Below, in pieces: positions 1 to 64,000 of a stretch of 64,000 nt of DNA. The notes under the pieces were generated by a model, which made no database searches, had not been told where the DNA came from, and was given only the letters and a program-made list of their open reading frames with translations. The stretch is taken from NCBI GenBank assembly GCA_903859705.1, contig CAIONQ010000029.1, positions 1 through 64,000 of the forward strand, read 5' to 3'. How positions within the stretch are numbered: the stretch's first letter is position 1; every line of letters begins with the position of its first letter. The DNA is from an uncultured Chthonomonas sp. (GTDB lineage Bacteria; Armatimonadota; Chthonomonadetes; Chthonomonadales; Chthonomonadaceae). The translations under genes and the position numbers were made by a program.

Positions 1-782
1 ACGGTACCGTTTGGCGGGTGGCTGGGTTAATATGAAGAGCAATTTCTACCGCGCTACGCTTGGTGGCACGAAAAGCCGCGGAGCCGCGAAGATTGTAACG
101 AGAGCATAGTGCCTTCGTAGCAAGCTGTGCAGATGTTGAGGGGGCGGATGCATAGAGGCTCGCAACCGGGGACAAGCCGCCGCCCCTACATCGTAGTTGC
201 TCAGCAACAGGTATGGGACCTGGAGAGGAGAGGGAGAAATGCAATTGTCGCGCGAAGGAGATGCAAAGCACGCGAAGAGATGCAGCGAAGAGGAAGGTGG
301 TTCGGCTCAAGCTGCCTGTGGCTTAAGCAGAACTTTCATCCGACGGTACCAGAGGTTTGGCACTGGTGGCAGGTTTTCCGGCACTACGTGCCCTCCTCAC
401 CTCCGGCTCCTCTCCTACCCTGGTGTCGCTTCGCTCGCCGGGAGGAGAGGAGATTGATGCCGCCTGCCGGATGGGTGGCGTTCTGGTGTTGATTACTCGG
501 GCCGGGACAATAGCCAGGTTTCCTCGTGCGCCGCTTGCGGATCCAAGCACGGAGGAGGGCCCCTACGAGTGGTTGGGAGGATTGTAGGTTGGACCAAGGG
601 TAAATATCGAGCACAGACTTCCCCTGCACTGCGTGACTCGATGCGGCGCCTTCGGTAGTTTACGACCCGTACGGCGCGGGGTTGGGTTTTTGGGTTTTGG
701 ATGTGCTGATAGAGGGGATTTTCACAGCTGTGATGTATCTAACCGGCAACTGGGATTTACTGAGTTAGCAGGGAGATATGGC
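1..782. other. Non-coding region with repeat-like hairpin sequences
   Basis: No reading frame here looks like a protein. The stretch holds several GCGAAG-type hexamers within 75-300, a segment at 167-190 (GGGGACAAG followed by CCGCCGCCCCTACA), and an inverted repeat with CTCCTCTCC at 407-415 pairing with GGAGAGGAG at 444-452. From memory, similar GGGGCGGC/TTGTC and CCTCTCC...GGAGAGG sequences recur between genes in many unrelated bacteria. I therefore read this as decayed or dispersed intergenic repeat material. The SD (GGGAG, 771-775) of the following gene lies at its right edge. Confidence 0.5.
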
Positions 783-1961
783 GTGTTTACCAGACGAGAG
801 GTGATGGCAGCAGCGGCGGCGGTGGCAACCTCCACGATGCCCGGGAGCGCACTGGCAGAGGATGCAATGGACCCGGTTGCATATATGCTGAGCCAGATTG
901 CTGCCGGTACTGCCCCCGGAGCAGCCCTTATTGCATCGCGCAGTGGCAAGGTACGGCTGGAGGCTTACTCCGGTACTTACTGCAGCCTGCATAACCGCAC
1001 GGAAACGCTGACCTCCGATGTGCTGCATCCCGTTTACTCGTACTCCAAGCTTATTTCCGCCACGGTTGTTGTTGTTGCCCACCAGGAGGGGCGGGTGGAT
1101 TACGATGCGCCTGTTTCTAAGTACATTCCGGAGTTTAAGGGCGGCGGTAAGGATGGCATTACCCTTCGGCACCTGATGACCCACTCTGCCGGTATCCCCA
1201 ATGTGCCACTGGGGCCGGTACGCACGGAAGTGGAGTGGGATAAGGCGCTGAAGGCGGTGTGTGCCGCCAGTACGGAGTGGGAGCCGGGCTCGAAATCTGC
1301 TTACCACGCTCTCAGCGGTATGTTTACCGCTGCCGCCGTGGTGCGCAGCCAGTATGGCGGGCGCACGTGGGAAGATATTTGCCAGGAGAAGCTGTTTCGG
1401 CCCATTGGCGCACACTCTTTAACCTTCAAAGTTCCCGCGGATTCTGCCCCGGCAGCCATTACTCCGCAGCCCCTCACCCTGCCAGAATCGCTTGCGAATG
1501 CCTACGGGCTGGCCGGGCACCCGGCGGGAGGCTGCTTCGCCACCGCTTCGGATGCCCTCAAAGTACTGCAACTGCACCTCAATAACGGGCGCTGGGGCCG
1601 CAAGCAGATTCTGCAGCCTTCCGAATTAACCGAGATGCACCGCGTTCAGTACCAGAAGGAGATTGATGCGGCACGGCTTGCTGGCCATGCTCCAAAGCAT
1701 GAAACCTGGGGGCTTGGCCCACTTATGCGTGGCACCGGTCCATCCTATGGTGGGCACGGCTGGTTCGGGTTTCAAAACCAAACCTCGCCGGGGATTTTCG
1801 GCCACGCCGGCATTGATACCGTTATTGGCGTGGCAGACCCGGCAACCGGAATTGCCCTCTTCTTTGCTACCACGGCATCGCCACCAACCAGTGCGGCTGC
1901 AACGGCAATACGCAATGGAATAACCGACCGCGTATTTGCCCGATTAACACCACACGTATAG
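783..1961 (+). CDS. Secreted serine hydrolase, beta-lactamase class C/EstB-like family
   Basis: Predicted 392-aa serine beta-lactamase-like hydrolase (class C, penicillin-binding-protein or esterase type). The SxxK nucleophile motif is S86-Y-S-K89, a Tyr motif (YHA) begins at about residue 174, and a terminal HAG box near residue 350 stands where KTG/HxG is expected. The reading frame stays open upstream, but GTG 783 follows a GGGAG SD by seven bases and begins a signal region with Arg-Arg (FTRRE) and an Ala-rich core ending GSALA. A Tat-type or Sec export signal is therefore likely. The substrate cannot be told; esterase or peptidase activity is as likely as beta-lactamase activity. The MBL gene follows 18 bases downstream. 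Confidence 0.85.
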   Translation: MFTRREVMAAAAAVATSTMPGSALAEDAMDPVAYMLSQIAAGTAPGAALIASRSGKVRLEAYSGTYCSLHNRTETLTSDVLHPVYSYSKLISATVVVVAHQEGRVDYDAPVSKYIPEFKGGGKDGITLRHLMTHSAGIPNVPLGPVRTEVEWDKALKAVCAASTEWEPGSKSAYHALSGMFTAAAVVRSQYGGRTWEDICQEKLFRPIGAHSLTFKVPADSAPAAITPQPLTLPESLANAYGLAGHPAGGCFATASDALKVLQLHLNNGRWGRKQILQPSELTEMHRVQYQKEIDAARLAGHAPKHETWGLGPLMRGTGPSYGGHGWFGFQNQTSPGIFGHAGIDTVIGVADPATGIALFFATTASPPTSAAATAIRNGITDRVFARLTPHV

Positions 1962-1979
1962 CCGGAGCATGCTGCGCCC

Positions 1980-2876
1980 ATGGCGATACCGCTTTCCACT
2001 CTCAAAATCGTCGCCATCTGCTGTTTGGTTACCTGTTTGGGCCTTGTTGCCTGGCGCAGCCTACATGGCGGCCGCACAGCGGTATTGCGCATTGCCTTTC
2101 TGGATGTGGGGCAGGGAGATGCGGCGGTTATTGAAACCCCGGGTGGGCGGGTGATTGTGCTGGATGCCGGGGGCGGTTTTAGCGATAGCGGCTCGGATAG
2201 GGGGCATACGGTTCTGGAGCCGTATCTTCGATCTCACGGGGTTCGGCACATTGATGCCATTGTTCTTACCCACCCACATCTGGATCATATTGGCGGGGCA
2301 GATACCCTGATTAACGATTTTCCTACGGGCCTGCTAATTGATAATGGCGAACCCACTGTGCCGCCCCAACAGGAACATATATTGCAAGATGCGGAGCGCA
2401 GGCATGTAACCCACCGCATTGCAGTGCGTGGCCAGCAGATGGATCTGGGAGATGGCATTAAAGCGGAAGTGCTTGGCCCAACGCCAGAAGAAGTACGTGC
2501 CGATAAAGCAAACAACGCCAGCGTAGTGCTAAAGATTACTTATGGCAAAACGCGCTTTCTTTTTATGGGGGATGCAGAGAAGGCGGAAGAGAATGATCTG
2601 CTTGGCGCCCATATTCCCATTGCATGCGATGTGTTGAAGGTTGGGCACCATGGCAGCAGTACATCCAGCACGCCCGCATTTGTGGATGCGGCTCATCCCA
2701 GAGATGCGGTGATATCGGTTGGGGCCGATAATCGCTATGGGCACCCATCAGAAGATGTGGTTGCGCGCCTGCAAAGCAAAGGCACCCGCATTCTCCGAAC
2801 GGATAAGGCGGGTGCCGTTATTTGTGAATCTGATGGTGAGGTTCTAAAGTTCAGCACCATGCGGCACATGCCGTAA
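1980..2876 (+). CDS. ComEC/Rec2-related metallo-beta-lactamase-fold hydrolase, membrane-anchored
   Basis: A 298-aa protein with one N-terminal hydrophobic segment (about residues 7-25) and an exported metallo-hydrolase domain. DVGQGDA (42-48) followed by the zinc motif THPHLDH (97-103), FMGDAE near 193 and VGHHGSS near 220 are the series found in the MBL domain of ComEC-like proteins. It lacks the ComEC channel domain, so it is a stand-alone family member of unknown substrate, perhaps a nuclease or phosphodiesterase. GGAG lies about 12 bases before the ATG. It probably shares a transcript with the serine hydrolase upstream. It is convergent with the pirin gene, with one base between the stops. 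Confidence 0.85.
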   Translation: MAIPLSTLKIVAICCLVTCLGLVAWRSLHGGRTAVLRIAFLDVGQGDAAVIETPGGRVIVLDAGGGFSDSGSDRGHTVLEPYLRSHGVRHIDAIVLTHPHLDHIGGADTLINDFPTGLLIDNGEPTVPPQQEHILQDAERRHVTHRIAVRGQQMDLGDGIKAEVLGPTPEEVRADKANNASVVLKITYGKTRFLFMGDAEKAEENDLLGAHIPIACDVLKVGHHGSSTSSTPAFVDAAHPRDAVISVGADNRYGHPSEDVVARLQSKGTRILRTDKAGAVICESDGEVLKFSTMRHMP

Positions 2877-2877
2877 G

Positions 2878-3777
2878 CTACTTCAGGAAGGTGCCCGCAC
2901 GCAGCTCTGCAAATGCCGCTTGAATCTCTTCTGCGGTGTTCATTACAATTGGGCCGCGCCATGCAACGGGCTCCTGCAATGGCTGGCCAGATACCAGCAG
3001 GAAACGAATGCCCTGTTCCCCTGCCTGCACCTCTACCTCATCGCCAGAATCAAACAGCACCAGCGTTCTGTTTTCTGTTTCTACAACCGGCCCGGCGCTT
3101 GCCCCGCCATACACCTCGGTAGATGTTGGGCGCGGATCTGAGGCATTTGTAAACGATCCGCTGCCGGCAAATATGTAGGCAAACGCATGCCGGGTTGTTT
3201 CCACAGGTAGCCGCTTTCGCAGGCCCGGCGGTACCGATACATCCAGATAGATAGGCTCTGCCGCAATGCCATCTACGGCACCCTTTTTGCCCCAGAAATC
3301 TCCGCATACCACGCGCACTCTGGTGCCATCATCATCGGTAACATCCGGAATTTCCGCAGATTTCACTTCCTGGTAGTGCGGAGTGCTCATCTTCAGCGAA
3401 GAAGGCAGGTTGGCCCACAGCTGAAAGCCATGCATTCTGCCCTGCGCATCGCCCTTCGGCATCTCCTGATGAATAATGCCGCTGCCTGCAGTCATCCACT
3501 GCACATCTCCGGCGCCAATGGTGCCGTTGTTCCCCATGGAATCGCCGTGGTCTACTGTGCCAGCAAGCACATAGGTTACCGTTTCGATACCCCGGTGAGG
3601 GTGCCACGGAAACCCCTGCAGGTAGTCCTGAGGCACATCGTTACGAAAGTCATCAAACAGCAAAAATGGATCGTATTCCGATGTGGTGCCAAAGCCAAAA
3701 CCACGATGCAGATGCACCCCTGCACCCTCCATAGTTGGCTGGGCATGTACAACACGCTTTACGGGCCGGATAGACAT
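2878..3777 (-). CDS. Pirin family protein
   Basis: A 299-aa bicupin of the pirin family. The N-terminal cupin carries the HPHRG motif followed by ETVTYVL, and then GDVQWMTAGSGIIHQE, which includes the later metal-ligand region. A pirin C-terminal domain follows from about residue 180. Family members bind iron or other metals; some have quercetin 2,3-dioxygenase activity and others act as redox-sensitive co-regulators, and the sequence does not decide between these. AAGGAG lies seven bases before the ATG. A second, more distant pirin lies at 15.1-15.8 kb. Confidence 0.9.
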   Translation of the reverse strand: MSIRPVKRVVHAQPTMEGAGVHLHRGFGFGTTSEYDPFLLFDDFRNDVPQDYLQGFPWHPHRGIETVTYVLAGTVDHGDSMGNNGTIGAGDVQWMTAGSGIIHQEMPKGDAQGRMHGFQLWANLPSSLKMSTPHYQEVKSAEIPDVTDDDGTRVRVVCGDFWGKKGAVDGIAAEPIYLDVSVPPGLRKRLPVETTRHAFAYIFAGSGSFTNASDPRPTSTEVYGGASAGPVVETENRTLVLFDSGDEVEVQAGEQGIRFLLVSGQPLQEPVAWRGPIVMNTAEEIQAAFAELRAGTFLK

Positions 3778-4023
3778 GAGAGGCTCCTTAACTCAACAAA
3801 ACCGGGTTATGCATGCCCACTGTTAGTGAAAAGCATTACCGATAAATACGATTGGAACAGCCCCGCTATTGCAATTACCGTGATGGGTGGCGCCTGCTCG
3901 ACGAAACACGAAACCAATGGCTCCAATACAGCGTCTGCTATCAGGTACTATGAAATGATTCTTCGGCCTGCGGACGGCACCGCGCTGCACCGCATTGCTA
4001 AAACCTGAAAGGTTATCTGAAAA

Positions 4024-4530
4024 ATGCGTTTCCGCCCACTGCTTCCCGCAGCCGTTGCCTGCATTTGCATGGCAGCTATGCCGGCACTTGCGAATGACAA
4101 ACAGGACATCGAAGCCCTGTACACCAAACTTGCTAAGGCTGTTATGGCCAAGGATATCAAGGGGATTACATCCACCGGTACCGCCGACATGACCTACACA
4201 GAGCAGGGCCGGACAATTACCGCTCAGCAGGCCACCGCCCAGATGTCTGCACAGTTTGCTGCCATTAAAACTGCCCCCAAGGTAAAAATGACCGTTTTAT
4301 CCTGCGATGTTAAAGGCAAAGAGGCCAAAGTGGGTGCGAAGCACTACACAGAGCTATCTGTGCCCGGGCAGGATGGCAAGGCGCATGTTATAACGGTTAC
4401 CAGCAAATCCAAGGATCTGCTTGTAAAAACTCCTAAGGGCTGGCTTATGAAGACCGTGGTTGTGGAATCCAGCCAGTACACCATGGATGGTAAGCCCTTT
4501 AATCCCATGCAGGCAGCAGGCGGAAAGTAA
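4024..4530 (+). CDS. Secreted NTF2/SnoaL-like (DUF4440-type) protein
   Basis: A 168-aa protein with a clear Sec signal peptide (MRFRPLLPAAVACICMAA...ALA, about 23 residues). The mature part reads as a small alpha+beta cone: an N-terminal helix (DKQDIEALYTKLAKAVMAKD), then alternating strands. The helix-then-'D...TS.G...Y' pattern resembles DUF4440/SnoaL-like folds. No catalytic residues can be assigned. It lies alone between a divergent pirin gene and a strong terminator, so it is probably monocistronic. The assignment is by pattern only. Confidence 0.65.
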   Translation: MRFRPLLPAAVACICMAAMPALANDKQDIEALYTKLAKAVMAKDIKGITSTGTADMTYTEQGRTITAQQATAQMSAQFAAIKTAPKVKMTVLSCDVKGKEAKVGAKHYTELSVPGQDGKAHVITVTSKSKDLLVKTPKGWLMKTVVVESSQYTMDGKPFNPMQAAGGK

Positions 4531-4548
4531 GCTGCGCCCTGCGTTGCG

Positions 4549-4593
4549 TTTCAGGCGGTGTGCCACAACTGGCACCGCCTGAAACTTCTTATT
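4549..4593 (+). terminator. Intrinsic terminator after the NTF2-like gene
   Basis: TTTCAGGCGG(TG) at 4549-4560 pairs with CACCGCCTGAAA at 4573-4584. GCCA/TGGC extends the stem across a short loop, and CTTCTTATT follows. It ends the preceding gene. It also argues against a GTG start at 4558 for the next gene, because that start would sit inside the hairpin. Confidence 0.8.
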
Positions 4594-4614
4594 GCTCAAA
4601 TGGAGACCTATCGC

Positions 4615-5313
4615 GTGATCTCGCTCCGAAAAATGGTTGCATCACTGGTTTTTGCAGCTGTGTGCTGTGGTTTTTTACCCGGCGCTCTTGCGCAAAGCGT
4701 CTCCAAACCGGGCCCATTTGAGCCAGAGATTGTTGCGTATGAAAAGAAGGATGCGGCAAGTGCTCCAACGCCGGGCGGCGTGGTGTTTGTTGGCAGCTCT
4801 TCGTTTAGAATGTGGAAGGACCTTGAAACCAGCTTTCCCGGAGTAAATGTAATTAACCGCGGATTTGGTGGCTCTGAACTCTCAGATTCTGTTAAGTATG
4901 CAGATAGAATTGTTATCCCGTATAACCCGGCAATGGTGGTTATCTATGCTGGTGATAACGATATTGCTGCTGGCAAGAGCCCGGAAACGGTATGTGCCGA
5001 TTTCGTTAGCCTGGCTACCGCCATCCGCAATGCATTGCCAGATGCAAAAATCGCTTTCTTATCTATCAAGCCTTCCATAGCCCGCTGGGCGCTTGTTGAT
5101 AAGATTAAGGATGCTAACCGGCAGATAAAGGCTTACGCTCGCAAACAAAAGGGGATGACTTTTATAGATATCTTCCCCCAGATGCTTAACGAAGAGGGGG
5201 AGCCGCGCCCGGAACTGTACCGAGAGGATGGCTTGCACCCTACCGCCGAGTGCTACCGGTTGTGGCAGAAGATTATTGCCCCGTATCTCAAGCCCTATAA
5301 AACCAAAAAGTGA
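4615..5313 (+). CDS. Secreted SGNH/GDSL hydrolase
   Basis: A 232-aa SGNH-fold esterase or acyl-hydrolase. Block I is VGSSSFRMW (Ser nucleophile), block II the GFGGSEL glycine, block III YAGDNDI (Asn), and block V EDGLHPTAECY (Asp/His). A signal peptide ends near GALAQ. GTG 4615 is chosen because GGAGA at 4602-4606 precedes it by eight bases; ATG 4600 in the same frame has no SD. Substrate unknown: similar secreted proteins de-acetylate or de-esterify glycans and lipids. It converges on the acetyltransferase gene with eight bases between stops. Confidence 0.88.
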   Translation: MISLRKMVASLVFAAVCCGFLPGALAQSVSKPGPFEPEIVAYEKKDAASAPTPGGVVFVGSSSFRMWKDLETSFPGVNVINRGFGGSELSDSVKYADRIVIPYNPAMVVIYAGDNDIAAGKSPETVCADFVSLATAIRNALPDAKIAFLSIKPSIARWALVDKIKDANRQIKAYARKQKGMTFIDIFPQMLNEEGEPRPELYREDGLHPTAECYRLWQKIIAPYLKPYKTKK

Positions 5314-5321
5314 GTGCGGTT

Positions 5322-6017
5322 TTACCGCTTGCGCGATATCTGCAGCGGCGATGTTTTGTAAATTTCGAACCCCATTCTGGTATACAGCTCTACGGCCACT
5401 GTATTGGCAGTAACGGCATGCAGAAACGGGATTTCGCCGCGTTCCAGCTGCTTTATCACCAGCAGGTTCATTAGCAGGCGTGCATAGCCTCGGCCCTGAT
5501 AATCGTTATCCGTGCAAACGCCACTTATCTCCCGGAATGGCCCGGCAACAAACCTCTCACCCGCCATAGACGCCAGTTTGTCTCCATCAAATAACCCCAG
5601 GTAGGTTCCCAATTCAATGGTTCGTGGCCCAAATGGCCCGGGCTTTAAACGGGAGGTAATATCTAAAACGGCCGGGATATCTGCCGTGCTTAACTGCCGG
5701 ATATCCAGCCCGCTCGTAATAACTTCTGGAGCCGGGCCACCAGCCCATACCATTTTGTACATATCCAGTTTGCGTTCGATCTTCCAGCCTTCTGGTGCTT
5801 CGCCGTTCCAGCCATCCGAAAAGAAGAACTCACCAGAGCCGCAAACCTGCTCCAGATCTGAGAAATCTGGATTGGCGATATTGGCAAAAGCGATAATGGG
5901 TGAAAAGCCCGCACCATATCGACGGGCAGAACTACCGCCTGAAGAGAAGAGGGCGTGTTCGCCACATAGTGAGTGCCAGGCAACATTATCGAGCAGGGAT
6001 ACTTCTGAATGAATCAT
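5322..6017 (-). CDS. GNAT-family N-acetyltransferase
   Basis: A 231-aa protein whose C-terminal half is a GNAT domain. ISGVCTDNDYQGRGYARLL supplies the acetyl-CoA pyrophosphate-binding motif A (Q/RxxGxG/A), and FLHAVTANTVAVELYTRMGFE supplies motif B. The N-terminal half is less conserved, similar to FR47-like members with a divergent N-terminal domain. The acceptor is unknown. No SD is visible before ATG 6017. The small gene and the beta-helix gene lie upstream on the same strand, so it may be their distal operon member. Confidence 0.85.
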   Translation of the reverse strand: MIHSEVSLLDNVAWHSLCGEHALFSSGGSSARRYGAGFSPIIAFANIANPDFSDLEQVCGSGEFFFSDGWNGEAPEGWKIERKLDMYKMVWAGGPAPEVITSGLDIRQLSTADIPAVLDITSRLKPGPFGPRTIELGTYLGLFDGDKLASMAGERFVAGPFREISGVCTDNDYQGRGYARLLMNLLVIKQLERGEIPFLHAVTANTVAVELYTRMGFEIYKTSPLQISRKR

Positions 6018-6035
6018 GTGTGTACGTTATCAAAC

Positions 6036-6338
6036 CTATTCTATTGAAATACTTCCGGGCCACAGGCGGATCATAGGAGCGTAATAACGCACGGTTTTTC
6101 GCTCTCCTGCCCGAATCTGAAATGAGACAGTGGCCCTGCCGCATTTACGTAACACCCATGGGTACGATACAGCCACGGTATGAACTCCCGGTTCAACCGT
6201 GTACTGATTAACGCCCCAATGGTTGCTGTATTCCCTGCCATCTATCTCGGTTGTTGGCATAACCAGTTTATAAAAGAAGGCGGCGGGGGCATGGCTTGTA
6301 TTCACAACAAGTACCGCACTGAGGGCTGATTCGATCAT
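6036..6338 (-). CDS. Small beta-rich protein of unknown function
   Basis: A 100-aa protein starting at ATG 6338, placed by a perfect AGGAGGG SD in the 16 bases after the beta-helix gene's stop. The frame is open further upstream but would overlap that gene. It contains PTTEIDGREY, then GVHTVAVSYPW, CGRATVSFQIRAGERKTVRYYAP. This alternating pattern recalls small PEGA-like or immunoglobulin-like domains seen in actinobacterial hypothetical proteins (recollection, not tested). There is no signal peptide, so it is probably cytoplasmic. Translation is likely coupled to the beta-helix gene. Confidence 0.7.
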   Translation of the reverse strand: MIESALSAVLVVNTSHAPAAFFYKLVMPTTEIDGREYSNHWGVNQYTVEPGVHTVAVSYPWVLRKCGRATVSFQIRAGERKTVRYYAPMIRLWPGSISIE

Positions 6339-6354
6339 CCTGACCCTCCTGGAC

Positions 6355-8457
6355 CTATCGGTCTTTATCAACTTCCAACCGATATCTATCTTTGTGAATC
6401 CCAATTTTATCCAGCGGCAGGGGTTTGAATGCACCGTTCAGAGCCTGGGCACCGGGCTTCAACTTGTAGTTGTGGTTGGCAGAATCTACAAATCCAGGGT
6501 CTTCAGAGGTCCAGTTGCCGGTAACTTCTACCATTTTGTCGCTAAGGCCATCCAGCCAGTCTATCCACTTTCCATTGCCGAAGTGGATGTTGTTAAGTAC
6601 GCGGTTGTACCGGGCTGCAGGTGGGTCCTCATCCAGGATATTGGCGAGGTGGGGGTACTTGAGGTAGGCATCCCGGTTGTACGGCACCGCCTTGAGGTGT
6701 TCGTAGATGTGCCACTCTCCATCTTGATCGAAGTACTTAGAGGCCCAGCCTTTTCCGCGCTGATCTATGTGGATGCTGGGGTTGCAGTCTACAAAAACAT
6801 TGTTTGCGATGGTGTTGTCTCGGCCGCCACCCAGCATAATGGATCTGCCCGCGCGCTCAAATAGGTTTCCCAGAATGGTAACTCCGCAGAAGCAATCGTC
6901 CAGATAAACGGCCATCACTTCGGTATACCGGTCGGTTTCTTTTGCGTGCAGGGTGGGGCCAATATCATGAAAATGGTTGTAGCGCACCACAGTTCCGCGC
7001 TGGGCCAGATCGCGCCCCATGTACACGGCGCCCGCATCGCCAGTTTGGGTGCATACACGGTAGATTTCGTTGTATTCAACTATGTGATCGTTGCCGCCCA
7101 TTAAGATGGCATTGTGTGGGGCATCGTGCAGGCGGTTGTTGGATGCACGGTTGCCAACGCCATCTATACCAATTGCGGGTTTGTAGGTGAAATCCAGGCG
7201 AGATTGATGGTGAATATTGCAGTTTTCCACAAAGTGGAGCCCGGGCTTTAGAGTTTGCCTGTCTCCCCCGCTGAGATAAACGCCAGAATCGCCAAGATTA
7301 TACAGATCAGAAGAGAGCACCCCGCAGTGAGAACCGCCAACAATGGAAATGCCGTTGGTGCCGGTGTTGCGAATGGTGCAGCCAGCTATCACACAATCGG
7401 AAGAGTTCTGAATGGTAATTGCTTCGCCGCGGGTTTCTTCAAAGGTGATGCCTTCGAACCGAATATTCTGTGCATCGGTAATCTTTACCAGCGGGCTGGA
7501 TAACACCGATATGTGGGCGGATGAGGCGGCTATTGGGGCAGGGGGCCAGAAGTAGAGGATGTGCGATTTTCTATCCAGGTAGTATTCACCGGGCTCATCC
7601 AGCTCTTCCAGCAGATTCAGGACGTAGAATCTGCGCCCCGGAGAGTACCCGTAAACGCCGTATGGCGGCAAGGTGGTAATGGTGTGGGTGGCGGCATCTA
7701 CGCTGCCAATTTTTACGTAGCTATCGGCCCAGTCGAAGGTCCAGTATCCATGCAGCCATGCATCCTCGGCCGCGGCCCACTTCGCCAGCCTATCGCTGTC
7801 GCAGGTAAAGTCAGCACCGTTCTGGCCTTTAGGGGCGCTTTTAATGGTGGCGTATGCGCCGCCGTTTGGCCAGCGTGCCAGGGTCATTGGCTTATCGGCA
7901 AAGAACAGTTCTGCCGAAGGATTTGCCGATGAGCGGGAAAAGCCTGTGGAGATGGCAGCCTCCAGCTCTTTAATGCCATTGAGATCTGCCTGTAAAACCT
8001 TGCCGCGTGCTGCGTGCTCCAGCTTATCCAGAATGGCCACATCAGTAACAGGTTTCCAGTTGGTAACGGCTGTACTGCCTGTTATGCGTACTAACTCTTT
8101 GCCGAAGGCCCGGTAGGTTAATGGCGCGGTGGCAGAGGCACCGCTATCGCCATTCTTGCCGGAGAGTTCGAAGGTTGTGGAACGCGTGTATGTGCCGCCC
8201 CGAAGATAAATCGTGGCCGAGCCAGAACCGGGGTGTGTGGCAAGGAACGTGCGCGCTGCGTCTCGAGCCTTTTCCAGCGTGAGAAATGGGCCGTTGTTGT
8301 GAGCAGAGTTGGGTGCAGCCAGTTTGCCGGACCATGAATCATTTCCGCCTTGAGATACATAAAACGAAGGCCCGGCAGGTACTGCTTTCGCGTGGCCGCT
8401 TACCAGCCCTAAAATGGCCAGCATGCTGGCCAAACCAAACGTCTTAGTCGCATTCAT
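6355..8457 (-). CDS. Secreted right-handed parallel beta-helix protein
   Basis: A 700-aa exported protein. The signal peptide (to about residue 27, SGHAKA) is followed by FYVSQGGNDSWSG...GPFLTLEKARDAAR, the usual opening of secreted beta-helix proteins, and by GGTY...LTYRAFGKELVRITG. Residues about 330-540 are coils with periodic N/G ladders (NSSDCVIAGCTIRNTGTN, GVLSSDLYNLGDSGVYL). Such proteins are polysaccharide lyases or hydrolases or their binding relatives; the catalytic residues cannot be assigned. ATG 8457 fits the AGGGG element better than GTG 8466. It is the first gene of a likely three-gene unit with the small protein and the acetyltransferase. Confidence 0.85.
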   Translation of the reverse strand: MNATKTFGLASMLAILGLVSGHAKAVPAGPSFYVSQGGNDSWSGKLAAPNSAHNNGPFLTLEKARDAARTFLATHPGSGSATIYLRGGTYTRSTTFELSGKNGDSGASATAPLTYRAFGKELVRITGSTAVTNWKPVTDVAILDKLEHAARGKVLQADLNGIKELEAAISTGFSRSSANPSAELFFADKPMTLARWPNGGAYATIKSAPKGQNGADFTCDSDRLAKWAAAEDAWLHGYWTFDWADSYVKIGSVDAATHTITTLPPYGVYGYSPGRRFYVLNLLEELDEPGEYYLDRKSHILYFWPPAPIAASSAHISVLSSPLVKITDAQNIRFEGITFEETRGEAITIQNSSDCVIAGCTIRNTGTNGISIVGGSHCGVLSSDLYNLGDSGVYLSGGDRQTLKPGLHFVENCNIHHQSRLDFTYKPAIGIDGVGNRASNNRLHDAPHNAILMGGNDHIVEYNEIYRVCTQTGDAGAVYMGRDLAQRGTVVRYNHFHDIGPTLHAKETDRYTEVMAVYLDDCFCGVTILGNLFERAGRSIMLGGGRDNTIANNVFVDCNPSIHIDQRGKGWASKYFDQDGEWHIYEHLKAVPYNRDAYLKYPHLANILDEDPPAARYNRVLNNIHFGNGKWIDWLDGLSDKMVEVTGNWTSEDPGFVDSANHNYKLKPGAQALNGAFKPLPLDKIGIHKDRYRLEVDKDR

Positions 8458-8584
8458 AGTGCCCACACCCCTGCTGCCAGCATCTGCCGGCGAAAGTCTA
8501 CTGCAATACTACCCGCCAGCGGTGTGCTTTGAATGCGGTTTATTCGCTGCAATAATTGGCTTTAATGCACTGGTTTACCCTGGC

Positions 8585-9289
8585 CTATTGGTGAATACCA
8601 GTGGCTGCCGGTGCAGCAGGTGCTTCGCCCTCCAGTATAGGGCGCAGAATGCCACCCAGCCGCTGCAGCATGCCTCCAAAGCCAGGCAGGCGCGCCGCGA
8701 TCTTTAGCCACCCAATTGCTTCACCAATCAGCTCTATCAGACTCACGCAGGCAGTTTGGCCGCTAGTGGGATCTTGAAGCCAGAATAGCACCAGCAACAG
8801 ATGCACTCCGTATAACAGCACCGCAAGAGATCGGATATCCGCAGAGCGGGGCAGATCATTGGAGCCAGAAACCAGTTCGGCGAAGATCTCAATCATTCGC
8901 ATTCTTATTGGCCGAGATTCCTCACCCAGTACCTGCGTTGCACTGCCCGGCCGCAGCCCCGCGTAGATTAGGCCGGAAAGCGCCTGCCGGTGCGGCGCAA
9001 TACGCTCAAACTCGGCGCGCGTAATGGCGAGCCAACGCTTTGCCAGGTTACCAGATCTCACCTCTTTAACGCTGGCAGCAAACTCCTCCAGAAGGCGCTG
9101 ATACAGGGCAAGGGCCATGGCATCTTTGGAGCGGTAGTAGCGGTATGCAAGCCCCAGTGAGCAATCTGCACGCTCCGCAATTTCCCTCATGGTTGCCGCT
9201 TCAAACCCTTTCTCCGCAAACAGCTGCAGGGCCGCCTCTATTATCCGCTCTCTGGTTGCCTCACTTTTGGCAGTTGGTTCTCGCTTCAC
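8585..9289 (-). CDS. TetR-family transcriptional repressor
   Basis: A 234-aa regulator. The N-terminal HTH runs over residues 10-57 (TRERIIEAALQLFAEKGFEAAT, then REIAERADCSLGLAYRYYRSK). The remaining helices form the ligand/dimer domain, with an Ala/Pro-rich C-terminus. The GTG start has GGAGGG just upstream. It is divergent from the membrane SRPBCC protein, and the shared intergenic region carries two TGAAC...GTTCA palindromes. It therefore probably represses itself and that neighbour. The inducer is unknown. Confidence 0.9.
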   Translation of the reverse strand: MKREPTAKSEATRERIIEAALQLFAEKGFEAATMREIAERADCSLGLAYRYYRSKDAMALALYQRLLEEFAASVKEVRSGNLAKRWLAITRAEFERIAPHRQALSGLIYAGLRPGSATQVLGEESRPIRMRMIEIFAELVSGSNDLPRSADIRSLAVLLYGVHLLLVLFWLQDPTSGQTACVSLIELIGEAIGWLKIAARLPGFGGMLQRLGGILRPILEGEAPAAPAATGIHQ

Positions 9290-9308
9290 AGCACCCTCCA
9301 GAAATATT

Positions 9309-9324
9309 TATGAACACGTTCATA
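9309..9324. promoter_or_regulatory. TetR operator-like inverted repeat, copy 1
   Basis: TATGAAC and GTTCATA separated by two bases, about 20 bases upstream of the TetR start codon. It has the same half-sites as the second copy 50 bases away. A TTGACT hexamer at 9331-9336 lies between the copies. Confidence 0.7.
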
Positions 9325-9360
9325 TTTCGATTGACTCTGTTGTTATTCCTATGCAACTAT

Positions 9361-9382
9361 ATAAATGAACATGTTCATTTAT
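9361..9382. promoter_or_regulatory. TetR operator-like perfect palindrome, copy 2
   Basis: A perfect 22-bp palindrome centred on AATGAACATGTTCATT. It overlaps the expected -10 region of the rightward promoter (TTGACT at 9331-9336, then AT-rich sequence), so bound repressor would block transcription of the membrane SRPBCC gene. Confidence 0.75.
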
Positions 9383-9421
9383 GGAAAACTGGGCCGATGA
9401 GATCGGGAACAGGAGCGAACA

Positions 9422-10396
9422 TTGGAAAAGGGAGTTCGAGGGAATAGTGGCGAAGACACAGCAAAGAATGCTGCCATTAATGGGATAGTTGCATCTAACG
9501 CCGTGGGCACAGTGATTGTGTGGATGCTACTTGCCTTCACGGTTGGCCAAACATCTGGCGGGGAGATATACTTGCTCTCGGTGTTTACCCTGGTGCCAAT
9601 GCTTATGGGGTTTATCCTTGAGAGCTTCCGGGAAGATTCTGGAGCCACACGCAAACACAAGCTGTATACCTCGGCACTAAACTATGTGGTTGCGCTTGTT
9701 ATATGCCTTGTGGTGCTGCATGAGGGCGCAATCTGCATAATTATTGCCGCCCCTCTGGTGATGTTGTTTCATGTGTTTGGTGTGGCTTTATACACGGCGG
9801 TAAGCAATTTCAGAAAAGGCCGCCTGCGCTCCAGCGTAGTCCCACTTCTACTGGTTTTCTGTGTGGTGGATATCTATGTGCCACATCAGTTCGAAACTTC
9901 GGAATCGGATATGTTAACTATAAAGGCACCTCCTACAGCTGTATGGCAGTACCTGGCAAGCTATCCTCGAAACGATTCCCCCTGTGATTACTGGCTGTGG
10001 AGCGTGGGTTTGCCCATGCCCATACGTTCTGTAGCGGTTTCTGCACAGGTTGGAGCGGAGCGGAAGTGTGAGTTTACTGGCGGGGTATCGGCTGCCGAGA
10101 TTATCACTGTAAGTGAGCCCGGCAAGCGGCTGGCATTTAGTGTAACGCGCCAGCCAGATCACCCGGAAGCGGTGGGGCACTTTAAGCTGGAGCGGGGAGA
10201 GTTTTTACTTCAGGATAACGGCAATGGAACCACCACCCTAACGGGCACCAGCTGGTACAGCCTGCGTGTGTACCCGGCGGTGTACTACAACCTGTGGGTG
10301 AACGATATTGTAAAGAGAGTGCACCTGCGGGTAATGAACCATGTGAAGAGGCTGGCAGAGGCGGATGTAATTGCCGGGCAAAAAACCCGCCTCTAA
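9422..10396 (+). CDS. Membrane protein with C-terminal SRPBCC (polyketide cyclase-like) domain
   Basis: A 324-aa protein. Residues about 15-150 contain around four hydrophobic segments (including GTVIVWMLLAFTVG and LNYVVALVICLVVLHEG). Residues about 160-310 look like a START/SRPBCC lipid- or ligand-binding domain, opening with IKAPPTAVWQYLASYPR and closing with the long helix NDIVKRVHLRVMNHVKRLAE. The TTG start follows AGGAG by six bases. It lies directly behind the TetR operators and is the probable regulated target. A role in handling a hydrophobic compound sensed by TetR is inference. Confidence 0.7.
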   Translation: MEKGVRGNSGEDTAKNAAINGIVASNAVGTVIVWMLLAFTVGQTSGGEIYLLSVFTLVPMLMGFILESFREDSGATRKHKLYTSALNYVVALVICLVVLHEGAICIIIAAPLVMLFHVFGVALYTAVSNFRKGRLRSSVVPLLLVFCVVDIYVPHQFETSESDMLTIKAPPTAVWQYLASYPRNDSPCDYWLWSVGLPMPIRSVAVSAQVGAERKCEFTGGVSAAEIITVSEPGKRLAFSVTRQPDHPEAVGHFKLERGEFLLQDNGNGTTTLTGTSWYSLRVYPAVYYNLWVNDIVKRVHLRVMNHVKRLAEADVIAGQKTRL

Positions 10397-10439
10397 ATGC
10401 AGGGTGAATAAGAGGCAGTTTCCACGCCTGGCTGAAGGC

Positions 10440-10757
10440 TCAGCCCTGCCCCACCACTTCGCTAATCTGGATGGTTGGCGGAATATCCGTGTAGTTGGGA
10501 ATATCGGCGACAAGCTCTGCCATGTTGGGCATAAAACCCGCAAGAAAAGCCTCTACCGATTCGCAAAAGATATGGCACTGCGCCACATAGGGCGGGGGAG
10601 CGCCCGGTTCGCCACCCATCAACCCTTTTTCCACCGCGTAGTACTTGCAGTGATCGCCCATGCGCTCTTTGGTGAGGGGCATATGCGTGTTGAGGTAATA
10701 CTCGTGGTCAAACCTTGCCCCGGGCACATTTGCATACATAACGGTTACGTTGATCAA
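10440..10757 (-). CDS. EthD family protein
   Basis: A 105-aa protein of the EthD family, a dimeric alpha/beta-barrel fold. It opens with INVTVMYAN and has the family pattern FDHEYYLNTHMPL, with His-Met-Pro. The later FCESVEAFLAGF and a C-terminal IQISEVV strand are typical. EthD proteins accompany cytochrome P450 ether-degradation systems, but most members, like this one, lack such neighbours and are of unknown activity. It converges with the membrane SRPBCC gene. Confidence 0.85.
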   Translation of the reverse strand: MINVTVMYANVPGARFDHEYYLNTHMPLTKERMGDHCKYYAVEKGLMGGEPGAPPPYVAQCHIFCESVEAFLAGFMPNMAELVADIPNYTDIPPTIQISEVVGQG

Positions 10758-10857
10758 TGGCGCTGCTCCTGATGTGTTAACGGGAAACCCGTAATGGGTT
10801 TTACGAACAGGGGCGAAGAATTGCGGCGGTGGGTTGGGTTCAAAAAGAGGAGCCTGT

Positions 10858-12345
10858 TTAATTTCGTACCGCCGGAGATGCCGAAACAGAATCTCCGCGC
10901 AGCCAGTCTGCGAGTATTCCCTGCTTTGTGTCCATGTTCAAATATTCGCTCATCAGGCATCGCCACAGGGCCTGACGTTCGCGGGCAGTTAGTGTATTTC
11001 CGGGCGGCATGGTTCCCTGCTCAACCAGCGTTTGTACCATGCCCCTGTGGGTTCGGAAGGCTTTAAGATCCAGATCTGTAGGAACGGCCTGCGGGTAGTT
11101 GATAACTCCAAAGTTGTTATGGCAATTTGAACAGTGCATGGCATTTCTGATGCGATCGTAGGATGTGGGGGATATATCCAGGCCCGCTGTGGCAGATTTC
11201 AGGAAGGCATCGCTGCGATAACGGTTGGTGGGGCCAAGGCATGGGCCGTATGCAAACGTATCCTGATACACATAGTTTGGCGGGCCATATCCCATGATGA
11301 GGTTGTTGAGTTTTGCCGGCAGCTCGCCGGCGTTCGCCCTATTCTCTGCCAGTTTTCCACCAGAATCCAGTACGTACTCGCGGGCTGGATGAATCGGCAG
11401 TACCGATGACTTATGGCAGTTGTAGCAGTTCAGGCTGGGATCATGCAGCATCGTAAAATTAGAGCGGATCGAAAATTTACCGGTCTGTTTATCCCGGATT
11501 CGCATAAAATCGGAGAAGTAGGTGGTTGTTTTGGCGGGCGTCTCCGCATTACGAACAACGGTGAACATGGATACGCTGCGTGTTTCTGGATAAGTGCCCG
11601 GGTCCGCAATTCCAAACTGTATCCAGCGGTCAGCAACCTCGGAGTTTCCCACTGGCTCGTTCGGCACCATTACCAGCATGCGCCCATAGGTGTGGGCATC
11701 ATCCACGGTAGTGATGAACTGGGCATCAAAAAGCAGGCTTATCCATTTTCGCTCCGGAGGCAAATTGGCGTTGATACTATCTATCATCTCAAGTGCCTGG
11801 CGATAGGTACCTGGCGAGGCCATTGCCGTTAGAAACCGCTGGCTCTTCAGCAACTCCGGAAACTCTAAGTAGGGTTTTGCCAGATTCCAATACTGTTCAT
11901 CTGGCACTTCCAATCCAAGTCCATAGGGCACTTTGCCCGCGGCACCTGGTGGAATTACCATCCACTGCTGGGCTTTAACAAAACGAACAAAGTTGCCCAG
12001 CTCACGAGCTCTGCCTGCATCTTTACTGAAGTAGCTCGAATCTGCCTTCAGGCACTCCTGAATAACAGTATAGGCATGCATACTGGCTCTGGATACCTCT
12101 TTGCGGGCAAGCATCTTCCGAGTATCACTGCCTGTGGGAGCAAGCGTTGAGGTAAGGATGTGATTTATCTGCTCATCTCGCCACCCAACCCAGCGCTCCA
12201 GCGGCCAGGCCAACGGAGAATCGGCACGCACGTTCGGTGAGGCAGGCGTAATGGTACCGGCGGCAAGTAGTACTACCAGCGACAATCCCAGTGCGGGTGC
12301 CGTACATTTCGCCGCTATATGTACTCCGGGATGGGTGTTGTGCAT
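10858..12345 (-). CDS. Periplasmic di-haem cytochrome c-like protein
   Basis: A 495-aa exported protein with two haem-c attachment motifs, CYNCH (C307, C310, H311) and CSNCH (C405, C408, H409). A GTMPPG segment (Met446) could supply an axial methionine. A hydrophobic signal sequence covers about residues 15-31. The first 290 residues have no haem site and no fold I recognise. It is divergent from the PQQ-type propeller gene, with 135 bases between starts, suggesting co-regulation and perhaps electron transfer between the two products. That link is inferred from position only. Confidence 0.8.
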   Translation of the reverse strand: MHNTHPGVHIAAKCTAPALGLSLVVLLAAGTITPASPNVRADSPLAWPLERWVGWRDEQINHILTSTLAPTGSDTRKMLARKEVSRASMHAYTVIQECLKADSSYFSKDAGRARELGNFVRFVKAQQWMVIPPGAAGKVPYGLGLEVPDEQYWNLAKPYLEFPELLKSQRFLTAMASPGTYRQALEMIDSINANLPPERKWISLLFDAQFITTVDDAHTYGRMLVMVPNEPVGNSEVADRWIQFGIADPGTYPETRSVSMFTVVRNAETPAKTTTYFSDFMRIRDKQTGKFSIRSNFTMLHDPSLNCYNCHKSSVLPIHPAREYVLDSGGKLAENRANAGELPAKLNNLIMGYGPPNYVYQDTFAYGPCLGPTNRYRSDAFLKSATAGLDISPTSYDRIRNAMHCSNCHNNFGVINYPQAVPTDLDLKAFRTHRGMVQTLVEQGTMPPGNTLTARERQALWRCLMSEYLNMDTKQGILADWLRGDSVSASPAVRN

Positions 12346-12480
12346 TTGGTGTTTTGTGCGCTGCGGGAAGTGTGCTTGAAATGCTTGAAGCCAATAATTG
12401 CATTATAACGTAGTTCCGGCAGAACGGCCCGCAGTATCAACGGTTGCCAACATAGAAACCGAATCCGTGCTTATTTCGGT

Positions 12481-15006
12481 ATGATGCATTGTATAGTTCG
12501 CCGGTTGGATGCTGTTATTGGAGGTGCCTGCATGCTGCCATTACTGTTGCTGCCTGTTGTGTTGATGCCTGCAGATACTGGTGCAAAAACTGCTCCGGGG
12601 TTAATCCGGCCGCCATTTGTGCGCACTTGGACCGTAAAGCTTGAGGATTCGGCGCAAATACTTGGCGTGCAAAACGGGGTTGCATTCTACAAAAGCCAGA
12701 AAGGCCTTGGTGCGCTGGATGTAAAGAGTGGTGCGGTACTGTGGGAAACTCTGCACAAAGAGCAGATCTCTCGGGCACGCCTGGTGGGCACGCAAATTAT
12801 TGCCGCCACACTATCCGCAGACGACTCGCGAGGAGACATTCTGGCTGTATCGACTTTGAACCGCACAAGCCAGAAGCTCGCCAGTTGCAGCGGAGGTTAT
12901 TCAGATCTGTTTGTGGCCGCTGGCCGAATCTACTGCCTAGAAAACTCTGGTTCTGTAAAGTGCCTGAACCTGCAAACTGGCGGAGTAATCTGGAGCAAAT
13001 TGCTGGCAAGCGGGGGCAGGTCGCCAGGGAGCATGGGGCGGCTTGCGGCAACTCCGGCCGGCGTTTACGTTGCCATGAAAGATTCGGAATATGGCCTGAA
13101 CCCGGCCAACGGCCAGGTGCGGTGGCATCACAAATCGGAGTATGCCGGGCTGTACCCACCCATAATTGTGGGTAACGATGTTATTACTAAGCAAGATGGT
13201 GCTGCACGCCTTAACCTGGTTACGGGCAAGCCGGTATGGCACAACTCCAATGGAGACTCCAGCAGTGCTGTTGCAGGCAACGTGATTATTGGCGTGGAAG
13301 AGGGTGGGCTCACAGGTCGCGATGTTCGCACGGGGAAGCAGCTGTGGAGCAAACCGGTTAAGGACCCCACATCCTCCTATTCTGGCGATGACGATGCCTT
13401 GCAGGTAACAGATGACAAAGAGGTGTGGTTTCAAAGAGAACCAGATTTCAGCGTAACGCGGGATGGAAAGATACTGTGGGAGGCCCGGCGGCCCTATACG
13501 GGCAACCCGGTGTATGCGGATGGTACAACGCTTATTACAAGCGACCATACCCGCATTCTGGGGTATCGGCACGGCAAACTTCCGGCGCTGCCAGAGCAGG
13601 CGGATGGGCGAAAAGCTGCTGCCGAGAAGCTTGCCCAGCAGTTTGATAGGCTGGATGATGCCGAACGTGCCAGGCTTGCAAATCTCGGGCAGTTTGTATT
13701 CCGTCCACTGCTTGGCCAGTATGTAAAGTGGGCTGCCGCATGGAACCGGAACCCGAGCGGGCCCAACGGCACCGAACTGTATGACTTGCTAACAGATTCA
13801 CCACCGGTGCTGGATGCTGCCTTTAGCAAGCAGGATACGCGGGAGCTTGTTGCAGCCGTTCAGAAACTGGGTGCGAAATCAGAGTGGCGTGGCAGCCTGG
13901 AAAGAATCCTGGCACACAAGGGCGATCCGGATGCTTACATCCCGATGATGCTGCAATCTCTGCATCAGCAGCCCGCCGGGAAACAGGGAAGTGGTGAAGC
14001 ATTGGATGCGGTGGCCCACTCACCCCATCCGCTTGCTGTTAAGTTTATGCTGGCAGCCCTGGCAAACCCCAAAGCGCCGGAAGAGTGGCGAGCGGCAGCT
14101 TTTCAGCACCTTGCGGGCACGGGTGGGGCAGTTGGGCAGGCAGCAGTGCTTGCCGCCCGGCCAAAGGCAGGCCCTGCGCAGGAATGGTGGAACAGAATTG
14201 ATCTTAACACGATTGCAAAGAGCCGTGAAAACCTTGGTGTAAAAACAGACGCCAGTGGCCACAAGTGGATGCTTTTTACGAGCGGCGTACTGGGGCATTA
14301 CCGAGATCTGTACATAGTGGCCATCGAACCCAACGGCCCGGATGGTTTTGGGCGCCCGTTATACACCGGGGTTTATGCAGGAGGCACATTTCGCAAAGAG
14401 GGGCCAAAGCTGTTTCGTGGTATCCCAATAGAAAAGTTGATTGCTTCTGAGTGGATCAAGATTTTCCCAACCGACGCTGCCATCCGCCAGGATTCCGATA
14501 ATGATGGGCTAACCGATCTGGTTGAGCAGAGGCTGGGTACCGATCCGCACAACGCAGATACGGATGGGGATGGCGTGGGCGATGCCGTTGATGGCTGCCC
14601 AAATGGCTCTGGAGCACCGGTAACGGACGATCAGCAGATTATTGCCGCATGCATAGAGGCAAGGTTCTTTGAACAGAAGTGGAGTACTCCTGCACTTCTA
14701 TCTGTGGCGGGTGTGCAGCCTTTTCAGGTGACGGGATATTCAGGACTTGTAATGTGGGATACGCCCGGTAAAACAGACAGGTTGAACGAAGTGTATGGTG
14801 GCGGAATGAATCATATCTCCTTTTCGCCCATAAGCCGCAGCGATAAAAATGCACCCATCATCGAGTACTCCGCCGATCATAAGAAGGCAAAAACACTAAT
14901 TAGCCGATACTCTGGGGGGCTAAATGGAGATGGCATAGAGGTGGATTTGATAAAGGTGGGAGATACCTGGTTTGTGGTTGATTTGCACATGAAGTTTGTT
15001 TCTTAG
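12481..15006 (+). CDS. PQQ-type beta-propeller protein with thrombospondin type 3 repeat
   Basis: An 841-aa exported protein. The signal segment (about residues 14-30, LPLLLLPVVLMP) is followed by a PQQ-like/BamB-like propeller over residues about 40-370, with recurring G-V-W units such as SGAVLWETL, TGGVIWSKLL, NGQVRWHHK, TGKPVWHN and TGKQLWSK. The middle region (about 370-600) is helical and HEAT-like. Residues about 671-708 are calcium-binding type 3 repeats (DSDNDGLTD, DTDGDGVGD). Quinoprotein dehydrogenase catalytic residues were not seen, so a structural or binding role is likelier than PQQ catalysis. No good SD precedes ATG 12481. Confidence 0.8.
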   Translation: MMHCIVRRLDAVIGGACMLPLLLLPVVLMPADTGAKTAPGLIRPPFVRTWTVKLEDSAQILGVQNGVAFYKSQKGLGALDVKSGAVLWETLHKEQISRARLVGTQIIAATLSADDSRGDILAVSTLNRTSQKLASCSGGYSDLFVAAGRIYCLENSGSVKCLNLQTGGVIWSKLLASGGRSPGSMGRLAATPAGVYVAMKDSEYGLNPANGQVRWHHKSEYAGLYPPIIVGNDVITKQDGAARLNLVTGKPVWHNSNGDSSSAVAGNVIIGVEEGGLTGRDVRTGKQLWSKPVKDPTSSYSGDDDALQVTDDKEVWFQREPDFSVTRDGKILWEARRPYTGNPVYADGTTLITSDHTRILGYRHGKLPALPEQADGRKAAAEKLAQQFDRLDDAERARLANLGQFVFRPLLGQYVKWAAAWNRNPSGPNGTELYDLLTDSPPVLDAAFSKQDTRELVAAVQKLGAKSEWRGSLERILAHKGDPDAYIPMMLQSLHQQPAGKQGSGEALDAVAHSPHPLAVKFMLAALANPKAPEEWRAAAFQHLAGTGGAVGQAAVLAARPKAGPAQEWWNRIDLNTIAKSRENLGVKTDASGHKWMLFTSGVLGHYRDLYIVAIEPNGPDGFGRPLYTGVYAGGTFRKEGPKLFRGIPIEKLIASEWIKIFPTDAAIRQDSDNDGLTDLVEQRLGTDPHNADTDGDGVGDAVDGCPNGSGAPVTDDQQIIAACIEARFFEQKWSTPALLSVAGVQPFQVTGYSGLVMWDTPGKTDRLNEVYGGGMNHISFSPISRSDKNAPIIEYSADHKKAKTLISRYSGGLNGDGIEVDLIKVGDTWFVVDLHMKFVS

Positions 15007-15044
15007 AACTGAGCGAACACCAGCTTGCCACAGGAATAATCGGT

Positions 15045-15113
15045 AAATGCCCGGTTTCCGCTCAACTCCTGAAAATTAACAGTGTGTTGAAACGGGAAAC
15101 CGGGCATTTTTAT
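15045..15113. terminator. Bidirectional terminator between convergent genes
   Basis: Perfect 15-bp arms AAATGCCCGGTTTCC (15045-15059) and GGAAACCGGGCATTT (15095-15109), with T-rich flanks on either strand. The 35-base spacer makes an unusually long loop. It lies between the propeller gene and the second pirin gene and can serve both. Confidence 0.75.
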
Positions 15114-15127
15114 TTCAGCCTAATTGG

Positions 15128-15829
15128 TTACTGCAGATCAAACAGTAGAAACTCGGCACCTTCCTGAGCCTGCAGGGTTATGCTTCCAGTTCCTTCAACC
15201 GAGGCTCCATCGCCGGGGCTCAGGCTGTACCCTTCCAACTGAACTTTGCCTTTGATTACATGCACCCAGATGCCACGGCCTGCGGCGGCGGCATGGGTGA
15301 TGGCGGAGCCGGCATCCAGCCTGCCGAAGTACACATCTGCATCTGCCCGAATCCCAATCGATTCTTGCCGGCCATCGCCAGATGCAAGCAGTGTAAGGCT
15401 GTTGGGCTGCGTGCTTGCTGCCATGGCGCGCTCTGCGTACCGTGGTTCGCCGCCAACTACATTCGGCAGGATCCATATCTGTAAGAAGTGAACGGGTGCG
15501 CTATTGGATGGGTTGTACTCGCTATGCAACACTCCGCTGCCTGCGCTCATGTACTGCAGATCACCTGCCTGAATAACGCGCCCATTGCCCATGGAGTCGT
15601 TATGCTCCAACTGGCCATCTATAACATAACTCAGGATTTCGGCATCTCTATGCCCATGCCTGCCAAAGCCCTGGCCGGGTTCCACATGGTCATCATTCAG
15701 AACGCGTAACGCATGAAACTGCATGTGTGCCGCATCCTGATACTCGCCAAAAGAGAATGTATGTTTACTGTTTAGCCAGCCCCGTTGTGTGGTTCCGCGC
15801 TCGTCCGATTGTCTGATGGTAACTTTCAT
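15128..15829 (-). CDS. Pirin family protein, YhaK-like
   Basis: A 233-aa bicupin. It opens MKVTIRQSDERG and carries GFGRHGHRDAEILSYV, the pirin metal-binding region, followed by GDLQYMSAGSGVLHSE. It belongs to the shorter YhaK-like pirins, in contrast to the 299-aa pirin at 2.9-3.8 kb. ATG 15829 is set by GGGAGG seven bases upstream. An AraC-type regulator precedes it by 56 bases on the same strand, so regulation by or with that gene is plausible. The enzymatic activity (quercetinase-like or none) is not determined. Confidence 0.9.
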   Translation of the reverse strand: MKVTIRQSDERGTTQRGWLNSKHTFSFGEYQDAAHMQFHALRVLNDDHVEPGQGFGRHGHRDAEILSYVIDGQLEHNDSMGNGRVIQAGDLQYMSAGSGVLHSEYNPSNSAPVHFLQIWILPNVVGGEPRYAERAMAASTQPNSLTLLASGDGRQESIGIRADADVYFGRLDAGSAITHAAAAGRGIWVHVIKGKVQLEGYSLSPGDGASVEGTGSITLQAQEGAEFLLFDLQ

Positions 15830-15885
15830 CTCATTGCCTCCCAATCGCGCCGCCTTTTGCAGTTCAGCGGCCTGCGTTGTATCGA

Positions 15886-16260
15886 TTATCCATCAGGCAA
15901 CAGGGCTATGTCTTTCGGTTTTCTGCTGAGCTGGCGCAGGCTGCCAGGCGTTTCGCCAAAGTGGATTTTGTAGGCAACGTTCAGGCAAGCCTGGCTGCTG
16001 AAGCCAACCTCCAGCGCAACCTCCGCAAGGGGTATATCGGTATTTAGCAGGAGTTGGCGGGCACGTTGTACGCGGGCACGCACTATGTAGGCGTGGGGAG
16101 CAATCTGCACTTGCTGCCGAAACAGGCGGGCAAAGCAGGATGCACTGAGCCCTGTGAGGTCGGCCAGTTTATCTACCTCAAGATCCGAATCCAGGTTAGC
16201 ATCAATAAACTGCAGAACGCGGTTGAGTGTGCCGCTATCCAACGAAGTAGGTGTATCCAT
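15886..16260 (-). CDS. Short AraC-family regulator (DNA-binding domain only)
   Basis: A 124-aa protein consisting almost only of the two AraC HTH motifs. The first is VDKLADLTGLSASCFARLFRQQ, and the second is IPLAEVALEVGFSSQACLNVAYKIHFGETP. It has no ligand-binding domain, as in MarA/SoxS-like regulators, so its amount or its partners rather than a ligand probably control it. It sits between the BTAD regulator gene (78 bases upstream) and the pirin gene on the same strand. Confidence 0.88.
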   Translation of the reverse strand: MDTPTSLDSGTLNRVLQFIDANLDSDLEVDKLADLTGLSASCFARLFRQQVQIAPHAYIVRARVQRARQLLLNTDIPLAEVALEVGFSSQACLNVAYKIHFGETPGSLRQLSRKPKDIALLPDG

Positions 16261-16338
16261 GGTCCTCAGAGTTTACGCCAAAACTCAGGAATTTAGCGCG
16301 AGAAACCTGGCAGGCTCTGCTATACCAGCCTGCCGATA

Positions 16339-18732
16339 TCAGTACTGCAGCACTGTAAATGCTCTCTGCTTATTCGGCAGGGCAGTTTGGCCGGTTAACA
16401 CATAACCCGGAAAGTAGGAGCTGGTTATATCGTTAAAACGGCTGGCTTTTGCAATTCCAGCATCAAATACGTTGATTGGCCCGGGCCCACCCTCCCCGCC
16501 TGTACTGCCGAACAAAATGGAGCTGTTTTCCACCATATCGGTTGCTAATCCCGGGCTGGCGAGGCCAGCATAGCTAATTACCTGCGAGTTTTCCAGCTGG
16601 ATGGCAGTTATATTTGTGTTGTGATAACCTGCCGGAGCCCTGTAAGGCCACACCTTCAATTGGTTGCCCTGCCAGTCTAAATGTGCAAACCAGGTGCCCT
16701 CGCTGCCATCTGGCAGATACTCTGTTGCACACAGCGCTACGTTTCCTGTGGTATCCAGAGATAACCCTGTTAGAACTACTGAGGGGCCCATTTCAGCCAC
16801 GCTTTTGACCCATTCAAGGCTGCCATCCGGTTGCCACTTCTTTACGCTAATGGCGGCGGCATGGCCATTGGATTCTGGCTGAGATGCCAGTGTGCCAGCC
16901 ACGTAGATATGGCTGTTTTTATCCAACTGCATGGTTATGGCGGAAGCGGGGCGCAGGTGTGTCTGTTCGTCCAGCCACAGCCTATCGATTTTGCCATCGA
17001 CGGGCGCCAGAATTGCCAATAATGGCATGTCGTAGGCTGGCTTTTTTGTAGGGGCAGAGCGTTCCTGAACCGAACAGCATACTGCGAGACTTGTTGCCAG
17101 TTGAAATTTTTGGAACTGCGTGCTCTTGCCCTGCCGAATATATTTGCTCCAGAGCAATGTGCCATTTGCAGCGTAGTGTTCTACAAGCGCGGCGGTGCTT
17201 TTTCCCGGGCCAACAAGCGCTGTGCCGCCAAGAAAGCAGCCGCCCTGCGAATCTGCAACAGCCTGAATATGGTGGTCGTTGTCATCAATCAGGGGTGCCG
17301 AGCGTTTGGCCCAAACCTGCTTCCCACTTCCCCATTTATAGTTCAACAGCAGAAGGTGCCATCCGCCCGGGGCACCTGCTTTGCCTGGCACAAAAGAGTG
17401 GCCAGCCACAAAAACATGCTCGTGATCTACGCATATGGAATAGGAGCGATCGCAATCGTGCTCCGGGCTGCTGTAGCGTACAGCCCAGGCCTCGTTTCCA
17501 TTAACATCCAATTTGATGGTGAGGATATCAGTATCCTCATTTTTCGTATCTATAATCCCAGTTGCATAAATTCCTGTTGGGTCTTTCGTAATGGCGATGC
17601 CTTCGGCATTTGGCAGCTCTGATGGCTGCGGCGAGTAGTGGTAAACCCACTTTTCCTGATGCCGCCGGGCGGCATTGCTATTAACCGGGGGAGGGGCTGC
17701 TGGTATGCCACGACTTTTGTGAATTGTTTGCCAGCCTGCCGCCATGCACATGGCAACTATTGCCGTGATAAACATGCCGGTTTGCCAACGGCTCATCAAC
17801 TGGCTGGGCGCAGGCACAGAAACATCCAGTGAGGCTATTACCGGTTCCGCCGAAACATTACTAACAGCTGTATCGCCGCTTTTGTGGCTGTTATCCGTAT
17901 ATGCTCGTTTGCCAGCCTGCTCGCGCAGCTGTTCTGCAAGGCGCTTTGTACCCTCGGTGGGAGGTTCCATCTCCGCCTCAAATAGAGCTTTAACCAGCAC
18001 AGAGTACTGGCGTTGAATGGCAGCAGGCTGCCCCATGTCTGCAAACAGCCGCATCAGTGCAATGTGGTCTTCTTCCAATTGCGGGTTGTGTTTCAGCAAT
18101 GCCTGCAGCGCTTCTACTGCATTTTCAATATGGTTCTGGCTGCTGCAAGCTGCTGCATATTCGCGCAGCATCTGTTCGTAAATGTGCCCGAAGCGTGCCC
18201 GCTCTCTTTCGGCCCAAAGGGAGGAAACCTCTGGAAGCAACTCACCCTGGTACAGCTGGCGCGCGTGCAACACAAATGCGCCTGCCGCTTCGGGGCTGGC
18301 GGCACTCTTTGCCTTCCCCACCGCTTCAAGAAACCGGAGGGCATCCACCTCTACATTCGGTGCCAGCGAAACGCCATCCGTTACTATCGAGAGAAGCTGA
18401 TCCGCCTCTTCACCAAATAGAGTGCGGAGCTTCCTGGTTTCCTGCCGAAGGCGAGTGCGGGGATCTGAAACCTCTGTATCACTCCACAACGCACCTACAA
18501 GGGTGGTGCGAGATTGAAGCTTGCCCTGTTGCAGGGCGATGTAGGCAAGCAGCTCAGCCGATTTGGTGCCGCCAAGGGCAACCCTTTGGCCCGCCGGCGA
18601 TTCAACTGTAAGCGTGCCAAACAGATAAATTTTCCAGTTAGACAAGGGCTTATTATCTTGGATCTGGTTCTTGAAATGAACCCAGAACATCTCTGTTTTT
18701 GTCCGGCAACAATCCCGCAAACTCCACCACAT
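16339..18732 (-). CDS. Membrane-tethered SARP/BTAD regulator with extracytoplasmic repeat domain
   Basis: A 797-aa fusion. Residues about 33-115 are a winged-helix domain (WKIYLFGTLTVESPAGQ, LLAYIALQQGKL), and about 125-270 form a bacterial transcriptional activation domain with TPR-like helices (VDALRFLEAV, YQGELLPE, AVEALQALLKHNP). A single membrane segment (about 320-334) follows, then 450 residues resembling SBBP/beta-propeller repeats (GIYATGIIDTKNEDTDILTIKLDVNGNEAWAVRY in shorter recurring form). DNA binding inside and a sensor outside is the simplest reading, as in ToxR/CadC. The exact start (18732 or a downstream ATG) is uncertain. Confidence 0.75.
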   Translation of the reverse strand: MWWSLRDCCRTKTEMFWVHFKNQIQDNKPLSNWKIYLFGTLTVESPAGQRVALGGTKSAELLAYIALQQGKLQSRTTLVGALWSDTEVSDPRTRLRQETRKLRTLFGEEADQLLSIVTDGVSLAPNVEVDALRFLEAVGKAKSAASPEAAGAFVLHARQLYQGELLPEVSSLWAERERARFGHIYEQMLREYAAACSSQNHIENAVEALQALLKHNPQLEEDHIALMRLFADMGQPAAIQRQYSVLVKALFEAEMEPPTEGTKRLAEQLREQAGKRAYTDNSHKSGDTAVSNVSAEPVIASLDVSVPAPSQLMSRWQTGMFITAIVAMCMAAGWQTIHKSRGIPAAPPPVNSNAARRHQEKWVYHYSPQPSELPNAEGIAITKDPTGIYATGIIDTKNEDTDILTIKLDVNGNEAWAVRYSSPEHDCDRSYSICVDHEHVFVAGHSFVPGKAGAPGGWHLLLLNYKWGSGKQVWAKRSAPLIDDNDHHIQAVADSQGGCFLGGTALVGPGKSTAALVEHYAANGTLLWSKYIRQGKSTQFQKFQLATSLAVCCSVQERSAPTKKPAYDMPLLAILAPVDGKIDRLWLDEQTHLRPASAITMQLDKNSHIYVAGTLASQPESNGHAAAISVKKWQPDGSLEWVKSVAEMGPSVVLTGLSLDTTGNVALCATEYLPDGSEGTWFAHLDWQGNQLKVWPYRAPAGYHNTNITAIQLENSQVISYAGLASPGLATDMVENSSILFGSTGGEGGPGPINVFDAGIAKASRFNDITSSYFPGYVLTGQTALPNKQRAFTVLQY

Positions 18733-19220
18733 ACTGACATGAAATACTGGTTTGATGACGACTGAAATATAGTACCCGCTGGTGCAACTGCATTGTTATT
18801 AAGCAATACCTAAACTGGCCGTATTAATATCAGTATCAATGATGCGGAACTAATGCAGGCACATCGGTAAGAAAACCCGGACTCAGGGGTATACTGAAGA
18901 GGCTGTGTTGGCAAAGTCTGTGCAATACACTGACTTTATACGTCCAGAGGACCAATCTACTCAAAATGTGTTCTGACCCCAGTCATAGTACCTGCGGTCG
19001 TCTTACCTGCGGAGCAACTGCAGGCATGCGGCTTCGGGGTTCCATCTGACCCTCCTGATTTACCTCCGGAGCGTCAGCCGTAACCCGGCCGTACCGCTCC
19101 ATTGCTCCCTTACCTGACGACCTGCCTGATCCCCAATGCGCCGTACATTCGCGGGCCGCATCCGTATGGATACGCCTGCCTGACCGCGCAACGCACTACC
19201 ACGAATCAGGAGGAGTACCC
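18733..19220 (+). promoter_or_regulatory. Long leader before the Nramp-related gene, possibly structured
   Basis: No gene seen. The 300 bases before the transporter contain near-repeats TTACCTGCGGAGC and TTACCTCCGGAGC. An ACCCC/GGGGT pair encloses GC-rich sub-hairpins at about 18976-19041. AGGAGGAG directly precedes the ATG. I could not match it to the yybP-ykoY, M-box or NiCo metal riboswitch consensus sequences as I remember them. Confidence 0.35.
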
Positions 19221-20492
19221 ATGCTCCCAGGAAAGGTGAAGCAGCGGTTCTTATCAAGCCGCCTGTTCTATTTCATAGGATTACTCGGCCCGGGTATTAT
19301 TGCGGCCAATGCGGATAACGACGCCAGCGGAATCTTCGGATATTCGCAGGCGGGCGCGCAGTATCGCTACGCCATGCTTTGGGTGCTGGTACTTTCTACG
19401 ATAGCACTGGGAGTTGCTCAGGAGATATGCGCCCGTATGGGCGCCATAACCGGTAAGGGGCTTGCAGATCTCATTCGTGAAGAGTACGGCGTAAAGGTAA
19501 CGCTTTTTGCCATCATTACTCTGCTAATCGCCAATTTTGCCACTACCGTTTCGGAATTTGCGGGCATACTGGCGGCTGTTGAACTTTTTGTTGGCCCTCG
19601 GGCACGGTACCTTGTACTGCCCGCAGTAGGGGTGTTGGTGTGGCTGATTGTGGCCAAGGGCTCTTACAAGCGTGTAGAGAAAATACTTCTCGCCGCCTCG
19701 CTTATCTATCTCTTGTACATCGGAAGCGCGTTTTTATCTCATCCTCACTGGCCAACAGTGTTAAAAGAGACCCTTGTGCCAGATCTGAGCCATGTTTCTC
19801 CCATTCGGGATTACGTGTTTATGATCATCAATGTGGTTGGCACCACTATCACACCCTGGGGGCAGTTCTACATTCAATCCTCGGTGCGAGATAAGGGTGT
19901 AAAGCCCGAGCATTATCGAGAAACACGTATCGATGTGCTATTCGGGGCGTTCTTCACCAACTTCATTGCCTTCTTTATTATTGTGGCCTGCGGCGCAACG
20001 CTGTATGAGCATGGAATTCACACACTGAACGATGCCGGGGAAGCCGCCAAAGCTCTTGTACCTCTGGCCGGTAAGTGGGCGGGGGTTATGTTTGCAGTTG
20101 GGCTTTTCAATGCATCTTGCTTTGGGGCCATCACAGTGCCGCTATCTACTGCTTACGCAGTAACTGAGGCACTGGGATCTGAAAGCGCCATGGGAAGGCG
20201 CGCTCGTGAGGCACCCCTATTCCTGGGCACATACACGCTACTTATAATCCTGGCTGTGCTGGTGGTAACTCTGTTTCCAACCAACCTGGGCATGCTAATT
20301 ATCCTGCCGAACATTGTGGGCGCAGTGTTATTGCCAATTATCCTGATACTGATGCTGAAACTTGTTAATGATAAGCGGATAATGGGGGATATGGTGAACA
20401 CGCGCGCATTTAATATTGTGGCGTGGACTACCACTGTGGTACTTATAGTTCTCTCGGTAATCTTGCTGGTTACAAATCTACTACCACACTAA
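19221..20492 (+). CDS. Nramp-related metal transporter with altered metal site
   Basis: A 423-aa integral membrane protein with about eleven transmembrane segments and Nramp-family landmarks: GPGIIAANADND, SQAGAQY, and AQEICARMGAITGKGL. In canonical Nramp, transmembrane segment 1 (TM1) has DPGN and TM6 has MPH. Here alignment through QAGAQ gives D34-A-S-G and T211-P-W. The aspartate is kept, but the TM1 asparagine and the TM6 methionine are lost. Loss of the methionine is characteristic of Nramp-related magnesium transporters (NRMT), so Mg or Mn uptake is more likely than iron. The SD is AGGAGGAG. It converges with the transferase gene. Confidence 0.85.
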   Translation: MLPGKVKQRFLSSRLFYFIGLLGPGIIAANADNDASGIFGYSQAGAQYRYAMLWVLVLSTIALGVAQEICARMGAITGKGLADLIREEYGVKVTLFAIITLLIANFATTVSEFAGILAAVELFVGPRARYLVLPAVGVLVWLIVAKGSYKRVEKILLAASLIYLLYIGSAFLSHPHWPTVLKETLVPDLSHVSPIRDYVFMIINVVGTTITPWGQFYIQSSVRDKGVKPEHYRETRIDVLFGAFFTNFIAFFIIVACGATLYEHGIHTLNDAGEAAKALVPLAGKWAGVMFAVGLFNASCFGAITVPLSTAYAVTEALGSESAMGRRAREAPLFLGTYTLLIILAVLVVTLFPTNLGMLIILPNIVGAVLLPIILILMLKLVNDKRIMGDMVNTRAFNIVAWTTTVVLIVLSVILLVTNLLPH

Positions 20493-20516
20493 TAACAAAG
20501 GCAGCAGTGCCGGTGG

Positions 20517-21563
20517 CTATGGTGCTTTTGTGCCAGAAGTGTGTGCCGAGCCCGGTGTTTTTGGTGCCACCGCAGGGCGCTGTGCGTGGAATAGCGTAAG
20601 CGCAATCGTGCACAAAATGGCTGTAACTCCGTAAATGCACCACACAACCTGCCGCTGCGTTAGCCCCCGTGCTAGAAGCCTGTGATGCAGATGCCGCTTA
20701 TCTGCCTGTGTTAGGGGGGCGCCTTCAACAAATCGCCTACCCAGAACATGGGCATAATCAAAAATAGGTACACCCATCACAAATACTGGCACAACAAAAC
20801 TCACAGCAGCGGCGGCTTTAAAGGCACCGAGGATAGAGATGGCTGCGAGGATGAAGCCAAGCAGCCAGGATCCGATGGTACCCATTATGATTTTTGCAGG
20901 GTTGTAGTTATAACGCAGAAACCCAATGCATGCGCCAGTGAGGGCGGCAGCTATGAGCGCAAGGGTTGCGAACTCTGGCCTGTGAAGCTGAACAGATACT
21001 ATGGCCAGGGAGGAAGCGCAGATAGCGCACACACCGGCGGCCAACCCATCTAACCCATCGATGGCGTCCACCGTTTTGGTAACCACAAACACCCACACTA
21101 CCGTTATAAAAACAGAAAGCCCCACGCTTAAAGGGTGCCAGCTGAAGCTGCTGGTAAATGGCAGCACATTGCCAAGCCCCTCTATACGCACTCCAAAAGC
21201 ACACAAGATAAGCCCACTGCCAGCAATAGCAAGTGCCTGCCACTTCGCCTTCAGGTTTTTAAAATCATCCACCAGGCCAACAAGGCACAAAAACAGGGCT
21301 GCAACCAGTATGCCAATAACCTGCATGCTCCATGTATGTTGGCCGGGTCGGCTAAATTGCCGAACAGAAACCGCGAATATCACCGAGCAAAAGAAACCAA
21401 CAGCTATTGCAACACCGCCAGCGCGCGGTATAGGCATGACGTTGACACGGCGCGCTTCGGGCTGATCGATAGCGCCCATCTTTTCCGACCAGCGCTTAAC
21501 GGCTGGCGTTACCGCCATCGTGATCAACGCAGCTATGAGTGCCGCGACTAAAATCCCGGGCAT
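20517..21563 (-). CDS. WecA/TagO-type undecaprenyl-phosphate sugar-1-phosphate transferase
   Basis: A 348-aa membrane enzyme of glycosyltransferase family 4 (MraY/WecA superfamily). It moves a UDP-linked HexNAc-1-phosphate, usually GlcNAc, to undecaprenyl phosphate, starting surface polysaccharide synthesis. Landmarks are IPRAGGVAI after DQPEARRVN, the DDFKNLKAKW acidic motif, VDAIDGLDGLAAG and the HHRLLARGLT cytoplasmic loop. About ten hydrophobic segments are present. ATG 21563 is set by GAGGAG eight bases upstream. It is the WecA/TagO/WbpL type rather than MraY. No glycan cluster surrounds it. Confidence 0.88.
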   Translation of the reverse strand: MPGILVAALIAALITMAVTPAVKRWSEKMGAIDQPEARRVNVMPIPRAGGVAIAVGFFCSVIFAVSVRQFSRPGQHTWSMQVIGILVAALFLCLVGLVDDFKNLKAKWQALAIAGSGLILCAFGVRIEGLGNVLPFTSSFSWHPLSVGLSVFITVVWVFVVTKTVDAIDGLDGLAAGVCAICASSLAIVSVQLHRPEFATLALIAAALTGACIGFLRYNYNPAKIIMGTIGSWLLGFILAAISILGAFKAAAAVSFVVPVFVMGVPIFDYAHVLGRRFVEGAPLTQADKRHLHHRLLARGLTQRQVVWCIYGVTAILCTIALTLFHAQRPAVAPKTPGSAHTSGTKAP

Positions 21564-21653
21564 TCCCGGCGCTCCTCTCAACCTGCCTTGCACAAAACAC
21601 GCTTGGCAGCAGTCGGTAGTGACATAGTTACCCTGAAACCAATACCGGAAGTT

Positions 21654-22508
21654 CTACCTTACGGCACCAGGATCAGGGGGTGTGATCTGCGGAGTAGCGC
21701 CTGCCGGAGGCTTGAAATCGAACAGATCGTCGGAAACCGCTGCATTGGGAGTAATGGCGGTAAACACGCAGCGTAACGTAAGCGTTACCGGGCGTGTTTT
21801 TATAGTTTCAATACCATCCTGAATTACGCGGTACTTCTGCGTTAGGCCAGGTGTTTGCTGTTCCAGCTTATAAAGCAACAGCGATTTGCGATCTATCCAC
21901 CATGTCCACTGTGAAACGGATTTCCCGGGCAGCGTTGCCGTAACTATATATACCGGGTGGCCATTGAGTAGCGCTGGCGGCTTCAGCTGAAAAGCTGTTA
22001 GCCGAGAGGGAATAGCAGCCTTGCTAATGCCATACAGTGGATCGAAACATGCGGCAGTGCTAGCTTGCTTATAAAGCACTGGAAGCATTGTTTCCATGGT
22101 AGGCTGTGCCGGTACTGTCCAGTACTTAGAAATCAGGCTGTCAAACACTCCGATTTCTGTTGCATTGCTCCAAACTGTTCTGCTACCCACCGGGGCCGTA
22201 TAATCCAGCCGAAGCCGGTTTGGGCGCCGGAACCGCATAAGGGCAGTGGTGCCGGTTTGTTTTAGTACCTTGCCAGTAGCTGCACTCATCAATACAGAAT
22301 CTACGCTGGATTTGCCTTCATAGCTCTGCATGGAGCCATAAGTGGCAAAGCATTTCTGCAGTATCTGCTTGGGATCTGAAAGTTGCTGTGCGTGTGCCTG
22401 CCCGGCAACACAGAGATTTAGCAACACTGCTGTGAGGATAGCAGTTGCACCCCAAATTCGATTGTGATATTGTGCGGAGGATGGATGGCGCATGAGCACT
22501 CGGTTCAT
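21654..22508 (-). CDS. LolA-like/DUF2092 periplasmic protein
   Basis: A 284-aa exported protein. After a signal peptide ending QAHAQ come SDPKQILQKCFATYGSMQSY, RFRRPNRLRLDY, then WWIDRKSLLLYKLEQ. These are the order and spacing typical of the half-barrel LolA/LolB-like and DUF2092 proteins that carry lipoproteins or lipids in the periplasm. A Pro-rich end follows. It supports a diderm envelope. No SD was found at ATG 22508. It precedes the polyprenyl-phosphate transferase gene on the same strand. Confidence 0.75.
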   Translation of the reverse strand: MNRVLMRHPSSAQYHNRIWGATAILTAVLLNLCVAGQAHAQQLSDPKQILQKCFATYGSMQSYEGKSSVDSVLMSAATGKVLKQTGTTALMRFRRPNRLRLDYTAPVGSRTVWSNATEIGVFDSLISKYWTVPAQPTMETMLPVLYKQASTAACFDPLYGISKAAIPSRLTAFQLKPPALLNGHPVYIVTATLPGKSVSQWTWWIDRKSLLLYKLEQQTPGLTQKYRVIQDGIETIKTRPVTLTLRCVFTAITPNAAVSDDLFDFKPPAGATPQITPPDPGAVR

Positions 22509-22815
22509 CAGCGGGTGGCTTTATTTTTAGAACTGCCTGTTGGCCGGTGTTAACCCAGGGTGGGATTTTCAGCTATAGGTGGGCTGTCGCGCCAGGGTAG
22601 ATGTACCCGGAACCTCGAAATAGGCGTTGTTGGGCCAGCGCCAGCCGCAACAGTATATCAGAGCCCGGCTTGCAACGTCAACTTTGCTGCCAGTTAACAT
22701 GCCAGCGGTTGAGGTGCAGGGTTCATGGGCAGGGAAGCATGATCCAGGCGTCGAATTGCCTTACGCCGGTGCAGGATGCACCGCACTAACATTGCTGCCC
22801 GAGAGCACGTTGGTT
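22509..22815. other. Divergent intergenic region
   Basis: Lies between the leftward LolA-like gene and the rightward membrane protein gene. The rightward reading frame stays open back to 22627, but that extension (Cys/Gln/Pro-rich) does not look like protein and has no SD. No promoter was assigned with confidence. Confidence 0.4.
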
Positions 22816-23571
22816 ATGAGCGCAAAGAGCAATAGAACACAAACCGTAGCAGGGATGCTTACAGAAGCGCTGGGAGCTGAGTATCGGCGCGATAGATCGT
22901 GGTCGACCTGCATGCGGGCTGCAGCTACAACTTGCGCTGGCCTTGGTTCGCTGGCGCTCTTTCAGATGCTGATACAGTTGGTGATCCGCGGTGGCATCGG
23001 TTTCATGTCACCCCTTATCCCTGTTTCAGCCATACTTTTTTTCGCAGCCAATGAGTTTCGCAATGCTTACTTGCGGCGCAAGGCACACCAGGCCGATATG
23101 CTGCAAAGGCTGGCCGATAACCCGCATGCCTTTGGAGTGGCACTTAGCCTGTTACACAACGAACAAGAGCCAGAGGTAACTGCTGCGGCGCTCAAAGCCG
23201 TTGCGTGTTACCTTACATCTCCTATGGATGTAACACTTACGTTTGCGCAACGCAGGGTACTTGGGCAGCTGTTGCTGGCGTGGGAACCGGGTTCGGCAGC
23301 ACGGCTTGTCACCACAATTGCAATGGTGGGAGATGAAGAATCCGTTAAGGAACTTGGCAGCTTCGCCGCGATGGTAGATAATGAGGATGGGCTGCGGGCG
23401 GAAGCACTGGCTGCTCGAGATTGCCTGTTGCATCGCCTGGAAAGCGAGCAGCACAAAGGCACGTTGCTGCGGCACGGCGATGGGCAAGATGCAGAACGGG
23501 ATAGAACGACGCTGGTTAGGCCCACTGCAAATGCCGATGACGCTGCACAGCAGACTACATTTGTGCCATAA
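22816..23571 (+). CDS. Membrane protein with HEAT-like helical repeats
   Basis: A 251-aa protein of unknown function. Two hydrophobic segments (LGSLALFQMLIQLVIRGGIG and a 15-residue segment ending AILFFAANEF) are followed by a cytoplasmic all-helical region. Its units ADNPHAFGVALSLLHNEQE, VTAAALKAVACYL and LLAWEPGSAARLVTTIAMVG resemble HEAT/armadillo repeats. The C-terminal tail is charged. ATG 22816 is chosen because the longer frame has no SD and poor composition. It probably leads an operon with the oxidoreductase and NAD kinase genes. Confidence 0.6.
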   Translation: MSAKSNRTQTVAGMLTEALGAEYRRDRSWSTCMRAAATTCAGLGSLALFQMLIQLVIRGGIGFMSPLIPVSAILFFAANEFRNAYLRRKAHQADMLQRLADNPHAFGVALSLLHNEQEPEVTAAALKAVACYLTSPMDVTLTFAQRRVLGQLLLAWEPGSAARLVTTIAMVGDEESVKELGSFAAMVDNEDGLRAEALAARDCLLHRLESEQHKGTLLRHGDGQDAERDRTTLVRPTANADDAAQQTTFVP

Positions 23572-23615
23572 CGGCGCACAATGTTTGTGAGAACGGGTTG
23601 GGGAGAGTTATCTGG

Positions 23616-24644
23616 ATGTCGTTGGTTTTAAGGGCGGGGCTTATAGGCTGCGGTGGAATGGGGCGCGAGCATCTGAAGATACTTGCGTCTATTGAAGGGG
23701 TACAAATCGCCGGAGTGTGCGATTCCCGAGAAGAATCTGCCCGAAGCGCCGGGCAGGATTTTGGTGTGCCTTTTTGGACAGATCTGGAAGCATTTCTGGA
23801 TGAAGCAGGTATAGATGCATTACATATCTGCTCGCCAACCGGCATGCACGGCCTGCAGGGAATTGCGGCCGCAAAACGTGGCATTCACATTCTCTCTGAA
23901 AAACCGCTGGATATCCACCTGGATACGGTGGATGCACTCATTGCCGAGTGTGATAAAACGGGCGCTCTGTTGGGGTGCATTTTTCAGCGCCGAGCCTTCC
24001 CAGCGGCGCGTGCCGTGTATGAAAGTATCGCCGATGGTTCTATGGGCAAGATTCTATCTTGCAGCGTCTCTGTAAAGTGGTATCGGAGCCAGGAATACTA
24101 TAATCAGGATAGCTGGCGCGGAACCTGGAGCCTTGATGGCGGCGCGTTGGCGAACCAGGGTATTCACTCTCTGGATCAAATGGTGTGGCTTGCCGGCCCA
24201 GTAGAAGAGGTGGAGTACGCGCACCTGGATACTGTGGCGCATGATATAGAGGTTGAAGATTTTGCCCTGGTGGTGGTGCGGTTTGCCAATGGCGCACGCG
24301 GAACCATAGAGGCTACCACTTGCTGCCGGCCAGATCTTGCCACGCGTGTAGAGATATATGGCACAAATGGCTCGGCCGCGCTGGATGATGCGCGGGTGAT
24401 ACGCTTTGGCATTGGTGGCGAAGATCGCTTGCAGGGGCTGTTAGATCATGGCGTACTTACCGGTGGTGGGGCAGACCCATGGGCAATCAGCCTTGCCGGG
24501 CATCAAATACAGATTGCCGACTTCTACCAGGCAATTCGAGATAAGCGGCCGCCCATGGTAGATGGCAGAGAGGCCAGAATGTCTGTAGATTTGCTGGATA
24601 AGATATATCGTAAGGCCAGGCCAGGAGCAATTCGGGGGCACTGA
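23616..24644 (+). CDS. Gfo/Idh/MocA-family NAD(P)-dependent oxidoreductase
   Basis: A 342-aa enzyme. The N-terminal Rossmann fold has GLIGCGGMGREH, and HICSPTGMHG and LSEKPLD contain the family EKP lysine thought to take part in catalysis. The C-terminal domain carries GGALANQGIHSLDQM, whose His lies at the active site. Members oxidise or reduce sugars and inositols; the substrate cannot be read here. ATG 23616 is preferred over an upstream TTG because GGAG lies ten bases before it. NAD kinase follows 68 bases downstream. Confidence 0.9.
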   Translation: MSLVLRAGLIGCGGMGREHLKILASIEGVQIAGVCDSREESARSAGQDFGVPFWTDLEAFLDEAGIDALHICSPTGMHGLQGIAAAKRGIHILSEKPLDIHLDTVDALIAECDKTGALLGCIFQRRAFPAARAVYESIADGSMGKILSCSVSVKWYRSQEYYNQDSWRGTWSLDGGALANQGIHSLDQMVWLAGPVEEVEYAHLDTVAHDIEVEDFALVVVRFANGARGTIEATTCCRPDLATRVEIYGTNGSAALDDARVIRFGIGGEDRLQGLLDHGVLTGGGADPWAISLAGHQIQIADFYQAIRDKRPPMVDGREARMSVDLLDKIYRKARPGAIRGH

Positions 24645-24712
24645 TCTGCTTTGCCGGGCCATAACTTACAAACTCTTCATGCATTTGGTTTGGCGGGAGA
24701 TGATACAAAACC

Positions 24713-25576
24713 ATGTGCCAGGTAGCCGGAGTGGTGGTGCATCGAACACGGCATGAGGTCGGGGGCAGTGCCTTAGAGCTCATTGCCTGGTTTCAACAGC
24801 GCGGGATAGGTGTTAGGCTGGATGCGGAAACCGCTGAACGGCTTGAGCGCCCGGATTTATGGTGCGGGGATAACGGGTGGGGAGATACCACTTTTATTGT
24901 AACCCTGGGCGGCGACGGCACCATATTAACCGCCGCTCGCAGCGCTGCAATTGCCGGAATTCCAATTCTGGGCGTACATATGGGGCGATTTGGGTTTATT
25001 GCAGAAACACACCCATCAGAGCTATACCAGCACCTGGAGCGTGTGTTGGATGGCCATATGCAACTGGAAGAGCGCATGATGGTGCAGGCAGATGTTTATC
25101 GGGATGGTTTTTGCGTTAACAGCCAGTTTGGACTGAACGATGCACTGGTTAAGAGCCGCGCATCGCAATTGCTTCAGATAAAGACTCGCCTTGCGCGCTC
25201 TGATTTTGCAACCTATTTTGCAGATGGCATTATAGTTTCCACCCCAACTGGTTCTACGGCATATTCTCTATCTGCCGGGGGGCCGTTAGTGGCACCCACC
25301 GTACAGGCAATGATAATTACACCCATTTGCCCTCACACTCTGAGCGCGCGCCCCATGGTGGTGCCAAGTGAAGAGGTGGTTGAGATAGAGATAGAAACAG
25401 ATAGCGCAGATGTTGCGCTGGCTGTAGATGGCGTAGATCCGTTTGCACTTGAGAGCGGTGATAGAATAGTAATCCGCAAATCAAGCTGTGTTACGCAACT
25501 AATAGTGCTGGATCACACTACTTTTTACCGCAAGGTGCGCAATCGCTACCTGTATGGTGAGCGCCTCAATGAGTAA
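24713..25576 (+). CDS. nadK: NAD kinase
   Basis: A 287-aa ATP-NAD kinase, making NADP from NAD. The diagnostic TLGGDGTIL (GGDG at 66-69) is followed by GVHMGRFGF, and TPTGSTAYSLSAGGPLV forms the NAD-binding site. DAVDG-type sequence (ALAVDGVDPF) comes later. Length and order fit bacterial NadK. The N-terminus (MCQVAGVVVHR) is close to the usual start, although the SD (GGGAG) is some 13 bases upstream. It lies behind an NAD(P)-dependent oxidoreductase and converges with the GNAT fusion gene. Confidence 0.93.
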   Translation: MCQVAGVVVHRTRHEVGGSALELIAWFQQRGIGVRLDAETAERLERPDLWCGDNGWGDTTFIVTLGGDGTILTAARSAAIAGIPILGVHMGRFGFIAETHPSELYQHLERVLDGHMQLEERMMVQADVYRDGFCVNSQFGLNDALVKSRASQLLQIKTRLARSDFATYFADGIIVSTPTGSTAYSLSAGGPLVAPTVQAMIITPICPHTLSARPMVVPSEEVVEIEIETDSADVALAVDGVDPFALESGDRIVIRKSSCVTQLIVLDHTTFYRKVRNRYLYGERLNE

Positions 25577-25590
25577 ACAGCCGCTAAAGG

Positions 25591-26628
25591 TTATTCCGGC
25601 GGCGGGGCGGCCATCTGCAGGGCGGTGCTTAGTAGGGCGCGATGCCCCTGCCAGTAGGCCTCCACACTTACGGGCAAGCTTGTGTAGTTGAGGTGCCACA
25701 GGGCACCCGCATCAAACGTTTTTTCAATCTGAATGGTAAAAGGCTGTTCCATCGCCTCACCGGGTGCAAGCTCCCAGCTAAAGGTGCGCGTAATGTTGGA
25801 TGCTGGGCCACTAATCCTAACACCTGGCGGCAGAACGGCCTGAAAAACCCCGCTCTCTGCGCGCCTGCCCCGGTTTTCTGCAGTAATCGTTAGCTCTACA
25901 TGGTGCCCGGGTTCTATATCCAGAAGTTTCTCCGAATCCAGGGCAAATGCCAGAGATCGGTCTCCTTCCCCTACACTCCATTCACATCCGCTAATTACGG
26001 GCGCAAGGCCATCGCTATCGGATTGGGAAGCGCCACTTTCAAGCCTGAGGCGCAGAAAATCATCAGTAACGTAGGCATGCCACTCCATGTTCCAAACGCG
26101 CTCGTGCCCGGGAACGGGGGTGCAATGGTACTGGTTTAGTGGGTGAATACGTTTGTATGCCGCCAACAGAGGGTAATCGATAAGCTTTACCATACGCAGC
26201 ATTTTGCCGTGGGCAGTGGGCACCCAACCCTCGCCAGAGTAGAGGCGATGTGCGCCCGTGTTATCGATTTCCGTCTGTAGAAACAGGGCAGAAAATCCCA
26301 GCCTTGCGGCTTCTTGCTGGCCGGCCTGTGTAAGTTTTTCGCCCAGCCCCAGGCGCCTGTAATCCTGCCGCACGCACAGATTAACCAGCTCGGCAAACGG
26401 CGGTACGTAGGCTTCCAGGCCGATGCGGCCGGCAATAACGCCATCCACTTCTGCTACAATCTCCTTAAAATAGTGGCTCTCTACCCAATCGGTATCTGGA
26501 ACGGGCCACCAGCGGTGCTGTTCTGGAGCATCTTTCCAGCCAACAGCCCACTGCACCTGGCGTGCTTCAAAGCTATCCCTATCGGTGCCGGGACGAATTA
26601 CAATATGCGCATCATTACAAGAATCCAT
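25591..26628 (-). CDS. GNAT acetyltransferase fused to a C-terminal beta-sandwich domain
   Basis: A 345-aa two-domain protein. Residues 1-170 are a GNAT domain: LVNLCVRQDYRRLGLGEKL gives motif A (RRLGLG), then FLQTEIDNTGAHRLYSGEGW. Residues about 225-335 (HHVELTITAENRGRRAESG, VRISGPASNIT, APGEAMEQPFTIQIE) read as an immunoglobulin- or CARDB-like sandwich such as is used to bind surfaces or glycans. A cytoplasmic acetyltransferase with this tail is unusual. AAGAGG precedes the ATG. The HUMPS-family gene ends 35 bases upstream on the same strand, so they probably form an operon. Confidence 0.75.
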   Translation of the reverse strand: MDSCNDAHIVIRPGTDRDSFEARQVQWAVGWKDAPEQHRWWPVPDTDWVESHYFKEIVAEVDGVIAGRIGLEAYVPPFAELVNLCVRQDYRRLGLGEKLTQAGQQEAARLGFSALFLQTEIDNTGAHRLYSGEGWVPTAHGKMLRMVKLIDYPLLAAYKRIHPLNQYHCTPVPGHERVWNMEWHAYVTDDFLRLRLESGASQSDSDGLAPVISGCEWSVGEGDRSLAFALDSEKLLDIEPGHHVELTITAENRGRRAESGVFQAVLPPGVRISGPASNITRTFSWELAPGEAMEQPFTIQIEKTFDAGALWHLNYTSLPVSVEAYWQGHRALLSTALQMAAPPPE

Positions 26629-26663
26629 ACGCCTCTTTCCAGATACTTAAGTAGGGCTGCGTT

Positions 26664-27320
26664 TCAGCCCTTAACAGCCTGCACATACTCTCTTAGAGCT
26701 GCTTCGGGATCTGCTGCCTTAATAAGCGGCATGCCAATAACAAAAACACTGGCACCCCTAGCGCGGGCACGCACTGCATCCTGCACACTCCAGGTTGCCG
26801 CACCTACCGGCACCGAAACAGCTGCCACCACGGCATCTAGATCGGCAACAGAATCGTACTGAGGGTCTTCTGTGCGTTGATCAGCACCCCAGTGAACGTA
26901 TACGGCATCTGCACCCATCTCTATTACCTGCTGAGCCCGCAGGGCAATATCTGGTGCAGCATACAGATCTACCATAAGTGTTACGCCAGAATCTACCGCT
27001 GCACGTGCAGCTTCCCGAATACTGGCATCGCTGGCCACGCCGCATATTGTGCAAACGCGCCCACCCTGATTGGCTGTTTCCAGTACATACTTACGCACAC
27101 CATCCATCATCTTGTAATCCGCTAGTACGGGTACCCCGGGAAACTCGCGGGCAAGGGCTCCTATTGCCTTTACACCTTCAAAGGTAATAAGCGGCGTGCC
27201 AGCCTCAAGCCAATCCACACCGGCCTTTACGGCAGCCTCGGCAATTTTCAATGCTTCATCAATGGTGAGAACGTCTATGGCTGCCTGAACGATGGGAGAT
27301 TGAATTGCGAGCTTTTCCAT
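26664..27320 (-). CDS. HUMPS-family decarboxylase/aldolase, 3-hexulose-6-phosphate synthase-like
   Basis: A 218-aa TIM-barrel protein of the orotidine-5'-phosphate decarboxylase superfamily. It opens with LAIQSPIVQAAIDVLTIDEAL, then WLEAGTPLI, the DxKxxD active site as ADYKMMDG, VHWGADQR and a phosphate-binding VFVIGMPLI end. These match HPS/KGPDC enzymes, which act on hexulose or keto-gulonate 6-phosphates. No 6-phospho-3-hexuloisomerase neighbour is present, so a formaldehyde-fixing role is unproven. ATG 27320 is set by GGAGA seven bases upstream; the longer frame is spurious. Confidence 0.82.
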   Translation of the reverse strand: MEKLAIQSPIVQAAIDVLTIDEALKIAEAAVKAGVDWLEAGTPLITFEGVKAIGALAREFPGVPVLADYKMMDGVRKYVLETANQGGRVCTICGVASDASIREAARAAVDSGVTLMVDLYAAPDIALRAQQVIEMGADAVYVHWGADQRTEDPQYDSVADLDAVVAAVSVPVGAATWSVQDAVRARARGASVFVIGMPLIKAADPEAALREYVQAVKG

Positions 27321-27486
27321 TTGATCTTCTCCGGTGAAAACCGCGGATGTTGAGTGCGCATGCAAGCGAAGCACAACGGGTTGAGTTGCAGATCTCTTAA
27401 GCAAACCTGGGGAGAATTCCTGCGGAACACGCATGCCTGCTGTAGTCGAGGGCAACAGACACATGCGTATGGAAGCCTGTGTTTGC

Positions 27487-27515
27487 TTGACAATCAGGGG
27501 CTGTACGACTATAAT
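27487..27515 (+). promoter_or_regulatory. Consensus sigma-70 promoter for secDF
   Basis: TTGACA at 27487-27492 and TATAAT at 27510-27515, separated by exactly 17 bases: a perfect match to the housekeeping consensus. It implies a leader of about 155 bases before secDF. I found no other feature in the 27321-27677 intergenic region, which is shared with the divergent HUMPS gene. Confidence 0.85.
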
Positions 27516-27677
27516 ACAACGACTTTTTGCGCAAAGTTCATCCGTTTGCTTTGCGACTTTCGACGCGATTGCCACAGCCTGGCCCCTCGTATAACTCCTG
27601 TTGGGCGCCGAATGGATACTATGCGCATCGAGGGAATAAAATAGTCGGGATCCTAACAGAGATCCGGAGGTCCTGTA

Positions 27678-30182
27678 TTGACTGGCCAGCAGAATAGATC
27701 GTTCTTGACGGTGGTTCTTGTGCTCGCATTGATTGCGGGTTACGTTACGTTTAGCTCGAAAATCAAGCCCACTTACGGCCTTGACATCCGTGGCGGCGTA
27801 CGTGTTGCGCTTCGCGCCAAGACCGAAGAGTACAAGGACGGCAAATGGAGCGAGTCCAGCCTTGAAGCCGTTCGTAAGGTTATTGAGAACCGTGTTAACT
27901 ACACCGGTGTATCAGAACCCACGATTGTTACCAAACCACCGGATCAGGTGGTAGTGGAGCTTCCAGGACTGAAGGATGAAGCGGAAGCCATCAAGAGCTT
28001 TCAATCTACCGCTAGCCTCGAGTTCTACTATCTTCGCCAACTTGGCAGCAAAGATCGCAGCCGCGAGGCGGTGTGGTCTATCAGCGAACAGGTAGATCCT
28101 GTTACCAAAGTTAAGCAGGAAGTTCTCGTAGATCGTAACGGCGTGCCGCTTACCGAAGAGCAGCTCAAAGATGCTGTTTTCAGCTCTGCACCTATCGTAA
28201 CAGGTAAAGATCTGGAAGAGAACAGCTGCCGCGCGGTAATCACAGGCACCGGCGATCCTGAGATCGAATTTAAGTTTAAGGATAAGGGAGCGCAGGAGTT
28301 TGAAGACTTCACCCGCGCCCATATCGGCGAGTTTTTGGCAGTATTTTTGGATCATAAGCTGCTCACCGCCCCCACCATCGATAGCGTAATCCCCGGTGGT
28401 AAAGGTGTAATCCACGGTAATTTCACCCTCGAAAGCTCCAAGGCGCTGGCCGCAAACCTGAATGCAGGTGCGTTGCCGGTTCCGCTTGAGATTGTGGAAA
28501 CACGCAAGCTGGAAGCAACCCTTGGTGCAGAGGCTGTTAAAGCAACCACAATTGCCGGCATTGCTGGCCTGGTATTGGTTCTGGTGTTTATGGTGGCCTG
28601 GTACCGGCTGCCGGGTGTGATAGCCAACGCAGCCCTGCTGCTTTACACGCTATTCTCCATCGCACTGTTCAAACTGATACCGGTTACATTAACACTGCCG
28701 GGCATCGCAGGCTTCATTCTATCGATTGGAATGGCCGTTGATGCTAACATCCTCATATTTGAGCGTCTGAAAGAGGAACTTAGAAGCGGTAAAACGCTGC
28801 GTGCAGCCATTGATGCGGGCTTCAAGCGCGCATTCACTGCCATCTTCGACTCTAACTTCTGTACGGCAATGACCTGCTGCGTGCTGTTTAACTACGGCAC
28901 CGGCCCAATCCGCGGCTTTGCTCTTACGCTTGGCCTTGGTGTTGGCGTTAGTATGTTCACGGCCATTACCGTAACCCGCACCTTCCTGTTTGCGCTGGTA
29001 AGCATGGGCGTTGCAGCACGAGAAGAGGCTTACGGCCTTAACGAGCGCCACTACAACCTCAAGGTTATGAGCCGCAAAGCCATATGGCTTGGCTTCTCGC
29101 TGGCGGTTATCGTGCCCGGGCTTATTGCATGGGCAACGGGCGGCATTAAATACAGCATCGATTTCACAGGTGGAACCGAACTTGCTGTACCTTACAAAGA
29201 TCGCCATTCTGTTGCTGAAATCGAGAAGGCACTGGTTGGTGCCGATGCGAAGTTCAAAGATAGCCGCGTGGTTGTTTCCGGTGGTGCAGAATCTCGGCTG
29301 GCATACGTTACAACCCGCCGGTTGACAATTCCGGAGCGCGAGAAGCTGCAGCAGACTCTTGTAGATCAGGTTGGTCCGCTAACCCCCGGCCAGCAAATTG
29401 CGTATTCTGATGTAAGTGGAACCATATCCAGTGAGCTCACCAAGGATGCAGTCAAGGCAGTACTAATCGCTTCTGCCCTGATAGTTCTCTACCTTACTTT
29501 CCGGTTTGCCATGGGCGGGTGGAAAGAAGGGCTCAAGTACGGGCTTTGCGCAGTTATCGCACTTCTGCACGATGTGCTTGTAGTGTGGGGCGTGTTTGCC
29601 CTGATGGGAGCAGCGCTGAAGTGGCAGGTGGATAGCCTGTTTGTAACAGCAATGCTCACAGTAATCGGCTTCTCGGTTCACGATACAATCATCGTCTTCG
29701 ACCGAGTTCGAGAGAACCTGAACCATCGGGCCAAGGGTGAGAATTTTAGCGATCTAACCGATAAGAGTATCGATCAAACATTCTCCCGATCTATCAAAAC
29801 ATCATTTACGGTTGTGCTTGTACTGCTTGCGCTGTTCATTGCGGGTGGCGCGGTTATCAATCACTTCGTATTTGCTCTGTTGGTTGGTATCTTGAGCGGA
29901 ACCTACTCTTCTATCTTCAACGCCAGCGTGCTGCTGGTAATGTGGAAGAAGATGGATTCAGGCCTTGCGCTAACAGGTGCAGGAGCAAACACCGGTGCTA
30001 AGAGCAACCTGGTAGCCCGGCCGGCATCACCGCAGCCAGGCGATAGGCCGCTGGTGTCTCCACCGAAACCTGCAGCGAGTGTTGCGGCCCCCGCCGCATC
30101 GGATGAATCTACGAGCGACTCTGCCAGTGCAGAATCGAAAGTAGCCCCACGCAAAGCACCGGTGCGCAAGCGCCGAATGTAG
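27678..30182 (+). CDS. secDF: Protein translocase subunit SecDF (fused SecD and SecF)
   Basis: An 834-aa fusion of SecD and SecF, the RND-type proton-driven partners that help proteins leave SecYEG on the outer face. The SecD part opens with a TM segment and GLDIRGGVRVAL, has a large periplasmic domain, and has TM segments with GFILSIGMAVDANILIFERLK in shorter motifs. The SecF part starts about residue 490 with SIDFTGGTELAV and has FSVHDTIIVFDRVREN. The last 65 residues are a Pro/Ala/Ser tail ending in Arg/Lys. The TTG start follows GGAGG by seven bases. A consensus promoter precedes it and a palindromic terminator follows. Confidence 0.96.
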   Translation: MTGQQNRSFLTVVLVLALIAGYVTFSSKIKPTYGLDIRGGVRVALRAKTEEYKDGKWSESSLEAVRKVIENRVNYTGVSEPTIVTKPPDQVVVELPGLKDEAEAIKSFQSTASLEFYYLRQLGSKDRSREAVWSISEQVDPVTKVKQEVLVDRNGVPLTEEQLKDAVFSSAPIVTGKDLEENSCRAVITGTGDPEIEFKFKDKGAQEFEDFTRAHIGEFLAVFLDHKLLTAPTIDSVIPGGKGVIHGNFTLESSKALAANLNAGALPVPLEIVETRKLEATLGAEAVKATTIAGIAGLVLVLVFMVAWYRLPGVIANAALLLYTLFSIALFKLIPVTLTLPGIAGFILSIGMAVDANILIFERLKEELRSGKTLRAAIDAGFKRAFTAIFDSNFCTAMTCCVLFNYGTGPIRGFALTLGLGVGVSMFTAITVTRTFLFALVSMGVAAREEAYGLNERHYNLKVMSRKAIWLGFSLAVIVPGLIAWATGGIKYSIDFTGGTELAVPYKDRHSVAEIEKALVGADAKFKDSRVVVSGGAESRLAYVTTRRLTIPEREKLQQTLVDQVGPLTPGQQIAYSDVSGTISSELTKDAVKAVLIASALIVLYLTFRFAMGGWKEGLKYGLCAVIALLHDVLVVWGVFALMGAALKWQVDSLFVTAMLTVIGFSVHDTIIVFDRVRENLNHRAKGENFSDLTDKSIDQTFSRSIKTSFTVVLVLLALFIAGGAVINHFVFALLVGILSGTYSSIFNASVLLVMWKKMDSGLALTGAGANTGAKSNLVARPASPQPGDRPLVSPPKPAASVAAPAASDESTSDSASAESKVAPRKAPVRKRRM

Positions 30183-30211
30183 GCCAGCATCCCGGATCCG
30201 TGCGAATGCAG

Positions 30212-30250
30212 CGGAACGGGCGGCGGAATTCCGCCGCCCGTTCCGACGTT
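30212..30250 (+). terminator. Terminator after secDF (34-bp palindrome)
   Basis: CGGAACGGGCGGCGGAA and its exact complement form a perfect palindrome at 30212-30245, centred on GAATTC. ACGTTTGTTCT follows, a weak T-rich tail. The stem is very stable, so it could end transcription from secDF and lower read-through to the next gene. Confidence 0.7.
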
Positions 30251-30306
30251 TGTTCTGTATGTTTACAGCATCCCACTTCAGTTCATCAGTGAAATAGCAC
30301 CTTCCC

Positions 30307-31566
30307 ATGACGAATCTCCCTGCAAAATCTGAGGTTGGAGCAGCAGCAACCTGGCGACTGTTGATGCGTCTGGCGGTAATAGCTGCCGTAGTATTTAGCT
30401 TTTATCGGCTGCGCAGCATAATAACCACCCTGGTTATTGCTGCCATCATAGCGTATGGCATCAATCCGCTCGTACAGTGGATGATGAACCGCAAGGGATT
30501 CATAACCTTCCACCAGAAGCTGCAAAACGTATCTTCCAAACTGAATTTGAGTTCTCGTCGAACGGGGAACCCGCTCACACAGCGAATATCACGCCATAAC
30601 CTGCGGATGTATGCCACGTTTTACGCACTTATACTCAGTGTAGTCGTTGTGTGGAAAGGCACTGTGCTTGTAGTGGAGCCGTTTGTTTCTGAGTATCGTG
30701 CCGCTACAGTAACTAACCGAGAAACCGGAAAAACCAGAGTACAGAAAGAAGTAGATAACCTCGTTAGCCGGTGGGATTCGAATGCCAGCGTGCCTGCATC
30801 GATGAAATCTGATAAGTTAAAGGTGCAGGTGCAGAACTCCGATATCCTTATCAAGGCTCGTGAAGCAGCTGGCCACGTGTTGCCAGAGGCACTTAAAAGG
30901 CTTGCTGAAGGGTTGATGAGCATTGTAGAAGTTGTGCTCTTGCCCGTGCTTGTTTTCTACTTCTTAATAGATGGCAGGGAGCTAAAGCACGAGTTCATAT
31001 CCCTGACACCACGTGGTAGGCTGTTTGAAACCGTGCGTATGTTTAACGAGTTTAACCGAATAATGCACGCGTTTATCCTTAGTCAGTTTCTGCTGTGCGG
31101 CCTCGCCGGAGTAGTCGTTGGGGCAGGCCTGGCGATGTTGCATGTGGGCTTTCCTATAACACTTGGGTTACTCGCAGGCGTAACTCGCGCAATACCAATT
31201 ATTGGCCCAATTGTTGGCGGTATACCTATTGTGCTGTTAACCCTGGCAGAAAAAGGCCCTGGGGTAGCCCTCGCCGTGCTGGGCTTCTTCACGATTCTTC
31301 ACCTGGTGGAAAGCAAATTCATAATGCCCCTGATTATTGGGGATAGGATGGAGCTACACCCGGTAGTAATCATTACTGTGCTACTGGTTGGGGGCGAGGC
31401 CGGCGGGTTGCTGATAGGTGCCCCATTTGGATCATTGCTGGGCATGTTCTTCGCTGCGCCCGTGGCAGCCCTCACAAAAGTAATGATTCGCCGTTACTGG
31501 CTTGCCAGGCCAGCCGTTGCTGGTGCCCCCAGGCGTCCATCCAAATCAGCCAGGCATAACCACTAA
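30307..31566 (+). CDS. AI-2E family transporter (PerM/TqsA-like)
   Basis: A 419-aa membrane protein with about eight TM segments. The first pair (LLMRLAVIAAVVFSF, ITTLVIAAIIAYG) and the C-terminal run with GLLAGVTRAIPIIGPIVGG, HLVESKFIMPLIIGDRMELHP and IGAPFGSLLGMFFAAP are family signatures. The name is historical; members export varied small molecules or ions, so no quorum-sensing role is implied. An unusually long hydrophilic stretch (about 65-95 and 130-190) is inserted after TM2. No SD was seen before ATG 30307. Confidence 0.88.
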   Translation: MTNLPAKSEVGAAATWRLLMRLAVIAAVVFSFYRLRSIITTLVIAAIIAYGINPLVQWMMNRKGFITFHQKLQNVSSKLNLSSRRTGNPLTQRISRHNLRMYATFYALILSVVVVWKGTVLVVEPFVSEYRAATVTNRETGKTRVQKEVDNLVSRWDSNASVPASMKSDKLKVQVQNSDILIKAREAAGHVLPEALKRLAEGLMSIVEVVLLPVLVFYFLIDGRELKHEFISLTPRGRLFETVRMFNEFNRIMHAFILSQFLLCGLAGVVVGAGLAMLHVGFPITLGLLAGVTRAIPIIGPIVGGIPIVLLTLAEKGPGVALAVLGFFTILHLVESKFIMPLIIGDRMELHPVVIITVLLVGGEAGGLLIGAPFGSLLGMFFAAPVAALTKVMIRRYWLARPAVAGAPRRPSKSARHNH

Positions 31567-31982
31567 ACTGCCAATGAACGCAGAGTCACGGAATCGTACG
31601 CCATTAATATCTGATAAGCTCAGCTGAAATATTGTTGCCACGAGAAAAACTCGTGAAAACATGCTATAATATCTGGTAGTGTCTCATCACAAATTGTGGC
31701 CAAAGGCACGCCTATTCGTGTGTGCAGTTGCTCTTATATCAATATTGACATAGGGCGGCAGTACGGGCGAAGCCGGAACACATAGTTCCAATTGTATTGT
31801 GTGCTGAATGATGCGGAGCTTAAGCCTAATCGGCCGATGATTCTGAATAATCAGTTAGCAATACCATCATTTTAGCGAAACGCCAAAAGCGTTCGCACTG
31901 TCAACCTGTCGTGCGCATGTAACAAAACGTCGGCTGACAAAGGGTCAGCGGCGCGCGCGCGCTGAGAAGGAGTGGGTAGGTA
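31567..31982 (+). promoter_or_regulatory. rpsA promoter and long leader
   Basis: An extended -10 promoter, TG-C-TATAAT at 31663-31670, lies just after a small inverted repeat (CACGAG, five A, CTCGTG at 31640-31655). There is no good -35, as usual for extended -10 promoters. The implied leader is about 305 bases. The same TGCTATAAT occurs before the giant gene at 34306-34314. Confidence 0.65.
31933..31972 (+). promoter_or_regulatory. Two overlapping hairpins next to the rpsA ribosome-binding site
   Basis: GCTGAC (31933-31938) can pair with GTCAGC (31944-31949). Alternatively CAGCG (31946-31950) can pair with CGCTG (31960-31964), directly before AGAAGGAG (about 31965-31972). The two stems share bases, so only one can form. 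S1 is known to control its own synthesis in Escherichia coli through leader structure, and a like role here is inference. Confidence 0.45.
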
Positions 31983-33608
31983 ATGTCAGACGAGATGGTT
32001 CAGGAAAAGACGGAGCTGGCAGACGCCGCTACGCCGGAGGGGGCAGCTCCCGAGCAGTCCGCTACCGCGCCGGAGGTGGACGAAACTGCAGTATCCTCTG
32101 CTGCCTCAGCTCCGGCGGCCGAAGAACCTGCATCCACGCCTGCTGAGTCTGCGCCAGCCGAAGAAGAAGAGACCGATGTTGATGCGTTCGCCAGGGCGAT
32201 GGAAGCTCTGGAGGCCACCAATTCTCCTTACGATAAGTCGCTCCATCAGCTGCAGCAGGATACCGTAATTACCGGTACTGTTATGCGAGTGGATCGCGAA
32301 GGAGTGCTTGTAGATGTTGGTGCGAAGTCTGAGGGTATCATTCGTTTGAATGAACTTTCCCGAGACGCTGGCGCCAACCTCACTCCTGAGAACATTGTTT
32401 CCGTTGGTCAGAAGATCAAGGTTTACGTGCTTGAAGCAGAGAATCAGGATGGTATCCCGGTTCTTTCCAAGAAGCGCGCAGACTTCGAGGATGCGTGGGA
32501 GAAGGTGCAGCAGTATCGCCAGACCGGTGAAACCATTCATGCAATGGTTCAGGACCGTGTTAAGGGCGGACTGGTTGTGGACCTCGGTATCCGTGGTTTT
32601 GTGCCCGCATCGCATGTTGGCAGCGGCAGCCTCAAAACCAATCTGGACCGATACGTTGGGCAGTCTATTCCGCTAAAAGTAATTGAAGTTGATAAGGATC
32701 GCCGTAAGGTTGTGCTTTCCAACAAACTTGCAATTGCCGAAGAGCGAGAAGCAAAGAGCGCGGAAACAAAATCCAGCCTCACACCCAATCAGGTTCGCAA
32801 GGGCGTTGTCCGCCGACTCACCAACTACGGCGCATTTGTCGACCTTGGTGGCATCGATGGTCTGCTCCACATCTCTGAGATGTCCTGGACTCGCATCAAC
32901 GATCCTAAAGAGATTCTGAAAGAGGGCCAGGAGCTGGACGTTATTGTTCTTAAGATGGATCTTGAGAATAACCGCGTCTCCCTTGGACTTCGCCAGATTC
33001 TTCCGGATCCGTGGACTGAAATTAAGGACCGCTACAAAGAGGGCGATGTTATTGTTGGTACAGTAACCCGCCTGGTTCCGTTCGGCGTGTTTGTACAGGT
33101 TGAGGGTGGAGTTGAAGGTATTATCCCCAGCTCCGAAATGCCGCGTAGCCGTGGCAAGGCAGCCCCAACGGTAGCCGAGAAGGAAGAAGTAACGGTTAAG
33201 ATCATCAGCCTGCGCCCAGATGAGCGTAAGATGACTCTTTCCCTCCGAGCGCTGCAGCCCGCAGAAGAGCGCGATGCCCCGGCACCGCGTGAGAATGCGG
33301 CACCGCGTGAAGGAGCCGCTCCGGATACCAATCGCACGGCTGGCCGTGAAGGCAGTGGCAGCGGTGGTGGTAAGCGCGGACGAAGTGATCGCGATGATCG
33401 TGATGACTTCGGACGGTTTGCCCCTGGTCGCCAGGTGGAAGAGCCCCGATTCAATGCATTCGGAGAAGCATACTCGGCCGCAAAGCGCAATAAGCGCGAT
33501 CGCCGCGTAGAGATCGAAGAAGAGTACGAGGATGACTACCTGCTTGAAGTAGACGTAGTGGAAGAGCCAGTAGTGGAAGAAGAGACCACTGAAGGCGAAA
33601 CCAACTAA
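31983..33608 (+). CDS. rpsA: 30S ribosomal protein S1
   Basis: A 541-aa protein with four S1 RNA-binding domains at about residues 88-155 (TVITGTVMRVDREGVLVDVG), 172-240 (IHAMVQDRVKGGLVVDLG), 256-327 (VRKGVVRRLTNYGAFVDLGG) and 343-412 (VIVGTVTRLVPFGVFVQVEG). The N-terminal 80 residues are Ala/Glu-rich. The C-terminus (415-541) is low complexity, first Pro/Arg/Gly-rich and then strongly acidic. S1 binds mRNA and helps recruit it to the 30S subunit. E. coli S1 has six domains, while four are common elsewhere. coaE follows after 27 bases. Confidence 0.95.
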   Translation: MSDEMVQEKTELADAATPEGAAPEQSATAPEVDETAVSSAASAPAAEEPASTPAESAPAEEEETDVDAFARAMEALEATNSPYDKSLHQLQQDTVITGTVMRVDREGVLVDVGAKSEGIIRLNELSRDAGANLTPENIVSVGQKIKVYVLEAENQDGIPVLSKKRADFEDAWEKVQQYRQTGETIHAMVQDRVKGGLVVDLGIRGFVPASHVGSGSLKTNLDRYVGQSIPLKVIEVDKDRRKVVLSNKLAIAEEREAKSAETKSSLTPNQVRKGVVRRLTNYGAFVDLGGIDGLLHISEMSWTRINDPKEILKEGQELDVIVLKMDLENNRVSLGLRQILPDPWTEIKDRYKEGDVIVGTVTRLVPFGVFVQVEGGVEGIIPSSEMPRSRGKAAPTVAEKEEVTVKIISLRPDERKMTLSLRALQPAEERDAPAPRENAAPREGAAPDTNRTAGREGSGSGGGKRGRSDRDDRDDFGRFAPGRQVEEPRFNAFGEAYSAAKRNKRDRRVEIEEEYEDDYLLEVDVVEEPVVEEETTEGETN

Positions 33609-33635
33609 GACTCTGCTTCTGGTGGAAGCATAATA

Positions 33636-34259
33636 TTGATAGTTGGCATAACGGGCGGAATAGCTACAGGTAAGTCCACGGTAACGGGACTATTACATGC
33701 CCTGGGAGCAATAACGTTCAGTGCTGATGAAGCATCCAGGGCCGTCCTTTCTAAGGACGGCCCTGTTATTTCTGACATTCGAAAAGAATTTGGCAACCCG
33801 GCAATAGCAGAAAACGGAACAATAAACCGGGCGGCGCTGGCAGAACTAATATTTGCAGACCCACTTGCGAGGGCACGCCTTAACAATATATTGCACCCCC
33901 GGATTCGCAGGCTGTTAAAAGATCAGTTGGAATCTGCAAAAGATGATTATCCCGCCAAAATAGTTGCAGTTGAGATACCCCTGCTCTATGAAGGGCACCT
34001 TGAAAACTGGTTTGAACGAATCATTGTAGTAGTGTCGTCTGAAGCTGTAGAGCTGGAAAGACTCATGGCCCGAAACGGCCTGAACGCCGATGAGGCAAAC
34101 CGCCGGATTCGTGCTCAGATGCCCCTCGCCGATAAGGCCAAACTCGCCACATATGTAGTGTATAACAACGGCCCCCTCGCCGCACTTGCACCACAGGTAG
34201 CGGCCATTTGGAACAGCCTAAAATCCCCCGTTTCTGAGCACGGTTTGAGCACAAAATAG
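33636..34259 (+). CDS. coaE: Dephospho-CoA kinase
   Basis: A 207-aa enzyme phosphorylating dephospho-CoA at the 3'-OH in the last step of CoA synthesis. The P-loop GGIATGKST is at the N-terminus, FSADEASRAVL matches the family DAD region, and VEIPLLYEG and MARNGLNADEANRRIRAQ (lid) follow in order. It starts at TTG 33636 behind GGTGGAAG. It is close behind rpsA, and a terminator-like hairpin lies inside its own codons 35-44, so its expression from the rpsA transcript may be attenuated. Confidence 0.93.
   Translation: MIVGITGGIATGKSTVTGLLHALGAITFSADEASRAVLSKDGPVISDIRKEFGNPAIAENGTINRAALAELIFADPLARARLNNILHPRIRRLLKDQLESAKDDYPAKIVAVEIPLLYEGHLENWFERIIVVVSSEAVELERLMARNGLNADEANRRIRAQMPLADKAKLATYVVYNNGPLAALAPQVAAIWNSLKSPVSEHGLSTK
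33737..33773 (+). terminator. Terminator-like hairpin inside coaE
   Basis: A perfect 13-bp stem CAGGGCCGTCCTT (33737-33749), loop TCT, AAGGACGGCCCTG (33753-33765), followed by TTATTTCT. It has every feature of an intrinsic terminator but lies within the coaE coding sequence, about 130 bases after the rpsA stop. Confidence 0.65.
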
Positions 34260-34285
34260 CCGGTGAGCGCTCGCAAAAAATCTGC

Positions 34286-34314
34286 TTGCGTTCTATTTCG
34301 CATTATGCTATAAT
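34286..34314 (+). promoter_or_regulatory. Promoter of the giant secreted protein gene
   Basis: TTGCGT at 34286-34291 and TATAAT at 34309-34314 with a 17-base spacer and an extended -10 TG at 34306-34307. This should be strong. It gives a leader of about 370 bases before the TTG start at 34694. Confidence 0.75.
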
Positions 34315-34693
34315 CCGAACTTGGTAGGAGTGACAAACCCCAGTGGTCCTCCGATCGGCACAGCATACCGCCCCCCGCGTATCGATGCCAGTCGCGTGGC
34401 ATCGCGCTCCGGTTTTCCAAACGGAACGAATATGCCGCGCAGACGCAGAGGATGCGCGAACGTCGACACAGCCGATCATGCCGGCTTAGACCGGTCTAAC
34501 TGGGAAACCAGAAGTAGCTGCGCACAACAAAACAACGCTCGACGCATAGGCGTCTTATTTGCGCTGGAGACGACAGATTCTAAGGATCGAACAATCATCT
34601 TATGCCGGTGATCCCCCTTGCCGGCAGTGCAGGCATTTCCCCCTAAAGCGTGCCGAGCGTGTTTTATGTGTACTACAGGAGGTAGGACTCGCC
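34315..34693 (+). other. Long untranslated leader of the giant gene
   Basis: No gene supported: the frame is open from 34559 but has no SD or export signal at that end. Hairpin potential includes GATGCCA/TGGCATC (about 34384-34402) and the palindrome GACCGGTC near 34490, which recurs in the leader of the next gene. AGGAGG at 34677-34682 is the SD. Confidence 0.45.
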
Positions 34694-37600
34694 TTGAACA
34701 GAGCCAAATCAATACTTGCCGCCCCGATTGCGCTGCTTAGCGCTCTTTCGGTGTTGCATGGAACAACTGCGAACGCTCAGGTGCGTGGTGGCACAGATAC
34801 GCGCCGCCCATCACCTGGTGCCTCAGGAGTTCCTGCCGCCGCCAGAGCCGCAGCTTTCGTGCCGCAGCATACTTTCTATCCGGCGAATACATCCAAAGTC
34901 CCCGCGTCTATGACAAAGAGGGTGCTGGATGCAAGGTCGCTTGGGAAAGCTACGCACCGCGCACCAGGTGATCAGGCAGTTACGCGTCAGACAGTGCTTC
35001 TGACCAAGCTCGACCCGTCTCAGCAGTACTCGTATACCGCCAGTAACTGCAACAACCAGCATCCGTTCTGGACCACAGATGAGAAGTTTATCTACTTCGA
35101 TTCAAATAGGAACTCAGATACGGATCCCAGTACGCGTGCAGACGGCAAGTTTAACCTTTTCCGCATGTTTGCGGATGGCTCTGGTATCAGCCAGATTCGA
35201 TCCAGCACAGCCAACGAAATTGAGCCATGTGTCTCCGTAGATGGAAACACTGTGGCATTCGTTGCAGGGGGAACGCTGGATTATACGAATGGCTCTGATA
35301 ACCCGTCCAGCAAGGGGTTTGTGCTGTATACCTACAGCATAAGCGCGGGCGGAAGCCCGGTTAGCCTTACCACCTCCAACCCGTCAAAACTTACCTTTTC
35401 GGACGTGCGCCATCCAAGCTTTAATCCTGGCGGTACCAAAATCGCCTTCCAGGGCCAGCTTGGAGCCGGTCAGCCGTACCACATCTTCCTGGTAGACCTT
35501 CAGACAGATGTGATTACGCAGCTCACCGGGCCAGCGCCCGGAACCACTCCCGCGTTTGAGTCCAATGATACGGCTCCGGCGTGGTCTCCTGATGGTAGCC
35601 TGGTAGCCTTCACAACAAATGCGTCTGGGTTTACAACTCCGTCGCCGATGCAGGCAACGGCGCTTAACGCCGCAAATCAGACTACTGTTGGCGACTCTAA
35701 CCAGTACGATATCTGGGTAATGGCTGCAAATGCCTTTGCTCCCAACCCGCACCGTGTTACCGATTCGTCCTCCATCGTTGGTGGTGGCGTTTCAAGCAAC
35801 AAAAACCCGGCGTGGAGCACCCTTAAAACCGACCCGCTTCAGGTTATCCCTAACGAAACAAACCCATCCGGGTATGTAACGTCTTCGGCTAACATGCTTG
35901 CCTTCGCGAGTACTCGCGCAAATGCGGATATAAACAATCCGCAGAAGGCCACCGCGGTTAAGTCTACTTACGATATCTACTTCATCCACGCTAAGATAGC
36001 CCCAGATCCTACTCTGCCGGGTTCCGTTACCGTTACCACGCCCGAATCGCTCAGCAACTCACCTGTAAAGCTGCCGACCACTTCGCCTGGTACAACGTTC
36101 GACCCTAACTATCCTAAGGATCCAAGCTACGCTGATCCTTCGTTCAACTTTGATCCGAACTTCAGCACAAACGAGGATTACCCGGCCTGGCCGCAGTACG
36201 TTAGCTCGTACCGCATCGCCTTCCAGAGCGATCGCGGCGGATCCCTTCAGCTGTGGGCATCCACACTGATCGATATCAATGCTCCTACTCTCCTTAAGTA
36301 CGATATCCCTTCAAACGAAATCGTGCATGTTGCCCGCGACGCAGCTCCGAACACTTCGGTTCGTGAAGTTGCAGCAGGCGAGGCCGTACGCTTCCGTGTG
36401 CGCGCCGTAGACTATGAGTCTGGTATTGAATCTGTCTACCTGCAGATCAAGGATCCAAACAGTGGTCCTCAGAGCGCAGATGGTCTTGAGCACAAAACTT
36501 ACTACATCGGTCCCGCATTCCTCGATAATGGCCCTCTGTACGTCTTGCAGGCGCCATATGAGATGGATGCACAGGCCATTAACCCCAGCACGTATGCTTT
36601 CCGCAGCACTGGCAGTGTATCTGCCACCTATGCGGATAAGGTTGGTGAGCTTCAGGTTGGTCATGCGGCCATGCCAAGCACCTTCCCGGGCTGGAACCAG
36701 TATGTTCCTGGCATTGACGACCTCGTCGCGTTCTCTGGTGGTGCACATCCGCCGGATGACGATGTTCCTGGCCACGACTACACCAATCAGGGTGGATTCT
36801 GGCTGCACATGTACGACGACGGCCCGATCAGCGCCGGTGGCCACGAGCCCGAGGGAGAAACAGCTGGCGACGGTGTTTACACCGCCAGTTGGGTAACCCC
36901 CGCGTCTCTGCCTTCCGATTGGATCCTAGATGTCATCGTTCGCGATGCCGCTCTGAATCCTTTCTACGATCCAACAAATCCTAACTCCAGAACCAACTGG
37001 AAGATTTACGATAACGTATGGGGCTTTACCACCCAGCCCTTCCAGGGTTCCAATGGCATCCTTTACGTTAACGACTATGACTGCGGTCAGAAGTTCTTCC
37101 AGACAAACGCTGGTGCATTTACCAATACGGGTGGCCGCCTCGGCGCCGCTTACGGTTCCTTCAACAGCGCACAGGCTGGTGCACCTGGTAGTTTCTACAA
37201 CGGTGTCCCAACCGAAAGCTGGATGACAGAGTTCGAAGGATCCCTGTTCCCATCTACCGCCGCACAGGGCACCACGCTCTACGGCCTGTCTAACTTCCTT
37301 ACCAACTTCGGTATTAATGCTTACTCGGATAGCCTTACTCAGGAGCCCGGTGGTGTTAACCCGGTACCAGTTACAGGAAGATATGACCAGTGGCGTGTTA
37401 TCTGCCGCGGCGCCGTCCCGGATGCAGTTCTGAACGCCTACAAGGGCCACATTGAACTGCAGCCAGCCGACGTACTTTCTGGTGGCACTGGCCCACGCCA
37501 GGTGTTTGTTGCAGAGCGATGTGTTATCTGGCATGCTCCTTACTCCGGAGATCTGTTTGTCGGCCCCGGTACCATCCTTGATGCGGATACCGAAGTTCGC

Positions 37601-40600
37601 CTCGCTAACTTCGTAAAGACCGGTGGACGCCTTCTCCTCAATGGAAACGACCTCGCCTGGGGCCTTACCCTTGGCGGCGGTGCAACGAGTTCCCTGCTCA
37701 GCTCTACATTTAAGGTCAACTATGCAACGGACTACGCTGGCGTAACCATCAAGCCAAACGTAACCGATCCACCCGCAGTTGCTCCTTACATCGCACCGCT
37801 TAGCACACAGGGTCGCGGTACCCACCCGATCGTTATGGAAACATGGTATGGTTCGTTCCACGGTTATCCGGGAACCATCATTCCGAACGATCCGCCGGGA
37901 ACCGCTAACTTCTATCTACAAACGCCAAACACAGGAACGCCACTTCGGTACTATGGAGCTCCGAATGCGGTAAGCGCAGACGGTGTACAGTTCCTGGGCA
38001 CATCCACACTGGATACGTCAGACTTTGACGCAACCTTCGCTGAAACCGGCGCAGCCGGCATCACCTGGGTAACTGATAACTCTGCAGCTCCGGTAGTATC
38101 CAAGGCGGTATTCATCAGCTTCGGTCTTGAGGCAGTAAACCCCGAGTCCCTTACAGCTGGTGCAGTCGTCCTGAAGAACCGCCGCGCTGAAATCATCCAC
38201 AACGTTGGAGACTACCTGCGTACTGGTAGGATCGTTGGTATTGTAAAGGACCTCAACGGAAATGCTCCTCTTAAGGGCGTATTCCTCAGAGCTCTTTCCA
38301 ATCACCGATTAACCGCAGCTGGCGGTGCCTACGTATATGCCACCACCTACACTCAGTCGGATGGCTCTTACGTCCTCGATGGTCTGGATGCCTATGGCTC
38401 CTACACCATTGATGCGTTCAAACCCGGTTACATAACCTCGCACGGTCAGGGCGGTCTCTTCCATGGAGGCTACCAGTCCAAGGTTGACTTCTTCCTTTCA
38501 CAGGCACGTCCCGGTGGTATCTCCGGAAACGTAACTATGCAGGGAGTTGGCACCCCGGCCCCCGGCCTATTCGTGATAGCAACCGATACAACAACGGGCG
38601 CAACATTCAATGCCACTACGGCATCGGATGGCAGCTACACCATTACGAACGTTCCGGCAAGCATCTACAGTGTAACCATCCCGAAGGCGCCTACAGGCAA
38701 CCTGGATACTCTTGGTTACGGCAGCTGTATTGCAGTTGGGTACACACCCACAACGCCAATTGCTAAGCCAATTACTGTTGTTCCGAATAACACTGTTAGC
38801 GCGGTTAACTTCTACGTAACGCCGCTTCCTGGATCTATCACAGGTATTGTCACCTCGCATGTTGCGAACGGCAATCCTAACAATATCATCCCGGGTGCAA
38901 CGGTTACAGCAACCGATGCAAACAACGTTACCTACACGGCAGTTACTGATAATACTGGTACCTACACCATCAGCGGTCTGGTACCGGGCTCCTTCACTCT
39001 GGTGGCCACCGCAAGTGGATACCGGCCGAGCCAGTCGGTCAAAGTCACTGTTAACACGCAGGCAACTGTAACTCAGAACTTTACCGATGACTTGATGTTC
39101 CCGAACGATCCTACCAAGCAGCTTGCACTAGTAAAAGCCCAGCCTGGTGGCATCTCTGGTTATGTAACAACCAGCCAGGGCTTCCCGGTTGTCGGCGCTA
39201 CCGTAACGGTAACCGATAACCTCGGTAATGTCCTGACCACCGTAACCACCGGCGCCGTACAGACGACAGGCAGCTACAAGTTCAACTACGATACTGGGAT
39301 GGTAGTACCCGCTGGAGCTGTTGTCAGTGTGTCTGCCAACAAAACTGGTTTCACAATCATTACACCACCTGCAAACCCGCAGTCTGTAACGGTTGCTGAG
39401 GGTACCAAGAACACTGGTATCAACTTCTACCTGGATCCGCTGCACATCTTCAATCCGAAGCTCTCGCTGGTATCTGCTCCTTACGAGTATGGCCAGGTAT
39501 CGGGAGGCAGTGTTACTGGCCTGCTGAGTATTCCGAACAGCGATGTAACGTCAAAAGCCTTTGCGTTCATCACCTGGGATTCTAACAACAACGACTATGT
39601 GAACTACCCGACCGCTCCGGCCGATACGTTCCACCTGGGCCGTGGTTACTTCCTACAGGATACTGCGAGCGGTGCAAACCTCTCGCTGGCAACGCTTGGT
39701 ACGCCCGCTACACCTAACACGGTGTACAGCATCCATCTGAAGGCTGGTTGGAACCTGATCGGAGATCCGTTCTCCTTCCCTGTCAACTTCCTCAACCTTA
39801 AGGTTGTTGCAGCTGACGGTACCAACATGGATGTGCTCACCGCTCAGACAGGTGCAAACCCGTCTCTCGGCGCTGCACTGTGGGGCTACGATAACAGCAC
39901 CTACGAAGTGTCCTACACACTTGATCCGTGGAAGGGTTACTGGATCCGCGCATTTGACAATCGCCCGGCAGCGGCACGTACTACACCGGCTGACATAGTT
40001 CTTCTGGTAGATCCTGCTGCACAGCAGAATCGTGGTACAGGCGCCGTTGCAGACGCACGCTTCGCAATCACTGCTGGCAATAACACCAGCCAGGGATGGA
40101 AGCTGAACCTGTCTGCAGTTGCTGGTGGTCAGAATGCTGCACCGGCTACGGTTGGTGTAACCCGTGGAGCAACCGATGTATATGATCGGTTCAAACTGGA
40201 AACTCCGCCCGCAGTTGGTCCGCAGGGTGTTACTGTAGCAGTACAGCACACAGACTGGGATACAAAGAACGGACGGTACGCCGTTGATCTGCGATCTCCG
40301 GCATCTGCATCCAATACCTGGAACGTCACCGTATCTTCCAATGTTCCGAACCAGCCAGTAACACTTACCTGGCCGGCCATCGCAACAGTTGGTGGTAAGG
40401 TTGATCTCATCCTGACCGACGTCGATACCAATACAACAGTCAATCTGCGCACACGCGCTTCGTACACGATGCAGCCCAGCAGTACTGGCGTAACTCGCCA
40501 CCTGACGATCTCGTCGAGTGCAGCCAAGCGAGTGAACCTGCAGATTGCAAACTTGAATGCGCGACTCACTGGCGGATCTTCCGCAAGTGGCCGAGCAGTC

Positions 40601-40852
40601 ACCGCAGTTGCCATTGGTTACACGTTGACATCGGACGCTACTACTCAGGTCTCAATCCTTAAGAATGGCAAGCTTGTTCGAAGGATGGAGCAGGGTGTTA
40701 CGCGTTCGGCAGGTCAGGCATCGCTGGTCTGGGATATGAAGACCGACCAGGGTGTGGGCGTTGCCTCAGATGCGTACATCGTTGAGGTGCGCGCACAGGA
40801 TGCACAGGGTCATGTCGCAAGGCAGGTAACTCCACTCGTCATCGTTCGATGA
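34694..40852 (+). CDS. Giant secreted propeller/carboxypeptidase-regulatory-repeat protein with FlgD-like C-terminus
   Basis: A 2052-aa exported protein. TTG 34694 begins a signal peptide (NRAKSILAAPIALLSALSV...ANAQ) behind AGGAGG at 11 bases. Residues about 90-560 are TolB/PD40-like propeller repeats (GTKIAFQGQLG, WSPDGSLVAFTT). About 760-1170 includes FVKTGGRLLLNGNDLAW, as in C-terminal regions of large secreted peptidases, but no protease site. Four carboxypeptidase-regulatory-like domains start near 1177, 1273, 1379 and 1484. A shared C-terminal block (SLVSAPYEYG, GWNLIGDPF, GYWIRAF, then a beta domain) runs from about 1590. A FlgD-like Ig domain ends the protein (about 1950-2052). It is likely a major surface protein of a six-gene locus. 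Confidence 0.85.
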   Translation: MNRAKSILAAPIALLSALSVLHGTTANAQVRGGTDTRRPSPGASGVPAAARAAAFVPQHTFYPANTSKVPASMTKRVLDARSLGKATHRAPGDQAVTRQTVLLTKLDPSQQYSYTASNCNNQHPFWTTDEKFIYFDSNRNSDTDPSTRADGKFNLFRMFADGSGISQIRSSTANEIEPCVSVDGNTVAFVAGGTLDYTNGSDNPSSKGFVLYTYSISAGGSPVSLTTSNPSKLTFSDVRHPSFNPGGTKIAFQGQLGAGQPYHIFLVDLQTDVITQLTGPAPGTTPAFESNDTAPAWSPDGSLVAFTTNASGFTTPSPMQATALNAANQTTVGDSNQYDIWVMAANAFAPNPHRVTDSSSIVGGGVSSNKNPAWSTLKTDPLQVIPNETNPSGYVTSSANMLAFASTRANADINNPQKATAVKSTYDIYFIHAKIAPDPTLPGSVTVTTPESLSNSPVKLPTTSPGTTFDPNYPKDPSYADPSFNFDPNFSTNEDYPAWPQYVSSYRIAFQSDRGGSLQLWASTLIDINAPTLLKYDIPSNEIVHVARDAAPNTSVREVAAGEAVRFRVRAVDYESGIESVYLQIKDPNSGPQSADGLEHKTYYIGPAFLDNGPLYVLQAPYEMDAQAINPSTYAFRSTGSVSATYADKVGELQVGHAAMPSTFPGWNQYVPGIDDLVAFSGGAHPPDDDVPGHDYTNQGGFWLHMYDDGPISAGGHEPEGETAGDGVYTASWVTPASLPSDWILDVIVRDAALNPFYDPTNPNSRTNWKIYDNVWGFTTQPFQGSNGILYVNDYDCGQKFFQTNAGAFTNTGGRLGAAYGSFNSAQAGAPGSFYNGVPTESWMTEFEGSLFPSTAAQGTTLYGLSNFLTNFGINAYSDSLTQEPGGVNPVPVTGRYDQWRVICRGAVPDAVLNAYKGHIELQPADVLSGGTGPRQVFVAERCVIWHAPYSGDLFVGPGTILDADTEVRLANFVKTGGRLLLNGNDLAWGLTLGGGATSSLLSSTFKVNYATDYAGVTIKPNVTDPPAVAPYIAPLSTQGRGTHPIVMETWYGSFHGYPGTIIPNDPPGTANFYLQTPNTGTPLRYYGAPNAVSADGVQFLGTSTLDTSDFDATFAETGAAGITWVTDNSAAPVVSKAVFISFGLEAVNPESLTAGAVVLKNRRAEIIHNVGDYLRTGRIVGIVKDLNGNAPLKGVFLRALSNHRLTAAGGAYVYATTYTQSDGSYVLDGLDAYGSYTIDAFKPGYITSHGQGGLFHGGYQSKVDFFLSQARPGGISGNVTMQGVGTPAPGLFVIATDTTTGATFNATTASDGSYTITNVPASIYSVTIPKAPTGNLDTLGYGSCIAVGYTPTTPIAKPITVVPNNTVSAVNFYVTPLPGSITGIVTSHVANGNPNNIIPGATVTATDANNVTYTAVTDNTGTYTISGLVPGSFTLVATASGYRPSQSVKVTVNTQATVTQNFTDDLMFPNDPTKQLALVKAQPGGISGYVTTSQGFPVVGATVTVTDNLGNVLTTVTTGAVQTTGSYKFNYDTGMVVPAGAVVSVSANKTGFTIITPPANPQSVTVAEGTKNTGINFYLDPLHIFNPKLSLVSAPYEYGQVSGGSVTGLLSIPNSDVTSKAFAFITWDSNNNDYVNYPTAPADTFHLGRGYFLQDTASGANLSLATLGTPATPNTVYSIHLKAGWNLIGDPFSFPVNFLNLKVVAADGTNMDVLTAQTGANPSLGAALWGYDNSTYEVSYTLDPWKGYWIRAFDNRPAAARTTPADIVLLVDPAAQQNRGTGAVADARFAITAGNNTSQGWKLNLSAVAGGQNAAPATVGVTRGATDVYDRFKLETPPAVGPQGVTVAVQHTDWDTKNGRYAVDLRSPASASNTWNVTVSSNVPNQPVTLTWPAIATVGGKVDLILTDVDTNTTVNLRTRASYTMQPSSTGVTRHLTISSSAAKRVNLQIANLNARLTGGSSASGRAVTAVAIGYTLTSDATTQVSILKNGKLVRRMEQGVTRSAGQASLVWDMKTDQGVGVASDAYIVEVRAQDAQGHVARQVTPLVIVR

Positions 40853-41249
40853 TAGAGGAGTGAGCTGAAGCATAAGCTGAATCATTTCTTCTCTTTCTGG
40901 GTGAATCTTTTGGATTTCCACCTGGAAAGAGGAGATAATGATCCTAACAACGAAGCTTGTGTACGTTCGCACGGTACGCACGGCAGGTTAAACCGAAGTA
41001 ATGAAAAGTATCTGTTCAGACCGGTCGGTGAATCTTAGTGGTTCACACGTCATTAAGAATACAGATCTGATCGCTCGGCAATAGCTTGACCCCAGGCGTC
41101 TGTGAGCGCCGGACGAAATCTGCATCCTCAATGCAGAAGGGTACGATACGATCGAGCATAGTTAACCGACCTTACAGCTCGGTCACAGGCCTTGGGCCAA
41201 CACCCGCCTGCCGTCCAGGCGCGGGAACCATGAGGGAGGAAACCAAAGA
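40853..41249 (+). other. Intergenic leader before the CsgG-like gene
   Basis: No gene seen in 397 bases. A large imperfect hairpin (CTTCTCTTTC near 40888 with GAAAGAGGAG near 40926, extended by GGGTG/CCACC) may end or stabilise the upstream transcript. The palindrome GACCGGTC occurs near 41017. GGGAGGA precedes the GTG start. Confidence 0.4.
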
Positions 41250-43508
41250 GTGAAAGTCATTCGCAGGAGTCCAGTCACCCGCGTCACCGCATGGGTGCTG
41301 ACTGTGGCGTTGATTTCGCCCACATTAGCTGTGGGACGCGCCGCAAAGGCACAAGACCAGCAGGTGCTTAAGGTGGTGATTGCTGATACAGTGAATAAGG
41401 CGCCTGGCGCCAGTAAAACACTTGGTATCAATGCAACAGCCGCTATCAGCACAGAGCTTGCTGCGTCTGGTCTCGGTAAATTTAACGTTGTTTCTACAAC
41501 GGAAGTTCGCAATGAGGCAACAAACGCGGGTCTAAAAGTGCCGAGCAACCCCTCGGCTCCCTACAATTTCTCAGACACTGAATGGCTGAGAATTGCAAAG
41601 AGCCTGGGCGCAGATGCGATCGTCACTTCTGAGGTAGGCGCAACAAAGGCTGCAGGCAAGGCCGGCGGCGTTAATGTTGCAATCACCCTCGCTATTAAGG
41701 ACGTAGCTTCCAGTACGCTTACAAATGGTGGTTCCGGCACAATCACAGAGTTCGCTCGCCCCGGCGAGTCCGTTTCTCTTGACGAGTTGCTAACCAAGGG
41801 TGTAGCCGATGCAGCTCTTAAAGCTGTTCGCGATGTCCTCTCCCATGGAGTAGTTGCCGGTACGGTATTGAACATTACCGGTAACCAGGTAATCATCAAC
41901 CGCGGCCTGCGCGATGGCGTCAAAGTTGGCGACCGTGTGCAGATTCTGCGCGATGCAGGCCAGGGCTCCAAGTTTGCTGTTGGTGAAATTCAGGTTCTTC
42001 GTGCCTATGCAACGGATTCAGAGGCATCTGTAATTTCTAACACCGGTGGTATTGCTCCCGAAGATGCAGCACGTGTTATCTTCAGCCCGAGCATAATCAT
42101 CCCGGTAGTGGCAGCGCCGGTACTTACCAGTGGTAAGAGCCCCGCACAGCAGAATGTCTCACACTCCAGCCTGTCGATGTCCGCCATTGGCGGTACACTT
42201 GCAGTAATTGGTGTTGGTGTACTTCTTTCTGCAGCCAACAAGGGTGGTCAGGTATCAGTTACAGATCTTACCGCTGAACCAACTTCTCAGGCCAATGCGG
42301 CGGGCGTTCTCGTTCGCTGGAGAGATAACATCTTCGGCCAGGGCAACGTGCAGCAGTATAAGATCTATCGTGAGCCAGATTTCCCTTATGTCTCTGTAGG
42401 CACAACGGGCGGCAGCAGCGGCGGTACCACGGGTACCACCAATGTAGCTTATCCGGTTGCCGTGCGAGCTGGTGTTGATCACTCATATCTGGACCTTCCG
42501 TCTCCCAACTATTCCTATGCTAACGGTGGCTCGATCCTTGTAGGATCCAGCAACGGTGGCCTTGGGAGTGGTGCCGCAAATAGCGGTGGTTCGAATAGCG
42601 GTAACAACAACAACTCTACAGGATCCATTGCTGCTCCAATTACGCTCGATACAGGCTTCACACCAGGTAAGAGCTACCTCTACCAGGTGACAGCTATTAT
42701 CCTGCGCCAGATACCGAGCTCCGGCAGTACCGGCGGTACTGGTAATGGAGGCGGTGGTAACAACGGCGGTGGTGGCACCGGTGGTGGTGGTGGTAACAAT
42801 GGCGGTGGTGGTAACGGCAACGGTAACAACTCCGGTGGTTCCGAATATGTCGAAACTGATCCCGCGGTCAGCTCCACAACAACTCCTGTTAGCCCGGTCG
42901 CTCTCTCTACACCGAGTGCAGCAGCAGGTAATGTTAACGCACGCCAGTTTGCTCCTACCTGGCTCAGCTCCGTTGGCGCTGATGTCTTCCAGGTCGAGAT
43001 CTCTCTGGATCGCCTGTTCAAGACCCCGAGCCTGGTTTACCAGTCTCCGCTGATTGTTTCTACTGCACCGTACGCAAATGGCGTAACGCAGTCGGTTCCG
43101 GCACCAATTGATCTGACAACGATCCCACAGCTTCTGGCCAATCCGGCATTTGCGGCCTTCGTTACACAGACCAGTGGTGCATCCCCAACTTCTCCGTTAA
43201 TCTATTGGAGAGTTGGCGCACGACATGATGAGGACAATCCCGGACCGGTCAACTGGATCACCAACAACTCCAGCGATTCGGATCGGAGCTTCCGGTTCGT
43301 ATACCCGCTGCCCCAGTACTTTACTGCGGCACCTGGTCCGCCCGCACCGCCAACCTCCAAGGCAGCGCGAGCTCTGAACGCGCAGTACACTAACCGCGGG
43401 CTTCTTGCTCCGGGCGTGGGTACCAATACTGGAACGCGAGGTTCCGCCGGCACGAAAATCCTTACCCCTCAGGATATTCTTACTGGCAGGGGTCGCACCA
43501 GAAACTAG
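41250..43508 (+). CDS. CsgG-like envelope protein with Gly/Asn-rich C-terminal region
   Basis: A 752-aa exported protein. The signal segment (AWVLTVALISPTLAVG) is followed by a CsgG-like alpha/beta domain (about 35-195: LKVVIADTVNKAPGA, AAISTELAASGLGKFNVVS, AKSLGADAIVTSEVG). A FlgT/CsgG-type beta region follows (GTVLNITGNQVIINRGLRDG, VGDRVQILRD). A hydrophobic segment at about 308-325 (GGTLAVIGVGVLLSAANK) precedes fibronectin-like sequence. A run of Gly/Asn near 490-530 resembles a flexible linker. CsgG proteins form outer-membrane secretion channels for curli, so an export or assembly role in this locus is plausible. The GTG start follows GGGAGGA. Confidence 0.7.
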   Translation: MKVIRRSPVTRVTAWVLTVALISPTLAVGRAAKAQDQQVLKVVIADTVNKAPGASKTLGINATAAISTELAASGLGKFNVVSTTEVRNEATNAGLKVPSNPSAPYNFSDTEWLRIAKSLGADAIVTSEVGATKAAGKAGGVNVAITLAIKDVASSTLTNGGSGTITEFARPGESVSLDELLTKGVADAALKAVRDVLSHGVVAGTVLNITGNQVIINRGLRDGVKVGDRVQILRDAGQGSKFAVGEIQVLRAYATDSEASVISNTGGIAPEDAARVIFSPSIIIPVVAAPVLTSGKSPAQQNVSHSSLSMSAIGGTLAVIGVGVLLSAANKGGQVSVTDLTAEPTSQANAAGVLVRWRDNIFGQGNVQQYKIYREPDFPYVSVGTTGGSSGGTTGTTNVAYPVAVRAGVDHSYLDLPSPNYSYANGGSILVGSSNGGLGSGAANSGGSNSGNNNNSTGSIAAPITLDTGFTPGKSYLYQVTAIILRQIPSSGSTGGTGNGGGGNNGGGGTGGGGGNNGGGGNGNGNNSGGSEYVETDPAVSSTTTPVSPVALSTPSAAAGNVNARQFAPTWLSSVGADVFQVEISLDRLFKTPSLVYQSPLIVSTAPYANGVTQSVPAPIDLTTIPQLLANPAFAAFVTQTSGASPTSPLIYWRVGARHDEDNPGPVNWITNNSSDSDRSFRFVYPLPQYFTAAPGPPAPPTSKAARALNAQYTNRGLLAPGVGTNTGTRGSAGTKILTPQDILTGRGRTRN

Positions 43509-43520
43509 GTGATATCGATT

Positions 43521-43556
43521 GGGATCTGAGGCAGAGAAATCTGTTTCAGATCCCGG
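43521..43556 (+). terminator. Hairpin after the CsgG-like gene
   Basis: GGGATCTGA (43521-43529) and TCAGATCCC (43546-43554) are exact complements, with an inner CAGA/TCTG pair. A T-run is lacking, so termination may be weak or the hairpin may protect the 3' end. Confidence 0.55.
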
Positions 43557-43897
43557 TCTCTCGGTTGGCTCTAAACTGGGCAATCCATTGAAGCGCCAAC
43601 GGATGATCCAGGCTCTCACGGACGGCGTGAGGCCAACGGGCGGAACGAATCTTGTATTCGTCCGCTGGTGCAAATAGCACACATGCGGTACGGAGTGGAA
43701 CAGGTCGGGACTAACGAAACAGTCAGCTGCCCCCCGCGCAGTTTCCGATTATGCACTTATTCCCACAGAGCCCTGGCTATTGCTGGTGGCTTTGAATAAT
43801 GAGCGAAACGCACGCTCTCTGTTTCCGGTGTCGCTTCCCTCCGCGCACTAAGCATGAGCGGCGGAAATAACAAACCGCCCCCGGATAAGGAGTTGTT
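43557..43897 (+). other. Intergenic leader before the subtilase gene
   Basis: No gene seen. GGAACGAAT at about 43637, within a GAATC...ATTCG hairpin, also occurs in the giant gene's leader near 34425. AAGGAG lies seven bases before the ATG at 43898. Confidence 0.4.
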
Positions 43898-46800
43898 ATG
43901 AAGATCCGCAAAAGAGATATGAGGCTGTTTTACGGACTATGCGCCTCCGCGGCAGCTCTGTCGCTGGGCAGTGGCACGGCCAACGCACAGGCGCAGAATG
44001 TAGCGATCAAGGCTGGCGAGGTCATGGTTTACTGCCAGGCGGGTACGCCTCAGGCGGATGTTCAGACACTTGCCAACACAGTCGGTACGGTCAAGATTGT
44101 CCCAAGCCTCTTCCCGGATGTTTACGAGTTCTTCCTGCCCGCAAACAAGCAGGATCTGGCCTCTACCACAGCAGCCATTGCGCAGCTCAAAGGTGATCCC
44201 CGGCTCAAGTGGGTCGGCGGTAACCGTCTGCGGTATGTCTTTCAAACGAAAGTCATTCCAAACGATGCGCTGTATGTAAATATGCACCCACTGCCTCAGA
44301 TTAACATGCCGCAAGCATGGGCTCTTCAAAAGGGTCAGAAAAATGTTAATCTTTGTGATATAGACTCTGGTTTTGATCCCAAACATGAGGATCTTATCGG
44401 TCGTTACGACCTTGTCAACAGCTATGACTGGGGCGAGGGGCGATCTGATATTACCGCGGGCCCTGAAGATCACGGCGTTTGCACCAGCGGTATTATGATT
44501 GCGAACACCAATAACAAGATTGGTGTTTCCGGCATTTGCTGGCAGAACACACTTTGTATTGGTGAGAAGATTGCAGATTCCACCGGTGCATTGTCGACTT
44601 CGGCCATCCTCAATGCCTACGCAGATGTCCACAATAAATTCAAGACAGCTCACATTGTTGCAGTGAACATGAGCTACGGCGGTCCTGGCGATCCGAACGA
44701 TGCAACGGACCCTGAGAACGTTGGCCTTGCGCAGATGGACGCAGATGGTATCATCCTGTGCGCTTCTGCCGGCAACAGTTCTGCCGATGATGGAGCGACG
44801 CTGCCGGCGGCCAGTAAGCACGTGCTTACTGTATCAGCTGTAAACAAGTCTGGTGCACTTACATACTATTCCAGCTTTGGTAAAGTAGATATTGCTGCGC
44901 CCGGCGGAGAAATGTACAGTAATACTGATCCGAACGGCTATCAGGTCTGTAAGCTGGGTTCTGGCTATGCGTTTGAGCAGGGAACTTCGTTCTCTTGCCC
45001 AACAGTTACGGCAGTAGCAACGCTTATCATGAGCGTTCCCGGGATGACGCCTGCAAAGGCCAAACAGGTAATGCTGTCCACGGCTAACCATACTGGATTA
45101 ACAACACTTCCGGACGTGAAGTTCGGATACGGTATCGTTGATGCATATGCTGCTCTGGTACAGGTTTCCTCAAGTACGTCGATCACGGGTCCGGACGGTG
45201 TTGATCCCTCTACCGGCGCTTCCTCGGTGCCTGGTTCTTCCTCTGCTCCTGCAGTGGCTACCCAGAAGCCTACGATGTCGTTCTCGGTGTTTAATATTCC
45301 AACGGCCAATGAAACATTTACAATCGATCCCGGTCCGGGCCAGATCCAGTTCACTGCAGATCAGTTGTTGAACATTGGTTCGGTACCGCTAGCAAATGTT
45401 TCTGAGGTGAAAGTAACCGGAACTACTTCCGGTACAAGCCCGCAGTACACCATCAGCTTCCGGTATGCATTCCCAGTGGGCAGTTCTGGTACGCACACGA
45501 TTCAAATCGTTGGCATTAACCCGAACAATAACCTCACAATTACCAACCAGCGAACCTTTACTCTGTTGCCCCACACCTTCGGCGTGGACTCATCGGGCGT
45601 GGCGTTGGTCTCGTTCCCGTACTTCGAGAGTGCAGCGGATCAGGCTACTGCTTCCGCGGCATTGCGCAGTGCGTTCTTCGGGCCTACAATCAGCCTTTAC
45701 CGCTGGTTCAACGTGCCGACGATCGTCAACGGAACATCGGCGCTGCTTGGTAAGTACGGCATCTACGGAGCGGATCATACCAGTGCCGATCCTGGTGCAT
45801 CGAATCCAAACGCAGCTCTCTCACCGAGCCTGTATGTACCAACGCTCGATCCATCTACAGCAGGTATAGTGGCGCCGCTCGGCACCGCTTACTTCATGAA
45901 GACACCGGCGCCGCTGACATTCAACACCTATGGTTCAACGTACTCCACGAGCGCGTTCCGTATTCCTCTCCATGAGGGTTGGAACATGATCGGGGATCCG
46001 TACAACTTCGCTGTTGGCTTCAACGCAATGGAGATTGAGCAGCTGTCTGGTACCCGAATTACGGTACAGAACGCAGTGGATCAGAATATTCTCCTTCCGC
46101 ATGTATATCACTATGCAAATGGTGATTACACCTTCCAGAGCTTGCCTGATGGCAACCTCAACCCATGGGAGGGGCAGTGGATCTACGTTCTGCCACGGCG
46201 CGGCACAACGCTTTCCGATGGTGTGTCTTGCTACCTTGTAGTATTGCCGGCTGCCATACCTGGCACCACAAAAAATGTTAACGCTCTTCAGTCTCCCCTA
46301 CAGGCAGCACTGAGATCTGATACAGTTTCTGGTCCGGGCTCCTGGTCACTGCAACTGCAGGCTTCCTCAGGTGCTTTGCACGATAATAACAACTACATTG
46401 GTATGTCGGGTAGAGCTACTTCTGGTATGGATGCCTTGAAGGTACCGAAGCCTCCGAAGGTTGGCAACTACATTACGATGGCAATTAGCCATCCTGGCCT
46501 CGACAACGTTGGTCTAGCGCAGGACATTCAGCCCCTGGGTTCTTCCAGAAGCTGGGATGTGTCTGTAACATCCAACCAGTCCCGGGCCGCTGTTACGGTA
46601 GCATGGCCCAATATCTCTACACTGCCTCGCGGCTACCGTGTGGTCCTTACAGACAAGGTTTCTGGCCAGTCTGTAGATCTGCACAATGAGAGTGGTTACA
46701 CCTACACTCCGGCCGTTGGCGAAATGAGCCGTGGTTTCACAGTAACCGCTACCCAGGTTAACGGTAGAAGCCGAGCAGTGGTAAGCAACATAACAATCAA

Positions 46801-47086
46801 TCCGGGCCGCTCCGGGTCCCGCTCTGCGGGTACAACTCAGATTGGATACACCGTCTCTGCGGAGAGCAAGGTGGATGTAACGATCCTGGGTCTCAATGGC
46901 AAGGTGATCTCTCAGGTCAGCCCCTCCAGAGCGGTCACGAGCGGACAGAACTCTGTAGTCTGGACGGGTATGGATGCCACGGGACATGCGGTTGCCGCAG
47001 GTTCGTACATCCTGCAAATCCGTGCAGTGGGCGCACAGGGTGACGTAACCCGCCAGGTGGTGCCATTCACGGTCTCTGGCCGATAA
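43898..47086 (+). CDS. Secreted subtilisin-like (S8) serine protease with shared C-terminal module
   Basis: A 1062-aa exported protease. The signal peptide ends near ANAQA, and an inhibitor-like propeptide follows (about 35-110). The catalytic triad is Asp in VNLCDIDSGFD (about 155), His in PEDHGVC (about 191) and Ser in GTSFSCP (about 364), with the oxyanion Asn in CASAGNSS. From about residue 560 it carries the same block as its neighbours (ALVSFPYFES, GWNMIGDPYNF, GQWIYVLPRR, then a beta domain) and a FlgD-like C-terminus (IGYTVSAESKVDVTILG). AAGGAG precedes the ATG. Processing of the neighbouring surface proteins is a reasonable guess. Confidence 0.92.
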   Translation: MKIRKRDMRLFYGLCASAAALSLGSGTANAQAQNVAIKAGEVMVYCQAGTPQADVQTLANTVGTVKIVPSLFPDVYEFFLPANKQDLASTTAAIAQLKGDPRLKWVGGNRLRYVFQTKVIPNDALYVNMHPLPQINMPQAWALQKGQKNVNLCDIDSGFDPKHEDLIGRYDLVNSYDWGEGRSDITAGPEDHGVCTSGIMIANTNNKIGVSGICWQNTLCIGEKIADSTGALSTSAILNAYADVHNKFKTAHIVAVNMSYGGPGDPNDATDPENVGLAQMDADGIILCASAGNSSADDGATLPAASKHVLTVSAVNKSGALTYYSSFGKVDIAAPGGEMYSNTDPNGYQVCKLGSGYAFEQGTSFSCPTVTAVATLIMSVPGMTPAKAKQVMLSTANHTGLTTLPDVKFGYGIVDAYAALVQVSSSTSITGPDGVDPSTGASSVPGSSSAPAVATQKPTMSFSVFNIPTANETFTIDPGPGQIQFTADQLLNIGSVPLANVSEVKVTGTTSGTSPQYTISFRYAFPVGSSGTHTIQIVGINPNNNLTITNQRTFTLLPHTFGVDSSGVALVSFPYFESAADQATASAALRSAFFGPTISLYRWFNVPTIVNGTSALLGKYGIYGADHTSADPGASNPNAALSPSLYVPTLDPSTAGIVAPLGTAYFMKTPAPLTFNTYGSTYSTSAFRIPLHEGWNMIGDPYNFAVGFNAMEIEQLSGTRITVQNAVDQNILLPHVYHYANGDYTFQSLPDGNLNPWEGQWIYVLPRRGTTLSDGVSCYLVVLPAAIPGTTKNVNALQSPLQAALRSDTVSGPGSWSLQLQASSGALHDNNNYIGMSGRATSGMDALKVPKPPKVGNYITMAISHPGLDNVGLAQDIQPLGSSRSWDVSVTSNQSRAAVTVAWPNISTLPRGYRVVLTDKVSGQSVDLHNESGYTYTPAVGEMSRGFTVTATQVNGRSRAVVSNITINPGRSGSRSAGTTQIGYTVSAESKVDVTILGLNGKVISQVSPSRAVTSGQNSVVWTGMDATGHAVAAGSYILQIRAVGAQGDVTRQVVPFTVSGR

Positions 47087-47097
47087 GTTCAACTGCC

Positions 47098-47135
47098 GTC
47101 TGGATCATCAATTGATTACGATTGCTGATCCAGAC
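47098..47135 (+). terminator. Hairpin after the subtilase gene
   Basis: GTCTGGATCA (47098-47107) and TGATCCAGAC (47126-47135) are exact complements, and CAAT/ATTG extends the stem inward. No T-run follows, so complete termination is doubtful and the next gene may be partly co-transcribed. Confidence 0.5.
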
Positions 47136-47209
47136 AGTGCAGTGCACGAATGAAGGCTCCCCCAGCCACACTGCATTTGCACTCATGTCATCTAGGGAGG
47201 ACCTCCGCA

Positions 47210-50188
47210 ATGGGGTTGAATCTTAAGAGATTTATGCGAGCCAGTTTCGTTCCCAGTTTTGTGCTGGCGAGCGTTTTGGCTATGAATGCGCCGTCTGTGA
47301 TGGCGCAGCCGTCTCCTCCGGCAGGAGGCCAGGGCGGTGGCGGCACCGGAGTTACCTACGCGTACAACAGAATTTCGAACAATTACCTTACACTCTATGT
47401 AGGGGCTGGTTCGGCTGTCGCAGGAAGCCTCGGTATCTGGACCACTGGAAGTAACTCTACTGATCCTGGCAACGCGATCATGTACGGCGGTCCAATTCAG
47501 CCAACTGATAGCCCGGTTGCCGTACCGTATTTCGGCGGTTGGCTGTATGTTCGCATTGATGATGGCACCAAGGGTTCCCTCGGCGGCAAAGATTACCTGT
47601 TTGGTGATTCCGCCAATGGTGGGTGGCTCGTAGCGCCAACAGTTGTGGGCACACACATCGAAGCACGCTGGGCAACTAAAGCGTTTTCGTCTGGTTCAGG
47701 GCAAACGGGAACCGGAACTGCCACGGATGTTGTTGAAGTAGATATGATCGGGTCATTCATACATGACACGGTCCGTTTCTCGTTTACGGTCAAGAACACT
47801 GCAGGCAACGCAAGCCACAAAATTGGCCTGGCATTTGTTGAAGATATTGGCGTACAGGTGAGCACACTGGATCTCGACGGTCCGTTGCGGCTTTCCAATT
47901 CTCCGTATCTGCACAAAGAGTCCTTGCTAAGCGGTGGTCAAATCCCTGGAGCGTTCTCAACCTACGTTCCGATTAGTGCAGCAACCACAAATAAGGCAGC
48001 AACATACCACGGTATCAAGGCTATTCTGCAGCCAACCAACAGTGCAGCAACCGAGCCAACGCCACCAACACGATTTGCCTATGGTCGAACATCCTTGCTG
48101 GAAGGTTCTGACTATTCCAGCGGTTCCAAGGTTCGAAACTACGAGTGGTTGTGGAACTTCCAGAAGTACATGGATCCGACAGTTGTTCTGGATAAGAACG
48201 TTGGGCTAAATGGCACCGATGCAACTACAGTTGTGTACTGGGATCAGGAAGTATTCGCATCCGGGCAGAGCAAAACCAAAGTTGCCTACCTTGGTGCCGA
48301 TACTGCAACCACGGATTACAACGGAATTGCATCTCTCAGCGTAGGCGGTCCGCCCGCTCTGGGGTTTGTAACTGACCGTACCAACCCGTCCGCTCCGGTC
48401 GCTGTTGCAGCGCCCAACCCGTTTGTTGTCACAGCATCGGTCCAGAACCTCACCGACGTAAACTCGCAGACATCCAGCAACCCGTTCGGTTTCGATACCA
48501 CAACGTTTACTATCAACCTGCCTCCGGGCCTGGTGCTGGCCAGTGGTGAAACTCCTACGAAGGCTGTAGCCAGTATCCCAGCGGGTACAGAAGGCACGGT
48601 TTCGTGGAACGTGCAGTTGGATGCTTCTAACCCACAGTCGGGTACTCTGCTTTATGCAGTTTCCGCAGCTACCAATGGTGTGAGCAAGGTTGTACAGCGC
48701 TCGGTGCAGATTCCTGCACCTACCACGGTAACGCTTGATCCAGATTCGGTGCATCCCGGATACTTCAAAATGAAGTCGTTCGGCTTGTTGTTCAACAGTG
48801 CAACCCCGTCGCAGGCTCTTGGTCTGCCACAGGGCTCCAACATCACGCCTCAGATCGATACTCGGTCCTGGGACTCAACGGTTGGCCACTATTCTGAAAA
48901 TCCGAACTGGACTCCTGGCTTTGCTTACTGGGTGCGATACAACCCTGCAAGCCCGGCCATAACAACTCCGCAGACGTTCACCATCAACGCGGCCCTTTAC
49001 CCGCCAGTGGATCAACAGGTACAACCTACCTCAACATCCTACAAGGTGAGCTATCCCAAGGGTTGGAATCAGATTGGTAATCCGTACGTTTACGATTATC
49101 GCTTCTCTGAAATGCAGGTGTTCAACCCCAGCACGCTCACGGTAACCGATATCAGCACCGCGTCTGATAACATCCACCAGTGGGTACTCCCGGCCGTTTA
49201 TCATTACAACACGGATGATCCTAGCCCAAGCAACTGGTACTATGAACTGGAGCCGAACATGGGCTTCACCATGAAGGCGGGCGAAGGCTACTGGATTTAC
49301 GTTCTTAAAGATAATCTGCAGTTCATCTACAATGGTGTCGATACTCCTGGCGCATCGGTTAGCCGTTCTGCACAGGTTGGCGTTGGCCTTGGCAGCACTC
49401 TTGGCCGCAGCCTTCCCAATAACTGGCGAGTAAATCTGCTCGCGAAGAGCGCACACGGATCCGATACCCTTACCTACGTAGGTGTTGCACCGAATGCCTC
49501 TGATACCAACGACCTGTATAAATACGGCAAGCCTCCGGTGTTCAACCCGGGTACTAGCCTTGATATCGTACACGGCGATTGGGGTTCAGCTAACGGTCGA
49601 TACGCACAGGATCTGCGATCTTCATCTCTGACCACCAAGGTATGGAACCTCGAAGTGTCCGCTCCTGCAGCAGACAAAGAGGTTGTGATTACCTGGCCAG
49701 GTGTGGCGAACAGCCTGCCGCGCAACTACGATCTGTACCTGGTGGATCCTTCCACCAATCTGCGACACAGCCTGCGCGATATGTCCTCCTACACGGTGGC
49801 CGTAACGGGTGGCGTAAGCCGCAGCCTTCAGATCGTTGCTCAGCCGCGCAATGGCCGAACCGCCGTTGCTATCTCCAGCTTCGATGTAACCGGAGCAACT
49901 CGCGGCGCAGGTGCAGCCGGTGCCGTTACCATCCGGTACACGCTCACCACAGCTGCTGATGCTCAGATCAAGGTTACCGACTCTCGCGGTAAGGTTGTCC
50001 GCACACTTAACACCACTACTCGCGCAGCAGCCGATGGCAGCCAGACGAATGTTGGTGAGGTAGTGTGGGATCTTAAGGATCAGAAGGGTGTTTCGATTGG
50101 TGCCGGTTCCTACAACGTAGAACTGGTAGCAGTCTCCAGCGCCGGTCAGCGATCCCGCCAGATCAAGCCATACACCGTGGTTCGATAA
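47210..50188 (+). CDS. Large secreted protein with shared C-terminal module and FlgD-like domain
   Basis: A 992-aa exported protein. ATG 47210 is placed by AGGGAGG nine bases upstream and gives a signal peptide ending MAQP. The N-terminal 400 residues are beta-rich and unrecognised (YAYNRISNNYLTLYVG, VDMIGSFIHDTVRFSFTV). From about 540 it has the block seen in the two other large proteins: FKMKSFGLLFN, GWNQIGNPYVYD, GYWIYVLKD, then WRVNLLAKSA...GRYAQDLRSS...WNLEVSAP, and a FlgD-like Ig end (IRYTLTTAADAQIKVTD). It has no enzyme motif. It is likely a structural or adhesive surface protein. Confidence 0.8.
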   Translation: MGLNLKRFMRASFVPSFVLASVLAMNAPSVMAQPSPPAGGQGGGGTGVTYAYNRISNNYLTLYVGAGSAVAGSLGIWTTGSNSTDPGNAIMYGGPIQPTDSPVAVPYFGGWLYVRIDDGTKGSLGGKDYLFGDSANGGWLVAPTVVGTHIEARWATKAFSSGSGQTGTGTATDVVEVDMIGSFIHDTVRFSFTVKNTAGNASHKIGLAFVEDIGVQVSTLDLDGPLRLSNSPYLHKESLLSGGQIPGAFSTYVPISAATTNKAATYHGIKAILQPTNSAATEPTPPTRFAYGRTSLLEGSDYSSGSKVRNYEWLWNFQKYMDPTVVLDKNVGLNGTDATTVVYWDQEVFASGQSKTKVAYLGADTATTDYNGIASLSVGGPPALGFVTDRTNPSAPVAVAAPNPFVVTASVQNLTDVNSQTSSNPFGFDTTTFTINLPPGLVLASGETPTKAVASIPAGTEGTVSWNVQLDASNPQSGTLLYAVSAATNGVSKVVQRSVQIPAPTTVTLDPDSVHPGYFKMKSFGLLFNSATPSQALGLPQGSNITPQIDTRSWDSTVGHYSENPNWTPGFAYWVRYNPASPAITTPQTFTINAALYPPVDQQVQPTSTSYKVSYPKGWNQIGNPYVYDYRFSEMQVFNPSTLTVTDISTASDNIHQWVLPAVYHYNTDDPSPSNWYYELEPNMGFTMKAGEGYWIYVLKDNLQFIYNGVDTPGASVSRSAQVGVGLGSTLGRSLPNNWRVNLLAKSAHGSDTLTYVGVAPNASDTNDLYKYGKPPVFNPGTSLDIVHGDWGSANGRYAQDLRSSSLTTKVWNLEVSAPAADKEVVITWPGVANSLPRNYDLYLVDPSTNLRHSLRDMSSYTVAVTGGVSRSLQIVAQPRNGRTAVAISSFDVTGATRGAGAAGAVTIRYTLTTAADAQIKVTDSRGKVVRTLNTTTRAAADGSQTNVGEVVWDLKDQKGVSIGAGSYNVELVAVSSAGQRSRQIKPYTVVR

Positions 50189-50214
50189 GATCCAGTGATC
50201 TAAATGGTTGTTTC

Positions 50215-50250
50215 ATACAGCGCAGGCGCACTTATGTGCCTGCGCTGTAT
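50215..50250 (+). terminator. Hairpin after the 992-aa protein gene
   Basis: ATACAGCGCAGGCGCA and TGTGCCTGCGCTGTAT pair over 16 positions with one G-T-type mismatch and a CTTA loop. No T-run follows. A second hairpin (CGTATCGTTTCC with GGAAACGGGTACG) lies at about 50307-50335, in the leader of the next gene. Confidence 0.6.
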
Positions 50251-50408
50251 GTCAATATAGTGTTAGAGTATTTCGTATAGTAAGAATCAATCTCATATGT
50301 GACTCGTATCGTTTCCCGGGAGGAAACGGGTACGATTTCTGAGAATGGTTCCATTAACAATTTCTTCCTGCATCAATCAGCTCGATGTCTGGAATCGGAG
50401 TAAACCTC

Positions 50409-51047
50409 ATGTATTCACTGAGCATATCCAAAGCAACCGTTACTCGCCGCGCCTTTGCGATAGGAGCCGCGGTTTTGAGTGTAATGCTGCTCTCTGGGGG
50501 TGCGCATGCGCAGACCAAAAAAGGCACAGTGGAGCAGGTTGAGCTGAAACAAGTATTGGTGTTTCCGCCAGATACCAAGGGTGGCGCCAGCGATCAGATT
50601 TCTGATGACATTCTCGGCACCATAAAAGATCGCCTTACCGCAAGCAAGAAATATGAGCCAATTCGGTTTTTGAGCTCTATTCCAACTGTGCGGCTGGCGG
50701 TTATGCAGAACACATTGTTGCCGGCAGACGTTCGTAAACCGTTCGACAACGATGCCAAGCTAAAAAAACTATCCGGGGTTACCGGGCAGAGCTACGTAAT
50801 CGTTGCTTCTGTAGATGACTACGAGTACGATAGTGCCAAGAACCAGGTAAACGTTGTGATCTCAGTTCGAATGATCGATTACACGGGTGCCAAGGCAGTT
50901 GTGCGGTCCGCTGCACAGAGCGCTTCTAGCCCTGCAAATGCAGGAAACACGGCAGAGAGCAAGCTTGCGAGTGACCTTGCAAAGAGCCTTACCGATAAAC
51001 TGATGACCTCGATCCTTACACCGAAACCAACCACTCAGGCCAAGTAA
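50409..51047 (+). CDS. Exported CsgG/GNA1162-like protein
   Basis: A 212-aa exported protein. ATG 50409, eight bases after CGGAG, begins a signal peptide (TRRAFAIGAAVLSVMLLSGG...HAQ) with a twin Arg. The mature part has QVLVFPPDTKGGASDQISDDILGTIKDRL, then GQSYVIVASVDDYEYD and VVISVRMIDYTGAKAV. This order (promoter-like helix, strand, 'VxGxV..Y', strand) resembles CsgG-type and GNA1162-type lipoprotein folds. There is no lipobox, so it is not a lipoprotein. It precedes the barrel protein by 45 bases and is probably in its operon. Confidence 0.6.
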   Translation: MYSLSISKATVTRRAFAIGAAVLSVMLLSGGAHAQTKKGTVEQVELKQVLVFPPDTKGGASDQISDDILGTIKDRLTASKKYEPIRFLSSIPTVRLAVMQNTLLPADVRKPFDNDAKLKKLSGVTGQSYVIVASVDDYEYDSAKNQVNVVISVRMIDYTGAKAVVRSAAQSASSPANAGNTAESKLASDLAKSLTDKLMTSILTPKPTTQAK

Positions 51048-51092
51048 TCTCCCCGGGGTTGTTTTTACGGTGAAGCAGGAGCAACTTCGCAT

Positions 51093-53084
51093 ATGCGAAT
51101 AACCTTTAATAAGATGGGTAATACGGCAATCAAGTTTGCAGCTGTGTTTATGTTCATTGTCGCTGGCATTGCCGCCGGTGCCGGTGTAAACACAGTGCAA
51201 CTTAGATCAATGCGTCCGGTTATTCTTGCAGATGGTAAGCAAAGCACGGATATCACCGCTATCGTCAGGGATTCGACTGGCCGCCAGTTAACTGGTAATG
51301 TGTTGGTTCAGTTCACCACCACTGCCGGCACGCTTTCTCAGCAGCAGGCGTATACCGATTTTTCTGGTGCCGCTCGCGTACGGCTAATCAGTGCACCCAT
51401 CGCCGGTCTTGCTAAAGTATCTGCATTCACCGCAGGTGGAACGCCAGATTCTATTGATATAGAGTTTACAGATGATCCTCAGGCCACCTATGCTGGCAAC
51501 AACTATATGTTGTTTACCGCAAAAACATACCTGGCATATGCCGCTACAGAGCGTGTAATCGAGGGTGAAGGGCTTAACGGCGGCGCGCATCTGTCGTTCC
51601 GTAACTTCGAAGTATCCGCAGACAGGTTGCAGTTCCGGTGCGACGATGGAATTTTGCGTGCTCAGGGGACTGTTACGATGAAGCGCGGCACGCACAAGTT
51701 GCTTGCGTCTCGCGTTTACTACAGCCTGATAAGTGGCGATGGAGTGGCCATAACACGCGAAGATGGCGGCACAGCAAAAACTGTAAAGCTCTACGGCGAA
51801 TCCATGCGGCAGGAGGAGTCAAAGGTACCGGCTGCTTACTCCTACATGACCATGCCGCAGCTCAATGTTAAGCTCATCATCTCGGCGGTTGCCATAACCT
51901 ATTTCCCGAATGATAAGCTTCAGTTTAAGAAACCGCGCTTCTTCCAGGATCAGGCGCAGATTCTTGCCATGAACTACTACGAGGTGCCACTACACTCCGA
52001 TCAGTTGTTCACCGATCAGTTCTTCAGCCTGGGCACAAGTGGATTCGGCCTCGAACTTCCGTACTATTACAGCCTCACTGCAACCGGGTCTGGGGTTGCT
52101 ACTTTACGGCATCAGCAAGCCATGGGCCGTGGCTACATCAGCTACAACCCGGGTTGGGCTATTGATGTGGTTCAGAGCTATAACTCCAACACCGATCACA
52201 GGTTTGAAGGTGCTTATGGATTTACGGGCCTTACACGGGGAGATTGGGATTTCCGCTGGAATCACAATCAGGAATGGGACAGCCACACGCAAACCTCTTT
52301 CGATGTTGAATTTCCGAGGCACGATAGCATTTACGGCTCTACAAACATCTCGCAACAGTTCAGCATGCTGAGGTGGGGCGCCAACTTAGCTGGCGGCCAA
52401 ACGTTTCTAAGCGATCACACGCAATCTACCCGAGCGGATGTTTTCGTCGAATCTACGCCAAGAACGTTGCTTGGCTTCAAAAGCATGCTGTATACGGTGG
52501 GAACTACGTTTCTTAGCGCTCATAGTAAGAGTGCCAATCCCGCTCTTGCCGGCGCTTCCGAAACTCGAGAAGGCGTAAATTTCCACGCGTTCTCACGGCC
52601 AATTCCGCTGGATAAGCACACACAACTTACAAGTTCGTTCACTGTTGGCAATACCTGGGCGGGGCATGAGGGCTCTGGTATGACATCGCTTGCAACCGTT
52701 GCTCTGGATCACTCCTTCAACAAGGCAGGCAACCTCAATCTTACATATGATCTGGTTATGCAGCCAGGAACCTTTTATGATAGCCAGGGTAAGCACAGGG
52801 TAAGTACTTCCTACAATCTTAGCCAGGGTAAAAAGGTTACGCTCAGCGTTTTTGGTTCAGCCTACCTGGATACCTCGGATCGTAGCCTGCTTGCAGATAT
52901 GTCTTACAAGCTGGATAAGAACTGGAGATTGATGGGTGCTGCTACTCTGCAGAAATACAACGATCTGTCTTACACCGATTTCGAAGTAATGATCGGAAGA
53001 AGGCTTGGCGCACGAGAAATGCAGATAGCCTATTCCACTTACCTCAAGCGTATTTCGGTAGACTACACGGCCACACGATTCTAA
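51093..53084 (+). CDS. Outer-membrane Big-1/OstA/LptD-like beta-barrel protein
   Basis: A 663-aa exported protein. After the signal segment (AAVFMFIVAGIAAGAG), residues about 33-125 are an invasin-type Big-1 Ig domain (ILADGKQSTDITAIVRDSTG, TAGTLSQQQAYTDFSGAARV). About 150-260 resembles the OstA/LptA jellyroll (FEVSADRLQFRCDDGILRAQGTVTM). The rest is alternating aromatic strands ending in TATRF, as expected of an outer-membrane barrel. LptD proteins insert lipopolysaccharide, but this one is short and carries an Ig domain where LptD has none. An adapted exporter, or a channel for the locus, is possible. Confidence 0.65.
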   Translation: MRITFNKMGNTAIKFAAVFMFIVAGIAAGAGVNTVQLRSMRPVILADGKQSTDITAIVRDSTGRQLTGNVLVQFTTTAGTLSQQQAYTDFSGAARVRLISAPIAGLAKVSAFTAGGTPDSIDIEFTDDPQATYAGNNYMLFTAKTYLAYAATERVIEGEGLNGGAHLSFRNFEVSADRLQFRCDDGILRAQGTVTMKRGTHKLLASRVYYSLISGDGVAITREDGGTAKTVKLYGESMRQEESKVPAAYSYMTMPQLNVKLIISAVAITYFPNDKLQFKKPRFFQDQAQILAMNYYEVPLHSDQLFTDQFFSLGTSGFGLELPYYYSLTATGSGVATLRHQQAMGRGYISYNPGWAIDVVQSYNSNTDHRFEGAYGFTGLTRGDWDFRWNHNQEWDSHTQTSFDVEFPRHDSIYGSTNISQQFSMLRWGANLAGGQTFLSDHTQSTRADVFVESTPRTLLGFKSMLYTVGTTFLSAHSKSANPALAGASETREGVNFHAFSRPIPLDKHTQLTSSFTVGNTWAGHEGSGMTSLATVALDHSFNKAGNLNLTYDLVMQPGTFYDSQGKHRVSTSYNLSQGKKVTLSVFGSAYLDTSDRSLLADMSYKLDKNWRLMGAATLQKYNDLSYTDFEVMIGRRLGAREMQIAYSTYLKRISVDYTATRF

Positions 53085-53112
53085 CAGTTAGGATCGCTGG
53101 CTCATTTTTATA

Positions 53113-53155
53113 AAATATCCCGACACGGCTCACAAGCCATGTCGGGATATTTGTT
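53113..53155. terminator. Terminator between convergent genes
   Basis: AAATATCCCGACA...GGCT (53113 onward) pairs with AGCC...TGTCGGGATATTT (to 53152), with one internal mismatch and a CACA loop. TTGTTTGTT follows on the right and TTATAAAA lies on the left. It can end the barrel gene and the leftward paralog gene. Confidence 0.8.
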
Positions 53156-53176
53156 TGTTACAGCCAGGCACAGCTG

Positions 53177-54982
53177 TTACTCGGGATATTTAACGTGTAA
53201 TAACTCGGCACGGTACCTGCCTTCGTGCTGAAGCATTCTATCCAACCGAACATGTTGCTCTACTTCAAGTTGTGCGGTGTTCTGAACTGCTGTATAGCAG
53301 AATGCCGTCACACACACTGCTGCCACTGCCGCCAGCCCACAGGTGCCTCGTACAACGGTATATCCGGAACCTTTTCCACTTAATAGCCTGGCTGCGCCCG
53401 CCAGGCACAGCACCAACAGAGGTGCAATTAAGGAACCGACCAGCGTTGCACCTTGCACAAAGGCTGGAGAGTTGCGGAACTGACTAAACCCACTCTCCGT
53501 GCTGCTGGTGGAATTGCCAGACAACATTGCCATTGTATTCGTTAGCTTAACCAGGGCCCTGTCAATATTGGTCATCTCTACGCCCCAGTGAGCGCCGAGA
53601 GTAACAATAATTGCCACCGTTACAAAAATACCGAGGGTCATGCTACTTGCCGCCGATTTGTCGGCACGTAAGCCAACAAGAACGGCGCAAGTAAGTGCCA
53701 GTAGTAACAGCCACACGCCGTTTGCAAGCCCCAGGGATGCCACTATCCAATGCCGATTGATATCGCGCATTTTTTGGCCTCCAAAGGGATCGTGGAGGTT
53801 AGCAGCGGTACTTTCACTAAGACTTCGATATGAATAGCCGGCCTGCACTTCATTCTCTGCTGCTTTAGCCGCTTCTGGATGCCCAAGAGAGACAGCAAAT
53901 TTGCGGTAAACTTCGAGCCGAACTGTGTTTTTCTGAAAGGTATCCAGCTTCTGCATAGCAAGATTATCCAGGCCAGCATAGAGGACTTTATCTGGATGAG
54001 AGTAAGCCAGATTAGAGATTGAAATTCCTACCAACCCGCCAATTAGACTGCGAGAGTGCTGGCGCATATTTCGGCCAAGTGCCAGCGTATCTTGCCTGAT
54101 TTGCAGGCCTTCCAGCCTCTTGCCCGATGTCTCTTTTTGTGCCGCGATCATGTCTGCAAGCCGCCCAACGGCACGCAAGCGTGCAAAGTGTGGGAAGAGT
54201 ATAGAGGCAAGCACCATGGTGCGGGCAAGGCTATTGGCACCAGGTTTGCGGCTCATGCAGCGCCACCGAGATTCGGCCTCAGCCCAACTGTAATCGTCCC
54301 AATGCTTGCATTGTGCTGCAATATGCAGCACTTTCAGCGCTTCCGCATCGTTATAGTTACAAAACAGGCCCATGGCTTTCATTGCCGGGAAGTAGCCGTT
54401 CTCCGGGTCACGTTCCGCTCCCTGTTCTGCTGCATCCAAAAATGCCTGCAGCGCGTGGGGCTCTGGCAGCGTTTTCAAACCACTGCGTGCAAGGGGGCTG
54501 ACTCTTGCGGTAGTCTCCCCAAAGTAAGCCATTACCTCATTATCTCTTCGCACGCCTATATCACCCATGCTGGCGAACCGCAGTTCATGAGCACGTATCT
54601 CTTTCAGCTTCTCCGGGTAGTTAAGCACAAGGTCTTCAAAGGGGCGTCGCCTATCAGATTCGCTGGCGTTTCCCGTTTGTAAACGTGTTTCAACGGCATA
54701 TGTTAGCGCGGCATCATAGTCGTGCACACCAACCGGGAGCGGCAATGGGGCAACTGCTGAGGCTCCAGAGGAGTAGTTTACGGCCATTTGCTGCACGGCC
54801 GCAGAAAGCCCTTTGCCCTGGCCCGTAAGTATTGCGGCTTCCTGCTTCATAACCGGTGCCGTATCCGCGCGAGTCGCCAGCAGCCCAACAATGGCTGCAG
54901 AAACCCCGATAAGCACCAGTGCGGCACCATACCATAGGCCAATGCGCCCGCCGGGTTTATCGCCAGAGCCGTTGCTTGTCAT
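53177..54982 (-). CDS. Tandem paralog 1: membrane protein with large extracytoplasmic or cytoplasmic helical domain
   Basis: A 601-aa protein of no recognised family. One TM segment lies at about 16-37 (GAALVLIGVSAAIVGLLAT), then a helical soluble domain of about 380 residues (RRPFEDLVLNYPEKLKEIR, YFPAMKAMGLFCNYNDAEAL, RLEGLQIRQDTLALGRNMR). Four or so TM segments follow from about 420. The protein ends HEGRYRAELLHVKYPE. ATG 54982 follows GGAGA. The helical part, with its AxxAxx rows, could be TPR-like. Close copy at 55195-56994; distant copy at 57137-58777. Confidence 0.75.
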   Translation of the reverse strand: MTSNGSGDKPGGRIGLWYGAALVLIGVSAAIVGLLATRADTAPVMKQEAAILTGQGKGLSAAVQQMAVNYSSGASAVAPLPLPVGVHDYDAALTYAVETRLQTGNASESDRRRPFEDLVLNYPEKLKEIRAHELRFASMGDIGVRRDNEVMAYFGETTARVSPLARSGLKTLPEPHALQAFLDAAEQGAERDPENGYFPAMKAMGLFCNYNDAEALKVLHIAAQCKHWDDYSWAEAESRWRCMSRKPGANSLARTMVLASILFPHFARLRAVGRLADMIAAQKETSGKRLEGLQIRQDTLALGRNMRQHSRSLIGGLVGISISNLAYSHPDKVLYAGLDNLAMQKLDTFQKNTVRLEVYRKFAVSLGHPEAAKAAENEVQAGYSYRSLSESTAANLHDPFGGQKMRDINRHWIVASLGLANGVWLLLLALTCAVLVGLRADKSAASSMTLGIFVTVAIIVTLGAHWGVEMTNIDRALVKLTNTMAMLSGNSTSSTESGFSQFRNSPAFVQGATLVGSLIAPLLVLCLAGAARLLSGKGSGYTVVRGTCGLAAVAAVCVTAFCYTAVQNTAQLEVEQHVRLDRMLQHEGRYRAELLHVKYPE

Positions 54983-55033
54983 TGAGGTTCTCCAGATGGC
55001 TTTGCTATTAACCACAACCATGTTCCAGGATGA

Positions 55034-55069
55034 ATATCATACGGGTATGTGAGCAACACGGTTGCGCTG
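55034..55069 (-). promoter_or_regulatory. Promoter of paralog 1, duplicated element
   Basis: Reading the minus strand: CAGCGCAACCG, a 12-base unlike spacer, then ACCCGTATGATAT. The same two blocks at the same spacing precede paralog 2. CAACCG and TATGAT would be -35 and -10 with a 17-base gap. Confidence 0.65.
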
Positions 55070-55130
55070 GTTAGGCAACAAGGTAAAAACAAGCGGGTTT
55101 GCCATATTAGCAGCCGCACATAACACAATT

Positions 55131-55163
55131 ATCCCGGCAGGGCCACGCAGCCCTTGCCGGGAT
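55131..55163 (-). terminator. Terminator of paralog 2
   Basis: ATCCCGGCAGGG (55131-55142) pairs with CCCTTGCCGGGAT (55151-55163) with one bulged T. On the minus strand it is followed by AATTGTG. The stem resembles the terminator at 53113-53155 (ATCCCGrCA). Confidence 0.7.
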
Positions 55164-55194
55164 ATTATCGTGTAGTTTTTTGTAAGAACCCGCT

Positions 55195-56994
55195 TTACTC
55201 AGGTAATTTTACATGTGCAAGTTCGGCCCGGTATCTGCCTTCGTTCTGCAGCAATCTGTCCAATCGGTTGTGCTGTTCTGCTTCAAGCCGTGCTGTGTTC
55301 TTAACGGCTGTAAAGCAAAAGGCCATCGTGCATACAGCCAGTATAGCGGCAATCCCCAATGCACCTCGCGCCATAGTATAGCACGATTCCTTGCCACTAA
55401 ACAGCTTTGCAGCCGCTGCTGCGCACAACACCATCAGGGGCCCAATTAACGAGCCAACCAGCATTGATCCCTGAATATATGCTGGCGACTGTCGTAACTG
55501 ATTGAAGCCACTCTCGGAATCACTGTTCGTATTGCTAAATGTCATAGAGTCTGTGAGATTTAGCAGAGCCTTATCTAACTTACTCATCTCCACTCCCCAG
55601 TGGGAGCTCAGCGTAACAATGATTGCAACTGCAGCAAGTATCCCAATTGCCATAGCACTCGCTGCCGATTTGTCTGCACGCAAACCAACCAGCGTGGCGC
55701 ATGCAATCGCCAGCACTATCAGCCAGCCTGCGTTAGCAAGGCTGAGCGATGCCACCATCCAGCTACGGTTGATTTCGCGGAGTTTTTCTCCACCAAAAGG
55801 ATCTTGAACGGATCCATCAGCGCGTTCGCTGATGCTGCGGTAAGTATTGCCCGCCTGTATTTCGTGTTCCGCTGCAGTCACCGCCTCGGGGTGCCCCAGG
55901 GATTTAGCAAATTTATTGTAAACTTCCAGTTTAACATTGGATTTCTGTTTTGAATCCAGCTTTTCAAATGCAAGCTTATCGAGGCCACCATACAGAGTTT
56001 TATCTGGATGAGCGAAGGCCAGGCTAGAAATAGCGATTCCCACCAGCCCGCCAATTAGATTGCGAGAATGCAAGCGCATATTGCGGCCAAGTGCCAGTGT
56101 ATCTTGCCTTATTTGCAGGCCTTCCAGCCTCTTGCCAGAGGTCTCTTTTTGGGCAGCAATCATATCCGTGAGCCGTGCAATTGAGCGAAGGCGTGCGAAG
56201 TGCGGGAAGAGTATGGAGGAAAGCACCATGGTTCGGGCAAGGCTGTTTGCTCCGGGCTTGCGGCTCAGGCTACGCCACCGGGCTTCGGCCTCATCCCAGC
56301 TGTAGTCATCCCAGTTTTTGCATTGTGCGGCATTGTGCAGCACTTTTAACGCCTCGCCATCCTGATAATTGCTAAAAAGAGCCATTGCCTTCATAGCGGG
56401 AAAATAGGCGTTTTCACGGTCTAGCTCTGCGCCCTGGTCGCAAGCCTCCAGGAACGCCTGCAGTGCATGCGGTTCAGGCAGCGTTTTCAGTCCGCTCTTA
56501 GCGAGGGGGCTCGGCCTCATGGTAGATTCGCCGAAGTAAGCCATCACATCATTGTCTCGCTTCACGCCAATATCACCCATGGTAGCAAAGCGCATCTCGT
56601 GCGCGCGTATCTCTTTCATCTTCTCGGGGTAATTAAGAGCAAGGTCATCAAACGGATGTCGCCTATCGGATTCGCTGGCGTTTCCGCTGCGCAAGCGGGC
56701 ATCTATCGCGTTGGATAGTGCCACATCATAGTTGTGCACACCCACGGGTAATAGTTCTGGAGTTACTGGTGGTGCCCCTGCAGTGAAGGTAGACTCGGTT
56801 TCCTGTACAGCAGCAGAGAGCCCCTTACTTTGCCCGGTGAGAATTGCAGCTTCCTGCTTCATAACTTGCGCCGTATCTGCCCTAAAAGCCAGGAGCGCAA
56901 CAATACCTACCGCACCTACAATAAGTGCCAGCGAAGCGCCATACCAGGGGCCCAGGCGCCCGCCGGGCTTATTGCCCGAGCTATTGTTTTTCAA
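55195..56994 (-). CDS. Tandem paralog 2: membrane protein with helical domain
   Basis: A 599-aa close copy of the preceding gene: same N-terminal TM (SLALIVGAVGIVALLAFRA), same motifs (RLEGLQIRQDTLALGRNMR, HALQAFLEACDQG, YFPAMKAMALF), same C-terminal TM cluster and end (NEGRYRAELAHVKLPE). The start aligning with paralog 1's ATG is TTG 56994, behind the same GGAGAACCTCA stretch, so the start codon changed after duplication. Family and function unknown. The identical promoter block argues for shared regulation. Confidence 0.75.
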   Translation of the reverse strand: MKNNSSGNKPGGRLGPWYGASLALIVGAVGIVALLAFRADTAQVMKQEAAILTGQSKGLSAAVQETESTFTAGAPPVTPELLPVGVHNYDVALSNAIDARLRSGNASESDRRHPFDDLALNYPEKMKEIRAHEMRFATMGDIGVKRDNDVMAYFGESTMRPSPLAKSGLKTLPEPHALQAFLEACDQGAELDRENAYFPAMKAMALFSNYQDGEALKVLHNAAQCKNWDDYSWDEAEARWRSLSRKPGANSLARTMVLSSILFPHFARLRSIARLTDMIAAQKETSGKRLEGLQIRQDTLALGRNMRLHSRNLIGGLVGIAISSLAFAHPDKTLYGGLDKLAFEKLDSKQKSNVKLEVYNKFAKSLGHPEAVTAAEHEIQAGNTYRSISERADGSVQDPFGGEKLREINRSWMVASLSLANAGWLIVLAIACATLVGLRADKSAASAMAIGILAAVAIIVTLSSHWGVEMSKLDKALLNLTDSMTFSNTNSDSESGFNQLRQSPAYIQGSMLVGSLIGPLMVLCAAAAAKLFSGKESCYTMARGALGIAAILAVCTMAFCFTAVKNTARLEAEQHNRLDRLLQNEGRYRAELAHVKLPE

Positions 56995-57045
56995 TGAGGT
57001 TCTCCATGTGGCACCGCAAGTAACCACATCCCAAATCCACGATGG

Positions 57046-57081
57046 ATATCATACGGGTGCAGTTCAGGTGCGGTTGCGCTG
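57046..57081 (-). promoter_or_regulatory. Promoter of paralog 2, duplicated element
   Basis: Minus-strand CAGCGCAACCG, 12 unlike bases, then ACCCGTATGATAT, matching the element at 55034-55069 exactly in both blocks and spacing. It lies about 50 bases upstream of TTG 56994. Confidence 0.65.
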
Positions 57082-57136
57082 ATTGGCCAATGCCCTAAAC
57101 GTAATGGGAATCCACTTTCCAAAAATCGCAGATCGA

Positions 57137-58777
57137 TTACTGTGGAAATTGCAGATGTACTCGTTCGGCCAGATAACGCCCTTCGTGCGCGCAGATGCCG
57201 TCTTCAACCGTGTTACGGCTGGCCTCCTGGCGGGCCACTGCCCGTGTGGTAGTTACCAGGCCAATAACAGCAACAAGCATGCCCGTAGTTGCGACAATAC
57301 ACAGCGTTGGTAGTGCAGAAGCCCTGCGTCTTGTTGTCAACCAGACACCGGCACTCAGTGCTATGGCAACACCTGGCCCAATGAGGGCGCCAAATGCAGA
57401 CATCCAGCGCACATCGTACGTCTGTTCCAGTACATCCGTTTCCCCCACGGTACCAAGGGTGTGTATCATCGCGGCAAGTGTGCTGCACCAATGCGAACTA
57501 ACTGCAGTAATCACAGCCGCTGTTGCCAGAACCGATAGAATTACTCCCATTGCAGCACGCATATTCATGCGCCAAAACAGCACCGCACTCGCTGCTATTC
57601 CAAGCATTCCGAGCCATACAGCGTTTCCAAGCCACAGGGTATTGGCAAACCTGCGTTTCAGGCACAAAATAGCTGCGCCTCTATCCAGTTCATTCGTACC
57701 CGCTGATACAGCAAGGTCCCGAAGATGAAGCGTTTGCTGGCACACTGTAATTTCATGGCGGGCAGCCTCTGCCAGCGTAGGCAAATTGGCTTGCGCTGCC
57801 CGGCTTATAAAATCGTTGGTGTTAGCTGTCAGCCGTTCCGTGCTGGAGAGCTCTCTCCAGCGGTCTTTCGTCATCCCGGCAAACGGAATACCCGCTATGT
57901 CTGCAACGGCGCTCAGCTCAATTGTGGCCCCAACATCCGTGCCAACAATCCCTCTGCTCTGCATGCGCATCAGCCTGCCCACAGCCAGAAGGTCGGCGCG
58001 TATACGCATCCCACCAGCCATATCTCCTATGGCCTCCGCCTTTTGAGCAGTGTTTCTGGCGGCGATACAAAGGTACCGAATTCCCGCCATGTGTGTTACC
58101 ACAACCTGATGGCGCAGCGCTTCACGGGTAAAAACATCTGCCCCACCCAACTTAACCAGTGTGTGCCACATCGCTTCCGAGGGTGCCCATACGTAGTCGT
58201 TCCATTCCGGCAGCAATGCGGCTGCATGCAGCATAGAAAGTGCGCTGCCGGTTTGTGCCGTATGCTCAAGCAGCATGGCGTGCATTACTGGGAAAAACGC
58301 ATTGTTTCGGTCGCCCTGTGTGCCCAGTTCGCACGCTGCTAACAGCCTCTGCACAATAGGGTAATTTGCCGGATCTGTAAAATGGATGCCGGCAGATAAG
58401 TGTATCAACTCGGCTGCGAGTATTGAGGCAGAGTGTGCTGGGTGGGCGCGCCGTAATACATCAAACAGGTCCAATGCGGCGGTGGGTGTTGTCTCATCGG
58501 ATCTAACTCGGGAAACGGTGTGTGCAAACTCTATATCAAAGTCTTGCAGTTGTTGATGAGAATCAACAGGGATAGAAGGAACCTGAGTTTCACAATACTG
58601 GTAAATCAGCTTCGCTTCCATATTTAATGCAGCCGTTCTGCCCGCAAGGTGCCCTGCACTAATTCTAAGAGTGCTGGCTGTGCCTGGCCAAATAGCAAGC
58701 AAAACAAGTGCGATCATACTTACCGCCGATACGATAAGCGATGCAACAACCAGTCTCTTACCGGATCCATCAATCAT
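57137..58777 (-). CDS. Tandem paralog 3: diverged membrane protein
   Basis: A 546-aa distant relative of the two downstream copies. One TM is at about 8-28 (VVASLIVSAVSMIALVLLAIW), then a helical soluble domain with matching landmarks (AFFPVMHAMLLEHTAQTGSALSMLHAAALL, MRIRADLLAVGRLMRMQSRG in shorter form). TM segments follow from about 385, ending HEGRYLAERVHLQFPQ. ATG 58777 is preferred to ATG 58840, because the longer N-terminus would be encoded by the regulatory box at 58814-58831. No SD is visible for either. It is divergent from the response regulator gene. Confidence 0.7.
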   Translation of the reverse strand: MIDGSGKRLVVASLIVSAVSMIALVLLAIWPGTASTLRISAGHLAGRTAALNMEAKLIYQYCETQVPSIPVDSHQQLQDFDIEFAHTVSRVRSDETTPTAALDLFDVLRRAHPAHSASILAAELIHLSAGIHFTDPANYPIVQRLLAACELGTQGDRNNAFFPVMHAMLLEHTAQTGSALSMLHAAALLPEWNDYVWAPSEAMWHTLVKLGGADVFTREALRHQVVVTHMAGIRYLCIAARNTAQKAEAIGDMAGGMRIRADLLAVGRLMRMQSRGIVGTDVGATIELSAVADIAGIPFAGMTKDRWRELSSTERLTANTNDFISRAAQANLPTLAEAARHEITVCQQTLHLRDLAVSAGTNELDRGAAILCLKRRFANTLWLGNAVWLGMLGIAASAVLFWRMNMRAAMGVILSVLATAAVITAVSSHWCSTLAAMIHTLGTVGETDVLEQTYDVRWMSAFGALIGPGVAIALSAGVWLTTRRRASALPTLCIVATTGMLVAVIGLVTTTRAVARQEASRNTVEDGICAHEGRYLAERVHLQFPQ

Positions 58778-58813
58778 GTTCAACGCGCAAACCGTCCCAG
58801 CTATTGGCCCCGT

Positions 58814-58852
58814 CAGGATTTCGTCATATCCACGGGGCATAATGGATATAAT
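58814..58852 (+). promoter_or_regulatory. Regulatory box and promoter of the two-component operon
   Basis: CAGGATTTCGTCATATCC at 58814-58831 recurs with one change before the CpxP/Spy-like gene (61235-61252). A -10-like CATAAT starts 24 bases after the start of the box in this copy and TACAAT starts 24 bases after it in the other. The box covers the -35 position, as expected for a response-regulator site at an activated promoter. A second TATAAT is at 58847-58852. Confidence 0.6.
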
Positions 58853-58882
58853 GCGGCGTAATATTGAGCCAGGAGTGCAGCC

Positions 58883-59587
58883 ATCAAGATCTTGCTTGTA
58901 GAAGATGAAGAGGACATTGCAGAAGCGATAGCGCGTGGTTTAACGCGGGATCGTTACACTGTACAGGTTACCGATACAGGCGAGGAGGCCATAGAGCTTC
59001 TTCGCAATGATGTATTTCAGCTTGTAATCCTCGATGTCATGCTTCCCGGCATGGATGGGTGCACCGTTTGCGATAGAATTCGGCGGGAAAAACTGCTTAC
59101 TCCCGTTTTGATGCTCACCGCACGGGATACGGTTGCCGATAGAGTTCGCGGTTTGGATTCTGGAGCAGACGACTATCTGGTAAAGCCATTCGATTATTCC
59201 GAGCTGCTGGCGCGCGTGCGCGCGCTTTTGCGCCGGGACAAAGTACACCGCCGTACAGAGATCAGCATTGCCGATCTTGTTATAGATACAACTTCTCGCA
59301 CAGTAACGCGCGGAGGCAATCTCATTGCGTTAACCCCTCGCGAGTACTCCGTGCTGGAAACCCTGGCGGCAGAAGAGGGGCGCACCCTTACCCGGGAAAG
59401 GCTGCAGAACACTGTGTGGGCCGGGGAAGAGGTGTTTCCAAACACGGTAGATGTTTGTGTTGGCCATCTGCGCCGAAAGATGGATAAAGGCTACACAATG
59501 CGCCTGGTAAAAACCATTCATGGCGTTGGGTACTGCCTCACTCCAGAACCAGAAGCAGTGCATGAGTTGGATAAGGATCGGTCCTGA
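58883..59587 (+). CDS. OmpR-family response regulator with an apparent ATC start
   Basis: A 234-aa regulator if it starts at ATC 58883. The receiver domain opens (M)KILLVEDEED, with phospho-acceptor D51 in LVILDVMLPGMDG, and Thr and Lys in MLTARD and LVKPFD. The C-terminal winged helix (about 130-225) has LTPREYSVLETLA, VDVCVGHLRRKM and VKTIHGVGYCL. AGGAG at 58871-58875 is seven bases before ATC. An in-frame TGA at 58865 and no ATG/GTG/TTG before TTG 58892 leave ATC as the only well-spaced start, and it restores the usual MKILLVEDE N-terminus. The kinase gene follows one base later. Confidence 0.9.
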   Translation: MKILLVEDEEDIAEAIARGLTRDRYTVQVTDTGEEAIELLRNDVFQLVILDVMLPGMDGCTVCDRIRREKLLTPVLMLTARDTVADRVRGLDSGADDYLVKPFDYSELLARVRALLRRDKVHRRTEISIADLVIDTTSRTVTRGGNLIALTPREYSVLETLAAEEGRTLTRERLQNTVWAGEEVFPNTVDVCVGHLRRKMDKGYTMRLVKTIHGVGYCLTPEPEAVHELDKDRS

Positions 59588-59588
59588 C

Positions 59589-61229
59589 ATGTTGCACCCT
59601 TTCACTCGCCTGCGAGGCTCTGTACGCGCGAAGCTAACCCTATGGAACACCGTAACATTTGCTGCCGTGCTGGCGTGTATCGGCATTGCATTCCGAGTGC
59701 TGGCCCAGGGCTATCTGCTTTCTGGTTTAGATAGGGAGATGCGTGCACATGCGGGCCACGTTCCGGCGGCCAGCAGCCAGATCATGATTACAACCAGCAT
59801 GCCTACGGAAGCCATGGGGCAAGCCATAGGCGGCAATAGCTGGCCGGATTCGGCCACGGGCACCACCGATATTAAAGGACTGAACCTGAAGATGAAAGTG
59901 CTCGAGAAAAAGAGTATTTTCGTAAGCGCAACAGCCCCCAAATCCAGCAGGGTTGAAGTAGTGAAAATGCACGATATGCTGGATGGCGATAGCAGTGGGC
60001 TTTTCCAATCCCGCACCTTTTCGCTGGATGGCACCCCAAAACCCAGTTCTCTTCTTTCTGCATTCAGTAACTCCGTAAGCATGATTCACGTCGAAGGTTC
60101 AGCAAGCGGGGAAACCCTGCATGCGCAGGCTTATCGGCCCTGGGATTCGGAAGGGTTTGCTGAGGCATCTCATGGCGTAGAAACAGTGCGCACGGTGGAA
60201 AGTGAAGGAGAACGGCTGCGAGTGCTCTCTCGCCCACTGCGTGAGGGAGAACAGATTACAGGAGTGAGGCAGGTAGCAACCTCGGTAACTCCCATGGATC
60301 GTGATCTGGCGGGCCTCACGCGTTCTCTGTTTCTCCTGCTGCCCCCGGCTCTCGTAATTGCGCTATTTGCGGGCCTGTTTCTCACCGGCAAAGCACTTAG
60401 CCCGGTTAAAGCCCTCACCCATGCCGCGCGCGAAATTCGGCCAGATCAACTTACCCGGCGGCTGCCGCTAAACGGCACCGATGAGTTTGATGAGTTGGCC
60501 GCAACATTCAACTCGGCTCTTGGCAGGGTTGAGCTGGCGTTTAATGAACGAGAGCGGATGGTGGCGCAACTTCAGCGCTTTACAGGCGATGCATCTCATG
60601 AACTGCGCACACCGCTCACAACCATTAAAGCCAACACCACAGTGGCGCTGGCGGATGCAGTGCCTTCAGAAGAGCATGTGCATGCTCTGAGGAAGATAGA
60701 CAGGGCGGCAGACCGCATGACGGGGCTTGTGGAAGATCTGCTGTTACTGGCCCGGTTTGATGGCCTGAAAGCGCCACTGGATGCACGGCCCATATCTATC
60801 CTGCTGGCTGCCGAGGAGGCCATAGAGATGCTCCCGGAGGCACAGCCCATAATCGATGTCTCTGGTTGTTCTGCAGAAATTCGGATTGCAGGTGAGCATG
60901 GCCACATAGTGCGGCTGTTGCGCAATCTGCTGGAAAACGCACGCAGATTTACGCCAGAGGATGGGCAAATAACCGTGCATGCCCTCCGTCTGGGCTCTCA
61001 GGTAGAGATTCGGGTGGCAGATACAGGCAGCGGCGTTGCACCGGAGCATCTGCCTTATCTGGGCGAGCGGTTATTTCGGATAGATTCGGCCCGTAACCGC
61101 AGCCATGGTGGCGCGGGCCTTGGGCTTGCCATCTGCAGATCCATTGCAGAGCGGCATAACGGCAGCCTGCAGGTTCAAAGTGAGCCCGGCAAAGGCACAA
61201 CAGTTATCGTAACGTTGCCTGCAGCATAG
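59589..61229 (+). CDS. Sensor histidine kinase, partner of the upstream regulator
   Basis: A 546-aa kinase. TM1 lies at about 15-35 and an extracytoplasmic sensor of about 200 residues follows. TM2 (LFLLLPPALVIALFAGLFLTG) lies at about 237-258, then HAMP (LSPVKALTHAAREI). HisKA has H337 in GDASHELRTPLT. HATPase has the N-box NLLENARRF, G1 VADTGSGVAPEHL and G2 HGGAGLGLAIC. Its ATG follows the regulator stop by one base, so translation is probably coupled. The sensor's signal is unknown. The paired CpxP/Spy-like gene downstream suggests envelope stress, perhaps metal or folding. Confidence 0.93.
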   Translation: MLHPFTRLRGSVRAKLTLWNTVTFAAVLACIGIAFRVLAQGYLLSGLDREMRAHAGHVPAASSQIMITTSMPTEAMGQAIGGNSWPDSATGTTDIKGLNLKMKVLEKKSIFVSATAPKSSRVEVVKMHDMLDGDSSGLFQSRTFSLDGTPKPSSLLSAFSNSVSMIHVEGSASGETLHAQAYRPWDSEGFAEASHGVETVRTVESEGERLRVLSRPLREGEQITGVRQVATSVTPMDRDLAGLTRSLFLLLPPALVIALFAGLFLTGKALSPVKALTHAAREIRPDQLTRRLPLNGTDEFDELAATFNSALGRVELAFNERERMVAQLQRFTGDASHELRTPLTTIKANTTVALADAVPSEEHVHALRKIDRAADRMTGLVEDLLLLARFDGLKAPLDARPISILLAAEEAIEMLPEAQPIIDVSGCSAEIRIAGEHGHIVRLLRNLLENARRFTPEDGQITVHALRLGSQVEIRVADTGSGVAPEHLPYLGERLFRIDSARNRSHGGAGLGLAICRSIAERHNGSLQVQSEPGKGTTVIVTLPAA

Positions 61230-61234
61230 GCCGA

Positions 61235-61264
61235 CAGGATTTCGTCAGATCCAGCCGTTACAAT
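61235..61264 (+). promoter_or_regulatory. Regulatory box and promoter of the CpxP/Spy-like gene
   Basis: CAGGATTTCGTCAGATCC at 61235-61252 matches 17 of 18 bases of the box before the response regulator. TACAAT at 61259-61264 is the -10-like hexamer, starting 24 bases from the box start as in the other copy. The box begins six bases after the kinase stop. Confidence 0.6.
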
Positions 61265-61364
61265 ATAACCATCAACAACAGTCACTTCATTCAAATCTGC
61301 CAACTGGCCGATTCTGGGTGTTATCATCGCGGTACACGTTCAAAACAAAGGGGAAATGATCAGT

Positions 61365-62360
61365 ATGCATTCAGCAAGTATCAAACGGGCAATGGGCGCC
61401 GCTTTTGCGGCCATTCTGGTTGCTTCCGCGGGCAGCGCAGTACGCGCTCAGGAAAATGATCCGCCCACAGGTGGCGGCGTTATCATTTTAAAAAGTGGCG
61501 ATGGCCAGAGGGTTATCAATATCGATCCCGGGCAGCTGAAGGATATCTCCGGTGGCATTGTTATGGTGGCAGTAAGCAGCAATGGTGATTTTTCTGCTAT
61601 CACTGGCAACCCGGCAGATATGCCCTTTGGCGGCATGCTTGGCCCGTTCGGTATGGGTGGCGCCCTGGCGGGCTCTGGCAGGGGATTAAACATTGTAGAC
61701 CCCGGCGTAAGCTACATTTTTCAGCTAATTAAGCGATCTGATGTTCGCTCGGAACTCTTCCTGGATCCCAAACAGCGGGAGAAGCTGGAGCAGATGTTTA
61801 CCGAAGAGTCTACTGCGGCTCAGCAACGCGCAAATGCTCTGAAGGATAGTATCAAGAGCGGAGGCGCAAACGCAGGAGCCGCACTTAAGGCTTCCCAGTT
61901 CTTCGGTGCCAATGCCACCGACCGTGAAAAGAAGCTTGCAGAAATCCTTACACCAAAGCAGCTAAAGCGCCTGAAAGAGCTGGATCTTCAGTTCCGTGGC
62001 CCGCTAGCCATGGGTGTTAAGCCTGTTGCCGAAAAAGCAAAGCTCAGCGAAACGGAAGCGCCGGCCGTTGCAGATCTGCTTCAGAAGTACCACGAAGCCG
62101 TGCACAAAGCACTTGGCTTTGAGCAGAAGGTTCAGCGCACAGAAAATGGCAATGGGGGAACCTCCGTTTCTGTAAGCACCAGCGTAAACATAAGCGGCTC
62201 TCAGCAGGAGCTTGAGCAGAAGGCTCAGAAGGCGCATGAAGTGATTGAGGCTGCACGCAAGGCCCTTGGTGCGCAGGCACTCAAATCCATAGCCGCAGAT
62301 CATGCTTCGGAGTGGAAGGGCCTCGCAGGCCAGCGATTTCAGTTTCAGACTCTCAACTAA
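61365..62360 (+). CDS. Exported LTxxQ-containing protein, Spy/CpxP-like
   Basis: A 331-aa exported protein with a signal peptide ending AVRAQ. After a Gly/Asp-rich N-terminal part, the helices RSELFLDPKQREKLEQMF and KLAEILTPKQLKRLKELDLQF hold LDPKQ and LTPKQ motifs, as in Spy/CpxP periplasmic chaperones. A further long Gln/Glu helix ends it. It is longer than Spy/CpxP (about 160 residues). ATG 61365 fits AGGGG better than ATG 61356. Its promoter shares the box seen at the response regulator, making it a likely member and feedback partner of that regulon, as CpxP is of Cpx. Confidence 0.7.
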   Translation: MHSASIKRAMGAAFAAILVASAGSAVRAQENDPPTGGGVIILKSGDGQRVINIDPGQLKDISGGIVMVAVSSNGDFSAITGNPADMPFGGMLGPFGMGGALAGSGRGLNIVDPGVSYIFQLIKRSDVRSELFLDPKQREKLEQMFTEESTAAQQRANALKDSIKSGGANAGAALKASQFFGANATDREKKLAEILTPKQLKRLKELDLQFRGPLAMGVKPVAEKAKLSETEAPAVADLLQKYHEAVHKALGFEQKVQRTENGNGGTSVSVSTSVNISGSQQELEQKAQKAHEVIEAARKALGAQALKSIAADHASEWKGLAGQRFQFQTLN

Positions 62361-62384
62361 AATCTGCAACATTGTTTCTTAATA

Positions 62385-62428
62385 AACGGCCGCCTTATCG
62401 GAGCTTTTTCCGTAGGGCGGCCGTTTTG
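62385..62428 (+). terminator. Terminator after the Spy/CpxP-like gene
   Basis: AACGGCCGCC (62385-62394) pairs with GGCGGCCGTT (62416-62425). A TTATCGGAGC-type loop separates the arms and TTTTGTGTT follows. It has a strong stem and a good tail. Confidence 0.85.
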
Positions 62429-62485
62429 TGTTAGAATACCGTTGCAGAAAACCTGCCCGTGCAGCCTCATGTTGGAGCCACCAGG

Positions 62486-63136
62486 GTGTACAATCCAGAT
62501 CATTTCAGAGAGTCGGATACGGAAGAGCTCATCTCGTTTATTCGCAGTCACCCCTTTGGCACCCTTATATCGCCAGTGGCCGCCGGCATGCCCCACATAA
62601 CCCACATTCCGTTTGGCGTGCATCAAATGGCAGAAGGCGCGTACTGCCTGCGTGCGCATTTGGCCAGGGCCAACCCTCATTGTGCAGCGCTTGAACATGG
62701 GGCGCGGGCTCTTGCAATCTTTATGGGGCCACACGCCTATGTATCGCCAGCATGGTACACCGTGGCGCCTGCCGTTCCTACCTGGAATTTTAGCGCAGTG
62801 CATGTGCAGGGCCCGGTGAGGCTGCTGAGTGCAGAAGAATCGCTTATTACACTGCGCGCGCTTACGGCAGAAAACGAGGCCCATGTTGGCGGAAGCTGGA
62901 GCCTGGATGAGCAGAACCCTGAGTACCTTGCCAGAATGGTGCAAGGGATAGTTGGGTTTGAGCTTCAGATAGAACTGCTTGAGGGAAAGTTTAAGATGAG
63001 CCAGAACCGATCAGAGGCCGACCGTGTTTCGATTTGTGAAGCGCTGGAATCTCGCCCAATATCCGATAGTAATAGCCACGAAACAGCGGGATGGGTGCGG
63101 CACATCGATGCGCACAGAAGGAGTGGTTCTCGGTGA
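62486..63136 (+). CDS. PaiB-like FMN-binding protein
   Basis: A 216-aa protein of the PaiB family, small FMN-binding split-barrel flavoproteins named after a Bacillus negative regulator of sporulation and protease genes. Landmarks: MYNPDHF start, FIRSHPFGTLIS, HITHIPFGVH, HLARANPHCAAL, MGPHAYVSPAWY with VPTWNF. It has no obvious DNA-binding domain, and the regulatory role is known only in Bacillus. GTG 62486 is chosen because GGAG lies eight bases before it and it gives the family N-terminus. The next gene overlaps it by four bases (GTGA). Confidence 0.88.
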   Translation: MYNPDHFRESDTEELISFIRSHPFGTLISPVAAGMPHITHIPFGVHQMAEGAYCLRAHLARANPHCAALEHGARALAIFMGPHAYVSPAWYTVAPAVPTWNFSAVHVQGPVRLLSAEESLITLRALTAENEAHVGGSWSLDEQNPEYLARMVQGIVGFELQIELLEGKFKMSQNRSEADRVSICEALESRPISDSNSHETAGWVRHIDAHRRSGSR

Positions 63137-64000
63137 AAGCGCGTGGTTTCTCTGCGCTGCCAGCTTCGCGGCGCAATCTCTGGTTTGTTATCATTGCCCT
63201 GTGTATTGCGTTAGGTAGCACGCTGCTTCACTTCCCAAGTTTGAAGGGGCAGTTAGTTACCGATGATCTGGTGCTTGTTAGTGATTTCGATAGGCGTGGT
63301 TGTGGCGATAAAGACCCGGTAGGCTGCTTTCACAACCTCATTGGTCACTTTTACTACCGCCCAATGCTATCGGCATCCTTTGCATTCGGGCAGATGTTTC
63401 ATAACAACGATTCGGTATGGTTTCATCGCGAAAATCTGGCGATGCACTTGTTTGCAGTGCTTGCCTGTATCTGGGCTTTTCGGCTGCTGTTTCGGCGCCG
63501 CCATACCGCGCTCATCGCCGGGGCGGTGGTAGCGTTTCATCCATTTAATGTAACGGTAACCAGCTGGATAGGTGGCCGTACAGATACCATGGCACTGGGC
63601 TTTATGGCAGTTTATGCGCTGGGGGTAATGCAGGCCGGCAGGCGTATTCGGTTAATGCAGCACATACCTGCAAAGCGCAAACTGCCAGGCAGGGCTGGGG
63701 CCGTGCTGTGGGCGTCCGTTGCAGCCATTGCGCTGCTTGCTTCTGTGTTTACTAAAGAACAATCTATGGGCTTGCTGTTTCTGGCACCCATGCTGGCTAT
63801 GGGCGTAAAAGGCGCATCCCATCGCAAAAAGCCATTTCCTTACTGGACGGCCGTTTATCTCATCCCAGTAGGCATCTTTGCTGTGGTGGCGCACAGTGTG
63901 CTACAGTATCTGGATTTTGATCATGCCGATTGGAGCATTCCGCAGCATATAGAGATGGTTGGCCGCACCATGAGCTACTATGCCAGCGAGTTTTTTCTGC
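63133..64000 (+). CDS. Multi-spanning membrane protein, TMTC/PMT-like, truncated by the window end
   Basis: The first 289 residues are visible and it runs past 64000. GTG 63133 overlaps the previous stop by four bases (GTGA) and follows AAGGAG by nine. Hydrophobic stretches (WFVIIALCIALGSTLL, LFAVLACIWAFRLLF, LIAGAVVAFHPFNVTV, LWASVAAIALLASVF) alternate with loops. TDDLVLVSD, RPMLSASFAFG and SWIGGRTDTMALGF recall bacterial TMTC/O-mannosyltransferase-type membrane proteins, which often carry TPR repeats at the C-terminus. Assignment is tentative as the end is missing. Confidence 0.7.
   Translation, partial: MKARGFSALPASRRNLWFVIIALCIALGSTLLHFPSLKGQLVTDDLVLVSDFDRRGCGDKDPVGCFHNLIGHFYYRPMLSASFAFGQMFHNNDSVWFHRENLAMHLFAVLACIWAFRLLFRRRHTALIAGAVVAFHPFNVTVTSWIGGRTDTMALGFMAVYALGVMQAGRRIRLMQHIPAKRKLPGRAGAVLWASVAAIALLASVFTKEQSMGLLFLAPMLAMGVKGASHRKKPFPYWTAVYLIPVGIFAVVAHSVLQYLDFDHADWSIPQHIEMVGRTMSYYASEFFL

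Follow-up and report, generated by a model that had tools for sequence, protein, structure and literature searches.

A predicted OmpR/PhoB-type operator before a two-component operon and the adjoining Spy/CpxP-like gene in an uncultured Chthonomonas sp.

Two promoters in a 64,000-nt stretch of genomic DNA from an uncultured Chthonomonas sp. (the window) share a tandem box, which we take to be the operator of the OmpR/PhoB-family response regulator encoded there. We put the probability at about 0.88 that the boxes are operators of this regulator, mediating positive autoregulation and activation of a Spy/CpxP-like gene. The box pair, its geometry, the conservation of that geometry in relatives and the identities of the genes are direct observations.

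Results

The box pair is confined to one locus

A pattern search of the window found CAGGATTTCGTCA[T/G]ATCC at 58814 and 61235. In both copies 24 bp separate the start of the box from the start of a -10-like hexamer (CATAAT at 58838, TACAAT at 61259), which confirms the first-pass annotation of this DNA. With up to three mismatches allowed, the window contains these two boxes and one additional three-mismatch site at 15632, where shuffled sequences predict 0.05 per window. The shared stretch is in fact 23 bp long with two mismatches (58810–58832 versus 61231–61253), and the sequences flanking it are dissimilar.

The whole genome (6,244,938 bp) has two exact matches to the box, none with one or two mismatches and nine with three, compared to five three-mismatch sites for a reversed-pattern control. 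As only two copies with up to two mismatches exist genome-wide, the pair is specific to the two-component/Spy-like locus. A mobile or dispersed repeat was likewise ruled out, there being only two copies, and the scan did not show the box at random places, the result that had been named beforehand as refuting a regulatory role. The small set of similar promoters that had also been anticipated consists of the two in the window, with no further ones in the genome. A wider regulon was not seen in the genome with a pattern of half-sites plus -10 either: up to three mismatches it gave seven matches versus five for the control, and below three mismatches only the two window sites.

Both sites are tandem repeats at a fixed distance from the -10

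Each site is a tandem direct repeat with a period of 11 bp, laid out as GTCAGG-atttc-GTCATA (58812–58828) at the regulator operon and GACAGG-atttc-GTCAGA (61233–61249) at the Spy/CpxP-like gene. The location of the box and the choice of -10 in the first-pass annotation thus hold, but its register does not, as the true unit begins 2–4 bp further left. From the start of the second half-site to the -10 there are exactly 15 bp at both promoters. A perfect TATAAT at 58847–58852 is an alternative -10 of the regulator promoter; we prefer CATAAT, as the first reading did, because 28 of 35 relatives have their -10 at 15 bp. An inverted-repeat reading, GGAT-N8-ATCC, was dropped, since the 11-bp direct repeat accounts for both the geometry and the relatives. 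By its layout, the box has the geometry of an OmpR/PhoB-family operator in place of a -35 element. In PhoB-type activated promoters the tandem half-sites overlap the -35 (PMC3348028), and the spacing requirements of such promoters are described as strict (PMC10294691). All features are listed in Table 1.

Table 1. Features of the locus, in window coordinates.
Feature	Position	Strand	Sequence	Remarks
Divergent gene, paralog 3	57137..58777	-		probable start 58777
Predicted operator 1 (regulator operon)	58810..58832	+	CCGTCAGGATTTCGTCATATCCA	half-sites GTCAGG 58812-58817, GTCATA 58823-58828
Box copy 1	58814-58831		CAGGATTTCGTCATATCC	
-10 of regulator operon	58838..58843	+	CATAAT	15 bp from second half-site start, rule of 28/35 relatives
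Shine-Dalgarno of response regulator gene	58871..58875	+	AGGAG	read from sequence
OmpR/PhoB-family response regulator	58883..59587	+		Pfam; start position from relatives
Sensor histidine kinase	59589..61229	+		HAMP, HisKA, HATPase_c (Pfam)
Predicted operator 2 (Spy/CpxP-like gene)	61231..61253	+	CCGACAGGATTTCGTCAGATCCA	half-sites GACAGG 61233-61238, GTCAGA 61244-61249
Box copy 2	61235-61252		CAGGATTTCGTCAGATCC	
-10 of Spy/CpxP-like gene	61259..61264	+	TACAAT	15 bp from second half-site start
Exported helical protein, Spy/CpxP (LTXXQ) type	61356..62360	+		start 61356 or 61365; LTPKQ motif

Genes at the locus

The regulator consists of a receiver domain and a C-terminal winged helix (Pfam Response_reg PF00072, 1.2e-30; Trans_reg_C PF00486, 7e-21). 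Its gene has no ATG, GTG or TTG where nearly all relatives start; the apparent start is an ATC at 58883, 7 bp after the AGGAG, with a TTG at 58892 as the alternative, and the ATC reflects either an unusual initiation codon or an error in the sequence. A PAS domain was not found in the kinase (HAMP-HisKA-HATPase), and the neighbouring genes are not phosphate genes. The second box begins 2 bp past the kinase stop codon and is followed by the Spy/CpxP-like gene. No close orthologue of the regulator that would show these exact boxes conserved was found (best ∼57% identity). Several related two-component pairs are encoded in the same genome; where their promoters show the repeat, the boxes read TTCAT or ATCATC/CTCATC and not GTCA. 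Generic relatives from many phyla, at 39–48% identity, came up in a contig scan with the regulator and served only as an outgroup.

The Spy/CpxP-like protein, which is about twice the usual length, had no PF07813 match above the Pfam cut-off. Homologues of it do match this LTXXQ family, one (L043) at 1.2e-9 and an own-genome paralogue on the same contig at 3.1e-6. The predicted structure is helical, with pLDDT above 90 over much of 111–330. A fold search with this model gave no significant match, and Spy and CpxP were absent from the lists; of the superfamily expected, we noticed only CnrX there (Foldseek E 3.5, not significant; VIA Z 4.6, 96/110 residues). The exported protein appears to be related, though divergently, to the LTXXQ family. 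Some 67 kb further down the contig is a tandem pair of Spy-like paralogues (L143:5119-7148; G000:C29:129-131 kb), and no regulator box was seen before them.

On the other side of the regulator promoter, the divergent gene paralog 3 had been suggested as a further member of the regulon. This is not supported: a direct repeat in tandem has a direction, and in the divergent region no such site with a -10 was seen on the minus strand; repression of paralog 3 by occlusion is possible. The gene belongs to three tandem minus-strand genes at 53177–58777, of which the first two are clearly alike and the third is similar at its start. None of the three had a Pfam match.

The repeat recurs in promoters of related regulators

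We collected the promoters of 55 distinct Armatimonadota relatives of the window regulator. TCA-N8-TCA was present in 35 of them, compared to a mean of 2.5 and a maximum of 7 in 200 rounds of shuffling, and any other TCA spacing from 5 to 23 in at most 7/55; a clear TCA repeat was absent from the remaining 20. Distances to the -10 were taken from the scored best hexamer and then rechecked with the fixed pattern [TC]AnnnT, which lay exactly 15 bp from the second half-site in 28/35 and at any other distance in three or fewer; as related sequences are not independent, such counts are not probabilities. The relatives span many genera and several families, and their consensus is TTCATC-N5-TTCATC-N9-TAtnnT. 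Because the GTCA/GACA half-sites differ from TTCATC, the case for the window rests on the common geometry and core. A search of the literature brought up nothing of relevance on a TTCATC motif of regulators or on a regulator operator in Armatimonadota.

Searching 41 relatives' genomes with the consensus box plus -10 (up to one mismatch) gave ∼42 sites versus ∼5 for the reversed control. These sites are followed by regulator operons and by genes for proteins that are mostly exported or in the membrane, several of them next to the regulator. LTXXQ genes carry the box in six or seven relatives (G027, G002, G018, G020, G010, G008 and G025, the last assigned from coordinates). Their layouts vary: in G027 the LTXXQ gene is divergent from the regulator and has its own box, in G002 box, LTXXQ gene, regulator and kinase follow each other in one direction, and in G008 the boxed LTXXQ gene is divergent. 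The window is therefore one of several arrangements of a regulator–LTXXQ pairing. Other boxed targets (L185, L168, L180, L193, L192, L178) are di-haem oxidoreductases, DUF5666 and EF-hand exported proteins and, both named from their sequences, a HupE-like protein and an efflux adaptor. These non-LTXXQ targets hint that the regulon may extend to further envelope or metal functions.

The closer Spy-like homologues in relatives were considered as box carriers and rejected, as they are mostly without it. ECF-sigma-like promoters precede several Spy-like homologues (L056, L057, L060, L061, L044, L045-L047, L050 and L052), in which TGTAAAC or TGTCACG, ∼15–18 bp and CGTCTA replace the regulator box.

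A candidate specificity residue

When the window regulator is aligned with the sequence of the PhoB helix, its residues T188, V191 and H195 are matched, with H195 at the position of Arg201. In the PhoB–DNA structure Arg201 hydrogen-bonds a half-site guanine, and Thr194 and Val197 contact thymines (PMC3973317). Leu and Met predominate at residue 195 of the 55 Armatimonadota regulators, with Ser, Gln, Phe, Ala or others in some; only the window regulator has His (or Arg), and only its promoter has a G before TCA in both half-sites. The non-Armatimonadota outgroup contains two Arg195 regulators with GTCA/GTCA, two Tyr195 regulators with CTCA/CTCA and one His195 regulator with ATCA/GTCA. Fisher's test on the pooled small residue/base table gave ∼0.001, which we read as a lead, the hypothesis having come from the window itself and the outgroup sites being putative. 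We tentatively suggest, at somewhat below even odds, that within a family of self-activating regulators that spans the phylum and reads TTCATC-N5-TTCATC, this regulator switched its DNA word from TTCATC to GTCA through a Leu/Met to His195 change, with both operators changing in step.

Discussion

The proposal of the first-pass annotation, a binding site of the regulator covering the -35 position at two activated promoters, is supported by the 11-bp tandem geometry and the 15-bp spacing. The same architecture recurs at the regulator promoters of 35/55 relatives and upstream of LTXXQ genes in six or seven, which argues for the proposal as well. Its position in both promoters would also suit a shared -35-type element of an alternative (ECF-like) sigma factor, and TGTAAAC-N15-CGTCTA promoters of ECF-like appearance do occur at Spy-like homologues of some relatives. 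We nevertheless regard a sigma factor as very unlikely: the box is a tandem repeat of 11-bp period, an architecture concentrated at regulator promoters, the -10s are the ordinary CATAAT and TACAAT while the ECF-like promoters elsewhere look quite different, and more than two sites would be expected.

An equally slight chance is given to another regulator, PhoB or a same-genome paralogue, as the owner of the operator, so that the locus would be cross-regulated. The half-sites do resemble a Pho box in their GTCA, period and -35 position, and there are several related two-component pairs in the genome. However, the boxes of those pairs read TTCAT or ATCATC/CTCATC, the GTCA box occurs at one locus only with one copy on the regulator's own operon, and a Pho regulon would have more sites. 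The least probable reading, which we can almost discount, is that the two copies reflect chance or a duplicated promoter fragment with no regulatory role. Only two are known, 2.4 kb apart, yet their likeness is limited to 23 bp with different flanks, shuffles give just 0.05 per window at up to three mismatches, and both copies keep the spacing of the relatives.

On our preferred reading, that the boxes are operators of the window regulator itself, we infer the following circuit, from the signal through phosphorylation-dependent binding to activation and the function of the Spy-like protein. The histidine kinase would sense an envelope signal and phosphorylate the regulator, two molecules of which would bind head-to-tail on half-sites one helical turn apart, replacing the -35. 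The bound regulator would then recruit RNA polymerase to the -10, 15 bp past the start of the second half-site. Operator 1 would drive the regulator–kinase operon, giving positive autoregulation, and operator 2 the Spy/CpxP-like gene, whose exported product may chaperone proteins, bind metal or damp the kinase.

The Pho box of E. coli has an 11-bp period and lies ∼10 bp before the -10. Like the window sites, it is built of tandem GTCA-type half-sites overlapping the -35 (PMC3348028), and it is bound head-to-tail by an OmpR/PhoB regulator, as predicted for the window. Unlike PhoBR, the window kinase has a HAMP domain without PAS, so that it is not PhoR-like, and no phosphate genes adjoin; unlike the Pho regulon, the target is Spy/CpxP-like and the genome has only two sites. 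In P. aeruginosa a CpxR box precedes the LTXXQ-type cpxP adjacent to cpxR (PMC5063474). At the sequence level the window, like several relatives, resembles CpxRA–CpxP of E. coli and P. aeruginosa in having a predicted two-component regulator box before a neighbouring LTXXQ-type gene. The window boxes are GTCA/GACA with an 11-bp period and not the CpxR motif GTAAA-N4-8-GTAAA (PMC5063474), there is no evidence that the pair is orthologous to CpxR/CpxA, and the Spy-like protein, unlike CpxP, falls below Pfam detection. With the Armatimonadota TTCATC-N5-TTCATC promoters the window shares the 11-bp period, the TCA core, the 15 bp to the -10, the predicted autoregulation and LTXXQ or other exported-protein targets; it differs from them in a half-site that begins with G instead of T, and in His instead of Leu/Met/Gln/Ser at the Arg201 position.

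The circuit proposed here is ordinary in kind and, for one deduced from sequence alone, unusually well supported. In a phylum that has been little studied, the locus provides one two-component system with a concrete candidate operator and small regulon, and the rule TTCATC-N5-TTCATC-N9-TAnnnT can predict regulator targets across many uncultured Armatimonadota. If true, the His195/GTCA switch would separate this regulator from the related regulators of the same genome, and the matched change of recognition helix and operator would illustrate, in a compact case from nature, how insulation between related regulators may arise.
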